64,000 nt of DNA from Charina bottae. Lineage: Eukaryota; Chordata; Lepidosauria; Squamata; Charinaidae. The notes beneath the pieces were generated by a model. It was not told where the DNA came from. It searched no databases and was given only the letters and a program-made list of their open reading frames with translations. Location: positions 5,961,001 through 6,025,000 of the forward strand of contig JALMGJ010000006.1 in assembly GCA_023362775.1 (NCBI GenBank), read 5' to 3'. Numbering within the stretch: the stretch's first letter is position 1; every line of letters begins with the position of its first letter. Shown in pieces: positions 1 through 64,000 of this stretch. The position numbers and the translations under genes were made by a program.

Positions 1-393
1 AGATAGCATCACCAATGTAACGAACATAAATTTGAGTAAACTCCGGGAGACAGTGGAGGACAGGAAGGCCTGGCGTGCTATGGTCCATGGCAGAGCTTTC
101 CAAACTGTGTGTCGGGACACGTTAGTGTGTCGGCTTCAGTGTCTGGGTGTGTCGCGGCTGCTGCTGCCTCCTGGCTTCCACGCAGGTCCTAGTGCCTGCC
201 TTGTGCCTTGCTGCCTCCAAACCTGCTGTGATTCTGCACAGGTCCTAGTGCCTGCCTTGTGCCCTGCTGTAAGAGTGTGTCATGAAATGATGCATTTCTA
301 AAAAGTGTGTCACCAACATGAAAAGTTTGGAAAGCTCTGGTCCATGGGGTCACGAAGAGTCGGACACAACTTAATGACTGAACAACAACAACA
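1..393 (+). mobile_element. Bov-B (RTE) LINE 3' end, split by a hAT insertion
   Basis: The forward strand encodes the C-terminal end of a Bov-B reverse transcriptase ORF (NLSKLRETVEDRKAWRAMVHG up to 90, then VTKSRTQLND from 346) followed by the short 3' tail ending in CAACAACAACAA near 393. The reading is interrupted by a 249-bp hAT element at 91-339. The copy continues off the left edge of the window. Bov-B is a horizontally transferred RTE LINE abundant in squamates. It is a dead fragment. Confidence 0.88.
91..339. mobile_element. Non-autonomous hAT element (CAGAGCTTTCC family), inside Bov-B
   Basis: Terminal inverted repeats begin CAGAGCTTTCCAAACT and end AGTTTGGAAAGCTCTG. The element is flanked by an exact 8-bp duplication GTCCATGG (83-90 and 340-347), the hAT signature. 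The interior contains two copies of a 'caggtcctagtgcctgcctt' segment and no transposase. Removing it restores the Bov-B reading frame. Confidence 0.93.
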
Positions 394-394
394 G

Positions 395-2340
395 TATGTC
401 CCTGGGAGGGGTGGTCATTGCATCATCCATCCTTATTCAAATGACACCAATGATGTCATTTGAATCAGATCAATCGTTTGTATGATATCGGTGGTTTCAT
501 GACATCCTTTGCAGGATGACATTTTAAAACAAATGAGACAACTTGATGCCAGTGATGCAAGGCCACACAAATTATGCCGTTGGCCTCAATTGGTGTCAAT
601 TGGCCTCTTGTAGGTGATGCCTGTTGGCTTGAAGTTGGAAAATTAACATTTCACTACACATTGGATTAGAAAGCCAGCAAGGGCTGAGTTCACACTTTTG
701 ATGTGACCGTGTCAAAAATAAGATGGAGACAGAGATGGTGTTCCTAGAGCAGCACCTTTGTGTGGGACTACTCTAGGACTTTTTCTTTGTGGCAAGAGCA
801 GGAAGAGGGGGTTAGGCCTCCATTAACCCACTTTTCAATATTTGGAGGACATGGCTAACTAAGAGAGATTAGCTGAGCTGTAAACAACCCCAGCAGTTTG
901 GGAATAAACACTATCCTCTCTAGTCCCAATGATGTCTTGATCATCATGTTCATACATGATGCTAACCCTGCCCATGATCCAATTAACACAGTCATGCAAA
1001 CAGAGCCTTAGCATCCATATGCCCAGGAAAACCTGCACTTTCAGCATTTCTCTTCCCAACTGACGGCTAAACAAGTTCTGCAGCATCTTCTTTAATCCAA
1101 TGGCTGCCAACCCAAGCTGGCTTCCTGGCGCATTTCACTTCCGTTGCAAAATTTCCACTTCCCACTTCCTGGCTAGGTGGCCCTGTCCCATTTGCAGTGG
1201 TTTGGCCTTCTCGCCAACTCCAGGATTTTAATTTTTTTCAGGTGCATCACACTGCGGCCGTGATATGAAAATTAAAAAAGAAAAACAATCTGCAGAATAA
1301 AACTGAGACAAAATTGCTCCTACCCGGCTTGGCATTTTAATATCGAAAGGTTGTGAAATCTAATAAGAGCTACAAGAAGAGTCACATCCTTTTTTGTGCC
1401 TGTCTCTCCTGTTTTTTTTTTGTTTTTGTTTTTTTTTGCACACACCAAAGAAATTGGGCTTCAATAAGTAAAAGTGACAGAATATGTAATTTCCCACAGA
1501 TCTTGCGCTGCCAGGCACTTCCGGATTAATAACCTTCAACCATTCTCCTTTCTGTTCTAAGTCCAATGAAGATCTTCAGCAGGTTTTTTTTTTAATTCTT
1601 ATCTGAATAAATGCTCCATTCAAATAAATGCAAGAGTCATCTTATCAGCATCTAAAAGGACAAAGGAAAAAACAGCTTAAGTCTTTTCACTCTTTCTTCA
1701 AAAAATAAATCATATCGTGTCCTTCACCATCTTGCCAAAAAAAAAAAGGACTTGAAGACAGGTATCTACTGTACATATACAATGTTTATCCTTGAAAGGA
1801 ACAGTAAAATATATGCAATCAGCCACAGTTTCTGGCTTACACGCAGATGGCAGGGATCTAGAGCAATCTGTAGGGATGGATTAAAAAAAAAATCTGCCCA
1901 AATTACTTCCACGCACACCAGAAGGCAGCATGGAATGAAATCCCCTTGGGTCCATCTTTCTCTGGTCAGAAATCTGTACAAAATTCATTTGTGAAAGGGT
2001 GTGTGTGCGCGCCCATGTGTGTGTTCTTTTCCCAAAGAAGAACATATGTTTCTGAAAAGTTGCATTATGAAAAACTTTGAACACAAGTGCCTGCTTTTTC
2101 CAAAAAGTATACATGAGGGGAAGTTATTTTTAAGAATCAGAATTGACTTCAGGGAACATTTCATTTTAAAAGTCTGCCTGGAAAATAGGATGCATAAAAA
2201 GTCTGGAAACACACAAATTTAATCCTAAACCCAAGTTGGCAAAAAACAGTGCCTACCCTAAGCCTATTTTTCTGCCTTCAAGGGGCTTGTGGTAGACTTT
2301 CAGGAGAATTGTGGGTGCCTTAAGCTTTGCAGATGGTTAA
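395..2340. other. Unassigned unique-looking stretch
   Basis: No recognised gene or repeat. A small inverted repeat sits at about 440-465 (aaatgacaccaatgatgtcattt type, partly palindromic). Poly-T/poly-A tracts occur near 1411-1437 and 1738-1748. Short open frames show no recognisable domain. Confidence 0.5.
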
Positions 2341-2341
2341 T

Positions 2342-2460
2342 AATGAACATGAATTTGAGTAAACTCCGGGAGACAGTGGAGGACAGGAAGGCCTGGCGTG
2401 CTATGGTCCATGGGGTCACGAAGAGTCGGACATGACTAAACGACTGAACAACAACAACAA
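2342..2460 (+). mobile_element. Bov-B LINE 3' terminal fragment
   Basis: The sequence runs from GAACATGAATTTGAGTAAAC through the conserved CCATGGGGTCACGAAGAGTC to the ACAACAACAACAA tail. It is nearly identical to the copies at 1-393 and 54511-54714. Only about 119 bp remain, a typical 5'-truncated insertion. Confidence 0.88.
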
Positions 2461-5400
2461 AGGTAACTATTTTATTGCTTGAAACTTCAGTACTGCAGCC
2501 CTTGACACACCTCACCAAACCTGGTGTCCTTCAAGTCAACAAAAGTTGTCTATCCCTGATGTCTATCATTCTATCTCTATCTGATGGCTTCTGGATATGC
2601 TCGGCCATAACTAGAGGGAATGCTGAGAGTTGCGATCTTAGGATATATGGAGGCCACCATGTTGTGGAAGGGGGCTAACTAATTTAGATTGATCTTGGGA
2701 TTCTCGAAGCTGTAGTCTCAAGATATATGGCGGCCACCAAGTGTTTAGCAGGCCAAGTTCCCCAACTGCATCAAGCTCTTGAAGGAAAGGTGGGATAATC
2801 TAGTAAACATATAATTAAGATAGTTGGTCCCACAGTTCTGTATGTGTACACACCTGTAAGTGCAAAAAAAGGTAAAAGATTCAGCTTCTCTGCATACATT
2901 TCACCTAGACGTGCAAATGCTAGCCAATTCTAGCTCAGTGGAATGTTAGCTTTCAGATAAAATCAAACTTAGCAGCTGAGAGTTTTTTGTTAAATCCCTG
3001 CCAATCTTAGATGTGTGTTGCATGTGGTGGGTGGGTGTCTGACTGCATACTCACATAGATTTACACACATGCATACCCACAGGTGGAGACAACTGTGTTT
3101 GATGGATGAGAAGATTTGAAGCTTTTGACAGATGCATTTGGTTTTGGGGAGATAAAAAACGAGTTTTCACTCAGATTAATGAGCAGAGTTTACCGGAGTG
3201 TGGGGAACGCAGGCAGCGTCAGCAGAGCGATGATTTCTGAGGCTAATGGCAAAGAGAGAGAAAGGGCCATTTTTAAAATTAAGACAGGCATTAGGCCAGT
3301 CTGTTCTTTAATGTCAGATTTCAGCGGGAGAACCAAAAAGACGGGGTTTGGAACTGGAAAGCAGCTGGGGAGGAAAAAAGAAGTAGGTTCAGGCTTGGAT
3401 GGAACTGATTATTTTGTGAGGCGCCTTCACACAACACAATTAACCTGGTTACTGAATTAAGCCATTTTCTGGATTGGCACAATGCATAAGGCACCATGAA
3501 GCATAAAGAGACAGATGGGGTTCATGAACACAGAAACTACACACCTCTAAAGTTTAGCACAGGGTGCAAATACAACCACTAGGCCTCTCACTGAGCTGGT
3601 TTAGGGTTTGGCATGTTGTGTGACCCCAGCCAATGATTCCGTGTTATTTTACAGAGACTTTTGGTCAGTGTGCAATTCTAGATTGCTCTTCGATCATAGT
3701 TACCATCCTGTCTTACTGACCTTTTCCAGAGATTGTGGCTAAGGAATTGAGACTGGCTCAATGGGCAGATTGCAGTATGTGGGTGACCTTGACTGGGCTC
3801 TGAGGCCAAGCAGGATGGATTAGTACCTGGATAAGAGAACACCAAGTCCAAAAAATGGGGGGGGGAGGAGGAGGAGGAGGAGGGAAGCCCATTTCTCAGT
3901 CTGTTAGAACTACTGAAATGGAGCAGAGCTGCAAAGTTCATGTACAGAAAAAGAATATTGTTTAAAAACAGAGCCCATGAGCATATTAGAGAGATCCAGG
4001 TTAATCTTACACCTTTAGCCCACCCAAGCATAAAGAAACACGCGCTTAGACATGGCACTTATGAAAAATAAGTACAAAAGAGTTCTTACGTTTATTCATT
4101 GCAGGTACAGCATTTTGATAGATAAATGATGTTCCATTTCTTCTTCCTGTTCCCTAAACTTTATACCTCTTGCCCTGCTTGCTGCAAGAGATGCATGTAG
4201 ATAGGGGGGAAAATCTCCTAGGCCCATCCATGGCCTAGGTTGGAGCAGCACACAGCCATGTGCTTGCTCCCGGTCCAAGGAGAGAGAGAGAAGAGAGGAA
4301 TGAGGCCTAGCACATGGCCTCTCCATGGAGAGGAGCAGCCACGTGCTGCTTCCTCCTCGATGGAAGAATCAGAGAGAGAGAAAGAGGAAGTGGGCGTGGC
4401 CACAGCCAGCTTCCTCAAAAGCATGGAGAGCTTGCATCCTAGAGCAGCCATCCATATGCTGATGAGGCATGCTGGATTTGCCAGAATCTCCAACAAGGAG
4501 GAGGAGATTGCCTGGACACATCCCTGAAGTTACCTGGAGCTTTACCTGGGGGAATAAATAGCCCTGGGGCTGCCTGCAATCATCAGCTTAATTGCATTCA
4601 GCCTTCACCTAATTCCACCACCCGCAATTTTCTACCAAGAATTATGTCTCCATTTTCTGCTGGGTAAGAAGAAAGAGGGAAGGGGAGATAGAAGAAAGGA
4701 AAAAGAAAGCAGGATCAGAAAGGAAAAGACCAGGGAGGCTGCTCAATGTCCAGCAGTTGGAAGGTAGGGGACAGATATACTACAGATCCCAGCCTCTGCT
4801 GTCTCATCACTACTGCCCCTACCAAAACGCCAGCAGTGCTGTACACACAGCAAGGCTTGTATTGGGAGAAGTTGGAGAACATCATCTTAACATCAGTTGG
4901 CTGGAGATGTTAAATGTTAAAGAACATTTGGGCACAAGCCACCATGAGGGGAACAGGTGGGTATGCCATATGCCTTGTTTAAAAATGGTATTTCTTTTAA
5001 TCAGTCCTGAATCTTCTAGCAATTCATTTCACTCAAGATTCTCCCGTTTTTTTCCTGCTGTTATTCCCTCTACTTCAGAGATCACCTTTTGTTATTGTTG
5101 TTGTTTCCATTGATTTATTCATCTATCTTTTGCCATCTGAGAAAAATGCAGTGATTTGGATTGAAAGAGCATTGAGAAGGAAGGAGACGTGCTACACCGC
5201 GAATACAGTTTCTGATTGGCTAGCTCAAAAAAACCGCAGAACTCTTTTATATGTAGGTTCTATACCAATTCACATGTTTCTCTGCAGGAAGAGGCAGCAC
5301 AAATTGAGGAATATATTGGATTTATTTCCACTTTCTTTTCTTTGCAACAGCCTAGCTCAAAGAATAGAGTAGGCCCTCTTTGGGGAAAAAAAGTGAGACA

Positions 5401-5540
5401 TCCTTGTCTGTGAGACCCCTCTGTTCTCTCTTCATCAAGTGGTGACAAAGAGGCTTTGGAGGTCCAGAACTGTATTTGGATGTAATGATAGATTTGGGGT
5501 CCTGTTGGTGAGAAGAAAAACAAATCTAGGATTGTGGGGG
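2461..5540. other. Unassigned unique-looking stretch
   Basis: No gene recognised. A motif of the type 'ggatatatggaggccaccat' occurs at about 2641 and again, diverged, at about 2718. The 3116-3460 segment has an open frame of 114 codons without a known domain and a composition like conserved non-coding DNA. The 4100-4640 part is purine-rich and includes GGGAATAAATAGCCC at about 4550, which could be part of an old LTR, but I cannot support that call. Confidence 0.4.
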
Positions 5541-5632
5541 AAGGAAGGAAGGAAGGAAGGAAGGAAGGAAGGAAGGAAGGAAGGAAGGAAGGAAGGAAGG
5601 AAGGAAGGAAGGAAGGAAGGAAGGAAGGAAGG
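5541..5632 (+). repeat. (AAGG)n microsatellite
   Basis: Twenty-three uninterrupted AAGG units (92 bp). Perfect repetition suggests recent expansion. Any peptide read through it is an artefact. Confidence 0.98.
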
Positions 5633-5821
5633 TTCTTTTTGGTTATATGATAAAAGTACTAAATATCAGTAATTGGTTGCATTCACACAACATCCTGAAC
5701 CTGTAATTAACCCCATTTCAGGTTTCCTGCAATAGAGGAATGTAAAATTAATCCAAAGGGCTGGGTTAAGTACTAAGAATGAGAATAACAACAATAACCA
5801 GAGTGAAACTAACCAAGCTTA

Positions 5822-6302
5822 GTTTGGGCAGTGTTGGGCTTCAGATTCCCTGACATATCTTCAGAGGCAAAGTGGTCTGCTAGGCAAACCACTGGCAGCT
5901 GACCCGGGAATGACTGGGCTCCTGTTTTTATAGCCAGGTGTCCTGACTTCTGATTGGCTTTTAGCCAAGCTGGTTTCCAATTGGTACAGGTTGGTGAGGG
6001 CTGGTCTCTCATTGGGTCTTGTGCCCAATCCTGATTGGTCATTTTGGTGGTGTTGGTTCCTGATTGGTCCTTGGTTCATGCCAGATTCTGATTGGTCATT
6101 TTTGGAATGCTGATTCCTGATTGGTTCTTGGTTTGTGCTGAATTCTGGTTGTTTAGTCGGAGCAGCTGAGTCCTGATTGGGCACTTGGTTTGGGTACCAC
6201 TTTGCCTCTGAAGATGCCAGCCACAGTTGCCGGCAAAATGTCAGGAAACCTGTTCTCTGGGCCACAGTCACTAAACCCTGAAGACCAACACTGCCCAACA
6301 GA
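5822..6302 (-). mobile_element. Penelope-like element LTR remnant with inverted hammerhead-like ends
   Basis: The right end (+ strand) has CTGAAGA at 6208-6214, a stem-II-like GCCAGC/GCCGGC pairing with one A·C mismatch, then AAAAT and GTC at 6239-6241. This matches the hammerhead motif of Penelope-like LTRs after CpG decay of GAAAC. The left end carries the inverse: CTGAAGA on the minus strand at 5858-5864, then ATGTCAGGGA with stem II missing. The outer ends are inverted copies of an ACACTGCCCAA segment (about 5826-5836 and 6289-6299). Between them lies a CCAAT-core tandem array. The minus strand is open for 145 codons across the repeats, but I take no protein from it. Confidence 0.6.
5951..6182 (+). 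repeat. ~28-bp tandem array with ATTGG (inverted CCAAT) cores
   Basis: ATTGG cores occur at 5953, 5980, 6011, 6034, 6063, 6091, 6120 and 6176, with a degenerate one near 6148. The last five spacings are 28-29 bp. Most are written CTGATTGGT(C/T). The array fills the centre of the Penelope-like remnant. CCAAT is the NF-Y recognition core; a promoter role is inferred only. Confidence 0.75.
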
Positions 6303-7731
6303 TACCAGCCATGGAAACTTAGTTTGTAAATGGAGTCTGAGTTTCTAGTTGACCTGGTTCAACATGTTGTTTGAACACAGCATACGTGTGTGACCAAAAA
6401 CATTTCACAGGCAACTTTGGGGTTCTTCTTGACTTTCCAGATTAGTTCAGAACGCAAATCATTTAAGGAAAGGTGAAGAACCATTGAAAGGCCTTTTCTC
6501 CTCTTTTTTTTTTTAGCATGTTGGGTGAGTCAGTCATTGTATGCCATTATGATAGTATCACGCCAACATTTTAAAAAAGGATCTGCTGGGAATAGGAGGA
6601 AAGAATTCCTCCTTCTCTTCTGTTCCTCCCCTTGTTTTAAACCAGATTGTATCTAATCAATCATCCTATGCAAAAAATAATGAATGCATTTATGAATTGC
6701 CATGCTGCTTCACTCCTGCCCCAATTCTGGCTAAATAGAAGGCACCTCTTATCTGTTTTTGTTTTCGTTTTTTTTCTGTAATAGGCCAAGAGATCAGTTA
6801 TAGCTCTTTCATAGCAACACCTGTACATCAAGGAAATTAATAACTCAGATCAATCAAAATTATATTTGATGCCTAGCCTCACAGCTGGATCAGAGGCGTT
6901 TTAAAGCAGGAGAGGGATGCAGAATGGAAAACAACAGCTGCACCCCAGAAAAACAAAGCTACTTTGTTCTTCTGGCATCAACAAACCCACAAATCCCCTT
7001 GGCCAGCCCCAATCAACTGATCTAAGAAGACACTGAATGCTCCCCATCTGTGATTGCACCATGAATAAACAGGACTAAGAGTTCCCTTAGGGAAGAAGAA
7101 AACACAACAAACTTAACAGAGCAGCGGGAAGGGTTCTTATCTCTGTTGTCCTTGGTGCACTAGATTTCTACCTGCAGGGACAGTGTGATCTACTGCAGGT
7201 CCTGGTGCCCTCCTCAAATGTCCGTGCCACTAACTGGCCAACTGCTTGCAACCAGCTTTACTGGAGGGTAGCTGCCCAACTCACACACGGTGACTGGGCA
7301 GCTTACAGAATTAAAATCCATAATACAAAAAACCCAATAAACTCCCACCCAATGAAAACAAGCTGGTTCTCCTCCAGAGAAGTCTCGCTGTGTTCCTCAA
7401 GGAGGGAAGGAAGATTCCTAGGATGATGTTCTGGAACTCATTTCCCACCTTTCTCCCAGCGACCATATTTAACATCATGCTATGACTGCCTGGTTGCACG
7501 TGTGTGTGCATGTGAGAGAGAAGTGTGCAACAGGGTTTGAAATGGGTGCATCCATTGGGATGACCTCAGGGTGGCCCTTGGCCCCCAAATCCTGTAGCAA
7601 CTGCTAGGGGGAATTATTGAACACATGAGAAGCAACCTCTTCATGATATTTAATTCATTGAATTGTATGATTTAGTATGTCACATGACATGGAGTTCTCC
7701 TTCACTGAAGGTTGTCAGCAATGCTCTACTG
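6303..7731. other. Unassigned unique-looking stretch
   Basis: I see no recognisable gene, RNA or repeat. The stretch has ordinary AT-rich composition with short T-runs at 6507 and 6765. Confidence 0.5.
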
Positions 7732-7807
7732 CAGTGTTTCTCAACCTTGGCAACTTGAAGATGTGTGGACTTCAACTCCCAGAATTCCCCAGCCAGCCAT
7801 GCTGGGG
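7732..7807. mobile_element. hAT MITE (CAGTGTTTCTCAACC family), left half
   Basis: Begins CAGTGTTTCTCAACCTTGGC and runs to the central CCAGCCAGCCATGCTGG, then stops. The right inverted half is missing, so this is a half-palindrome remnant. Confidence 0.88.
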
Positions 7808-8908
7808 AAGCATCAAAATTAACCGTTAATGGCACCAATCCTTTTCAATATCCTGGCCCTCTCCGCTTGAACTAAAGAAACAAAAAGCATCCTCTAGTTG
7901 GGTTTAATAAAGCTCTCTTGCACAGCGGGGGGGGGGGGGAATCAGCATTTGCTCAAAGTTTCTTCTGATTATTCTCCAGCGCAAGCAATCTGCAAATCTA
8001 AAACCTCATAAATGAGAACAAATTTACCTACCTTGGCTGCTTTAGAGCCATGGAAGGCTTTATTGACAGTGGCCACCGCACTGCCTCCTTCAGATTTCAG
8101 CCCATCACACTACTTGCAGCCGAGATGTCTTGGACCGTTCGGAATCGATGCCATTACGCTGCAGGAATCACATGGCAAGACAGTTTGGCATTGGTGATGG
8201 TTTTATACTAGCCCGTTGTCCTTGAATCTCATTCCAGCACACAACAGGTCTATTTTAGCAAGCCATAAGAACTGGCCCAGAGTCATTTCGAAGCCAGATG
8301 GTTTTTACAGTGTAATTTAACAGCCCATAAAATGACTTAGGTTGATGGTGGTGTTATTATTAGTATGTTTTATGGTCAGCTGGCAGACGAGCACAAGATA
8401 CTCCTGGCTTTACGTCTCCTTGAACTTTTCTATAGGGTCTGATGGGATAAACATCAAGGTATTTAAGGTTAGGATCAGTGCCTTTTTATTATCTTTCTCT
8501 TAATGCGTTGTTTTAAATGTTGGTTGTTGCATTCATCTGCTGGGTGACCTTCTTATTGGTTTATTGTTGTGCATTTTATAATTTCTGGATTATATCCTTC
8601 TGGTGAACGTCTGGGAGTTGTTTTAGAGTGGTATAGAAACATAATAAATAAACAAAGAATCTCTCTTTCTCTCCCTCCATCAGCAATGCACAATTTTCTT
8701 TCTGGGCCAAGGGACCCAGTTGGCATTAGCATAGGTAGATGCACTCCAAAAAATAGCAGTGGGCCTAGGAGAACAACAACCTTTGATTTCATTGCTGTTT
8801 AAGCAACATTGAAATTAAGCCTACTTGAAAAAATTCCTCTTCAATTGTGCATAGATTTCTTTTCAGCTTCTGTTACATGAGAAATTACAGATTGGTAACC
8901 ACGTTCAG
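7808..8908. other. Unassigned stretch; possible LINE tail near 8585-8660
   Basis: A G-run lies at 7927-7938. The segment around 8585-8660 resembles an eroded L2-type 3' tail ending ATAATAAATAAACA. A minus-strand segment at 8028-8102 is open and followed by GTAGGT; see findings. No gene is recognised. Confidence 0.4.
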
Positions 8909-9340
8909 GAGCCAGTTTGGTGTAGCGGTTAAGGCATCAGGCGAGAAACCGGGAGACGGTGAGTTTTAGTCCTGCCTGAGGCACAAAGCCAGCTGGGTGA
9001 CCTTGGGCCAGTCCCTGTCTCTCAGCCCTAGGAAGGAGCCAATGGCAAACCAGGAGACTGAGAGTTCTAGTCCCGCCTTAGGCATGAAAGCTGGCTGGGT
9101 GACCTTGGGCCAGTCCCTGTCTCTCAGCCCTAGGAAGGAGCCAATGGCAAACCAGGAGACTGAGAGTTCTAGTCCCGCCTTAGGCACGAAATCCAGCTGG
9201 GTGACTCTGGGCCAGTCCCTGTCTCCCAGCCCTAGGAAGAAGAAGAAGGCAATGGCAAACCACTTCTGAAACCTTGCCAAGAAAACTGCAGGGACTTATC
9301 CAGGCAGTCATCAGGAGTCAACACTGACTCCAAGGTAATA
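8909..9340 (+). mobile_element. tRNA-headed SINE (GAGCCAG family), three internal units, tail type A
   Basis: Begins GAGCCAGTTTGGTGTAGCGG, with GGTTAAGGCATC and a GAGTTTTAGTCC box-B-like segment typical of Pol III tRNA-derived promoters. The internal segment (GGCCAGTCCCTGTCTCTCAG) is repeated three times at exactly 102-bp spacing (9008, 9110, 9212). The 3' end is the AATGGCAAACCACTTCTGAA ... GTCAACACTGACTC type ('A'). Open frames here are by-products of a repeat unit divisible by three. Confidence 0.85.
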
Positions 9341-9648
9341 TATATAAATAATAAAAATTCCCTTCTCACCCGTATGGGTGGTATGGGTCTTCCTCAACCT
9401 CGGGTCCTCTACCAGAGGCCTGGGAGTTTGAGGGTTCTGCACAGTCTCTTAGCTGTTCCTAGCACTGCATCTTCTGGACAGAGAGCTCTGATGTTGCTCC
9501 TGGGATCTGCTGGAGCCCCTCTCCCAGCTTGGGAGTCCCAGCCCCGAGTGCCCCTACCACCACTGGGACCACTTGGGCCTTCACTTTCCACATCCTCCCC
9601 AGTTCCTCTTCAGGCCCTGGTACTTCTCCAGCTTCTCATCCTCCTTGC
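9341..9648. other. Short spacer between two SINE copies
   Basis: GC-richer than its surroundings (the 9374-9600 part is Pro/Leu/Ser-rich in translation), but no domain or repeat family is recognised. Confidence 0.35.
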
Positions 9649-10980
9649 TACTTTTTTTTATCCCACCTTTATTATTTTTATCAATAACTCAAGGTGGCAA
9701 ACATACCAAGTACTCCTTCCTCCTCCTATTTTCCCCACAACAGCAACCCTGTGAGGTGAGTTGGGCTGAGAGAGAGTGACTTTTATGCCTAAGGCAGGAC
9801 TAGAACTCTCAGTCTCCTGGTTTGCCATTGGCTCCTTCCTAGGGCTGAGAGAGAGTGACTGGCCCAAGGTCACCCAGCCGGCTTTCATGCCTAAGGCGGG
9901 ACTAGAACTCTCAGTCTCCTGGTTTGCCATTGGCTCCTTCCTAGGGCTGAGAGAGAGTGACTGGCCCAAGGTCACCCAGCCGGCTTTCTTGCCTAAGGCA
10001 GGACTAGAACTCTCAGTCTCCTGGTTTGCCATTGGCTCCTTCCTAGGGCTGAGAGAGAGTGACTGGCCCAAGGTCACCCAGCCGGCTTTCTTGCCTAAGG
10101 CAGGACTAGAACTCTCAGTCTCCTGGTTTGCCATTGGCTCCTTCCTAGGGCTGAGAGACAAGGACTGGCCCAAGGTCACCCAGCCGGCTTTCTTGCCTAA
10201 GGCAGGACTAGAACTCTCAGTCTCCTGGTTTGCCATTGGCTCCTTCCTAGGGCTGAGAGACAGGGACTGGCCCAAGGTCACCCAGCCGGCTTTCATGCCT
10301 AAGGCGGGACTAGAACTCTCAGTCTCCTGGTTTGCCATTGGCTCCTTCCTAGGGCTGAGAGAGAGTGACTGGCCCAAGGTCACCCAGCCGGCTTTCTTGC
10401 CTAAGGCAGGACTAGAACTCTCAGTCTCCTGGTTTGCCATTGGCTCCTTCCTAGGGCTGAGAGAGAGTGACTGGCCCAAGGTCACCCAGCCGGCTTTCTT
10501 GCCTAAGGCAGGACTAGAACTCTCAGTCTCCTGGTTTGCCATTGGCTCCTTCCTAGGGCTGAGAGAGAGTGACTGGCCCAAGGTCACCCAGCCGGCTTTC
10601 ATGCCTAAGGCGGGACTAGAACTCTCAGTCTCCTGGTTTGCCATTGGCTCCTTCCTAGGGCTGAGAGAGAGTGACTGGCCCAAGGTCACCCAGCCGGCTT
10701 TCTTGCCTAAGGCAGGACTAGAACTCTCAGTCTCCTGGTTTGCCATTGGCTCCTTCCTAGGGCTGAGAGAGAGTGACTGGCCCAAGGTCACCCAGCCGGC
10801 TTTCTTGCCTAAGGCAGGACTAGAACTCTCAGTCTCCTGGTTTGCCATTGGCTCCTTCCTAGGGCTGAGAGACAGGGACTGGCCCAAGGTCACCCAGCCG
10901 GCTTTCCTGCCTAAGGCGGGACTAGAACTCACAGCCTCCTGGTTTCTAGCCCGGAGCCTTAACCACTAGACCAAACTGCT
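9649..10980 (-). mobile_element. GAGCCAG-family SINE with an expanded 102-bp internal array, tail type B
   Basis: Read on the minus strand, the head lies at 10980-10910 (complement of GACCAAACTGCT and GCCTTAACCACTAGACC). The type-B tail is at 9649-9760 (CCCACCTTTATTATTTTTAT, CCCCACAACAGCAACCCTG). Between them, GGGCTGAGAGA recurs with its C at 9766, 9845, then every 102 bp to 10865: ten exact 102-bp steps plus partial end units. Because 102 is divisible by three, both strands stay open for about 400 codons (34-residue repeats). These are not genes. Confidence 0.93.
9766..10967. repeat. 102-bp minisatellite (about eleven units) inside the SINE
   Basis: Units differ at two diagnostic spots: GAGAGAGTGAC versus GAGACAGGGAC, and CATGCCTAAGGCGGG versus CTTGCCTAAGGCAGG. 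In order along the plus strand the second site reads M,M,L,L,L,M,L,L,M,L,L,L in translation. A three-unit M-L-L pattern repeats in the middle, which suggests 306-bp block duplications. The first unit is shorter (79 bp). Confidence 0.93.
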
Positions 10981-12454
10981 ATGCTTATGGGTAGAGATCA
11001 TATACCGCTGTGTGAAAGCCCTTAATCCTGGGTAGTTCAGCCTGCCTGGTCTACCTGCGGTCTGCCTAGTCGGCCTTTCCCCTTATATCCTTTTGCAAGG
11101 CTGCCAGTCGCTGGAGATCATTCAGAGCCCAACTGTAGTGGTGTGGTGTGATGGGGGTGAGTGAACGTGGCAAACCCGCACGTCCTCTTTCCATTTCATT
11201 GCTGTGTCTGAAGAGGACTTCATGTACAGTCTACCAAGTTATATCCAGGCGCTGTGGGAAGCCAGGCTCCAGCCATGCGTCAGCGGCTGCGCACGCTCTC
11301 CCCTGATCTGTCCATGGTGCTGAATTCTAAGTAGCCAGTTCTTCCCAGCCTCCTGCAGGCTCCGTGGCCACCCAATGCAGTCTAATTTCTTCCTATAACA
11401 GCCTTAAGGCTAAGCAGTTAGAAATCATCCCTTCCTAGAGAGAGGATCAGCACCTGGATGAGAAGCCTCTGATTCATCTGCAAACATGCCGCATTCGAGC
11501 CGGAGGGAACCAACACCCACGTAATGCAACAAACAGGCCAGTTGAATGTCTAACAGCATCACATCCATTCCCAGTTCCATTTGGGTCGGGTCAATTGAAG
11601 GAAACTGCTGGGGATAGAAATTTAAGAGGTCCAGCAAGTTTTAAACAGCCTGGAAAACATGCAGTCTATTTAAGAGCAGAAGAATTAATCTAAACGCTTT
11701 TGGTACAAGGAACATAACTGAAGCCAGAACCATGTGTCCAAAGTATTGTAATGCTAGTCAAATCCTATTTGTGCTTTTGAGCCTGCTAGCTGCACAGTTA
11801 ATAGTGCAAGACTATATAGTTGGAACATTATCCCTGGCATACAATACTGGTGACACCAAATCAGCTTTCTTGCTCTCCAAATCAGCTCTTTAGCCTTGAT
11901 CCATTTTCTAGGGATGTGGGGATGATTTAATTCTTTATCTTGAAAATATTTACTTCTCTATCTGATCCACCAGCCTTGGGATGTTTCTGGCTGGCTTGTT
12001 TTATTTATTTATTTTAATTGATGGCTGGTCTAATTTATTTATTTGTATTTATTTTAAGTGCTATGTATGGGAGTTACGATTGTGCATCAGATTACAGTTT
12101 TAGGCTACCCAGAAGTGAGATTCACATCAGGAGAACATAAATCTGCCTTTATAGGAAAGGTAAGATATACATCTAATGAATTAACAAATAAATAGTTTAC
12201 TTGACCAGCTGAATGGTAGGATCTAGTTGACCTTGACCAATCCCAAAACAACTAAGCAGTGACCTCATTTGTTCTTGGCTGAGAAATCACCAGGAAACCC
12301 CAGGGTTATAGGTTAGCACCCCAATCACAAACCTCTGAAAAATTCATGGAAGAAACGATGACAAACCACTTCCATATTGTTGTCGAGGAAACAGTATATT
12401 TGCACCCACGTGTTCACTAAGAGTTGAATGTGATTTCTTTATCTGCCTTATCTC
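10981..12454. other. Unassigned unique-looking stretch
   Basis: No gene or repeat family is identified. TATT-rich patches lie at 12000-12056. CpGs are moderately frequent at 11150-11330. Confidence 0.45.
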
Positions 12455-13398
12455 TTTGAAAAAGCAGGATCGGAAGTGTATTGATGCTTGTGAACTTTGG
12501 TGTTGGAGAAGACTCCTGAGAAGACCATGGACAGCCAAGAAAACAAACCGATGGATCATCGAACAAATCAACCCGGAGTTCTCACTAGAGGCACAAAGGA
12601 CCAGGCTCAAATTATTTTATTTATTTATATATATATTTATACCCCGCCTATCCCCTCCCTAACGGAGGACTCTAGGCAGCTTACATACATATACAATTCA
12701 AGTTATACATTTTTCCTGTTATACATTTCAATTAACCGCACATTAAGGGAAGGGGTAAGGGAACTGACTCATCCATGACTACAAGTTCCACAATGCCTTG
12801 CGCCAGAGCCGGCTGCCGACGTCCTGTAGATGGAGCTGTTCTTCCGGGATCCATCGTACCACCGCATTCCAAGATCTTCCATTTGGTGGGCGACCCCCGA
12901 CAGGACACCAGCAATTCTCCCACTTAAGGTGGAACCCATTTATCTACTCGCAAAGCTTTCGAACTGTTGGGTTGACAGGAGTCAACCATTTTTATACCAT
13001 TTCTACAGAAAGCACACTACATCACTGTCATTTATATACTTACTTATACGCTCACCTCGTTGCGTGGGGGGTTCGAACTGCCGACCTTCCGATCGGCAGT
13101 CTACAGCTCAGTGGTTTAACCCGCTGAGCCACCGCATCCCAAATTATCCTACTTTGGACACATTATGCGAAGACCCAGCTGTCTGGAAAAGGCTCTGATG
13201 CTGGGAAAGGTGGAAGGAAAGAGAAGAAGAGGATGACCAGCAGCAAGGTGGATGGACTCAGTTACAGTGGCGATGGGGGCACCGTTGGAAGACCTGAAAG
13301 ACCAGGTTAGGGACAGATTGTCATGGAGAAGATCTATGTGTTTACTAAGAATCAACAATGATTGGACAGCACATAATCAATCAATCAAACAAACTTAC
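12455..13398 (+). mobile_element. RTE/Bov-B-type LINE 3' region, split by a composite SINE
   Basis: The forward strand encodes a Bov-B-like C-terminal segment: RRPWTAKKTNRWIIEQINPE before the insertion, then a LNYPTLDTLCEDPAVWKRL-like stretch (degraded relative of YFGHIMRRPSCLEKAL) and MLGKVEGKRRRG after it. Frameshifts are present. It is more diverged than the copies at 1-393 and 54511, so it is an older subfamily. The SINE lies at 12616-13139. Confidence 0.8.
12616..13139 (-). mobile_element. Composite SINE (tRNA head, unique body, L2-like tail), ~524 bp
   Basis: On the minus strand it starts GGGATGCGGTGGCTCAGCGG, followed by GTCGGCAGTTCGAACC (box-B-like). A body of about 350 bp follows. 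It ends with CCGCCTAGAGTCC ... GGGATAGGCGGGGTATAAAT and AAATAA repeats, an L2-type 3' hairpin tail. An 8-bp duplication CAAATTAT (12608-12615 and 13140-13147) flanks it. A second copy with the same architecture lies at 62589-63120. Confidence 0.82.
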
Positions 13399-14334
13399 CT
13401 CTTCTGCATGATATTAGTTCTGATTTTTGCATTTTATATTTTATTGTTTTATATTTTAGACTCATCGGTCAATCATTTTTTTTTCTGGTTTTCTAATCTC
13501 TCTAGTATGTTATTCTTAGGTTTTAAAGATAAAATCTGTGATTTCCAGAGAAAGAATTGTTATAGTCATTTCTGAAAAGCAGCAAACAGACAGACATAGG
13601 AAACACTACCACCCCTTACAAATTCCACTTTCCAAAGCCAATGTTTGAAAAGGCTGACGCTGCCCTCTCTCAGATGAGAACTAGAAACATGCTTTTCCAA
13701 AAGCAACAGAAAGAGGTGATTCAAAATTGTTTGCCAGTTGTCTGAAACTGCTCAGCAGAGATCTACATTTCAGCAGACGGGAAGAAGACAAGGAAACTAA
13801 TACAAAGAATGGTGGAAATGAGAAAGACAGTTGAGTCAAAATTCCTTACCAAGTGATAATCACCATCTGGCCAGGAGCAACTGAAATGAGACCAAGTAGA
13901 ATGAAATATATGGGCACAATTTGTGTATATATGTACACAAATGCATTGCACATGAAGCTATTGTCTCAGCTGGAGGGGAAAATGTGATCTGCCACCCTGG
14001 GATTCATTTACAAAAGATGATGATGGGAAGCATGATGGAAGTAATGGGGCAGCCTCATGTAATCATAATGTGCTGGATTATGTGCAGAGCGAGGGAAGCA
14101 GCATTTTTTTTTTTTTTGCAAAAAAGAGTTGCTTCCCTCACGCTGAATCCCTGTCTGTCAAATCGGCAAAGGTGAGGCTTGGAATATCACCCACTCAAAG
14201 CAGGTACTCCCCCTGATCTTTGGCTGCTTGAAAACAAGAGGAACAGACAGCCGAGGCCTGGAGTGCCACATTTTGCAAAAGGGGGTTCATTTAATGTTCC
14301 TAAGGCTGGAGTCCTGCCATCACTTGGTGCCAGC
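13399..14334. other. Unassigned unique-looking stretch
   Basis: No recognisable gene. A T-run lies at 14105-14117. The DNA around 13380-13560 is AT-rich. Confidence 0.45.
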
Positions 14335-14890
14335 CTTGCGAGGTAGTCCAGACAGGAAGCACGCCCAGATGAACTAATTCTACTTTATTGTAAGGTTACA
14401 TTAACAGAATCTTGCAAGTCTGAAAGTATGTTTCTCCCCCGTTGCTTTTACAGCCCAAGAAACTAGGGAGGGTCCCTTCTGAGACATTTCCCACGCCCCC
14501 TTTCCTTCTGTGGGTTCAGCTGCCTCTTATCCAACCGTTGCCCTGGCTGTGGCTCTTCCCTCTGTCTCCCAAGGTCATTCCCACATGCCATTACATCTGG
14601 ACAGGACCCCAAGCATGGCAGGTTCCTTCCAATTTTCCCCTCCAAGACCAGAAACAATGCTCCGGTGTTGAAGGGGGTAATTTGACCTCACCCCCTCCCG
14701 CTCACCTTTTTTCTTTTCAACTTTGGCAAGGTCCAGCTGAAGGAGTGACAAGCCTAGGGAAAACGGGGTGCCATGTGTCTAGTAGGTTGTTCGCTTTCTT
14801 GCATACCCTCAATGCGAGGGAAAATGTAGACTTAAGCCTAGCCCTGAAGCTAGCCTTAGTGAGTTCCGAGGCCCTGTTCTGAGTTAAACC
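14335..14890 (-). repeat. Putative LTR-like repeat, copy 1
   Basis: The minus strand carries CAAGATTCTGTTAATG, then CTTACAATAAAGTAG (polyadenylation signal at 14393-14398), then CTTCCTGTCTGGACTACCTC, an arrangement like the R/U5 part of a retroviral LTR. The upstream part (CCCACAGAAGGAAAGGGGG, TCAGAAGGGACCCTCCCTAG) recurs at 20850-21120 in the opposite orientation. Boundaries and target duplication are not resolved. No viral coding sequence is present. Confidence 0.5.
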
Positions 14891-15078
14891 CATTCACACT
14901 GCAGGAAGGAGATGCATTTTAGAAATCAGACAGGAAGATGGGTGAGCACCGTGGCTCAGCCCTGCAAAAAGAGACATTCCAACCCAATCTGTCGGATTTT
15001 TCTGTTCAGTTATAATTGCAAAAGGGAAACAGATACAAAAGAGGGAAGCCATTCCACTGGTCACAGCAACTGGTAGAC

Positions 15079-15172
15079 CAGTGTCTCTCAACCTTGGCCA
15101 CTTTAAGATGTGTGGACTTCAACTCCCAGAATTCCCCATCCTAGGGATCTTCCCACCTTCCTTGAGAAACAC
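15079..15172. mobile_element. hAT MITE (CAGTGTTTCTCAACC family), internally deleted
   Basis: Left end CAGTGTCTCTCAACCTTGGC and CTTCAACTCCCAGAATTCCC are clear. The right half has lost most of its inverted copy but ends CCTTGAGAAACAC. The flanking duplication is weak (TGGTAGAC versus AGTGAGAC). Confidence 0.72.
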
Positions 15173-17315
15173 AGTGAGACTTATCTGTAGGAGGGCAAAT
15201 GTAGCCTTATTTGGAAGTGATTAAAAAAAAAAAACCTCACCCCAAAGTGTCATCTATTTGAAATGGCAGGCCCACTGCTTTCTTCTGTCTGGAGTTATGT
15301 TATTTTTTTTTTTAAAATCACAATCCATAAATGCTCAGTTGTCATGTTCATGAGTGGAAGTGACCGCTGTAGCATTCTCTGGCTACTTGCAGCTTGCAGA
15401 AAAGTAAAATGGTCAGATCGTGGTAGGAAAAAATCCAGATGCGGGGAGATCAATCATCCACATGGGCAGGGTAGAAAAAATAAGCGCGATCGGTGGAGTT
15501 AAGGCAAAGGGTTTTGCTTAGGAGGCATTACAAAGTGGGATCATGGAGAGCATCAGGTGACTCTTCCAGACAATGGCTCTTCCTTACTACAAGGATGAAA
15601 AGCTATTGTCACAGAAACAACACTTCAGGCTACAAGGATCTGCCGTGTGGTCAGCTCCATCTCCTCTGGAGAAACTGTCCAGATTGCTAAAGGCTCCTTA
15701 GGTAGTTCACATGTCTGTGAAATTGGGAAACAGGGGTTCTGATAGGAGTTTCACTTTGCCATGGAAATTTTGCACTCGAAAATTATATTGGCAACGCTAC
15801 AAAAAGGCAGCTAAACAGAGAAAAACAAACTGGTAATCTCCGGAAGGACTGGAATACAACTCCCATAATCCTTGGCCTGCATGGCTAGTTACCGGAGATT
15901 GTGGAAATATACTGTAGCCCAGAGCATATGGACAGCAGCAGATTGTCTATCCCAGAAATACATTATCAGTAAAGTCCAGCACATAAAAAACCCACCGTCT
16001 GAAATATTCCTAAATAAGATAGTAATCCATTGCAATCACTAGAGAAGCACCAAATATTCTGAACTGTTGCAGGGGGCTCTTTTTAAGGAGTTGACTTGAT
16101 CTGTGTAATTTCTTCTCAGCCCCTTTGATTTGGCATTAAATATTTTACACAGGCTCAGATTACTCAAATCACACAAATAAGGTGACTTTGCTTCCAAACA
16201 TTACTTGGCTCAGATTATTTAACACAATGAGATGCTGGTCAACAATAATTCATGCATGAAATCCAACTCATAAGCTTGTATTCTCTGCCATTCAGTTCTC
16301 CTCAAGTAACATTCTGCCTGTGAAAATTGCCTCTGCTTCCCCCCCCCCCCCCTTTGAATGAACTCATAGAAACTGTAGTGTGCAAAGGAAGATGAGAAAA
16401 ACATGGTTGGAAAACATCTGAAGGAAGGCATCTGGCAACTATAAAATCCCTTTCAACTTTCTCTGCCTGTCTCTAAGATTCCTTGGAGCTATTGGTTTCC
16501 AACATGAGATTCTAGATCTTCAAAGTTCTGCCTTAGAACGGACAAGAGTTTCAGCAATCTATTACTCTTCCAGATTCTAGATCTTCAAAGTTCTGCCTTT
16601 AAACAGATAATGCAGCTCAACAATGTATTGCTCTTCTCTATTACTCCAGCATCTACACCTACTCTACTTTGCGATGGAGCTAACCCTGATTGCAGCCATC
16701 TTCTGATTTGGTTCAGAAACAGTAGAGCTCTCTACATTTATTTCTGCTCCAGACATTCTTGAAGATCCTGCTTCCGTGACAAAGGTCTAAATGTTTCCCC
16801 AGCCAAACATCTGATTGCAGGAATTAGCATTTCTGTTCTAGTTGATTTGTGATCACTCTAAGGAGGAAAATTAGGAAGGAAGCATGCGCTATGCTCAGGC
16901 AAATGTTGTAATTAGAGAGTCACAAGAAACCATTCAGTTCTTCTCCAACTTTTTAGCAAATGGATCTATTGAAAGAGACAACTGCTGGGTAACGTAACTG
17001 AAAGTTACAATTCTGGTCAGCTACCTCTATTTTCCAAAGCTACAGACAGATATATTTCAATGTCTCTGCATGATCTATAAATGGCCCATTCATTTTAATA
17101 GTGTCAGCTCCCTCCTGCTATGACCAGCAGCTTCCAGTAAAAAGGGAAAAGCATCCATAAAAATTAGGTCAATAGACAATTTTGGACTTGAAGAAACCTT
17201 GTGGTAGGAAGTTTATCTTATTTTAAGTTCTGTACATAGAATGAAAAATGGTTTCCTTGGCTTGCAGGAATATATTATTTACTACAGATCTGGCCAAGAT
17301 CTTTGGGGGATACCT
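15173..17315. other. Unassigned unique-looking stretch
   Basis: No gene recognised. A short hairpin with arms AATCTCCGG/CCGGAGATT lies at about 15835-15901. 'GATTCTAGATCTTCAAAGTT' occurs twice (16510 and 16573), a local duplication of about 60 bp. 16070-16270 has a composition resembling conserved non-coding DNA. A C-run lies at 16339-16351. Confidence 0.45.
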
Positions 17316-17326
17316 CAGAGATAGAT

Positions 17327-17378
<52 letters not shown>

Positions 17379-17459
17379 AGGGAGAGAGAGAAAGAGATAG
17401 AGATAGATAGATGAGAGAGAGAGAGAGAGAAATAGAGATAGAGATAGAGAGAGATAGAG
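17316..17459 (+). repeat. (GA)n / (GATA)n purine-rich microsatellite
   Basis: GA dinucleotides interspersed with GATA and GGGA units. All open frames across it are low-complexity artefacts. Confidence 0.95.
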
Positions 17460-17570
17460 CAGTGCGAGAAAACAACCAGCGAGCCAGAAAGTGGTGGGGT
17501 TTCTTTCACAAGTTATATTCAAGTGGAGGACAACCATCAACCAATGATTTTGTTTTGATTCTCAGATTGA

Positions 17571-17601
17571 CCTATCTCTATCTATCTATCATCTATCTAT
17601 C

Positions 17602-17656
<55 letters not shown>

Positions 17657-17690
17657 ATCTATCTATCTATCTATCATCTATCTATCTATC

Positions 17691-17741
<51 letters not shown>

Positions 17742-17787
17742 ATCTATCTATCTATCTATCATCTATCTATCTATCTATCTATCTATC

Positions 17788-17822
<35 letters not shown>

Positions 17823-17837
17823 ATCTATCTATCTATC

Positions 17838-17880
<43 letters not shown>

Positions 17881-17899
17881 ATCTATCTATCTATCTATC

Positions 17900-17937
<38 letters not shown>

Positions 17938-17942
17938 TTATA
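17571..17942 (+). repeat. (TATC)n tetranucleotide array with regular CATC interruptions
   Basis: About 370 bp of TATC repeats, broken at intervals by CATC. It is followed at 17943-18000 by an eroded L2-type tail (GCCACCTATCTCAC ... GACTCTGAGCAGCGTACAA), so the array may have grown from a LINE/SINE poly-A-like tail. Confidence 0.96.
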
Positions 17943-18316
17943 TAGCCACCTATCTCACAAGAAGTGACTCTGAGCAGCGTACAATGGGTTGTAATCCACG
18001 GCCTGAAGGGTGAAAGGCTTCTGATAGACAACACGGGGATGTCAGAAGGACACCATAGTCACCAGGATATCATCATACAAACAAGACTCGATCATTAAAA
18101 AAAAAACAACCATGCAAAAGACAATAGGGCTAAATTCTTCATGGCCTCCATGTGGACGTTTGGCCCGGTTGCCACTTGTGATGTTCAGATTGTCTCTGCG
18201 TTCTGCCTCAAAGAGCAGAAGGGTTGGGAAGGCTCCACCCCAAAACATTTCTCGTATATAGAAAGCTAGCATCCCAGAGAAACAGAAGCATCAGCTCCCC
18301 CTGTTATCCTTTTTTG

Positions 18317-18604
18317 TTGTTGTTCAGTCGTTTAGTCGTGTCCGACTCTTTGTGACCCCATGGACCATAGCACGCCAGGCCTTCCTGTCCTCCACTGTCT
18401 CCCGGAGTTTGCTCAAGTTCATGTTCGTTACATCGGTGATGCTATCTAACCATCTCATCCTCTGCCGTCCCCTTCTCCTTTTGCCTTCAGCCTTTCCCAG
18501 CATCAGGGTCTTTTCCAGGGAGTCCTCTCTTCGCATTAGGTGGCCAAAGTATTTGAGCTTCATCTTCAGTATCTGTCCTTCCACTGTTATCCTTTCTCCA
18601 CACC
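18317..18604 (-). mobile_element. Bov-B LINE 3' end
   Basis: Starts on the plus strand with TTGTTGTTGTTCAGTCGTTT. The minus strand is open and encodes GQILKMKLKYFGHLMRREDS ... LMLGKAEGKRRRGRQRMRWL ... RKAWRAMVHGVTKSRTRLND, the conserved C-terminal end of Bov-B ORF2. It is the longest intact Bov-B frame in the window (about 95 codons), 5'-truncated and without reverse-transcriptase motifs. Confidence 0.93.
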
Positions 18605-18610
18605 CTATTT

Positions 18611-18745
18611 CAGTGTTTCTCAACCTTGGCAACTTGAAGATGCGTGGACCTCAACTGCCAGAATTCCTCAGCCAGCATGGCTGGCTGGGGAATTCTGGAA
18701 GTTGAAGTCCACACATCTTCAGGCTGCCAAGGTTGAGAAACACCA
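18611..18745. mobile_element. hAT MITE (CAGTGTTTCTCAACC family), full palindrome
   Basis: A 135-bp near-palindrome from CAGTGTTTCTCAACCTTGGC to CCAAGGTTGAGAAACACCA. Flanks CCCTATTT (18603-18610) and CCATATTT (18746-18753) match at 7 of 8 bases. It abuts the 5' edge of the Bov-B copy. Confidence 0.9.
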
Positions 18746-18753
18746 CCATATTT

Positions 18754-19512
18754 ACATTCAGAAATGACCTAGAACAAACGCAGGCTTCCAGTTTCAAGTG
18801 AGCATCCTTCTGACCCCTGCAGACAACCCCCAGTGATTATTTCTTCTTGGCATTCTCAAAGGGTATAACGCCTTTGGTTTCTTCATTGAGCAGCGTAGCT
18901 TCCCTCTTATTTCAGCAGCAAAATGTAGGCGGGTCAGAGTACAATGTGCCTTTATTGATCTGGAGGGGCTTGATCTTCCTGCTTTATGACACGCAAGGAG
19001 GAAAGCTTTGATGGAGATCAAAACAGCAGCAACACTGTATATTGATTAACCTGGGGAATCGTTGCATGTTGGGCAAGCTTTCATTGTTGAATTAGAGCTT
19101 GTTTGTATGCAGCAACTTGCATTCAGCCTGGAAAAGGGGATTTGGCTGCTTCTGATCCCACTGAGAGATAGAGTTGGGGACCTCCACAGGAAAACAGAAG
19201 GGGGGGAGCCATCAATATTAACTCTGTGGGGTGTTACTTACTTTTTTAAATATTTCCATTATGCTCAACAGCATCAACGAGGCTAATTTGTTGGCAGACT
19301 AAGCCTTCCTTCACTAGGCAACAATTCTTGATTGGGTTCACACATGCTGCTAAACCCAGTCAGTTGTGGTTGATTTGACAAACGACAATAAAACAAGCGA
19401 TGACATGGCATGGGGCATGAATCAGGGCTATGCGCTTAGTTTCTTGGGTTAACAGAGTGGTAAGAAGATGCGGTCATCATCTTACAGTTGAGTTGAGATA
19501 GACTAGTATGGA
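18754..19512. other. Unassigned unique-looking stretch
   Basis: No gene or repeat family recognised. Confidence 0.45.
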
Positions 19513-19649
19513 GGCGGGCAACCTTTCCCTAGCTTTAGATCTTTCGGACCTCTATAACTCCCAGAATTCCCCCGCAAACATGAGTATTGCTGGGAATTCT
19601 GGGAGTTGAAGTCCACACATCTTCAAGTTCCCAAGGTTGAGAAACAGTG
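19513..19649. mobile_element. hAT MITE (CAGTGTTTCTCAACC family), degraded left half
   Basis: The right half is clear (GGGAATTCTGGGAGTTGAAG to GGTTGAGAAACAGTG). The left half has diverged (GGGCAACCTTTCCC, CTATAACTCCCAGAATTCCC). Confidence 0.75.
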
Positions 19650-19689
19650 CCATACTGTTAAAGCGGTGAGGACATTATGCATTCTGTTT

Positions 19690-19990
19690 TGTTTTGTTTC
19701 GGACCAGCTGACAGTCTGAAGCCCAGTAAATTATTCTGTTTTAATAGGATTTTCCTCAGCAGCCATTCACAAAACAAGAGACTCTCTCTGGCGTATCTGG
19801 GATGCCGAGAATGGAATTGTTCGGACTGACTTTGGGCTGATGATTTAATTCATTCGCATATCCTCCTTTAAGACTTGATAACATCGGCAAAGACAGCCCA
19901 CCACCATTCACAAATTCCCAAGTGTTAATTAACAATCGGCCCCAGGGATGATCCTCGTGCAAGTCAATTAAAAATTTCATTTCCTGCGTA
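19690..19990. other. Candidate conserved non-coding element
   Basis: Contains several homeodomain-type TAATT cores (GATGATTTAATTCATTCGC, GTGTTAATTAACAATCGG, GTCAATTAAAAATTT) and preserved CpGs, with no repeat signature and no reading frame. The composition resembles vertebrate developmental enhancers. This is inference from composition only. Confidence 0.3.
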
Positions 19991-20330
19991 TGAGAGCCAG
20001 CGTGGCGCAGCGATGAAGTGCTGGGCTAGGAGCCAGGGAAGTCTGATTCTAGTCAGCCAGGGGAGCTCCCCGAAGGACTTGGGGACAATCCCTGCCCAAA
20101 AGCCAGTGAGTGGAGAGGTGAAGATGCTGACCTAGGAGCAGGGAGACCCATGTTATAGTCCTCCCTTAGGCACTGAATCCAGCTCAGTGACACTGACCCA
20201 CTCTCTCAGCCCTTGACTGGAAACGCAAAAACATCTAACTACCAACCTGCACTGGACCAGTAGGGTAGATTTGTTGGGATTATCAGGAGTCATCTCAGGA
20301 TTGTCTCATAAGCATAAGGGGTGTCTTTTC
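19991..20330 (+). mobile_element. Old tRNA-derived SINE, dimer-like
   Basis: GAGAGCCAGCGTGGCGCAGC ... TCTGATTCTAGTCAG resembles a Pol III head. A second head-like segment (AAAAGCCAGTGAGTGGAGAG ... GTTATAGTCCTCCCTTAGGC) follows about 110 bp downstream. The 3' part has ATCAGGAGTCATCTCAGGAT, related to tail type A. Strongly diverged. Confidence 0.55.
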
Positions 20331-20845
20331 TAGTAAACGTATCTCTATTGTGCTTGTGGGAAGTCACATGGGTCACCTGATTTCCTCTTCCTCCTCCTCC
20401 TTGGTTTGGGGATTCTCATTCTCCATTACTCTTTCGACACATGTGCAAGCAGGAGGGCTGCACAATGCAGCTCTCGTCCGTTTCATCTTGCTTGCATGCA
20501 GATCTACAATGAACCTACTTGTATCCAGATCTACTGAATAAATGTAAGCTATTTCTATTTTTCTTCATCTAACTAATGTGTGAAGACTGAATTTATTTCT
20601 GAACGTAATTAAGCTTAAAGCGCAAGTCCCTGCTGGTCATGCTTCTACTCTGCAAGATTGTTGTTAGTTGCTTGGAGTTCTTTTATTAACCTTCAAGACT
20701 CCATCAAGATTATGGTCCATAACCTTCACTGAAGAGGTCTTCATCCTGGTTAGTCACTGAGATTTGAATTTGGCAATGCTGGGAATAATTAGATAGCAGT
20801 TGGCATCAGAATGACTGAGGATGAATGACTGAGGCGAATGACCCA
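20331..20845. other. Unassigned stretch
   Basis: Nothing recognised, apart from a TCC run near 20384-20400. Confidence 0.45.
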
Positions 20846-21125
20846 CCCAGGAATGTAACGGTATGTGGGAATGACCTCTGGAGACAGGAGGAAGAGCCGC
20901 AGACTAGACCACCATCATGTAAAAGGTATCTCAGCCCACAGAAGGAAAGGGGGAGTGGGAAGCATCTCAGAAGGGACCCTCCCTAGTTTTCTGGAGAGTA
21001 AAAGGAAGGGAGGGGGAAATACTTTGAGCCTTGCAAGATTCTGTTAATGGAACCTTACAATGAAGATAGAGTTGGTACTCCTGGTTGCGCTTCTTGTCTG
21101 GACTACCTCGCAGGGCTAACCAAAG
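20846..21125 (+). repeat. Putative LTR-like repeat, copy 2
   Basis: Shares with 14335-14890 (inverse orientation) the blocks TATGTGGGAATGACCTCTGG, CCCACAGAAGGAAAGGGGG, AGAAGGGACCCTCCCTAG, GCAAGATTCTGTTAATGGAA and GTCTGGACTACCTCGCAGGG. The AATAAA of copy 1 is AATGAA here. Diverged, and without identified target duplication. Confidence 0.5.
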
Positions 21126-21362
21126 AATTGCCTTGAGTCCATGCATGGGTTTCAGGTTCAGCCCGTAACATCCCAAAGGGCCCTGAGGCTGGGAATAATC
21201 TCTTTTCAATCGATTGAAAAATCAACCCTACATGAGTTGTTGAGAATTACCTGGATGGGAACGAAGGGCCCCATTGGCCCTGAGGAGAAGGAAGGGAACA
21301 ATTAAGCTTGAAGGGAAGAGAAATGGCAACTCAGTCCTCCCTTGATTTTGTTTGGTATAAGA

Positions 21363-21497
21363 CAGTGTTTCTCAACCTTAGCAACTTTAAGATGTGTGGA
21401 CTTCAACTCCCAGAATTCCTCAGCCAGCATAGCTGGCTGGGGAATTCTGGGAGTTGAAGTCCACACATCTTATAGTTGCCAAGGTTGAGAAAGACTG
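21363..21497. mobile_element. hAT MITE (CAGTGTTTCTCAACC family), inside L2
   Basis: Full 135-bp palindrome, flanked by an exact 8-bp duplication GTATAAGA (21355-21362 and 21498-21505). Confidence 0.95.
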
Positions 21498-22639
21498 GTA
21501 TAAGATGAGGCATAAAGAAATGCTAGCCCTCCTTGGCTTATCAAATCTAGTAGGGAGGGACTGCCCAGCTGGGTCCAGAAGGTCTCAAAATCTCATTGAG
21601 AGAAGGAGCCATTAAAAAAGGCAGTGATCAGGCCACTTCTGAAGAAACCAAATCTCAACCCAGCAAATGAAAACAACTATAGGTCAGTGGCCAGTATTCC
21701 CTTCCCAGGCAAGGCGCCTGAGCGGGTAGCAGCCAATCAAAGCCAAGATCTCTTGGATGACATTGATTTTCTAGATCCATTTCAATTTGGTGTCAGGCCT
21801 TGGCTATGGAACAGAAACCACTGTGGTCACCCTGTGGGATGACCTGCGCCTGGAAAAAGAGTGGGGGAGTGTGATCCTGTTGGTCCTCCAGAACCTCTCA
21901 GAGGCTTTCGATGCCATCAACCACAGGACTGTATCCTTCTGGACAGGATGTCAGAGTTGGGATGTGGGGGTACACCACAGTTCCACTCATACTTGATGGC
22001 CATTTCCCTTAAGGTGGTGCTGGGGGATTGCTCTTCTGCCTCATGGTGACTGGGTTATAGAGTCTCTTGGGGCCCCATTTTACCTCCTCCGTTCTTTAAC
22101 ATCTACATGAAACCATTGGGAAAGGTCATTCCGGTACGTGGGTTGAGGTGCCATCAACATGCAAATGACATACAGCTCTACCTCTCCTTTTCATCCCACA
22201 GGTGAGGCAGCTGGTGTTCCAAACCAATGCTTGGGCAGGGGAATGGCCTGGATGGGGCCCATAAACTGAGACTCAGTCCAGACAAAACAAGAGATAATGT
22301 TTGTGGTTGGTGCATCTGTCCAACTGAGTGATGTCCTGCCTATCTTGGAGGGGTCCACACTCATCCTAAAGGCAGGTTTGCAGTCTGAGGATGGTCCTGG
22401 ATCCATCGCTGTCACTAGAGACCCAGGTAACCTTGGTGGCATGGAGTACCTGTTATCAGCTTCAGTTGATTTACCAACTCTGATCTTACCTGGACAGAGA
22501 AGGTCTCACAACAGTCATTCATGTTCTGGTTATAATCCTGGTTGCATTATTTCCCAGGTTGTACATGGAGCTGCCCTTTGAGAAAGTCCAGAAACTTCAG
22601 TTAGTTCAAAACAGAGCAGCTAGACCACTCACTGGGACT

Positions 22640-22888
22640 TTGTTGTTTATTCGTTCAGTCGCTTCCGACTCTTCGTGACTTCATGGACCAGCCCACGCCA
22701 GAGCTTCCTGTCGGCCATCGCCATCCCCAGCTCCCCCACGGTCGAGTCCGTCACCTCCAGAATATCATCCATCCATCTTGCCCATCTTGCCCTCTTCCTT
22801 TTGCCTTCCACCTTCCCTAGCATCAGCATCTTCTCCAGGGTATCCTGTCTTCTCATTCTGTGGCCAAAGTCCTTCAGTTTTTGCCTTT
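22640..22888 (-). mobile_element. Bov-B-type LINE 3' end (second subfamily), inside L2
   Basis: The plus strand begins TTGTTGTTTATTCGTTCAGT. The minus strand encodes MLMLGKVEGKRKRARWARWM ... DRKLWRGLVHEVTKSRKRLN. An exact 11-bp duplication TCACTGGGACT flanks it (22629-22639 and 22889-22899). The same subfamily recurs at 61898-62250. Confidence 0.92.
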
Positions 22889-23480
22889 TCACTGGGACTG
22901 GCCAATTCAAATATATTATGCCAGTTCTTCACCATCTACACTGGCTGCCCATCTGTTTCTGAACCTGATTCAAAGTGTTGGTTTCATTCTCTGAAAACCA
23001 AAAGGTTTTAGGATCAGGTTACCTGAAGGAGCACGTTCTCCCATATGTGCCTACCTGGACTTCAAGATCCTCTAATGAAGCCCTCCTCCAGGGCCCCTCA
23101 CCAAGGGAGGTGAGGTGGGCCTCTACAAGGGGAGCTTTTTCTGTGGTGGCTTATGGGATTCCCTTCCCAGAGAGGCTCAACTGGTGCCCACATTAGCATC
23201 ATTTCAGCACCAGGTGAAACCCTTTCTATATTCCCATGCTTTTTAACTGGCTTTTAATTGTACTTTCATTCATATTATTTTAGTTTTTGAATGCCTGCCT
23301 TGCAGCCGCCTAGTTTATATAGTGTCTATTTTGCATTTCATTGAATGTGTTCTTATTCCATTTTTTTTTACTGTTTTTTATTGTAAACTGCCCAAAGAGC
23401 TTTGGCTGCTGGACAGTTTTAAAAATTTAACAAATAAATTTAAAATATTTCATGCTTTCTTGCAGTGCCATTCTCTAGGG

Positions 23481-23750
23481 CAGGGGTGGGCAACGTCAGG
23501 CCCACGGGCCGTATAGGGCCCACGGGGCTCCTACCTAAGGCCCGCGGGGCTCCCGTCTGCAAACCCCGCCCCTTCCACATGATTGGCTCCCGCCCGCAAA
23601 CCCCGCCCCCCAGTGTTTGTGATTGGCTCCCGCCTGCAAACTCCGGCCCCCGGTCCACGGAAATCCCAGAAACCCCACCACCCACCCACCCCGGTCCCCG
23701 GTTATAAATATCCAAATGGCCCTTGGCAGAAAAAAGGTTCCCCACCCCTG
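23481..23750. mobile_element. GC-rich non-autonomous hAT (CAGGGGTGGGCAAC family)
   Basis: Termini CAGGGGTGGGCAAC and GTTCCCCACCCCTG are flanked by an exact 8-bp duplication CTCTAGGG (23473-23480 and 23751-23758). The interior has three tandem copies of a 38-39-bp module with ATTGGCTCCCGCC and CAAACCCCGCCCC (inverted CCAAT and GC boxes). Related modules appear in two other hAT elements of this window. No transposase. Confidence 0.93.
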
Positions 23751-23758
23751 CTCTAGGG

Positions 23759-24479
23759 GGAAAAGTCTTGGATTTCTTCTTATCTCAGGCCCTTAAAAGA
23801 GTCCAGTGAAGACAGATGCTTGTTTATATTCTCTGAATTCCTGCTAAGATACATGTGCTAAGTTAGTCTGGAACTTCCCATTAACTGAACCCCAACACTT
23901 CCTGTGATTTATGAGGTGATGAACGTCCATCAAGACTAACAGCCATGGATAGCCAAATCTCCATGGATTTGACAGACCTTTCTCCGTGAATTGATGGACA
24001 TCACCACCTCTAGTGGCTGGAAATACTCTGTTTAACTATCAATGATATAATTTTTTATCAGCCGTTCCCGTTGTGACGTCTATAGACATATCCACATGAG
24101 AACTTGCAATTTCTTCCATCATCCAGGATAGTGTATTGTTGAATAATTTAATCGGAGCCTATGCTCATCCATAATGCTTTAAGGTCTGCCTGCTTATAAC
24201 TTACTTCAGCATAATTATCTTTTCTAGTAAGGATGAGTTTCTTTGTCTTTATAAATGGCCCTAGGAATGAATTGCTCTTCAACAAAAGATGCTCCATGAA
24301 TCCCTTATCTTGACAGGTAGATTTGTGGAACTCACACCATAATAGCTGTTATCTAATCACAACTTTCTCACCCTCCTCTGCTCACTTGTTTCATCCTTTC
24401 CTCTGCCTCTAGCAACTTATGCTCATTAAGAATATTATTTTTCATAAAGACAATCAAACCACATTTTAAGAAAGATTCA
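23759..24479. other. Unassigned stretch
   Basis: No gene or repeat family recognised in this AT-rich DNA. Confidence 0.45.
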
Positions 24480-25475
24480 ATATAGAGAAAGGGGCGAAAG
24501 ATGATTAGAGGACTGGAAGCTGAATCCTACAAGGAAAGACCAAGGAAACAAAATATGTTTACCTTTGAAAAAAGAAAGATTAGGATGGAATGGTATCATT
24601 TTTCAAATATCTAAAAGAGTGTAATATGGGAGATCAAGACTTTGTCTTTGTTAGCCCAGAATTCAGGACACAGGACACAGAATAATGGTCTTAAGTTATA
24701 GGAAGGTAATGCTGAGCTGAACTCCAAAAAAATGTCCTAATGCTAGCAGTTGTTTGATCGAGAGCCAGTTTGGTCTAGTGGTTAAGGCTCTGGGCTAGAA
24801 ACCAGGAGTCTGTGAGTTCTAGTCCCGCCTTAGGCAGGAAAGCCGGCTGGGTGACCTTGGGCCAGTCCCTGTCTCTCAGCCCTGGGAAGGAGCCAATGGC
24901 AAACCAGGAGACGGAGAGTTCTAGTCCCGCCTTAGGCATGAAAGCCGGCTGGGTGACCTTGGACCAGTCCCTGTCTCTCAGCCCTAGGAAGGAGCCAATG
25001 GCAAACCAGGAGACGGAGAGTTCTAGTCCCGCCTTAGGCATGAAGGCCGGCTGGGTGACCTTGGGCCAGTCCCTGTCTCTCAGCCCTGGGAAGGAGCCAA
25101 TGGCAAACCAGGAGACTGAGATTTCTAGTCCCGCCTTAGGCATGAAAGCCGGCTGGGTGATCTTGGGCCAGTCCCTCTCTCTCAGCCCAACTCACCTCAC
25201 AGGGTTGTTGCTGTGGGGAAAATAGGAGGAGGAAGGAGTATTAGGTATGTTTGCCGCCTTGAGTTATTTATAAAAATAATAAAGGTGGGATAGAAATTAA
25301 ATAAATAAAAATAAATAAAATATGGGGACCAAAAACCTGGAGAGTTGGTGGACTGTCCTTTACCGGATGAGTTCAAGCAAAGGCATTGATCAGGATTTAA
25401 GCTGGACTCTCACTGCGCAAGAGACTGGACATGATGGCTTGACAAGTCTTTAATTCTAGGGTTCTTTATTGACTG
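24480..25475 (+). mobile_element. CR1 LINE 3' region, split by a GAGCCAG SINE
   Basis: 24480-24755 matches the CR1 3' region in order: GAAAGATGATTAGAGGACTG, TTTCAAATATCTAAAAGAGT, TTAAGTTATAGGAAGGTAAT. After the SINE at 24762-25322, CR1-like sequence resumes (GAGAGTTGGTGGACTGTCC, GAGACTGGACATGATGGCTT) to about 25475. No coding part remains. Confidence 0.75.
24762..25322 (+). mobile_element. GAGCCAG-family SINE, four internal units, tail type B
   Basis: The head GAGCCAGTTTGGTCTAGTGG is the cleanest in the window. The 102-bp segment repeats four times. The tail is type B (CACAGGGTTGTTGCTGTGGG, GCCGCCTTGAGTTATTTATA, AAATAAATAAAAATAAAT). Confidence 0.92.
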
Positions 25476-25499
25476 GCCAATCTGTGAGTTTGATTGAAA

Positions 25500-25860
25500 T
25501 AGTGGTTCATTACAAGTGCAATATGAGTCAGTAGCAGTATGATGTCTGTAGCTTGAATCATGTCAACTGGATTTCTATTTTCTCAGTGGAAACGTTTCGC
25601 TCCTTATCCAAGGAGCTTCTTCAGTCTGAGCAAAGTTAGTAAGGGAATCCTTAAATATGTTGCTGTGTGACCTTACACCTGGGGCTAGGTCATGGTTATT
25701 TTTTTGAGATGTTATTTCTAAGTCCCTTTATCATCTAAAGAAGGATCGTTAAGATCACCATGCTGCTGTTGAGCTTGCAAAATGGTCTTAATCTTCCTAG
25801 GCACAGAAGACAAAGCAGGGAGGAACATAGACATAGCAGTATGATGTGGCTGCAGAAAAG
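25500..25860 (-). mobile_element. Penelope-like LTR fragment with hammerhead-like motif
   Basis: The minus strand carries, at 25624 down to 25592, CTGAAGA, one extra base, stem II GCTCCTT/AAGGAGC (7 bp, perfect, loop GGAT), GAAAC and GTT. Outer CTCA/TGAG can close stem I (25627-25630 with 25582-25585). A 'tagcagtatgatgt' phrase at 25532 and 25836 hints at a local direct repeat. The limits of the element are not resolved. Confidence 0.6.
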
Positions 25861-25904
25861 TTGGGCTGGGTCAGCAGAAGTATAATTTCCAAATCACTAA
25901 AAGT

Positions 25905-26345
25905 AGTAGGTTCCCTTTATTCTGCATTGGTCAGATCTGATTGCAAGAATCGTTAACAATCCTGAGTAGCCCACTTTAAATAGAATTCAGAGAAGCTGCA
26001 ATAGGTTCAGTGAAGAGTAATAAGGCTGACTAATAGAATGATGAATAGAGTACTGGTTCCCTAATCCTTGGGCCCATTATTTTTAAGAAAAGGCCACTGA
26101 GGAAGGAGATGTTAGCACTCTTTAAAGGATGTCAGCCAGAAAATGGTCAACAATAATTTATTTATGTTAACAGGAGGCAGATTCAGATTGAATATTATCA
26201 GCACTGTCTTCACAGTAACAACAGTATAGCAGTGGACACTATTACTGGGTGTGGTCAAGCAGAGCTAGACAGCCATCAGTGATGGATGATTTAATTTGGA
26301 TTCTTGCAGCATGCAAGGGATTGAATGGCCTTTATGATTATGAAC
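25905..26345 (+). mobile_element. CR1 LINE 3' region
   Basis: Ordered CR1-like phrases: TCAGAGAAGCTGCAATAGG, CACTCTTTAAAGGATGTCAG, ATCAGTGATGGATGATTTAA, AAGGGATTGAATGGCCTTTA. Non-coding, with no clear terminal repeat. Confidence 0.65.
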
Positions 26346-26538
26346 AACAAAGGAAAAGGTACCATGGATCACAGGGTAATGCTGGTTTGCTCCTGGTTAG
26401 AGACAACTCTGGTTAGAGGCAACTAGGGGATTCAAGTTGCACAGAAACACACAAGGATTGTGCTGGAATAACAGCAATAGATACCAGAGGCAATAAAGGT
26501 AAAATAGCAACACACGTTCTAGATAAAAGGTACACAAT

Positions 26539-26653
26539 CTTATACACACACACACACACACATACATACATACACACACACATACACACATACATACACA
26601 CACACACATACATACATACTTACATACATACACACACATACATACATACATAC
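26539..26653 (+). repeat. (AC)n/(ACAT)n microsatellite
   Basis: Mixed ACAC and ACATACAT units directly 5' of a Sauria SINE. Confidence 0.96.
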
Positions 26654-26674
26654 TGCATATATATATAATTAAAA

Positions 26675-26996
26675 AGGGGCGCAATGGCTCAGTGGTTAAG
26701 ACGCCAGGCTTGTCGATCGGAAGGTCGACGGTTCGAGACCCGAACGCCGTGTGACGGAGTGAGCTCCCGCACTAGCCCCAGCTCTTGCCAACCTAGCAAT
26801 TCAAAAGCATGCAAATGCAAGTAGATTAATAGGTACCACTTCGGTGGGATGGTAACAGCATTACGTGTGCGTCGTGCTGGCCACATGACCGCGGAAGCGT
26901 CTTCGGACAGCGCTGGCTCTTCGGCTAAGAAACGGAGATGAGCACCGCCCCCTAGAGTCGAACACGACTGTGCAGGGGAAAACTTTTACCTTTACC
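26675..26996 (+). mobile_element. Sauria SINE, full length
   Basis: tRNA-like head GGGGCGCAATGGCTCAGTGG with GGTTCGAGACCC (box B), the conserved body (AAAGCATGCAAATGCAAGTA, CACATGACCGCGGAAGCG), and the Bov-B-like 3' end (CTAGAGTCGAACACGACTG). A 13-bp duplication TATATAATTAAAA flanks it (26662-26674 and 26997-27009). Sauria SINEs are squamate-specific and thought to be mobilised by Bov-B. Confidence 0.95.
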
Positions 26997-27169
26997 TATA
27001 TAATTAAAACTTCTAAAAAAGAAGATACAAACTAATATAAAGTAAAGCATAAGAGAGAAAAAGAAAGAAAGCAAAGAAAAAGCATAAAATGCAAGAAAGG
27101 AAAAAAAGTTAAAGAAAATTAGAAAGGAAAGAAAAAAGATACAGTACAAAGCAATGGCTTCTGATATTC

Positions 27170-27990
27170 TTCACAGCAGTTATAAGTACAATTATATTTT
27201 AACCTCTCTCTCTAAAGTTACATCATGATACTCTTATTTCTATCACCTATCCTGTCTAATCATTAAACCCATATAAAATCACAAGTTCATTTTTTTCATT
27301 TTTACACAAAAAGTCCATAAGAGGCTTCCAGCCACCAATAAATGTTGATAGTGTCTTTTCTCTAATCAAAGAAGTCAATTTATCCTTTTCAGCAAGATCT
27401 GTCAATTTCACCAACCATTCCTCCATAGTGGGTAGTGCTGAATCTTTCCATCTCTGTGCATATAGTAATCTCACCACAGTAATCATATACTGAAACAATC
27501 TTCCATGGCTGTTTTCTAACTGTTTATCCATTAGTCCTAAAAGGAAAAGTTCTGGCTTCAATTGAATATTAATCTTTAAAATCCTCTGTATCAAAGTATG
27601 TATATGAATCCAATTTTTTTCAGCTTTTTTACATGTCCACCAAGCATGATTAAATGTCATGTTGTTCACATTTCCAACATGCATTTGAAGTGCCTTCTAG
27701 ATACATTCTAGATAATTTCTCTGGTGTCATATACCAACGATACATCATTTTATAAAAATTCTCTTTGAGATCATAACGCAATGTAAACTTCAACCCTTCT
27801 GACCGCATATTTTCCCATTGATCCATCTGTATATTATAACCAAAATTCTTAGCCCACTTTATCATACATTCTTTAACCTGTTCTGGTAATCTTATACAAT
27901 ATAGCTAAATTTGTTACCTGTTCCTCATATAGATCACTGCAGGATATCTCCCCTACTTGTTTTCCCTGGATTTTCCAGACTTTTGTAGAT
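27170..27990 (-). pseudogene. L1 LINE ORF2 C-terminal fragment
   Basis: The minus strand encodes YKMMYRWYMTPEKLSRMYLE (27770-27710) and then, in another frame, NHAWWTCKKAEKNWIHIHTL ... INIQLKPELFLLGLMDKQLE ... RLLYAQRWKDSALPTMEEWL. This is the characteristic carboxy region of vertebrate L1 ORF2, including the Cys-X2-Cys (CWKC) and His residues of its terminal motif. A frameshift at about 27680 separates the two parts. The AT-rich 27000-27170 stretch may be its 3' UTR. The catalytic domains are missing. Confidence 0.85.
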
Positions 27991-28172
27991 TAAAGTTTTA
28001 AATCAGAAGATAGCAATGTTGCTTCTCTCCTTTTTCCTAGTACCAAAATTTTGGCTGCTTTTCAAAAGGACACAAAACCCTTTCCTATGAATGAGAAAAA
28101 GAGGGGTTTGAAGTAATCTGCTTGATGAATATGTGACAAAACTTCAGTGACTGGTCTTTGTCTGCTAAATAA
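27991..28172. other. Unassigned stretch, possibly more L1
   Basis: No clear frame. It may be the degraded upstream continuation of the L1 fragment. Confidence 0.3.
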
Positions 28173-28180
28173 GTCCAGAG

Positions 28181-28395
28181 CAGTGTTTCTCAAAGTTGGC
28201 AACTTTAAGATGGGTGGACTTCAACTTCCAGAATCTGGAAGTTCCCCATGCTGGCTGGGGAATTCTGGGAGTTGAAGTCCACCCATCTTCCTGGCTGGGG
28301 AATTCTGGGAGTTGAAGTCCACCCATCTTCCTGGCTGGGGAATTCTGGGAGTTGAAGTCCACCCATCTGAAAGTTGCCAACTTTGAGAAACACTG
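28181..28395. mobile_element. hAT MITE with 40-bp internal triplication
   Basis: Starts CAGTGTTTCTCAAAGTTGGC and ends GCCAACTTTGAGAAACACTG. It contains three identical 40-bp units beginning CTGGCTGGGGAATTCTGGGA at 28251, 28291 and 28331. Flanks GTCCAGAG and CTCTAGAG match at 6 of 8. The central half-palindrome has been tandemly amplified. Confidence 0.9.
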
Positions 28396-28403
28396 CTCTA
28401 GAG

Positions 28404-28678
28404 TACTGGGAAAGCGAATTGCCTTCACAATAGCAGACCAAGTTTGCACTAGTCACTTTAACTGCTGCATCTTACCACCTGTTCATGTTCAGCTGGTGGT
28501 CCACTACTTTTCCTAAATTGTTTTCACACGCACTGCTCTCACTCCAAGTAAACCTATAGCTATGCATTTGATTTTTCCTGCTCAGATGCAGGACTTTTGC
28601 ACTCGCCATAATAAACGACTCTTTCAGCCAAACTTACTGCAAGTTCCAATCAAAGAGAATATTTGTAGCTCAGGGTTG
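28404..28678. other. Unassigned stretch
   Basis: Nothing recognised. Confidence 0.4.
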
Positions 28679-28721
28679 AACTGGGGAGTCTTTGGTGCTC
28701 TCTGAGCCTTGTTGTTTTCAT

Positions 28722-28761
28722 GCAGACGTTTCATTGCCAGGCTAGGCAACATCTTCAGTGC
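28722..28761 (-). ncRNA. Hammerhead-ribozyme-like motif (left arm)
   Basis: Exact reverse complement of the motif at 28887-28926, so it has the same core. The motif type is known in Penelope-like elements. Activity is unproven. Confidence 0.55.
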
Positions 28762-28886
28762 GAAAAGGGAGTGGAACTTGCTGTCTGTTTATATACCCTG
28801 GCTTTATATACCAACCTGGTTTATATACCAACACAGGCAGGACAAGCCAGGGTATATAAACAGACAGCAAGTTCCACTCCCTTTTC

Positions 28887-28926
28887 GCACTGAAGATGTT
28901 GCCTAGCCTGGCAATGAAACGTCTGC
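28887..28926 (+). ncRNA. Hammerhead-ribozyme-like motif (right arm)
   Basis: CTGAAGA (28890-28896), one extra T, stem II GTTGCC/GGCAAT (28898-28903 with 28910-28915, one G·U), GAAAC (28916-28920), then GTC (28921-28923), the expected cleavage triplet. GCA/TGC (28887-28889 with 28924-28926) begins stem I, and CTTTT/AAAAC-type pairing lies beyond an internal loop. Stem III would be only A-C/G-T with no loop, as in dimer-dependent Penelope hammerheads. The extra base after CTGAAGA departs from the textbook core. Confidence 0.55.
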
Positions 28927-28969
28927 ATGAAAACAACAAGGCTCAGAGAGCACCAAAGACTCCCCAGTT

Positions 28970-29640
28970 ACTGCAAGTTCCTTGGGGAAGTTTTGATGGT
29001 CTCAAAAAACAAACAAAAGCCCCTTTACCTTTATCTCTGCCTAGAAACAAATAAAAGATAGAACTAGCTGTGCAGGCCAGTGACACCGACCGTGACGTTG
29101 TCTGTAGGTTATGATGACACTGAAGCAACTGGCCATAAATACCCAGTTTTCAGCGTCTTCCATCTGACTGGTAGAAACATTAGAAGCCAACATAATTTTG
29201 ATGAGGAGCAATATTGTAGTTTTTATTTGCCAAAAAGGGCTTAAACTGGATAGAGCAGGCAAACACGGCTGGTTCTAGCAATATGCCAGGAACATACGGT
29301 AAGCCAAAAGACAAAGTTAAGAGTTTGACCTGGAAGAAACATGCCCAACACAAGTTCAGATTCCTTCCAGAAAGTTCCCATCGGACACCTCTATGCAGCC
29401 TCCAGAAATGGGGCAGCATATAAGCCAAAGTAGTTATACATACATACATACTTACATACATTTATAATTTAGATTTCTAAGGCCACCAGCTCATCATCGA
29501 CTCAGCATTCCTCCAAGCATTTTCAACTGTGGAAGATTTGGTAAAGTCCTTCATCTGGAATTAAAGAATATTTGGAACCATATATGTCGATATCTTCTTT
29601 TCTGTGATAAAGATAGTGGGCTGGATCCACTATAACTGAA
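28970..29640. other. Unassigned stretch
   Basis: No gene or repeat recognised except a short CATA repeat near 29440-29460. Confidence 0.45.
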
Positions 29641-29987
29641 TTTTTTTTATCCATTCAATTGTGTCTGGTTTTTGGAGACTGCCTGGCAACTGCCTGGACA
29701 AGTTCTTGCAGTTTTCTTGGCAGGGTTTTCGGAAGTGGTTTGCCATTGCCTTCTTCTTCTTCCTAGGGCTGAGAGAAAGTGACTGGCCCAAGGTCACCCA
29801 GCTGGCTTTCATGCCTAAGGCGGGACTAGAACTCTCAGTCTCCTGGCTTGCCATTGGCTCCTTCCTAGGGCTGAGAGACAGGGACTGCCCCAAGGTCACC
29901 CAGCTGGCTTCATGCCCATGGCGGGACTAGAACTCACAATCTCCCAGTTTCTAGCCTGGTGCCTTAACCACTACACCAAACTGGCTG
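29641..29987 (-). mobile_element. GAGCCAG-family SINE, two internal units, tail type A
   Basis: On the minus strand the head is at the right (GTTTCTAGCCTGGTGCCTTA complement). Two 102-bp-type units lie between it and the tail. The tail complement GGAAGTGGTTTGCCATTGCC and GGAGACTGCCTGGCAACTGC is type A. Confidence 0.88.
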
Positions 29988-29990
29988 TAT

Positions 29991-31098
29991 ATTTGAATAT
30001 AATCTGCTTGAAATCAATGGCATTAAGTGAGTGCAGATCAAGTGGATCTGATTTCAGTGGGTCTTCCTGAAGCATGCCTATAACCATGTGTAACCCACAA
30101 GCGGACAATGCGCCACATGAATCTGTTTTAAGGTCCTTGAAAGAACCCTCTCCAGACTTGATCACTGAAAATGTGTTAGAGATCGGGTTTCAACCAAGCA
30201 CGTCTCACACACAGGCTTGAAGGAGGAGACAGCCTCTGCTGTAACCTGATCTTACTTGCTTTGTGTGGGAGGGGCTGAATCCCGGTTCCCTGTTTCCTGT
30301 TCCCTTCTCTTCCCTTCTCTTTTTCTGCTTGGATCTCCTACCAGGAGGATGGCAGCTATGGCTGCTGCCACGTGTTTCTCATACTTCCAAACAGCAAGGC
30401 CACATTAATGAAGATGGTGGGTTTGGTCAGAACCACTTGCTCGCACGCATGGACCGTTTCTACTAAGGAACTGTGAGTTACAATGAAATTGTAAACTCTT
30501 TTTTATGTAACTTTACATTAACGTGTTAAGTTATTTATTTTGTGTTTTTGAACTGATTAAGCCTTGTGCAAGTTTATGGGAACGCTTCTACTCTGCTACA
30601 TACTAATAAGAAGCTGCGTGGAGTTCTGGTACTACCATCCCAGAATTCCTACAAAATGGACAGCCCCTTTTCCTATCGTACTGAGTTGGAGAAAACCCCT
30701 GAATACTGAAGTGTGCCTAGATACCTGGGCTTCAGGTGACCCATCCGTGCCATCCATCAAGTCTCCCTCCTGGGTCTTCAAACTCTTTTCTCATCAGACC
30801 TCAGTTGGAGGGTTTCTTGCTCTGCTTCCACATCTCTGGCATCAAGCGGATTTGCATTCATAGAGCACAGACTGCACCAAGCAGTGAGAGAGGACTCAAT
30901 CTATCACAATCACCGGCAAATGAATTGCGTCTCAGCTACTGTTGGAAACGCGCAAATCGTAACTGTCTCAATTGATTGCGAGGCTTTGTCCCTTGGAAGG
31001 CAAGGCGCCGAGGCCACACAGAAGAGCAGTGGCTTAGAAAACCAAATATGGAGAGAGAAACTGCATATTCTCCCATACATAGAGTCTCTGTCTCCCCC

Positions 31099-31100
<2 letters not shown>
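29991..31100. other. Unassigned unique-looking stretch
   Basis: No gene recognised. 30885-30985 keeps several CpGs and GCGCAAATCG/TCAATTGATT motifs and might be conserved non-coding DNA. Confidence 0.4.

Positions 31101-31130
<30 letters not shown>
31101..31130 (+). repeat. (AC)15 microsatellite
   Basis: Perfect dinucleotide run. Confidence 0.97.
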
Positions 31131-31133
<3 letters not shown>

Positions 31134-31332
31134 TCTCTCATTTAGAGGAGGCAGCAGGTTGAAGCAGAGACAGGTTGAAGCAAGTTATAGGACAACAGGA
31201 TTGGGGACAGCCATGCAAGGAACCAGATAGGATCCCCTGGTTGGCTGCCGAAGCCCCCTGGAGCAGAGGGTGTGCCCTATCTCTGAAAGACAAAACTAGC
31301 AATGGGGAGGCCCTGCCCAAGACATCCTAGAG

Positions 31333-31667
31333 CAGGGTTTATTTATTTATTTGTTTGTTTAATTTATATGACCAGGGTTGCGTGGAACCCTCGGGTTCCG
31401 CGAGAGGTCCCTAGGGGTTCCCTGGGAGACCACGGTTTATTTAAAAAATTATTTCCAATTCGGGCAACTTCACATTAAAGAGGTCAGTTTCATTCTTTAT
31501 TTTTAGTTTCAGAACACTGTTCGTGCATCTATACAGGCCGACCCATGAAACGAATAGAATAATTTTGGAACTTCTGGCCTGTATTGGAGCCTGAATGTGC
31601 AGGGGTTCCCCGAGGCCTGGAAAATATTTCAAGGGTTCCTCCAGGGTCAAAAAGTTGAGAAAGGCTG
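31333..31667. mobile_element. Non-autonomous hAT-like element (CAGGTTTCCTCAACC family), with L2-tail insert
   Basis: The right end AAAAGTTGAGAAAGGCTG and flanks TCCTAGAG (31325-31332) and TCCTAGAA (31668-31675, 7 of 8) define it. The body matches 45137-45448 almost throughout (TCGGGCAACTTCACATTAA, CTGAATGTGCAGGGGTTCCC). The left end is disrupted by a TATT/TTTG-rich segment ending TTTATATGACC, like an L2-type 3' tail in reverse. Confidence 0.82.
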
Positions 31668-31675
31668 TCCTAGAA

Positions 31676-32031
31676 TCAGGAAGGTCCTTGCTCAGTCGCT
31701 CTTCCCCTTGCAGAGAAAAAAAGTGAAGATTCACAGAGGTTAAAAAGAAGGGCTAGGAGGGGGGGGGGAGAGAAACCAGAGAGGACTCAACAGCCCCTGC
31801 AGCAAACTGAGGTGATGCCAAAGTGATGATGACATTGGTGGGATGATATTATTCCATACATGTTGTCCAGAGGAATTTGAAGGACCATGCATAAAAAAGG
31901 GGGCAGGGCTTCAATGGTGTGTTGCTGGTGGCATCTTGGCTTGACTCCTCCCTAGGGACGCATACACACCCCACGCCCCATACCCACCCACCCCCTATTG
32001 CAGAGGGTACATCCCTAAGCACATTCTATAG
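31676..32031. other. Unassigned stretch
   Basis: G-run at 31760-31769; C-rich CACCC region at 31960-31995. No element identified. Confidence 0.4.
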
Positions 32032-32039
32032 TCCTAGGT

Positions 32040-32354
32040 CAGAGCTTTCCAAACTTTTCATGTTGGTGACACACTTTTTAGACATGCATTATTTCGCGAC
32101 ACACTCTTACAGCAGGGCACAAGGCAGGCACTAGGACCTGCATGGAATCACAGCAGGGTTGGAGGCAGCAAGGCACAAGGCAGGCACTAGGACCTGCGCG
32201 GAATCACAGCAGGTTTGGAGGCAGCCAGGCACAAGGCAGGCACTAGGACCTGCGCGGAATCCTGGCAGGGCTCGGAGGCAGCAGCAGCCATGATACATTC
32301 AGACACTGCAGCCGACACACTAACGTGTCCTGACACACAGTTTGGAAAGCTCTG
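32040..32354. mobile_element. Non-autonomous hAT (CAGAGCTTTCC family)
   Basis: CAGAGCTTTCCAAACTTTTC to CACAGTTTGGAAAGCTCTG, with an exact 8-bp duplication TCCTAGGT (32032-32039 and 32355-32362). The interior holds a roughly 60-bp tandem of 'aaggcaggcactaggacctg' units (three copies). It is in inverse orientation to the copy at 91-339. Confidence 0.95.
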
Positions 32355-32384
32355 TCCTAGGTGGATGTTTTTGAGTTTGCCTCT

Positions 32385-32510
32385 TGATCTTTATTTATTT
32401 TATTTATTTATTTATTTATAAATATTTATTTATAATTTGATTTATATCACCGCTCCATCTCCCCCTAGGGGGACTCTGGGCAGTTTACAAAAAATCAAAC
32501 AAACATTTGT
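32385..32510 (-). mobile_element. L2-type 3' tail fragment
   Basis: (TTTA)n followed by TTTGATTTATATCACCGCTC and GGGGGACTCTGGGCAGTTTA, the reverse complement of an L2-type CCGCCCAGAGTCC ... ATAAATAAAT tail. Only the tail survives. Confidence 0.65.
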
Positions 32511-32559
32511 TGTGAGAGAACCCTGATTTGTGTTTTCAAAGAGTTGAGTCTTGTTTGTT

Positions 32560-32990
32560 TGTTTGTTTGTTTATTCATTCATTCATTCATTCATTCGATT
32601 TATCACCGCCCAACTCCCTCAAAGGGACTCTGGGCAGTTTACAATCAAACATAATTAATTGTGATACAAATATAAATAAAATTAGATAAACATTAAAATA
32701 AGCAATTCAAAAATACAATAAATATAATAAAATCAAGATGGTAGTATCTTCTTTAAAACAATGGAAAGGGCATTCTAGGGCCACCCTAAGGTATTAGCCA
32801 TCCCCAAGAGTGTACACTCTTCTTCCCGCCCCAGGCCTGTTGACAGAACCAGGTCTTGAGTTTTTTCCGGAAGTCCAGGAGCGAGGGGGACTGTCTTATC
32901 TCCGGGGGGAGAATGTTCCACAGAGCAGGAGCTACTGCAGAGAAGGCACGCTTCCGTGACCCCGTTAGATGGAATTCCTTCATTCCTTCA
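32560..32990 (-). pseudogene. L2-type LINE C-terminal fragment and tail
   Basis: The minus strand at 32983-32850 encodes RKRAFSAVAPALWNILPPEI followed by SPSLLDFRKKLKTWFCQQAW, the conserved end of L2-like reverse-transcriptase polyproteins. Downstream (to 32560) are the 3' UTR and tail GCCCAGAGTCCCTTTGAGGG ... GATAAATCGAATGAATGAAT. 5'-truncated and inactive. Confidence 0.85.
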
Positions 32991-33029
32991 TCTTCATCTT
33001 CCTTGTTCCTTCATTTCTTTTTTCTACAG

Positions 33030-33103
33030 CAGTGTTTCTCAACCTTGGGAAATTTCAGATGTGTGGACTTCAACTCCCAGAATTCCCCAGCCAGCATGCT
33101 TCA
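33030..33103. mobile_element. hAT MITE (CAGTGTTTCTCAACC family), left half
   Basis: CAGTGTTTCTCAACCTTGGG to CCCCAGCCAGCATGC. The right half is absent. Confidence 0.85.
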
Positions 33104-33371
33104 GTGCTTCACCTTCAGGCCATTTCAACATTTTGTTTCAGTATGATGAACTGATCCCAAACTTAATACTGACTCTGCTAGCAGTAGGAATAAAAGACGT
33201 TTCAGCACAGTGGTGTCTAGGGGGGAGGGGGGTAAAAAAAGTAAAGATGCATGTAGAAAAGTGGGTGGGGCTTTCATCATGTGGTTGGAGCTGCCATCTT
33301 GAATTTTTCGAGCCCCTTGCAGATACCCCTGTTCCTCTTCTTAGCAAACAATAAAATTTAACTCTATACTG

Positions 33372-33506
33372 CAGTGTTTCTCAACCTTGGGAACTTGAAG
33401 ATGTGTGGACTTCAACTTCCAGAATGCCCCAGCCAGCCATGCTGGCTGGGGCATTCTGGGAGTTGAAGTCCACACATCTTCAAGTTCCCAAGGTTGAGAA
33501 ACACTG
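33372..33506. mobile_element. hAT MITE (CAGTGTTTCTCAACC family), full palindrome
   Basis: 135 bp with nearly perfect arms, centre CCAGCCATGCTGG. Flanks CTATACTG and CTCTACAG match at 6 of 8. Confidence 0.92.
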
Positions 33507-33610
33507 CTCTACAGGGAGATGGTGGGAGGCTTTTAATGGACAAGAGATTGCCCAAGTCACCATACTACATACCGCAGCTGGGATCACCAACTCAGAGAAA
33601 GGCTATGCTG

Positions 33611-34003
33611 TAGGGTGACCATACGTCCCGTTTTGAACCGGACAGTCCCGTTATTTTAGCATTTTTCAACCGTCCCATCGTTTTGATCAAAATCTCAATT
33701 TTGTCCCTTTTTTAAACCCAGCGGGAAGGAGGACAGGAAGACAGGAAGGAGGACTGGAGCCGGACTTGCCATTGGGGGCAGCCCGGAAGAGGCCCTATCA
33801 ACCCAGCAACTGGAAGCCCAGTTGCCATGTGCGAGCCCAGCAGCAGACACAGCACCACAGTCCAGGTTCCTGCCTCCTTACCTGATCCTGAGATTGTTTG
33901 CCCAGCAGTGGTGAGGCCAGGGAAAGCAGGCACGGGAAGGTTGTGGAAAGAGGGTGCGTGTGTGTGTGTGTGCGCGCGCAGATTACTTGCTCAGCGTAAT
34001 CGT

Positions 34004-34037
<34 letters not shown>

Positions 34038-35081
34038 CACACCCTCTTTCTCCAGCCTCCCTGCAACAGGTGCGGGTGCATTTGGTCATGGGGAGGCTGG
34101 AGAAAGAGGGTGTGGGGTGCATGTGTGTGTATGTGTGCACATCTGATCGGGCTTGGCCGAGGGAGGAGAGTTGTCGGGCCACCGAGCAGGAGAAGCCGGC
34201 TGCGCTCGGCTGCTTCAGCCACACCACTCCACCCCTTGCTGCCCGCTGAAGCTCCCCAGGGTGGCCGCTCCTGCTTCTCCTGCTCGGCGGCCCGACAACT
34301 CTCCTCCCTAGGCCAAGCCCAATCAGATGCACACACACACACACACACTCACAGGACAGACTGCCCTGGCAGGAGCTGGCCATGCTGGGGGGCTTCAGCG
34401 GGTGGCGAGGGGCGGAGTGGTGTGGCTGAAGCCTCCCAGCACGGCTGGCTCCTGCCGAGGGCAGTCTGTCCTGTGAGTGTGTGAGTGTGTGTATGTGCAT
34501 CTGATCGGGCTTGGCCGAGGGAGGAGAGTTGTCGGGCCGCCGAGCAGGAGAAGCAGGAGCCGGCCACCCTGGGGAGCTTCAGTGGGCAGCGAGGGGCGGA
34601 GTGGTGTGGCTGAAGCAGCCGAGCGCAGCCGGCTCCTCCTGCTTCTCCTGCTCTGCGGCTGTGGCAGCAGCAGCGACTCTCCTCCCTCCCTCGGCCAAGC
34701 CCGAGGGGGATGGGGCAGTGGTGGGCCTCCATCCCCTCCATCCCCGCCCCTTGTTCCCCGGCCGATGACGGTGCTCTGTGTACAGTGTGTGTACTCTGGC
34801 CTCCCCCAAACACACCAGCTCTGCCGCACCATTTACTGCTAGAAGAAAAAAAAAACCTTTAAAAATCGGGGGAAAAATTAAAATCCGAGCCAATCACGCT
34901 GATGGGGGTGGGGTTTGCAGGCGGGAGCCAATCGTGTGGGTCGGGGGCAGGGTTTGCAGGTGGGAGCCAATTGCGTGGACTGGGGGGTGGGGTTTGGAGG
35001 CCGGCATGGTAGCATAAGACCCTGTCCTGTTTTGCCATCCCAAAAGTCCCGTTTTTGTCTGAAGGAAATATGGTCAGCCTA
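33611..35081. mobile_element. Large GC-rich non-autonomous hAT (TAGGGTGACCATA family), 1471 bp
   Basis: Ends TAGGGTGACCATACGTCCCG and GGAAATATGGTCAGCCTA, flanked by CTATGCTG (33603-33610) and CTATGCCG (35082-35089), 7 of 8. The subterminal GACAGTCCCG/CCCGTTTT is typical of this vertebrate hAT type. The interior has alternating direct and inverted copies of a CTTGGCCGAGGGAGGAG segment (34152, 34299 inverted, 34509, 34678 inverted), GT and AC runs (33956-33981, 34003-34034, 34328-34348), and the CCAAT/GC-box module at 34885-34995. Overlapping open frames on both strands are low-complexity and encode no transposase. Confidence 0.9.
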
Positions 35082-35089
35082 CTATGCCG

Positions 35090-36198
35090 AGACAAAGTAC
35101 CCAGGGACATACACCTCCACTCAGCCGTTCCTGCAATGGATCTTCAACCACGTGCCTCAACCAGAATCCTTTGAATATTTCCTTTAAACCCCACCCCCCC
35201 AGCAGCTTCACCTCCAACTACTGAACTTCCATATCTCCCTGGGCAAACAGCAACCTTGGAACCTCAACACTTCCCTTGAGAAAGTATGTCACTAAACTAC
35301 AACTCCCAGCATTCCTTACAGTTGGCTGTGCTGGCCAGGGTTACTGGCAGTTGGAGTTCATCAACTTCAGGAGGCCCACAATGTGTCCACCTTGGGCCGA
35401 GATAATTGCATTATGTTAGTTCTCAGGCAAACCAGTGGTGAAGAAGGCAGGAGAGTACAAGCTGAGAAGTGATCTAGTATGCCAAGCTAGTTAACACAGA
35501 AAGTGGTCTTCTCTCATCTGTAAATTTGATCATGCTTACATCAGATTGGGGCCTTGGACTCAGAAATGATTGATTGGGTGGCCAACAGACAGAAATAATA
35601 AAATATGAATAATACTATTTTTTAAAAAAAATCTGAGCTTTTAATGAGATTGTGTAGTTCAACTAATGGGATTCCCTCCCTCCCTCCCTCCCTCCATTAA
35701 GACATTAGTGCACCTATCAACTTGGAGTAGCCACTCTGTCTGTGCCCTCGCTGAATCCTCTTTCCATATGGCTAAACTGTCATATTAGAATAGTGATTTA
35801 TAAACCTCCGTCACAGGGAAATACTGTAATGTTTTTCTTTCCCGGAAAGTGATGTTGTTGAAGCACTCAGAAAGTTTAGTCCTGGATTTGGGCTACATCC
35901 ACAGGAACTCAAGAGCAAAGGCTGTGCATGATGGGAGTAAGAGCAGTACCCCCAAAACCTACGCTGTGATTAATCTAAAATTGATTGAACACCATTGCGC
36001 ATTTGCTACATAGCTATACACTCTATAGCTATTACGCTAATTGCGCATTACTGCATGCACCAGGTCACAGAGCTGTGAATAGGAGGCAAATAGCTGTTAA
36101 TGTGATTCCATGAACAGTTTTTGCACAAATATATGCCCTGTTCCTACACCCCAACATGAGCATTCAGGGGCAGCAGGGTCAACATCTGCAAGATGATG
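35090..36198. other. Unassigned stretch with an eroded palindrome
   Basis: 35290-35375 (AACTACAACTCCCAGCATTC ... GGCAGTTGGAGTTCATCAAC) resembles an old hAT MITE. (TCCC)n lies at 35675-35694. 35940-36070 is CpG-retaining AT-rich DNA (ATTGCGCATTTGC, CTAATTGCGCATTACTGC) that could be conserved non-coding. No gene seen. Confidence 0.4.
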
Positions 36199-36206
36199 GA
36201 CTAGGC

Positions 36207-36818
36207 CAGTGCTTTCCAAACTGCCACCATTGGCAACACACCAACGGCGGCAGTGGCGGCGGCGCGGGGGCGCATGAAGTGGCGGGGGTGTGCACGGCGG
36301 CGGTGCGGGGGGGCGCGCGGCAGTGGTGGCGTGCACGGCGGCGGCCTCGTGTTTTCTGCTAAAACACTGAAGCGCTGATGGCGCGCCACTGCCGTCATCG
36401 CTGCCGCCGTGCACACCGCCACCGCCGCGCGTGCCACCGCGCCGCCGCCGTGCATGCCCCTGCCGCCGCTTCTGGGTTGTGTTGCGACACACTAAACTGT
36501 GTGTTGCGACACACTAAAGCAGAGCTTTCCAAACTGTGTGTCGCGACACAAAAGTGTGTCGCCACACACAGTCTGGTGTTTCGCCACACAACCCGGAAGC
36601 GCTGATCATCATCAGCGCTTCCGGGTTTTCCCACGGCGACACACCAACTGCAGCGCGCAAAACCCGAAAGCGGCAGTAGCGCTTCCGGGTTTTTGCGCGC
36701 TGCCGCACTTCCGGGTTTTCCCACGGCGACACACCAATACCAGTTGGTGTGTCGCCGCGGGAAAAACTTTGGAAAGCCCTGCACTAAAGTGTCGCGACAC
36801 ACAGTTTGGAAAGCTATG
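36207..36818. mobile_element. GC-rich hAT (CAGAGCTTTCC family) containing a nested copy
   Basis: CAGTGCTTTCCAAACTG to CACAGTTTGGAAAGCTATG, with an exact 8-bp duplication GACTAGGC (36199-36206 and 36819-36826). The interior (36240-36475) is CGG/GCC-rich and extremely CpG-dense with inverted halves. A second copy lies at 36520-36781. Confidence 0.94.
36520..36781. mobile_element. Nested hAT (CAGAGCTTTCC family)
   Basis: CAGAGCTTTCCAAACTGTGT to AAACTTTGGAAAGCCCTG, with an exact 8-bp duplication CACTAAAG (36512-36519 and 36782-36789). It inserted into its relative. Internal repeats GCGCTTCCGGGTTTTCCCAC and ACGGCGACACACCAA occur twice or more. A subterminal palindrome GTGTGTCGCGACACA lies at 36536-36550. 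Confidence 0.95.
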
Positions 36819-36829
36819 GACTAGGCATT

Positions 36830-37285
36830 GCCATCAAACTAGGCTCAATTTAAAAAAAAAAAGCTTCAACTAGTTTAAACTAAAAAAGAAGAAGAAGAAG
36901 CTTCATACACATCATGGAAATGCAGCTGCCAGGAATCTCACTGAGCTGGTATAAAATGTGCAAGTCCTTCAGGGTGGTAGTGTAATGAGAGAGAGAACAT
37001 TCACACCTATTCACAGCCCTTGGGCCAGCTTGTCATTAAATAAGAGCAAAAACACCAGCCTCTGCTAACGAAAATTACTCCAAAATTCTCTTTGCTTTTG
37101 AAAAAGAAAGTCAGTTTTCATTTTTTGAATTACAGTAAATGAATAGGGGAAATGCAGGAGAACTTTTTACCGTGCTCAGCACCAGGAAAGATAATGTGCA
37201 AATGAGAGACAAAGGCAGGCAAATGTTAGTACATTTGGAGCCTTGTGCCCAGAATACTGCTTTTATTACTTCAGAGTAAGATACA
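36830..37285. other. Unassigned stretch
   Basis: GAA run at 36888-36900; otherwise nothing recognised. Confidence 0.4.
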
Positions 37286-37293
37286 ACCTATAG

Positions 37294-37415
37294 CAGTGTT
37301 TCTCAACCCTAGCAACTTGAAGGTGTGTGGACGTCAACTCCCAGAATTCCCCAGCCAGCCAATTCTGGGAGTTGAAGTCCACATATCTTTAAGTTGCCAA
37401 GGTTGAGAAACACTG
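37294..37415. mobile_element. hAT MITE (CAGTGTTTCTCAACC family)
   Basis: 122 bp, exact 8-bp duplication ACCTATAG (37286-37293 and 37416-37423). The central palindrome is shortened. Confidence 0.95.
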
Positions 37416-37469
37416 ACCTATAGTATCCAATGGGGATGTGCAGTGTTCAGATCTTAACCTGTATTTATT

Positions 37470-37556
37470 TTAGTCTTACTGTAAACCGCCCAGAGTCATG
37501 CTCGAGTGAGATGGGCGGTGATGAAATTTGAAATATAAATTAAATAAATAAATCTG
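37470..37556 (+). mobile_element. L2-type 3' tail
   Basis: CTGTAAACCGCCCAGAGTCA ... GAGATGGGCGGTGATGAAAT ... ATTAAATAAATAAAT: the hairpin-like tail shared by L2 and several SINEs here. Confidence 0.75.
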
Positions 37557-37599
37557 ATTCAAAAAGGCCACCAAGGCATGAGGGGCTACAAATGTAGGG

Positions 37600-37830
37600 C
37601 CGGCCTGCAACTCTAAAGCAGTGACATCTTTTCTCAGGATCTTATGTCTACAACTCTTTAAAGCAGCTGCATCTTTTCCTGGGATCATATATCTGTAACT
37701 CTTTAAGACAGCTGCAAACTTTTCCTGGGATCATATACCTGTGACTCTTCAAAGCAGCTGTGTCTTTTCCCAGGATCACGTGCCTTTCTGCAACTCTTTG
37801 AAAGCAGTCATCTCCTCCCTGGATCACGGC
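37600..37830 (+). repeat. ~48-bp minisatellite, about 4-5 diverged units
   Basis: Units centred on AACTCTTTAAAGCAGCTGCA and TTTTCCTGGGATCATAT recur at roughly 45-50-bp spacing with about 10-20% divergence. The minus strand stays mostly open because of the repetition. No coding meaning is inferred. Confidence 0.8.
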
Positions 37831-37869
37831 CAGCAATTCTGGAAAAAGAAACAGCTGCTTTGAAGAGTT

Positions 37870-38440
37870 GCAGACAGGTGCTTTATTCCCCCCTCCAAAA
37901 CACCTTTTGGGGATCAATCCAAATTATTACACCACCCTATATCCAACATGCTGCTCAGCAAATTGCATGAAATGGCCGCAGATAAGTGTACATCCACCCA
38001 GTGAATTACCAACCTCACATCCGTCACCTTAACATAAATTGATGATGTATCCTGGAAACGGCCAAGAGTTTGAATCCAAGGCTCTCAGCTTCTCTTTCAA
38101 AGAACAGCCCCAGGCAATAACTTTAATAGCTTCAATTAGTCTCTGTTTATGGATTCTAGGTCTCCTGGTATCCTTGGAGTACATCACCTCTAAACCGGGT
38201 GGTCAAGCTAATTAAAACTAATGAGTCCATTAAGGTCACTATAACAAGAAAGTTTCTTGCGCAAGAGATGATTGTCTTGACTGGAATGGGGTTCACCAAT
38301 GAACAAGGCAAGCAAAACAGCCAGAGAAGTTGAGATGTGGCGGGAGGGGCGGTTTTGCCTCCCCTACATGGAAATTGGCTCAGTGGGCGCCTTCACACAA
38401 CATATGTAATCAGGTCAGTTGCTAGCTTGATATCTCGGTT
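37870..38440. other. Unassigned stretch; candidate conserved non-coding part
   Basis: 37975-38240 has TAATT-rich motifs (TCAAGCTAATTAAAACTAAT) and non-repetitive composition. No gene seen. Confidence 0.35.
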
Positions 38441-38444
38441 GCAC

Positions 38445-38512
38445 AAAATTTATTTATTTATTTATTAAATTTATATGACCGCCCAACTCCCCCAACGGGA
38501 GGTGTAAAATGT
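38445..38512 (-). mobile_element. L2-type 3' tail fragment
   Basis: (TTTA)n then AAATTTATATGACCGCCCAA and CTCCCCCAACGGGAG on the plus strand; the reverse of the tail hairpin. Confidence 0.65.
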
Positions 38513-39000
38513 TACCCTTGGTAGGTTTCAGACCTTGCTGGTTTTTGTCTTGGACACCCCATCTATCCAGTTACTTTATTCTTCGATGGATTGTGTGATC
38601 ACCAGGTGAAGCATATGGTGTGACCACAGCTCTTTGCACCATTTCAAGGAGTAGGGAGAGGTGGCTTTTGGAGGGCTCTTTCAACATAACAGGAAAGCAA
38701 GCAGTCTTATTGCTTCAGTTCAAAAAGGTTTGGGCCCCTCCCATCCCACCCTTCTTTATGGGCCTTTCACCCTGATATCAGCCCTCCATCTGTTTGTCTT
38801 TGACTCTCCTACAGCGTTCCACATTTGCTTGCATGCTCCTTTTCCAGCATTTCAGCAGGTGACCATGCTTAGTTAGCCAACTCAGTTCAGTTGAGTCAGT
38901 TAACTAGCTCAACTTAGTTAGTAAGAAGCTAAACAGGGTCTGGCCTGGCTGGTTCTTGAGTGGGAGCCAGAAAGTTGTCCCAAGGCTGTAGATTAGACTG

Positions 39001-39457
39001 TGTAAGGCCCCTGCTTACACTGTTTTACCCAAGTTCCTGAAGTTACCAATAACAGTCTTGAGTCGAGGCTTGGAGATTTAAAGTAACAGCATTTATTTTG
39101 GCCAAGACAAAGCTGGGTGAGGTCTCCACAGGCATCATGACAGTAAAATGCCTGGGAAGATCCACACACACACATCGCAAGCACAGAGATTATATAGAGT
39201 AGCAAAGCTGGTAAGAAAGCGGAATGAACTCTCCTCCTAGTAACAGGGCAAGGTTCCTAAATCTGCATTGCTAGCAGCAAGCATACTTAGAGACCTCCAG
39301 GGGCAGTCTTCATGTCTCCTGGTATTCCAAACAATCCTTGGAGAGCGTTATCTCCCTAGAGACAACAAGGTCTCTGCAGTCTCCTTTCACCTAGTTTCTA
39401 ACAGCAAGCAGTTTCCAAAAGCAAGATGGCGTAGGTTATGCTAAGCTAACCCTTACA
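39001..39457 (-). mobile_element. Solo LTR (retrovirus-like)
   Basis: Bounded by inverted TGTAAGG ... CCTTACA (39001-39007 and 39451-39457). On the minus strand a TATATAAT box (39191-39198) lies about 95 bp upstream of AATAAA (39092-39097), the U3-R arrangement of an LTR. A clean target-site duplication was not found. No internal viral genes are present. Confidence 0.62.
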
Positions 39458-39664
39458 ACATGAAAGCCAAAAAAATAAAATATATTGTTGTGGGGAAAAA
39501 TAACATGGGTAGATCCATGGCATCATGAAGAATCAAGCTTGACTCAAAGGAGATGTTATATTTCTCATCAGATTCTTTTGCCTGCCATAGAACTTGTCCG
39601 TAGAGCCTTTAGGAAGCTTCCAAAGGTCCCTCCGTCTTCTATCTGCCTCCTCTGCTTTCCTCAG

Positions 39665-40070
39665 CAGGTAGTCCTCGATTAATGACCACAATTGGGACCG
39701 GAATTTCAGTTGCTAAACGAAGCAGTCATTAAGCGAATCCAACCCGATTTTATGACCTTTTTTGCGGCAGTTGTTAAGCAAATCACCGTGGGCGATTAAG
39801 TGAACCATGTGGTTGTTAAGCGAATCACACAGTTCCCCATTGATTTTGCTTGCCAGAAGCTGGCCGAGAAGGTAAAAACTGGCAATCATGTGACCACAGG
39901 ACACTGCGACGGTCATAAATGCAAACTGGTTGTCAAGTGTCCAAATTGTGATCACATGACCGTGGGAATACTGTGATGGTTGTAAGTGTGAGGACCGGTC
40001 GTGTCGGTTTTTTCAGCACCATCGTAAGTCTGAACCATCACTAAATGAATGGTTGTTAAGTGAGGACTAC
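39665..40070 (-). mobile_element. pogo/Tigger-like MITE, copy 1
   Basis: CAGGTAGTCCTCGATTAATG at the left and TTGTTAAGTGAGGACTAC at the right. It is the inverse orientation of the copies at 43219 and 55784. Interior phrases TGATCACATGACCGTGGGA and GTAAGTCTGAACCATCAC are shared. Confidence 0.82.
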
Positions 40071-40159
40071 ATCCCACTCCTGTGGTTCTCATCCAGTCAT
40101 TCATTCAGAGCCCGTCCCTCCTCTGTTCAGCTCCTTTCAGCGGAGTTTGTCAGAGGAGT

Positions 40160-40690
40160 TTGACAGAAGTAAAGACCTAGAGAGATGGTGGACTCTCCTT
40201 CCTCGGATATGGACAGGCTGTGATCAGTGAGAGACATTATACTGTCGTGGTTAAAGAGCTGGACTGGCACCAGGGAGATCCAAGTTTTGGTCTCCCCTCA
40301 ACCATGGAAACTCCAGAATGAGTTTGGCCAATCCCTCTCTCTCAGCCCAAAAGCCAGTGAGGTGTAGTGGTGAAGGTGTTGGATTAGGAGCAAGAAGACC
40401 CAAGTTCTAGTCCCCTCTCACCCATAGAAGCTCCCTGGACATGTTTGGGCCAGGCATTCTCTCTCTCCCCCCCCCCCTCTCCCTCTCTCTCTCAGTCCAA
40501 CCTACCTGGCAGAGTAGCTTTTGTGGAGAAAAATGGGAGGCAGGCACATTACACACACTGCCTCGAGCTCCTGCTGGAAGGCGAGAGAGCAACCGAACAA
40601 TTAAATAAACCCAACGTGGGTGTTTTCCTTTGGATTCCCTGGGCCTTGAAGGTCCTTTCCAGTTCTACGATTCCATGAATGCCCAGGCTC
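40160..40690 (+). mobile_element. CR1 3' end, split by a SINE dimer
   Basis: AAAGACCTAGAGAGATGGTG at 40170 and GGCCTTGAAGGTCCTTTCCA with CGATTCCATGAATG at 40645-40680 are the last parts of a CR1 3' UTR. The middle is occupied by a SINE (40216-40615). Confidence 0.7.
40216..40615 (+). mobile_element. tRNA-derived SINE, dimer-like
   Basis: Two head-like segments in tandem (GTCGTGGTTAAAGAGCTGGA and AGTGAGGTGTAGTGGTGAAG, each followed by CCAAGTT..TAGTC-type boxes). The tail is related to type B (AGTAGCTTTTGTGGAGAAAA, GAACAATTAAATAAACC). It is related to 19991-20330. Confidence 0.65.
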
Positions 40691-41300
40691 CAAGGGGACA
40701 CCTCAGCTGGGCAGGATGCAGAAGACAAGAAGGGACATCATGAAATACTAGAGAGTTGCCTCAGTCCTGGTCCAATTAGGTGCCTCACGCCCATTTTGTC
40801 TACTGTGATAGACAATGGTTCCCCAGGATCCCAGACAAAAGCAGTTGTTCCTAGCAGATCTCTCAAGTTCACTTTTGCTCCATTTCTTATCTATTATGGA
40901 AAATATTAGTGAAAACATGCAGACTTGGCTACTGCTGTATATGCCTGTCCGTTTCCTCTAATCCGCATGTCTTGGTGCACCGTTTCGCCAATGCAGGCGT
41001 TCTATGTGCATTTCCTGAGTTGCGAAGCACAATGCAAAATTTAGAAAAAAGCGGCCATTGCATACAGCTGCATTTTGGTTCAGGTCTAGCAAGGGCGGGC
41101 AATTTCTGGTTAGTGAGTTGCAGGCAGGCTGTAGAGGCCACAAAACAGCAGGGTCGAAAACTGGCAGCAAAGCAGCAAATAACACTGGTGTGATTTCTCA
41201 TCAATTTTTCAGCAGATAAAAAGGTTCTCCACCACATAGGAAAGAGGCCAGAAATTCTAGCTGTACATAATTACATCACTGCCTTCTGCTGTTCAGTGCT
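40691..41300. other. Unassigned stretch
   Basis: No gene or repeat recognised. The minus strand is open for about 100 codons at 40929-41237 without a known domain. Confidence 0.4.
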
Positions 41301-41790
41301 CAGGGAGGAAAGGGAGGGAGGGAGGGAGGGAGAAGGGGAGGAGAGGAGAAGGGAGGGGAGGGGAGGGGAAAGAGAAGGAAGGAAGGAAGGAAGGAAGGAA
41401 GGAAGGAAGGAAGGAAGGAAGGAAGGAAGGAAGGAAGGAAGGAAGGAAGGAGAAGGGGAAAAGGGGGAGGGAGGGAGGGAGGGAGGGAGGGAGGGAGGAA
41501 GGAAGGAGAAGGGAGGGGAGGGGAGAGGGGGAAGGGCGGGAGGGAGGGGAAGGAAGGAAGGAAGGAAGGAAGGAAGGAAGGAAGGAAGGAAGGAAGGAAG
41601 GAGAGGGGGAGGGATAGGGGAGGGAAGGGAAGGGGGGAGGGAGGGAGGGAGGGAGGAGAAGTGGAGGGGAGGAGAGAGGGAGGGAGGGAGGGTGGAAGAA
41701 GGAAGGAAGGAGGGAAGGGGAAGGGGAAGGGGAAGGGGAAGGGGAAGGGAAGGGAAGGGAAGGGAAGGGAAGGGAAGGGAAGGGAAGGGG
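41301..41790 (+). repeat. 490-bp purine tract (GGAA/GGGA/GGGGAA)n
   Basis: Almost every plus-strand base is A or G, with only a handful of pyrimidines. It alternates blocks of GGAA, GGGA and GGGGAA units, several repeated as blocks. Long open frames on both strands are artefacts. Confidence 0.97.
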
Positions 41791-43216
41791 ATGTTTGCTC
41801 TTTGTTTGTTTGATATACTCTTGCCTCTGCAACTTCCTCTTATTTGAAGGGAGTTTCTCTGTCTTCTTCTCCCTCAGACGAGGGATGCTCTGCAACTGCT
41901 TGAATAAGATAAATAAAAAAATTTATATATATATAAAAAAAACCTTTACTATGCAGAGAGAGACAATTGTCTCCATGGCATTTTACAACTGGAGGCCAAG
42001 ATGATTTTCATTTCTACCCCAGAATACAGTATGACTCTGTGATGACTGCTCTGGTCTGAATGTGTGCTGAAGGATTATTTTTTACAATATTGCATTCCAT
42101 TTCTAGAATGGACAATTTCAGAAGAAGCCTTGGAACTTTTGCATAAAAATTGAGAGGAACGCATGATCTTTGGGGCTTGAAAAGGCACACATTCTTAGCA
42201 AAGACAGGCTGAAAATCCACAGAGGCGCATATTCATTTCCCTTGCTAAACAAAGGATTAGCTGATTTGCCTCTCTCTTAAATGGCTACTGGAAAAAAAAG
42301 TTGACCCGCCTTACTGCAGTTTGGAGCAAGGGAGAGACAGAAGCTTCAGGAAATAAAATTAAAACAAATGGAAACAAACCAAGACATTATAGATAGCTGT
42401 TTATTCAGGAAATAGGTACTGAATGGACTCCCCTAAGTTTTCAGTCACTTTGATTCCCCATGTTTTTCATGGACATCTTAAGGATTTAGGCACCTCCATC
42501 ATATGTAAACTTTTGCAGTGAGGTTAAAAGTCTAGATTGTGAATTGCAATCAACAAACCCATCCTTTCTGCTTAACTCTGTTTTGGGAGAAGCTTTCCTG
42601 TCCAGCAAATGTATTTATCTATGCAATTTGTTCTTGTAGTTTTAATTAAGCAGCCCCAGCAAAATTAGCAGACCAAACAGGGGTTATTGCATTAACTTCC
42701 TAAAATGTGGGATCAATATGGAAAACCCTGGGTACATCCCCTCAGGATTTCATTTGCACCCTGGAGTGACTGAGAGGGAGGAAGAAACTTTGCACTTCAA
42801 AAAAAACAAATGGTATTGGATCATCAGAAAAAGAAAAAACAGAAAAGCAACCGCAAAGGGTCAAAGACAGATTATCTCTGGACAAACAGAGGGGAAAACA
42901 CCTCAAGAGGAAAACTTTCCCAAACTTTCCATCTCCTTGCTTCCAGACTGCACAAAACAAAAAGAACATCATTTCCTAGCATTTCCATTACTTATTTGCA
43001 ACGCATGTTGTGTGCCCAGGGTGTCTGCAGTGGGGGAGGGGAAAGTAAAAAAAGGTGGTTGCAACCATGTCATCCACACTTTATTCATATGCCTTGCATG
43101 ATGTCATCTAAAAAGGGCTAAAGCTTTGATTGCATGATTGTGGCTACTATCTTGACTTTTGTGACCCTTCCAGAAGATGTTGTACACTTTTACCAATGCA
43201 AAGAGAAAAAAGAGCA
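41791..43216. other. Unassigned stretch
   Basis: AT-rich, unique-looking DNA with A-runs near 41933-41942 and 42801. No gene recognised; the 127-codon frame at 42718-43101 has no known domain. Confidence 0.4.
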
Positions 43217-43218
43217 TA

Positions 43219-43624
43219 CAGGTAGTCCTCACTTAATGACCATTCATTTAGTGATGGTTCAGACTTATGACAGTGCTGAAAAGCCGACTTGCAACCAGTC
43301 CTTGCACTTACGACCATCGCAGTGTCCCCGCAGTCACGTGATCATGATTTGGGTGCTTGGCAACCAGTTTGCATTTATGACCGTTGCAGCATCCTGCAGT
43401 CACACGATCGCCATTTTTTACCTTCCCAGCCAGTTCCCGGCAAGCAAAATCAATGGGGAACCATGTGATTCACTTAACGACCACATGGTTCGCTTAATGG
43501 TGCAGTGATTTGCTTAATGACCGCCACAAAAAGGTCATAAAATGGGTCACATTCACTTAATGACCGCTTCACTTAGCAACCAAAATTCCAGTCACAATTG
43601 TGATCATTAAGCGAGGACTACCTG
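43219..43624 (+). mobile_element. pogo/Tigger-like MITE, copy 2
   Basis: CAGGTAGTCCTCACTTAATG to TTAAGCGAGGACTACCTG. TA precedes it (43217-43218) and TG follows (one change from TA). The arms are long inverted repeats of TTAATGACC/CTTAACGACCA-type units. No transposase ORF. Confidence 0.88.
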
Positions 43625-43629
43625 TGTAT

Positions 43630-44078
43630 AATGAGGGGAATCACCCTACTTGGAAAATACCAATCCTTCTATTTTTAATAAAAGATCTTCACTAGCTGCA
43701 AAGCTGGAAGAATCCGTTTGTTGCAACAAGCTGTAAGAGAAGGGAGAAACACTGTCTGCCATCCTGTTATGTGATCTACCAGACTTACAAACCATGTGTG
43801 TACTTTGAAAAGCACCAGCTTGGAAACTGCCTGGAAAAAGTGATGAAGTAAGAAGTTGTTGTCGTTTTGGAGTAGGAAGATGATGGCTAGCAAATCATGA
43901 AGGGTTTCAATAACGTTGGCTGTAAAGCCACAAAAATTCCAGGAGGAGAGAGGTCCACAAAAGTAGGCCAGAACAGCCCAGGAGAAGAAGATGGAAGATG
44001 GATGGCAAGAACATATCCGCAAAGGACAGAGCAGCTCTGTGTAGACAAGCTTAATGGCATTAAGATTCAGGAAGATTT
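43630..44078. other. Unassigned stretch
   Basis: Nothing recognised. Confidence 0.4.
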
Positions 44079-44466
44079 TATTTATTTGTTTGTTTGTTTG
44101 TTTGTTTGTTTATTTATTTATTTATTTATTTATTTATTTTCTATCCCGCCTTTATTATTTTTATAAATAACTCAAGGTGGCCAACATAGCAAATACGCCT
44201 TCCTCCTCCTCTTTTCCCCACAACAACAACCCTGTAAGGTGAGTTGGGCTGAGAGAGAGCGACTGGCCCAGGGTCACCCAGCCAGCTTTCCTGCCTAAGG
44301 CGGGACTAGAACTCTCAGTCTCCTGGTTTGCCATTGGCTAATTCCTGGGGCTGAGAGACAGGGACTGGCCCAAGGTCACCCAGCTGGCTTTCCTGCCTAA
44401 GGCGGGACTAGAACTCAGTGTCTCCTGGTTTCTAGCCCGTTGCCTTAACCACTAGACCAAACTGAC
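44079..44466 (-). mobile_element. GAGCCAG-family SINE, two internal units, tail type B
   Basis: The tail (TTTG)n/(TTTA)n, CCCGCCTTTATTATTTTTAT and CAACAACAACCCTGTAAGG is on the left; the head complement CCTTAACCACTAGACCAAAC is on the right. Confidence 0.9.
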
Positions 44467-44483
44467 TGTGCTGCAGGCCAGAG

Positions 44484-44618
44484 CAGTGTTTCTCAACCTT
44501 GGCAACTTGAAGATATGTGGACTTCAACTCCCCGAACTCCCCAGCCAGCACAGCTGGCTGGAGAATTCTGGGAGTTGAAGTCCCCTTATCTTCAAGTTGC
44601 CAAGGTTGAGAAACCGTG
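44484..44618. mobile_element. hAT MITE (CAGTGTTTCTCAACC family), full palindrome
   Basis: 135 bp, exact 8-bp duplication GGCCAGAG (44476-44483 and 44619-44626). Confidence 0.95.
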
Positions 44619-44626
44619 GGCCAGAG

Positions 44627-45128
44627 CGATGGTCAGCCAAGTGTAATTAGTACCCTTGTTTAACTCTAAGGGGGGAGAAAGGTTTTAGAACTAAGTATAT
44701 ACACATACACACAAATACAAAGAGATAGAAAAAGCCCTCCTTTGCAGGTAGAGAAATAGTTAACCTAGATATATTTGTCCAGTTGATAATAAATCAAATT
44801 TCTGCTTCTTGTGGCATTTTTATAGCAAGAGAATAGGAGACCAGTTGTTTCTCTATAACTCGCTATAACTCGCTAGAAGCTGCATAATTTATCTTGCACG
44901 GCTGAAACCAAACCCAAGCTTTTCCCATCTCTGTTTTGGTTGTAAAGAACAAGAGTAGAATTCGCAAGGACAATGGTGTATATGTTGTAGTTGTGTGATT
45001 CCCAAGCTCTCGTGACCCAAAGGCTTGGAAAACACCATAGCTTTAACCATGGTTGTCTGGTTTTGTTGTTGTTGTTGGCAGGATAGAACTTCTTGGATGC
45101 ATACAAGGCTTTGAAATCCTAGGCAATA
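44627..45128. other. Unassigned stretch
   Basis: Nothing recognised. Confidence 0.4.
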
Positions 45129-45136
45129 GTCTAGAC

Positions 45137-45448
45137 CAGGTTTCCTCAACCAGGGTTCCGTGGCAGCCTAGGATTCTGCGAGAGGTCGCTAGGGGTTCTC
45201 TAATTAATTATAATTAATTATTTAAAAATGTATTTCAAATTCGGGCAACTTCACATTAAGGATGTAAGTTTCATTCTTTATTTTTAGTTTAAGAACGCTG
45301 TTCGTGCATATATACAGGCCTACCCATGAAACAAATATAATAATTTTGTAACTTCTGGCCTATATTTGAGCCTGAATGTGCAGGGGTTCCCTGAGGCCTG
45401 AAAAATATTTCAAGGGTTCCTCCAGGGCCAAAAGGTTGAGAAAGGCTG
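45137..45448. mobile_element. Non-autonomous hAT-like element (CAGGTTTCCTCAACC family)
   Basis: Ends CAGGTTTCCTCAACCAGGGT and AAAAGGTTGAGAAAGGCTG, with an exact 8-bp duplication GTCTAGAC (45129-45136 and 45449-45456). It is the undisturbed relative of 31333-31667. Confidence 0.93.
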
Positions 45449-45689
45449 GTCTAGACAGGGAAGAAAAACCTGAAAGAAAGCAATTGTGGACCAATTCTGT
45501 ACCATTGCGAGAGAAAAAACTACATGACTACATCTATTAACTCAGCAAGGGTTAAGCTTTATTCAAAGGGAATTTTAGCCTTACCAAAAACATGGCTAAG
45601 TCAACCATGACTAAGAGCCACATGAAGAATTCTTGTTAGGTGCTTGACATGGGTTAATCAAAAAAAAAGGATGGTTTCCCCTACACCCA

Positions 45690-46015
45690 ATGAGAAGAAC
45701 CACTATTGGACAGGGACAAAATGGAGTGAGGTGAGAGGAGGGTTACCAAGATGGTGAAGGGTCTGGAAACCCTCTGAGGATCAAGGAGCTGAATGTGGAA
45801 CGTTGAAAGAGGTCCAACATAGAGTTCAGGAGGAATTTCCTGACTATAAGTTGTCAGCCAGGGAAACAGGTTGCCCCATAACCTTTCACTGGAGGTCTTC
45901 AGACAGGCTGGATGGTCTTTGGTCAGAAGCTCTTGTAGATCCAGCACTGGATTGGAGATTGGACTAGATGACCTTTAGGCTTCTTTCCAGCTGCAGAATG
46001 CTACAATTCTAAGCA
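45690..46015 (+). mobile_element. CR1 LINE 3' end
   Basis: GGAATTTCCTGACTATAAGT, TCACTGGAGGTCTTCAGACA, GGCTGGATGGTCTTTGGTCA, GATTGGACTAGATGACCTTT and CTACAATTCTAAG follow the canonical order of a CR1 3' UTR. Confidence 0.9.
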
Positions 46016-46430
46016 CGCAGCCCACAATTCAATTCAATCACCTCTTTCTACAACCTCATTCCATGTCATAGATTTCTGCAATTTGCTGATTCTATTAACC
46101 TCTGGCTGAATGTATGGATGCCCTGTCTTTCCGTGTCAGTTTGCAACATCTGCTCCATTCGAATTGTGTCTTTTCTGTTCTTGCTGATTGCAAGGGATGA
46201 TGAGAAAAAGCACTGTCCTTGCCTGCAGCTTGGGAAGGGGAAACTGTAGATCGCAGCTCATTGATATTCCAGAAACACAATTCTCTTAGCAGAATCTCTA
46301 GCACCAACAGATCCATGGAAACGGAGGAAGGCCAGGTAAAACAACAAGTAAATTACTTTCCCTGAATGAGGACATCCAGGCCTCCTTAAAAGAGTCCTAA
46401 ATGAAAGTGTGTGTGTCTGTGCGCGCATGC
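46016..46430. other. Unassigned stretch
   Basis: Nothing recognised. Confidence 0.4.
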
Positions 46431-46431
46431 C

Positions 46432-47200
46432 TTCAAGTTAGTTTTGACTCCTGGTGACTGCCTGGACTAGTCCCTACAGTTTTCTTGGCAAGGTTTTTCA
46501 GAAGTGGTTTGCCCTTGCCTCCTTCCTAGGGCTGAGAGAGAGTGACTGGACAGGATCACCCAGCTGACTTTGTGCCCAACGCAGGGCTAGAACTCACCAA
46601 ACTGGCTGTCAATACATCAAGTCCCTGCAGTTTTCTAGGCAGCATTTTCATAAGTGGTTTGCCGTGGCCTTCTTCTTCTTCCTAGGGCTGAGAGACCAAG
46701 GTCACCCAGCCAGCTTTCATGCCTAAGGTGGGACTAGAACTCTCAGTCTCCTGCTTTGCCATTGGCTCCTTCTTAGGGCTGAGAGACAGGGACTGGCCCA
46801 AGGTCACCCAGCCAGCTTTCATGCCTAAGGCGGGACTAGAACTCTCAGTCTCCTGGCTTGCCATTGGCTCTTTCCTAGGGCTGAGAGACAGGGACTGGCC
46901 CAAGGTCACCCAGCCATCTTTCATGCCTAAGGCGGGACTAGAACTCTCAGTCTCCTGGTTTGCCATTGCCTCCTTCCTAGGCCTGAGAGACAGGGACTGG
47001 CCCCAGGTCACCCAGCTGGCTTCGTGCTCAAGGCAGGACTAGAACTCACGGTCTCCCGGTTTGCCATTGCCTCCTTCCTAGGCCTGAGAGACAGGGACTG
47101 GCCCCAGGTCACCCAGCTGGCTTCGTGCTCAAGGCAGGACTAGAACTCACGGTCTCCCGGTTTCTAGCCCGGCACCTGAACTAGTACACCAAACTGCTTC
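46432..47200 (-). mobile_element. GAGCCAG-family SINE complex, tail type A, rearranged
   Basis: Two type-A tails (46432-46520 and 46615-46680) precede an array of five or more 102-bp-type units (46682-47150, the last two nearly identical). The head complement is near 47160-47200. Either one SINE inserted into another or a block was duplicated. Confidence 0.82.
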
Positions 47201-47214
47201 TCTAAATGGAAGTA

Positions 47215-48740
47215 CTGTGGCAATATAGCTCTCATACATCACAGCATCTTCTGCTCCATCACATTCCTCTCAAAGACACTGTCCATATAACATTGGACAT
47301 ATGGGACTCTTATCCTGGTTATTGAATTAAAGCCTTTTCTGTGCTCACACAATACGTTATAGTACCCTAAGCTGACCGAGTGGTCCTGATTCATACAACC
47401 AGACGAAGTCACCAGACAAGGCTAAACAAAGTTAAAACTAGCCAAATATCACATTTAATGCTAAGCTATGAGTTTCTCCGCAATAAAAGCAGATCCAGGG
47501 TAGATAACTGCAATTCATCTACAATCCAAATACAAACTGGAATAAAATTGAATTATGACTATGTCCTGATAGCTAGGAAAAGGGACAAGAATACTTGAGG
47601 TGGCCGAGGAGGACCAGATGGCCTGCTTCAGTAGTTAGAATTAATCTAGACTTTGGAAGAATTTTGTTGAGAAGGTGACATCTCCATATCTATAGGTTAT
47701 CTATGGAGAACATGGCTCTTGATGCCTGTCAATCTAAGAGGGAGGAGAAGAGATCTCCATGTCTTCCTACTGAGGTCCTGCTGGCTAAGCTTGAGTCTTC
47801 TCTCCCTCCAGTGAACTGGCATTCAAGCATTACATCAGCTTTCTCAATCTGTCATACCCCAGGGATGATGGAATCACACCTGCCAGGTTTCTCAGTCAAC
47901 ATTCCTTTATGGCTGAAAATTCTCCAAATGCATTCCTGACATATTTTGAAGATACCAATTTGGGGATTGCATTACATGAAGATCTGGAGAAGGGAGAAGT
48001 TTGGGTTTGTCCAACCTCGTGGATTCAGAGCATGGGAGAAGCACTGTCAAACGATGTATAAAAGGGTCTCTCCAACAATTGGGAATCCTGGAAAAATGTG
48101 AGGAACCAAATAATGTGTGGAGAGTCCTAAGCCTATCCAGAGGACTATTTCAGAATCATTCTTCATCTCTTATGGACACAACAGCTATTAAGCTTAACCA
48201 GCTTTGGGTACCTGGATGACACACTTCCATCTCTCCATCAAGCAGCGCTTCGTGCATCACACCTGTATTTGTCGATCACTTCACAGAGAGCTCCATAATT
48301 GCCCAGCAGAAAATGACACAGATGTGCAGAGCATGTAGGGCCACTAAATGAGATTCTTGTTTTCCAAACAGAACCTGAAATTTAATTACAGGCACACAGA
48401 GTGCTTATTAAAACTCCCTTTCACCCATTGTTTTCCAAGACTGTGCATATTGAATCAGCAGCAAATACAGATTCTAATAATTATAAATCTTTCTTTCCAG
48501 CAGAAAGCAAAATAAGGAAGCTAGAAAGGGCACCATATCAAGCTGCACAAACAGCAGAATCAAATGGTACAGCTCTTTTAGGACTGTACCATTCAGACTA
48601 CAGGCAGGATATCCCAATTTCATTTTAATTTTAAAAAAAAGCTTTTCCTGAAATTTGAAGATTGACAGAGCTGAAAAAATGAGGTTAGTGTTCTTCATCA
48701 CATGCTATTTATTGGTATATTGTCAACTATAAGCATTACT
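47215..48740. other. Unassigned unique-looking stretch
   Basis: No gene seen. 48230-48500 (TTTAATTACAGGCACACAGA, GTGCTTATTAAAAC, CATATTGAATCAGCAGC) resembles conserved non-coding DNA. Confidence 0.4.
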
Positions 48741-48756
48741 GTAATGAGAGGCTATG

Positions 48757-49094
48757 GGGCGTGGTGGCTCAGTGGGTAAGATGCCAAGCTTGTCGATCGG
48801 AAGATCGCAAGTTCGGAGGTTCGAATCCCTAGCCCTGCGTGACGGAGTGAGCTCCCGCACTAGCTCCAGCTCTTGCCAACCTAGCAATTCGAAAGCATGC
48901 AAATGCAAGTAGATTAATAGGTACCACTTCAGTGGGTAGGTAACAGCGTTCCACACGCGTCATGCCGGCCACATGACCGCGGAAGCGTCTTTGGACAGCG
49001 CTGGCTCTTCGGCTAACAAACGGAGATGAGCACCGGCCCCTAGAGTCGGACACGACTGCACAGATGTGCGGGGGGAACCTTTACCTTTACTTTT
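48757..49094 (+). mobile_element. Sauria SINE, full length
   Basis: Head GGGCGTGGTGGCTCAGTGGG with GGTTCGAATCCC (box B); tail CTAGAGTCGGACACGACTGC and CCTTTACCTTTAC. Exact 15-bp duplication TAATGAGAGGCTATG (48742-48756 and 49095-49109). Confidence 0.97.
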
Positions 49095-49322
49095 TAATGA
49101 GAGGCTATGAAAAGATACAATCCTTTTCCGTGATCATGAAGTAATCTAGAGTGATAAAAATCTAGTGGCTGCATTCACACAATGTGTTAACCATGGTTAG
49201 TTTTTTTATGGTATAGCAATTCAGCCTGCTTGGCTACTTTATGGATTGTGCAGAAGGGTTAATTCAGCAAGCAGGTTAAATTGGGTGAATGCAGTTGATG
49301 AAATAGAGACTTGTCTCTAGGC

Positions 49323-49431
49323 CAGTGTTTCTCAACCTTGGCCACTTTATGATATGTGGACTTCAACTCCCAGAATTCCCCAGCCAGCTGAAGTCCACAT
49401 ATCTTAAAGTGGCCAAGGGTGAGAAACACTG
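49323..49431. mobile_element. hAT MITE (CAGTGTTTCTCAACC family), shortened
   Basis: 109 bp. Flanks CTCTAGGC (49315-49322) and CTGTAGGC (49432-49439) match at 7 of 8. The right half lacks part of the central arm. Confidence 0.92.
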
Positions 49432-49439
49432 CTGTAGGC

Positions 49440-49874
49440 CCTCCAGAAGCTGGATGTGGTCCTAACAGCACAAGGAACCTGAAAGAAGTTGAAGAACGTC
49501 AATCTAGTTGGCAGAACTTGCAATTTATTATAACCCTTCCTTTATCCGAGGCATCTCGGATTAACTAGCAAGGTAAATGAGTAACAACCATACAGAGAAT
49601 TCAAAAAGGAATTTAAAATGATATGCCAAATCCAGAAATATCATTTCAAGGAGAAGGCATGGGTGATATGGGATTAAGTAAACACCTCAGATCATCCAGC
49701 TATTAAACCCCACTATAAATCCTGCAGCAAACATATGGAAGGAAAAACGGAGATAAAAAATACAGTGAGCAATTTTAGTAAAGGTTGTGTCATCTTGATT
49801 ATATCAGTACTAACATATGGCAATGCACAATTTATGCTGAGTTGTTCTGTGTAGTGCCATATCATTCTCATATT

Positions 49875-49875
<1 letters not shown>
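49440..49875. other. Unassigned stretch
   Basis: Nothing recognised. Confidence 0.4.

Positions 49876-49920
<45 letters not shown>
49876..49920 (+). repeat. (TA)n microsatellite
   Basis: Uninterrupted TA run. Confidence 0.97.
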
Positions 49921-49922
<2 letters not shown>

Positions 49923-50033
49923 CAGAAGACAGGCAGATATAAATTGATTTGTATGAGCATTTTGCAATCATTTAAGCATTTGTTTTCTCTCTATCAAATA
50001 TAGAAAGTGCCCCGCGGGGACAATGCTATAGAG

Positions 50034-50203
50034 CATAGCTTCCAAACTGTGTGTCGCAACAAAACCTGGAAGTGCTGATGGCGCGTCGCCGCCGCCCCTG
50101 CAGCGGCAGAGGCAGCGGCATGCCATCAGCGCTTCCGGGTTTTAGCACGGCAAACAAAGCCGCCATCAGTGTGTCGCCAATGGCGGGAATTTGGAAAGCA
50201 CTG
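50034..50203. mobile_element. Short hAT (CAGAGCTTTCC family)
   Basis: CATAGCTTCCAAACTGTGTG to AATTTGGAAAGCACTG, 170 bp, exact 8-bp duplication CTATAGAG (50026-50033 and 50204-50211). The GC-rich core shares GCGCTTCCGGGTTTT with 36520-36781. Confidence 0.95.
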
Positions 50204-50211
50204 CTATAGAG

Positions 50212-51376
50212 ACATGCAAATGCAGAAAGGGACGATACATAAAGACTCACTCCCATCACGCTGGTTTTCTGGTGATTTCATGGACACTCCCATGTCCAGG
50301 AGGGTCTACAGGGTGTGGTCAAAAATGTCAAGATGGCCACCATGATGGTGCAACCAAAGTTCCACGGCTGCCATCTCAAGTACAAACATCCCTGCTCGTG
50401 TACTGTAGTTTTCTGGGCAACAATGTGGAAGTGGTTTGCCATTGCCTTCTTCCAGAAGGTCTTTTAAACTTCCTAATTTAACCTACCTCTCTGGGCTCGT
50501 GAGCCACCCAAAGTTGTGTTTTAAGATGGGAGGCCATACAAATCTTTTAAATAAATAAATACATTTCCTAATGGTCTCCCATCTCCATACTAACCAGACA
50601 GCAGCTATTCTTCTGTTTTTCAAGAGCAACCAAGGTTGGCTCACTGTTCCTGTCTGTTATGATCTTTAGCTAAAGAACAGTAGTAAAGTAAAAGTAAGGT
50701 CTCCTTTGGGACAAGTTCAGTTTTTGATGACTACATGGATCAATCCATATAGTTTTTTTAGCAACATTTCAGAGGGGGTTACCATCACTTTCTGGGCTGT
50801 TTATGGGGACTTCCCAGTCTAGCTAATAGTCTTGGGATTTCTGGTGGTCTCCCATCCAAGAACTTACCAGAACCAATCCTGCTTAGCTTTTCCAAAAGCA
50901 TTTCCATAAATTCAGTGCTACCCCTAAATCTGCCATATCCTGGTACTGTCCAGGCTGGGCAGTGGGTTGCACCCCAAGATCAGTCAGCATTTCAGAAACT
51001 ATGGGGTATGAGATAAGGAACAAAAAGAAAATCAGGACTGAAGCATCAGCCAGATGTCTCAAGAGGCAAAGCAAATGTTGGGTCCAAAGGACCACACAAA
51101 GGAGACTTCAAGATTTCAAGCAAGGTTCACTTCCTATATATTGTCCACCTTCAGAGCTGTCTGAGGATCTTCCAATGAGAAACGTCCCCCTACGGTTCCT
51201 TGCCTCATTATATCTGTCAGCTGTTCACAAGTCAGACAGAAACTCCAGAAGACCTGTTTGCACTGTAGAACCACCATGCCGTTTTGGAAGCAATAGAATA
51301 CTACATTATATGCTATTTGGTTACTGTTCAATATTATTATATTATTATAATATTTATAATATATATATATAATATT
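50212..51376. other. Unassigned stretch with an L2-type tail
   Basis: 50480-50570 (CTACCTCTCTGGGCTCGTGA ... GGAGGCCATACAAATC, TTTAAATAAATAAAT) is an L2-like 3' tail on the plus strand. 50405-50455 resembles a type-A SINE tail. The rest is unassigned; ATTAT repeats at 51330-51380. Confidence 0.5.
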
Positions 51377-51385
51377 AATATTATG

Positions 51386-51717
51386 GGGTGTGGTGGCTCA
51401 GCGGGTAAGACACCAGGCCTGTCGATCACAAGTTCGGAGGTTCGAATCCCTAGCCCCGCGTGACGGAGGGAGCTCCCGCACTAGCTCCAGCTCTTGCCAA
51501 CCTAGCAATTTGAAAGCATGCAAATGCAAGTAGATGAATAGGTACCGCTTCGGTGGGTAGGTAACAGCGTTCTGCGCGCGTCATGCGGCCACATGACCGT
51601 GGAAGCGTCTTCGGACAACGCTGGCTCTTCGGCTAACAAACGGAGATGAGCACCGGCCCCTGGAGTCGGAGACGACTGCACAAATGTGCGGGGGGAACCT
51701 TTACCTTTACCTTTTAC
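51386..51717 (+). mobile_element. Sauria SINE
   Basis: Head GGGTGTGGTGGCTCAGCGGG, box B GGTTCGAATCCC, tail GGAGTCGGAGACGACTGCAC and CCTTTACCTTTACC. 9-bp duplication AATATTATG (51377-51385 and 51718-51726). It has lost about 10 bp in the head (GTCGATCACAAGTTCGG) relative to 48757. Confidence 0.96.
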
Positions 51718-51726
51718 AATATTATG

Positions 51727-52179
51727 ACAATGTTGGAGATGGGTTGACATTTCGTGGATAAAGGGTTTTGGAGAAAAGACATGGGGAATCTGGATTAGTT
51801 TTGCTTTTCTAAAACTCCAATCTCCAGATTTCTGAGAGTGGTTCTCACCCCCCCTGTTTCATCACCCACAAGTAGAATGGAGGAGTTTGAGAAGTTGCTT
51901 CATAATCCCAGAAGGTTGTATCCTGAATTGTAATTCAAACAGATAACTGTAGGCTAGGCTATAATCCTCTAGCAGCAGATCATTTTAGCCATCTCCTGTA
52001 ATTGGAAACATTTTTGCATCTGGATACAGATGCAGAGAAATCCTCCTCCTGTTGCATAATCTTTTTGCCTGCCCAAAGGAATCCAACAGCAGATAGAGGA
52101 AATTGTCTACAGAATCCCAGCACACACCAGAAAGTTTAGCCAGCAGATGCTGATGGTTTCTTCAATCTCAGTTAAGGTT
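51727..52179. other. Unassigned stretch
   Basis: Nothing recognised. Confidence 0.4.
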
Positions 52180-52738
52180 AATTTATTTATTTATTTAATT
52201 TTTTAAATCCCGCCTTTATTATTTTTATAAAGAACTCAAGGCGGCGAACATACCAAATACTCCTTCCTCCTCCTATTTTCCCCACAACAGCAACCCTGTG
52301 AGGTGAGTTGGGCTGAGAGACAGGGACTGGCCCAAGGTCACCCAGCCGGCTTTCATGCCTAAGGCGGGACTAGAACTCTCAGTCTCCTGGTTTGCCATTG
52401 GCTCCTTCCTAGGGCTGAGAGACAGACTGGCCCAAGGTCACCCACCCGCTTTCCTGCCTAAGGCGGGACTAGAACTCTCAGTCTCCTGGTTTGCCATTGG
52501 CTCCTTCCTAGGGCTGAGAGAGAGGGACTGGCCCAAGGGCACCCAGTCGGCTTTCATGCCTAAGGCGGGACTAGAACTCTCAGTCTCCTGGTTTGCCATT
52601 GGCTCCTTCCTAGGGCTGAGAGAGAGGGACTGGCTGGCCCAAGGTCACCCAGCCGGCTTCCATGCCTAAGGCGGGACTAGAACTCTCAGTCTCCTGGTTT
52701 GCCATTGGCTCCTTCCTAGGGCTGAGAGAGAGGGACTG
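52180..52738 (-). mobile_element. GAGCCAG-family SINE, about five units, head missing, tail type B
   Basis: Tail TTTATTTATTTATTTAATTT, CCCGCCTTTATTATTTTTAT, GGCGGCGAACATACCAAATA. The 102-bp-type units then repeat and stop within a unit at 52738 without a head, which fits 5' truncation at integration. Confidence 0.9.
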
Positions 52739-53162
52739 CACAGTTGGATTTCTGTGTCTAATCTATGAGAATCCCAAGACTGAGACTTTAGCTAGGCCAT
52801 GGGGCACAGGGGGGTTGAGGGGAACTGATTTCTTGTGTTTTACAACCATCGAGTGGATTGGGAATGGGGGCGAATGCTGTTGTTCATGGCTTGGGCTTCC
52901 AGGTTGAAAACAATAAAACTTGAGGGCTCGTCTCAATTGTCCTAAGATCAGTCTGTCCCAGAGAGAAAAGGAATGTATTGCCAAAGATGGACACCAGGGA
53001 GAGATGGACATCATCATCTTCCTCCAAAACATCAGAATATGCAGACTACTTCCTCATAGGGAAAAGACTCAGTCCCATATTTAAGGCTATCCTGGCCATC
53101 ATGCCCATGTCTGTCACTATCTCTGGTGGCCTCTAGTAAAGCCTCATTTGCTCCAACTTTGC
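52739..53162. other. Unassigned stretch
   Basis: Nothing recognised. Confidence 0.4.
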
Positions 53163-53597
53163 AGAAATCCAAACTTTCCAAACCACCGAACACCAGCTTC
53201 TCTGATGGGGTGGAGAAAAAGTCCAAAACTTTCAAACCACTGAAGACCAGCTTTTATGAAGGGGGTAGAGGAAGAGTCCAGAACTTCTAAACTCCCAAGT
53301 CCAGCTTCTCTGAAAGAGTGGAGGAGAAGTCCAGGACTTCTAAACCACTGAAGACCACTTCTCCAAAGGGGTGAAGAAAAAATCCAGGACTTTCAAACCA
53401 CTGAAGACCAGCTTTTATGAAGGGGGTAGAGGAAGAGTCCAGAACTTCTAAACTCCCAAGTCCAGCTTCTCTGAAAGAGTGGAGGAGAAGTCCAGGACTT
53501 CTAAACCACTGAAGACCACTTCTCCAAAGGGGTGAAGAAAAAATCCAGGACTTTCAAACCAATGAAGACCAGCTTCTCTGGAAAGCAAATTGCTGAC
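53163..53597 (+). repeat. 161-bp higher-order minisatellite of ~54-bp subunits
   Basis: Subunits begin near (A)GTCCAGGACTT at 53166, 53221, 53276, 53329, 53382, 53437, 53490 and 53543 (spacings 55, 55, 53, 53, 55, 53, 53). Blocks 53276-53436 and 53437-53597 are nearly identical. Some subunits read as KSKTFKPLKTSF-type peptides of about 18 residues, but indels break the frame. Confidence 0.88.
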
Positions 53598-54028
53598 CAA
53601 ACTACGGATCCTTCTATCAAGCTTTAGTTGCCTCCTGAGACAACATCCTCAGGTTATTCTTGCAGGGCAGAGTTTCAGCCGGCCAAACGTACTTGGACTT
53701 ATCAAGATCCAGCTTTGAGTGGCTGTGCCTTACTTACACGTTCCTGGATTGGATTCTCCCAAATGAACTGAAACTTGCCTGCTAGACTTGAAGGCTGAGT
53801 TAATACATCTTGCTAAGCAAACTGCTGTTCGTTTCAGTTTGGTTTAGTATGATAAGTGAACCCAGACCTGGTGGTTCATTAGCCAGAGGCCAGTCTGAGG
53901 CCACTGGAGATGATACAATTCTCCTCGAGAGGTGAGAACGGAATGCAATTCTCCTTGTCAAAGCTCTTCGAAACCCTTAAAAGACCTTTCTAGTAATTCC
54001 AATAGCTGGAAGACATTTCTGCACTCTT

Positions 54029-54030
<2 letters not shown>
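53598..54030. other. Unassigned stretch
   Basis: Nothing recognised. Confidence 0.4.
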
Positions 54031-54270
<240 letters not shown>

Positions 54271-54377
54271 CTGTCTTCGGACAACGCTGGCTCTTTGGCT
54301 AACAAACGGAGATGAGCACCGGCCCCTAGAGTCAGACATGACTGCACAAATGTGCGGGGGGAACCTTTACCTTTTTT
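54271..54377 (+). mobile_element. Sauria SINE 3' fragment between two microsatellites
   Basis: CTTCGGACAACGCTGGCTCT, CTAGAGTCAGACATGACTGC and CCTTTACCTTTTT. The 5' two-thirds are absent. Confidence 0.93.
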
Positions 54378-54504
<127 letters not shown>

Positions 54505-54510
54505 CAATTT

Positions 54511-54714
54511 TCTCCCTGATGCTGGGAAAGACTGAAGGCAAAAGGAGAAGGGGATGGCAGAGGATGAGATGGTTAGATAGCATCACTGATGTAATGAACG
54601 TGAATTTGAGTAAACTCCGGGAGACAGTGGAGGACAGGAAGGCCTGGCGTGCTATGGTCCATGGGGTCACAAAGAGTCGGACACAACTGAACGACTGAAC
54701 AACAACAACAAAAT
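54511..54714 (+). mobile_element. Bov-B LINE 3' end
   Basis: CTGATGCTGGGAAAGACTGA ... GATAGCATCACTGATGTAAT ... GGTCACAAAGAGTCGGACAC to the AACAACAACAAAA tail. 5'-truncated. Confidence 0.92.
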
Positions 54715-55348
54715 TCATGTCCACAGCAACAAAGTCCTGAACAGACTTTAGGAAGAGAAAACCCAGAAGTTTTACATCGCTTTTCTCTTCTATATTTGGC
54801 TGTGATCCCATCGGTTTGCCAAGAGCAGCTTCCTCTCTATGCCAAGGATTACCTTTTCCCTTCTCTAACAAGACATTCTGAGCACATCGAAAGAAAAAAA
54901 GAAAAAAGCCATACTCTTTTATTTTGTGTGTTAATTGTGATGTCTCAGCAATGGTTTTGCACACTTTTGTACCCCTTTCAGTACCACGCATCAAAGATCA
55001 ATACCGAAGATGTTGACTTAGCTGCACTGCCGGCAGGAGATATTTTAATACCTTAAAAGTATGACAACAAAGAATGGGTGATGGTTCAGATAGAGGAAGA
55101 AGGATTTCTTTTTTCCTAATCCAGGTTTTTGGAAATTCATTTCCATGCTGCCTTAATTTCTGATTTTCTACTTCTCAAGGTTTTGTGCCCCCCAAACTCT
55201 CTCTTCCCTCCTGGAATGCATATTAAATGTTAGCATGTTATCCTTGACCTTTTCAATCCACAAAGATGAAAATCCAATTCCCTGCTGGCAGGGAGGGGGG
55301 AAACTGAGAGCAGTGTGGGCTTTGAAGAAAATGCCATTGGCAAAATGT
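54715..55348. other. Unassigned stretch
   Basis: Nothing recognised. Confidence 0.4.
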
Positions 55349-55350
55349 TT

Positions 55351-55387
<37 letters not shown>
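55349..55387 (+). repeat. (GT)n microsatellite
   Basis: Dinucleotide run with one A interruption. Confidence 0.95.
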
Positions 55388-55388
<1 letters not shown>

Positions 55389-55781
55389 CCATGCACCTGG
55401 TGAACAGAGAACACTCGCTGAAGATTTTGGAGTAGAACGAGACAATCACTTTGCTAGACAGGACCAACAGGGATTGTGTTTGACCAAGGTTGTGAAGACT
55501 TGGATTTAAATGCTGATTTATTCTTTAATGTAGCTAGATCAATCAGAACCAATCGCTTTGATTCCACCAGGAAGGTGTGAGAATAAAAGGGAAATCACTG
55601 CTGCATACAAGAAACCCTCATTTGTTAAACCCAGGTTAACAAGTCAAACTGCTGGGGTGACATGTCACATAATGTGCTTTGCTCATCAAAATACATTAAG
55701 CTGGCTTGATGTGATAGGCTGTTTCAAACAACAGATTTCTTACAACACAAGATATCCAGCTCATTTTAGCTTCCCTTGGCA
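55388..55781. other. Unassigned stretch
   Basis: Nothing recognised. Confidence 0.4.
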
Positions 55782-55783
55782 TA

Positions 55784-56203
55784 CAGGTAGTCCTCGCTTA
55801 ACAACCATTTGTTTAGTGATGGTTCAGACTTATGATGGTGCTGAATAAAACCAACTTACGACCGGTCCTCACACTTAAGATTGTCACAGTGCCCCCTATG
55901 GTCACGTGATCATGATTTGGGCACTTGGCAACCGGTTCACATTTATGACCATCGCAGCGTCCCATGGTCACATGATCATCATTTTCAACCTTTCGAGCTG
56001 GCTTCTGGCAAGCAAAATCAATGGGAAACCCCATGATTCGCTTAACGACCATGTCATTTGTTTAACACCCCCAGTGATTTGCTTAACGACCACCACAAAA
56101 AAGGTCATAAAATCAGGTCAGATTTGCTTAAAGACCACTTCGCTTAGCAACCAAAATTCCGGTCCCAATTGTGATCATTAGTCCGTTAAGCAAGGACTAC
56201 CTG
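55784..56203 (+). mobile_element. pogo/Tigger-like MITE, copy 3
   Basis: CAGGTAGTCCTCGCTTAACA to CCGTTAAGCAAGGACTACCTG-type end, flanked by TA on both sides (55782-55783 and 56204-56205). It is the best preserved of the three copies. Confidence 0.92.
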
Positions 56204-56401
56204 TATTTTGCAAGCCCAACCTTGGTGGACTTTATTCCAACCTCTTGAGGATATGAAATCTAAGATAAAATCATCAGAAATGTATTTACTTATTTAATGG
56301 TACTTGATACCCACCCCAATCTCAGAGGACCCTGAGTGGGATATAACAACAAATACAAATAAAAACAAAATGAACCCCCATCACAATAAAAAACATCATC
56401 A

Positions 56402-56531
56402 GTCACCCTCTCAGCCCAACTCACTTCACAGGGTTGTTGTGGGGAAAATTGGAGGAGGAAGGAGTATTTGGTTTGTTTGCTGCCTTGAGTTATTTGTGGG
56501 ATAGAAAATAAATAAATAAATAAATAAAAAG
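56402..56531 (+). mobile_element. GAGCCAG-family SINE, 3' fragment, tail type B
   Basis: CCCTCTCAGCCCAACTCACT, CACAGGGTTGTTGTGGGGAA, GCTGCCTTGAGTTATTTGTG and (AAAT)n. The head and array are missing. Confidence 0.85.
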
Positions 56532-57571
<1,040 letters not shown>

Positions 57572-57759
57572 ACAATTAACTAGACCCAACCCTGCTTAGC
57601 TTAGGGGCTCAGATAAGGTCAACTAGGGGATGCCAGCTAGCTGAGAGGGACAGGAATAACTGAACTAGCATTACACAGAAGGTCGGGACCTGCTCTCTCA
57701 ACCCAGGGAATGGGACACAGAATATTAAGTTACAGGAAGTCAGATTTCAGGTGTGTTGT

Positions 57760-59230
57760 GAGAGCATTACAGCTAGCCCATCGTGCTCAGGTGACTTCCT
57801 GGTCCAGCTAAGATTATCTGCCACCTGGGACCTTTGCAACTCGGGGGACCTATTAGGAGGGTCCCCACTAAGCACCTAATGGATCTGGAGGGCGCTTGGG
57901 AGTTTCACAATGGCCTGGCAGGCATCTTTGTTGATTGCCTGGTTAGTTTGGGGCAACATGAGATGACCCAGGTCTCAACAAGATTGACCTACAGTGGCCT
58001 CTTTCTGGCTTCGTGAGGAGCTCCAGGAGATGTTGTGTCAGAAGCACAACACCTAGAGTGCCAGTGGACCAAAACTAAACGCAAATCTGACCAGCACAGA
58101 CACAAGCTTAAGTTCAAGTCTACCCCATGATTGCTCTTCCATTATTTTATCAATGGGATTTGGGACGACTGTTTTATTTAGGACAGTGAACTCCTTTCTA
58201 GAGAGGGATGGGCATGCAGATCGCCTGCCTGTACAGTTTGACTATGTCAACTGGGGCTCCTTTTGGCCTGTAGACTTCAAGGAAGCTGAAAACGTGCTCT
58301 CTGGCATGACCCTGGTCACTTGTGAGCTTCATCTATGTCCTCCTGGCTCTTGTCTTGAGCTGGAGGTAACATGACCTGCTGATCCTGGAGGTTGCCAGTT
58401 CTTCTCTTCAGGAGGAGATATTGCCAGCAGGATTGAAAGGGTCTGTAGTGTCCCTCCATAAGGGACCTACCTTGGATCCAGCAAAGTTTGGGTGGCTGGG
58501 GAAGATTGTTGAGTGCATGGCTGGGATCCAGCTGCAAGAAGAAGTGGATTACCTGGACCCTTTTCAGTCAGGAGTCAGGCCCAGACATGGGACAGAGATG
58601 ACACTCTAGTTCATACCTTTCCAAACTGTGTGTCGCGACAGGGCCCAGGTGTGTTGCAGGGGAACCCGGGAGAGGAGGCCATGCACCACGTGGAGTCCCG
58701 CCCAGTCCTTGCCGCACCGCCGGTCCCTGCTCCGTACCCAGCTCTCACAGCAGAAGCCAGGTAAGATGCCAGCCCGGCAGGGCCGCAACTGGGGGTGGGG
58801 GGTGCAGGGACGTGACTAGGCCGCCGCGCTGAGGGGTGGGGGGCAGGCACGCGACTAGGCCGCCGCGCTGGGGGTTGCAGACGGGAGCCAATCGCGTGGC
58901 CTGGGGGGCGGGGACCCCTCATTACTTGTCACGAAATTATGCATGGCTAAAAGGTGTGTCACCAACATGAAAAGTTTGGAAAGCCCTGTTCTGATTGATT
59001 ACACTTATTGGGACCTTGGGCAAGGGGTAGTGTACTGCTCGTGATTCTATTGGACCTCTTGGCATCTTTCAGTACCATAGAACATGATATCCTCCTAGAT
59101 CATCCACAGAGACTGAGGATTGCACTGGTTCTGGTCCTACGTTAGCGGACAGTTCCAGTTTGGGGAGTGGGTGGGAGAGGTCACCCTGGTGGCCACTTCA
59201 TTGAGGGATACCCCAGGCATGTTGGTCTTC
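57760..59230 (+). pseudogene. Dead L2 LINE with a hAT inside
   Basis: Forward translation gives a degraded pre-RT part (TKHLMDLEGAWEFHNGLAGI near 57860-57940) and the reverse-transcriptase start (LKGSVVSLHKGPTLDPAKFG, then WLGKIVECMAGIQLQEEVDY, LDPFQSGVRPRHGTEM, to 58603). It resumes after the hAT with a degraded LLDLLASFSTIEHDILL-like part (59030-59100). Many stops and shifts. Same family as 21240-23450. The 3' end is lost. Confidence 0.8.
58612..58988. mobile_element. GC-rich hAT (CAGAGCTTTCC family) inside L2
   Basis: CATACCTTTCCAAACTGTGT to AAAAGTTTGGAAAGCCCTG. Flanks CTCTAGTT and TTCTGATT match at 5 of 8, so this insertion is older. The interior carries one CCAAT/GC-box module (GACGGGAGCCAATCGCGTGG then GGGGGGCGGGG) and a roughly 50-bp duplication (ACTAGGCCGCCGCGCTG at 58817 and 58854). 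Confidence 0.85.
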
Positions 59231-59384
59231 TCCTCATTATCATTTCATATCATATTTCATATGATCATCGAAAAAATATTTCATCATAAAAAATATTTCA
59301 TCATATGAAATATGAAATATTTCATATTTCATCATTTCATATCTATATGAAGCTGAACTGAGAGCTCATGGAGCAGTTTGGATG
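59231..59384. repeat. AT-rich quasi-palindromic tract
   Basis: ATTTCATATGA/TCATATGAAAT units in both orientations (59245-59345). Confidence 0.7.
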
Positions 59385-59706
59385 CAATTCCTCCTCCTCC
59401 TCCTCCTCCTCCTCCTCCTCCTCCTCCTCCTCCTCCTCCTCCTCTTCTTCTTCTTCTTCTTCTTCTTCTTCCTAGTGTTTATCCCGCTTTTTTTCAGGGT
59501 CTGCTTTTTTCCGGATCAACTGGAAGTTGGTAATTGGTTGATCTGTTTAGTTGCGACGGGGGCTAACCGACGGGCTTGTCGCTGGAGCCTGACGTCGGAA
59601 GCTAGGGCAAGCTGACGGGAGCTCACCCCGTCACGCGGCATCCGCACACGGGCTTCGATCTTCCCCTCTCGGCGTCTTAGCCACGTGAGCCACCAATCTG
59701 CTAATG
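59385..59706 (-). mobile_element. Third tRNA-derived SINE type, with (GAA)n(GGA)n tail
   Basis: On the minus strand: GGTGGCTCACGTGGCTAAGA head, GATCGAAGCCCGTG (box-B-like), body with GTGACGGGGTGAGCTCCCGT, then GCGGGATAAACACTAG and a GAA/GGA trinucleotide tail (59392-59471). Distinct from the Sauria and GAGCCAG SINEs. Confidence 0.6.
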
Positions 59707-60190
59707 ATTCTCGGCTGATGATACTCACTCCCACCCTGGGCTCAGCTGGAGATGCCACCCCAATTTTGTTCTGCAGGCTGTTGGCATCTGGATGAGGCAA
59801 AACAGGCTAAAGATGAAGTGCAGCAAATAAAGAAGATGATACCCTGATCTTCTTGGCACTTCAGAGCCATGTAAGTAAGATCCTTCAGCCTTCCCTGGCT
59901 CACTGCATCAAAATTAAAATATGAAAACCCAAAATATAAAGGCCCTGCTTGATCGAATTTCATCTCAATGTCCTCTTTCCCACCGTGGCCAGCTCGGTGT
60001 CTCCAAGGGGATCTGGAGGGGGAGTTAAAAAAATCAAGATGGTGGCTGCAACTGTATGATCAAAGCCCTGCTCCTCTGACATGGGTGACATATGTAAAAA
60101 GAGGCGGGGCTTCAGTCATACCATTGTGACCACCATCTTGACTTTTTTGACTCCCCCTCCTTCCCCCCCCCCCCAGTGACTCCTCTGTTT
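59707..60190. other. Unassigned stretch
   Basis: Nothing recognised; C-run at 60164-60174. Confidence 0.4.
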
Positions 60191-60198
60191 GTCTATCT

Positions 60199-60457
60199 CA
60201 GAGCTTTCCAAACTTTTCATGTTGGTGACACACTTTTTAGACATGCATCATTTCGCGACACACTCTTACAACAGGGCACCAGGCAGGCACTAGGACCTGC
60301 ATGCAATCACAGCAGGTTTGGAGGCAGCAAGGCACAAGGCAGGCACTAGGACCTGCCTGGAATCCTGGCAGGGCTCGGAGGCAGCAGCAGCCGCTACACA
60401 CCCAGACACTGCAGCCGACACACTAACCTGTCCCGACACACAGTTTGGAAAGCTCTG
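60199..60457. mobile_element. Non-autonomous hAT (CAGAGCTTTCC family)
   Basis: CAGAGCTTTCCAAACTTTTC to CACAGTTTGGAAAGCTCTG, exact 8-bp duplication GTCTATCT (60191-60198 and 60458-60465). The interior closely matches 32040-32354, with one fewer internal unit. Confidence 0.96.
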
Positions 60458-60465
60458 GTCTATCT

Positions 60466-61151
60466 TCTCCCCAACAGGCTTAAGCAGGTCAGCGAAAAAC
60501 TCAAGAGAGGCATTTGTGCAATATGCCAAACTTAATTAGCTTTGAGTTGGGCATGTTTGTGCCTTAGCCTGTTACGCAAACTGTGTGAATCCAGAAAATA
60601 ACCTAATCCCCTAAAATAATTTGGTGAAATATCTTAACTGTATGAAGGTAGTCCACACACAGACACAGATACCCATGTACAGTCTCTGCATGAAGGCAAG
60701 GAACCCTGAACGTGTGGGCTTCTGTTGCCCCCTAGAGTCCAAACCAAGGAAATATCCACCCACCTGGATATGTTGAAAAATTGGGGGGGGGGGGGGGGGA
60801 CAAAACTGCTCAATTAATTATCAATCCTAGATTAAATCATCTTTTTTCTGTTTCAACCTTGAACAGCAGCCCAGGCCATGTGGAGGGTTTTAGCTGTACA
60901 TTTGGAGTAGCAGAGATGGAGGGCAGAGATCTAAAGAAACCCCCTTCAGGCATGGGCTGAGTCTGTTAAGGAAAGCCTGGGGGTGGGGGCGGGAGGAGAA
61001 CAGGTCTGGCTGAGACTGCAGTGGCCAGTCTTCTGGTGCAGTACCGCCATCTGGAGTTTGGAAGTTGGAAGTGGCCAAAGGGAAGAATTGCTTCCTAACT
61101 TAGAGCCCAGAATGAAACTGGATTTTTGCACACTAGAGCAAACATTCCCCA
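60466..61151. other. Unassigned stretch
   Basis: G-run at 60784-60799; otherwise nothing recognised. Confidence 0.4.
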
Positions 61152-61222
61152 CCCATGCTGGCTGGGGCATTCTGGGAGTTGAAGTCCACACATCTTAAAG
61201 TTCCCAAGGTTGAGAAACACTG
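61152..61222. mobile_element. hAT MITE (CAGTGTTTCTCAACC family), right half
   Basis: CATGCTGGCTGGGGCATTCT to AAGGTTGAGAAACACTG. The left half is absent, the mirror of 7732-7807 and 33030-33103. Confidence 0.87.
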
Positions 61223-61885
61223 CACTAGAACCAAGGGGTGGCAGGTGGTGAACAGCAGACATCCTATAGAAGCTGTGTTGACACAACCTGTTGAACTTCG
61301 TAGTTGAATTCTCCCATTTTCTAGGCTCACACCATACATGGAACTTGCTGAACAGGCTGGGTTTGCAGGGGACACGAAAATAAGCCAAGTTCAGAGTAAG
61401 CAGTCTTCTTCGCAGGTTGCACAAATGCAGCTGCTGGGGCTTTTCCTGACTTGGTTAAAGGTGTTGCATACGTACAGCCTTGGAGCTGCACGGGAAGTAG
61501 CTAGTTGAGATGTTGGAGGTCTCAACAAACAGTTCTTCTGGCTTAGATGCATGGTTGAACATCTGCCTGGTTCAGTTCCTGGCAGCCCTGGTTGAAGGCA
61601 TCAACAGCTGATGAAAAAGTCCCCTCTCCAAATCAGTGCGAGATGAAACAGACAGTTGGTTTCCTAGAATCAGAATTTTCCACAGGGAACAGCCCAATGA
61701 TTGACCCCAGCATTTGACCATGCACATTTCCTTAAGGTGTACAGGAATTCCTTATGCTTGTGACTCGCTTACCAACTGATTATCCCTGCATGGTACCTGG
61801 TCAATGAACAACGAGCCCATTTTACGGATGGGACATACCAAGGCTGAGATATTCTCTTCCGAAGAGCAGACAACTCAGAATACCT
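61223..61885. other. Unassigned stretch
   Basis: Nothing recognised. Confidence 0.4.
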
Positions 61886-61897
61886 ATAGAACAGAAT

Positions 61898-62250
61898 TTT
61901 GTTGTTTATTCGTTCAGTCGCTTCCGACTCTTCGTGACTTCATGGACCAGCCCACGCCAGAGCTTCCTGTCGGCCATCACCACCCCCAGCTCCCCCATGG
62001 TTGAGTCCGTCACCTCCAGAATATCATCCATCCATCTTGCCCTTGGTCGGCCCCTCTTCCTTTTGCCTTCCACTTTCCCTAGCATCAGCATCTTCTCCAG
62101 GGTACCCTGTCTTCTCATTATGTGGCCAAAGTACTTCAGTTTTGCCTTTAATATCATTCCCTCAAGTGAGCAGTCTGGCTTTATTTCCTGGAGTATGGAC
62201 TGGTTTGATCTTCTTGCAGTCCAAGGCACTCTCAGAATTTTCCTCCAACA
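61898..62250 (-). mobile_element. Bov-B-type LINE 3' end (second subfamily)
   Basis: The minus strand is open and encodes RRSNQSILQEIKPDCSLEGM, LKYFGHIMRRQGTLEKMLML, GKVEGKRKRGRPRARWMDDI and WRGLVHEVTKSRKRLN. Exact 12-bp duplication ATAGAACAGAAT (61886-61897 and 62251-62262). 5'-truncated and without catalytic motifs. Confidence 0.95.
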
Positions 62251-62262
62251 ATAGAACAGAAT

Positions 62263-62580
62263 AGGCTACCTCAAAAGTCCCAGAGTTGAGGTTGCAATAT
62301 ATTGATTGTGTAAATACACAGTCCCTTTTCAGCCTTCCCCAATTTCTAGGTGTCCTCTGGATGGGTATGCTTCTATGCCATTAAGTCATCCATGGGTGCA
62401 AACTCAACCATCATTGGGGAGATCAAAAAATATAAAATATATAAAGTTGGAGCTGTGAGCTTGCCAGGAACTGGGGATGTAGGGTGGGAATCAACCAATA
62501 TTAGACCATGATTATTCTATATATTCAGATTAGACTGTCCAAACTGGGTCAGTTGAGACTAAAACAAAAAGGTCTATGCA
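62263..62580. other. Unassigned stretch
   Basis: Nothing recognised. GGTCTATG is repeated at 62569 and 62585, next to the SINE. Confidence 0.4.
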
Positions 62581-62588
62581 AGGTCTAT

Positions 62589-63120
62589 GAAAAGGGGCGC
62601 GGTAGCTCAGCGGGTTAAACCGCTGAAGCTGTAAGACTGCCGATCAGCAGGTCGGCAGTTCAAATCCCCGCGTGACGAGGTGAGCTCTCGTCACTTGCCC
62701 CAGCTCCTGTCAACCCAACAGTTCGAAAGCAAATGCAAGTAAATAAATGGGTACCACCTTAAGTGGGAGAATTTGCTGGCGTCCTGTCGGGGGTCACTCA
62801 CCAGAACGAAGAAGATCCCGTGAATGGCGGTGGAGACGACGGTAGCGGTAGAGACGACGGATCCCGAACAGCAACATCCAGGACGTCAGCAGCAGACTCT
62901 GAAGCAAGGTATTCTGGGACATGTAGTCCAATACCCACGGAAAGAGTCGGTTCCCTTACCCCTTCCCTCAGCGTGCGGTAAATAAATGTATAATATATAT
63001 GAAATGTATAAATATATATGAAATATGTATGTAAGCCGCCTAGAGTCCTCCATTAGGGAGGGGATAGGCGGGGTATAAATACGATAAATAAATAAATTAA
63101 ATAAATAAATAAATAAATAA
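62589..63120 (+). mobile_element. Composite SINE, second copy
   Basis: Head GGGGCGCGGTAGCTCAGCGG with GTCGGCAGTTCAAATCCCC; body with AACCCAACAGTTCGAAAGC, CCACCTTAAGTGGGAGAATT and TACAGGAC-like segments matching 12616-13139. Tail GCCGCCTAGAGTCCTCCATT, GGGGATAGGCGGGGTATAAA and (AAAT)n. A possible duplication GAAAAGG is short and uncertain. Confidence 0.85.
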
Positions 63121-64000
63121 ACGTTTGGAAAAGGTTCTTTGCAAGCACTAAAGCAAACAAGGCACCATTCTTTGAACTGGTAAGACCCTTCTGTCTTTTG
63201 CAAGGTTTTTATAGATGCTTCAAGATGCATGATGCATGCGCAGCCCTTTAACTTTGCTGACAGTGGAGATGTTGTCGATTCACACACACACAGGCAACCA
63301 GAGACAGCTTTGAAAACAGCCCACAAGTCCGCAACAATTGTGGCTGCTTTAACAGTCTAGAGAGATGGGCTTCATTTGTGCTACGGCACCACTTTTGAAA
63401 GCTCTGCACATTCCTAGTAAATGACACGTGCGGGAGGGCGAAAGTTTCTAGGTCTGAATCCAATTAATTGAGATGCATCCTATTTCAATTTGATGGTTCG
63501 GTTGAATCTGTGGTCCTATTTGGAAAGTTACTCAACTCAGGGACTTGTTTGACTTGGAGATTTTGACTCAGAACTCTGAATGGAAAATTCGCAACCTTGT
63601 ATAGCCACACATGAACCTGATGAACCACTTAAAACATGACTTCTGGCATCTGAAGATGATCTCAGGGTGCAGATCAGCCTGGAAATAGGGAAAAAGCAAG
63701 AATTTATTGGAAGGAGTGGGAAGATTTGGATGGGAATGGATTTCCAAGATCCAGACAGTATCAGCTGCAGAATGGAGGAGTCACCGAAAACAGTCAGCAA
63801 CTGGCTTTCCTTGGACAAAAACATCCCAATCAAATAAGCAGTTGCTGCTGAGACAGACCTCGAAAACTGAACGTCTGTTTCTGAAAGTCGCATCCCAAAA
63901 GGGATCACTGCAAGAAAAAGAATCAGGGTCATTAATATTTAAAAAGTCATCACTGAGAAAATGTCTGCAATGAAACGAGTCATCAGGGAAATTTGCGTGG
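63121..64000. other. Unassigned unique-looking stretch
   Basis: No gene or repeat recognised. The 131-codon minus-strand frame at 63537-63932 has no known domain. Confidence 0.4.

Follow-up and report, generated by a model that had tools for sequence, protein, structure and literature searches.

The window, by which we mean the whole stretch of 64,000 nucleotides analyzed here, contains a palindrome at positions 28679 to 28969 in which two hammerhead ribozyme-like motifs lie head to head. The question raised by this locus is how a perfect inverted pair of this kind comes to be made, and whether the pair is peculiar to this place or a regular product of the element that left it.

Anatomy of the insertion in the window

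The two arms of the inverted repeat (28679-28804 and 28844-28969) are 126 nt each, are separated by 39 nt, and are 100% complementary in a letter-by-letter check, just as the original prediction had described them. The spacer consists of 22 nt of filler (28805-28826) and 17 nt of element sequence (28827-28843), and the matches to the element break off at 28804 and restart at 28827. The whole insertion is larger than the palindrome. It spans 320 bp (28648-28967) and is bounded by an exact 14-bp target site duplication (TSD), which bears out the earlier suggestion of an inverted retroelement insertion; the flanking DNA outside it is non-palindromic. On one side the palindrome ends at position +74 of the reading frame of a Penelope-like element (PLE), and the other side is 31 nt longer. 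The features of the insertion are as follows.

28634..28647, no strand: left copy of the TSD, TTACTGCAAGTTCC, an exact match to 28968-28981
28648..28804, minus strand: tailed arm, the 3'-end segment of the PLE from ORF +105 back to 5' of the hammerhead, by sequence match
28648..28678, minus strand: 31-nt tail, ORF +75 to +105, missing from the other arm; 52 of 52 one-tail pairs end likewise, at reference 152-159
28648..28752, minus strand: first 105 nt (35 codons) of the PLE frame, with the ATG inside hammerhead stem II, placed as in Anolis PAc
28725..28758, minus strand: hammerhead core CTGAAGA...GAAACGTC of the tailed arm, by pattern match
28805..28826, no strand: 22-nt putative filler between two cDNAs, like the nearby arm TTTATATACC units when compared by eye
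28827..28969, plus strand: tail-less arm, reference -16 to 126, by reference match
28890..28923, plus strand: hammerhead core of the tail-less arm, by pattern match
28896..28969, plus strand: first 74 nt of the PLE frame in the tail-less arm
28968..28981, no strand: right copy of the TSD, with 2 nt of microhomology (TT) at its start that are shared with the end of the arm

Reference positions 1 to 159 match 28804-28646 of the tailed arm at 100%. The target sequence in the window is TTACTGCAAGTT(CC), the bracketed bases being doubtful: GATTGG is the terminus of other family copies, and the final CC may therefore belong to the element, in which case the true TSD would be 12 bp. No pseudo-LTR (pLTR) or tandem copies occur in the window insert; direct tandem pieces are present at L020, L046, L053 and L065. 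Beyond the two arms, the window has no further DNA match to the joined element reference and no protein match to it at E 0.001, and a Pfam search of 10 of the longest open frames in the window returned no gene-naming match, with a few short low-complexity matches in two frames. Near the insertion, three tandem 40-bp units (100%, 100% and 95%) at 28251-28370 lie beside an inverted 61-bp partner at 28174-28234. Of the 18 positions of the target at 28630-28647, 15 agree with the AAACAGACAGCAAGTTCC stretch of the element itself, a score reached by 0 of 6000 random 18-mers from the window. Across the other pairs there was no trend toward element-like targets (best 13 of 18), and we rejected the resemblance as a coincidence, given its absence from the other pairs and the choice of the stretch after it had been seen.

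By its sequence, the insertion is a Penelope-like element. On the minus strand, the left part reads CTGAAG-ATG-TTGCC...GAAACGTC, with 35 open codons that reach the end of the insertion. The element ends at ORF +105, or at +107 counting the GG common in other copies, and the tail-less end falls at about +68 to +77. A 3' terminus that falls within the first part of the ORF, an optional tail of 30 to 40 nt and a TSD, here of 14 bp, are Penelope features. In PAc (Poseidon_Ac of Anolis carolinensis), the frame opens right behind CUGAGG, inside the hammerhead, and reverse transcription begins internally, 111 to 118 nt into the frame (PMC11167929). The window element has its ATG at the same place, right after CTGARG in stem II, shares the CGAAACGTC core and likewise ends its insert internally. 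An uninterrupted frame of 505 aa lies upstream of the same arm at L021, with a match to RVT_1 above the cutoff (E 2.7e-12) and one to GIY-YIG below it (E 0.00096; 19.8 bits against a cutoff of 22.6). Both domains are in this upstream frame and not in the window insert itself, which holds the 35 codons only. The assignment to the Penelope-like elements follows from the PAc-like frame position together with the L021 frame.

The motif CTGAAGA, 6-bp stem II, GAAAC and GTC starts at 28890 on the plus strand and at 28758 on the minus strand, in agreement with the original prediction. A bare hammerhead descriptor had four matches in the window, and requiring a stem II of at least 5 bp and a stem I of at least 3 bp left only these two; 100 dinucleotide shuffles of the window gave two bare matches and none with stems. 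The sequence has the minimal type I layout of PLEs, that is, CUGANGA, stem II, GAAAC, a GUC site and a missing or minimal stem III, and the earlier attribution to Penelope-like hammerheads with a minimal stem III holds. Across 150 matched copies, the core is nearly invariant, which partly reflects the youth of the copies. A compensatory double change in stem II (TTACC/GGTAA for TTGCC/GGCAA) occurs in 6 of the first 100 genome matches listed.

No Rfam hammerhead model reached its gathering score anywhere in the window. With the limit relaxed to E 10, the region 28600-29050 gave no hammerhead and 18 matches (16 miRNA families and 2 others), all under their cutoffs; the miRNA-type matches simply reflect the hairpin. 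This negative result of the covariance models proposed earlier is not decisive because the core matches an Anolis PLE hammerhead with reported protein-assisted cleavage (PMC11167929). The lowest-energy fold predicted for the single motif alone is not the hammerhead fold. For the transcript of the whole insertion, the predicted fold is one long hairpin (-269.9 kcal/mol; shuffles averaged -87.2), as had been supposed. The accompanying idea that it would hold two hammerheads fails, since the motifs are on opposite strands and any transcript carries one hammerhead and one antisense copy. Cleavage in PAc required the PLE protein, and PAc hammerhead mutants still inserted (PMC11167929); therefore, we claim no role for the hammerhead in the window insertion, and it is best seen as a normal part of the element RNA that need not act in the insertion reaction. 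In viral and prokaryote genome collections, which are not expected to contain reptile DNA, the hammerhead patterns had no matches.

Head-to-head pairs in the host genome

Inverted pairs recur in the host genome (1.80 Gb, 278 contigs). The hammerhead pattern CTGANGATGNNNNCNNNNNNGNNNATGAAACGTC has 13,466 exact genome matches and its reversed control has none. Among the first 100 matches listed, 9 of 9 neighbors closer than 1 kb and 12 of 12 closer than 2.5 kb are head to head, and extending the distance to 10 kb adds two minus-minus, one plus-plus and one plus-minus arrangement. The claim that such a pair is unusual thus does not hold for this genome.

We examined 85 loci, comprising all 40 places scored among 265 candidates and pair-like places drawn from 40 scored each of 1976, 2252, 1771 and 1726 candidates. 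Since the pair-like places were chosen for matches on both strands, they are no measure of pair frequency, which was measured on the orientation-blind first 100 matches listed for each family. L001, L006-L008 and L044 were left out as repeats of places already counted, and the outer ends of L046 and L065 were set by hand for the TSD test.

The two outer ends of a pair are unequal in a regular way. An automatic rule found 63 head-to-head pairs in the 85 loci, and 62 of these have one tailed and one tail-less end; the orientation-blind pairs have one tail in 9 of 9 cases, with one tail-less end cut short at 103. In total, exactly one tail was read in 71 of 72 head-to-head pairs. The exception is L065, where neither arm of the inner pair has a tail but a further direct copy is tailed, so that the outer ends differ. 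At L014, which falls outside the automatic definition, one side ends within the tail (147) and the other at 159, and no TSD is present. The tail-less end is loose (reference 110-129, most commonly 123 and 120) and the tailed end tighter (reference 152-159, with 159 in 34 of 52). Furthermore, microhomology of at least 1 nt with the target is found at 37 of 51 tail-less ends and at 14 of 51 tailed ends. Simple insertions with a tail-less end only also occur (for example, L037 and L039); therefore, the tail-less site is not used solely as a second start.

An exact TSD of at least 8 bp surrounds 51 of the 63 pairs, compared with 10 of 3906 mismatched flank pairs taken as a control, and all 51 are different; the remaining 12 pairs are without a TSD of 8 bp. 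For the orientation-blind pairs, the count is five of nine. The TSDs of the pairs in this genome are mostly 12 to 13 bp long.

Some loci are more complex. At L065, direct tandem copies are joined at the tail-less site (123 joined to -115), and at L046, two inverted copies in a row also have their join at the tail-less site. From their sequence, these joins look as if the reverse transcriptase had switched templates there.

A second hammerhead family, represented in the window by the minus-strand motif at 25624, has 22,490 exact genome matches, with none for the reversed control, and is probably also a PLE, judging from its anatomy. Its copy in the window (25532-25847, hammerhead 25592-25624, minus strand) is a simple insertion with the tail-less end CTACAG, lying between two exact 14-bp copies of ACATCATACTGCTA. 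Among the first 100 matches listed for this family, neighbors closer than 1 kb comprise 18 head-to-head cases and one minus-minus case. We examined 14 of the 18, and 13 of the 14 follow the one-tail rule, one arm ending in CTACAG and the other being 36 to 38 nt longer. The exception (L106) lacks a TSD, and both its arms are tail-less. A TSD of at least 8 bp is present in 12 of the 14 pairs, and the arms are concordant at two variable sites in all 14.

Origin of the inverted arms

We favor, at a probability of roughly 0.75, a single Penelope-like insertion made by two-ended target-primed reverse transcription. The element endonuclease would cut the two strands in a staggered manner, leaving 3' overhangs of about 12 to 14 nt. 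One overhang would prime a cDNA at the precise distal start on the RNA (ORF about +105/+107), giving the tail. The other, annealing through a few bases some 35 nt upstream of that start (ORF about +68 to +77), would begin a tail-less second cDNA. Each cDNA would stop independently upstream of the hammerhead, their ends would be joined with an overlap of 0 to 5 nt or a short filler, and fill-in would create the TSD. In the window, both cDNAs would have stopped close upstream of the hammerhead, leaving a nearly pure palindrome. The element identity, the TSD, the unequal ends, the one-tail rule, the independent 5' extents and the microhomology at the tail-less end can be read directly from the sequence; we infer the order of these steps, the part of the enzymes and of the element protein, and the use of one RNA copied twice or of two RNAs.

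The PAc protein cuts and extends both target strands and initiates reverse transcription at two sites with the tail between them, as in the window family; against the model, the start site in vitro showed no difference between top and bottom strands (PMC11167929). This absence would not contradict two-ended priming if the complex binds the target either way round, yet it is not support for it either. We tentatively go one step further, at somewhat under even odds, and propose that the two break ends are non-equivalent, one always using the tail site and the other the upstream site. The same RNA might be copied twice with the tail occupied by the first cDNA, or a dimeric complex might hold two RNAs asymmetrically; the head-to-head pair would then be what a complete reaction normally yields, and lone tailed or tail-less insertions would be half-reactions. 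PLE proteins are not known to have an RNase H, so the element RNA would be kept.

Self-priming, in which one cDNA snaps back and copies itself, is the chief alternative, and we consider it improbable. It was proposed, with an antisense template, for the Penelope palindromes of Adineta vaga, whose inverted repeats are ascribed to it (PMC3846280), and it would suit the identical arms in the window and the greater likeness of arms within a pair than between loci. The arm extents of the present pairs do not support it. The tail-less arm reaches further 5' in 29 of 62 pairs, the tailed arm in 24, and the two are within 5 nt in 9; thus, neither of the two serves consistently as template for its partner, and this mixture counts against self-priming because one self-priming cDNA would always lengthen the same arm. 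Moreover, the arm matches abut or overlap in 27 of the 62 pairs, with no loop between them (1 to 32 nt lie between in the other 35), and a fold-back should have copied the tail as well.

The likeness of the arms bears on the template. Within a pair, the arms disagree at 101 of the 1444 informative cells; between loci, the mean discordance is 0.207. The A and B lineages are mixed in 1 of 69 pairs, against 17.8 expected at random, a comparison confounded by lineage age. Two freely drawn RNAs are therefore not the rule, again subject to lineage age structure, and most pairs seem, from their sequence, to use RNA of one source. Excess discordance at p<0.01 was found in 8 of 61 pairs, with about 0.6 expected by chance. 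The clearest is L009, whose arms belong to different lineages (7 of 26 informative sites) within one 12-bp TSD; on sequence grounds, this locus needs two templates or later gene conversion, and its two lineages are a further point against self-priming. The template test leaves out L032 and L042, which are not comparable, and the lineage test leaves out 2 of the 72 pairs. A 3-nt AAC deletion at reference 89-91 is present in just one arm of L010, L011, L028, L046 and L060 and is possibly reverse transcriptase slippage. Being an AAC unit in an AAC run, it was dropped as a lineage marker before the final template test.

Two independent adjacent insertions in opposite orientation, the second into or beside an older copy, are very unlikely and largely refuted already. 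The element can enter its own copies, since the tail-less end at L021 abuts opposite-orientation pieces of another copy, as if inserted into a relative, and Anolis PAc cuts its own pLTR junction (PMC11167929). Nevertheless, a single TSD encloses both arms in the window and in the 51 pairs counted above, and all 9 neighbors closer than 1 kb among the first 100 matches listed for this family were head to head. The frequency of inverted pairs could also suggest a mobile fold-back unit copied whole, but we rejected this far-fetched reading on the grounds that spacers, 5' extents and junctions vary by locus; the window spacer is not repeated among the spacers of the other loci compared. Perfect arms with a short spacer do have the look of a fold-back read, and the original prediction had listed an assembly fold-back, but an assembly or library artifact has a negligible chance in view of the non-palindromic flanks, the 31-nt tail on one side only, the 14-bp TSD around the whole, the 62 further pairs with their own junctions, many with clearly diverged arms, and the mutually different TSDs of 51 of the 63 pairs.

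Relation to known elements and implications

PAc differs from the window element in its sequence outside the core, in its preference for ATT-type cuts, and in showing no strand difference in start site in vitro, whereas the two ends in the window family nearly always use different sites (PMC11167929). The Penelope families of Adineta vaga likewise have inverted pLTR pairs and head-to-head palindromes, with an optional 31-bp tail on one of the two inverted pLTRs; unlike the present family, which has mostly 12- to 13-bp TSDs and hundreds to thousands of copies, their TSDs are 8 to 10 bp (PMC3846280). Inverted, tailed Penelope copies were thus already known, and what is new here is the counted one-tail rule and the evidence against self-priming. 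The 5' inversion of L1 arises by twin priming, in which both break ends prime cDNA on the element RNA with microhomology. The inverted portion of L1 comes from another segment farther upstream, whereas here both arms copy the same 3' segment. In searches of open-licence full text, among it passages of PMC7229834, PMC6155905, PMC8969392 and PMC12910113, we found no one-tail count and no two-ended explanation of inverted copies, and the papers listed for the string GAAACGTCTGC were unrelated.

Even a conspicuous, perfect palindrome that carries ribozyme motifs can turn out to be the footprint of an ordinary insertion, and scans for such structures should first check for a TSD and a tail. The later steps of PLE insertion have been called yet to be validated (PMC11167929), and the template question for Penelope palindromes is left open in the work on Adineta vaga (PMC3846280). 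The young, exactly repeated pairs described here offer a countable prediction, namely, one tail per insertion, independent 5' ends, and microhomology on the tail-less side only. These results bear on how Penelope elements complete their insertion and on the reason for the high frequency of inverted copies. If the proposal is true, Penelope palindromes would be traced to non-equivalent break ends instead of self-priming.
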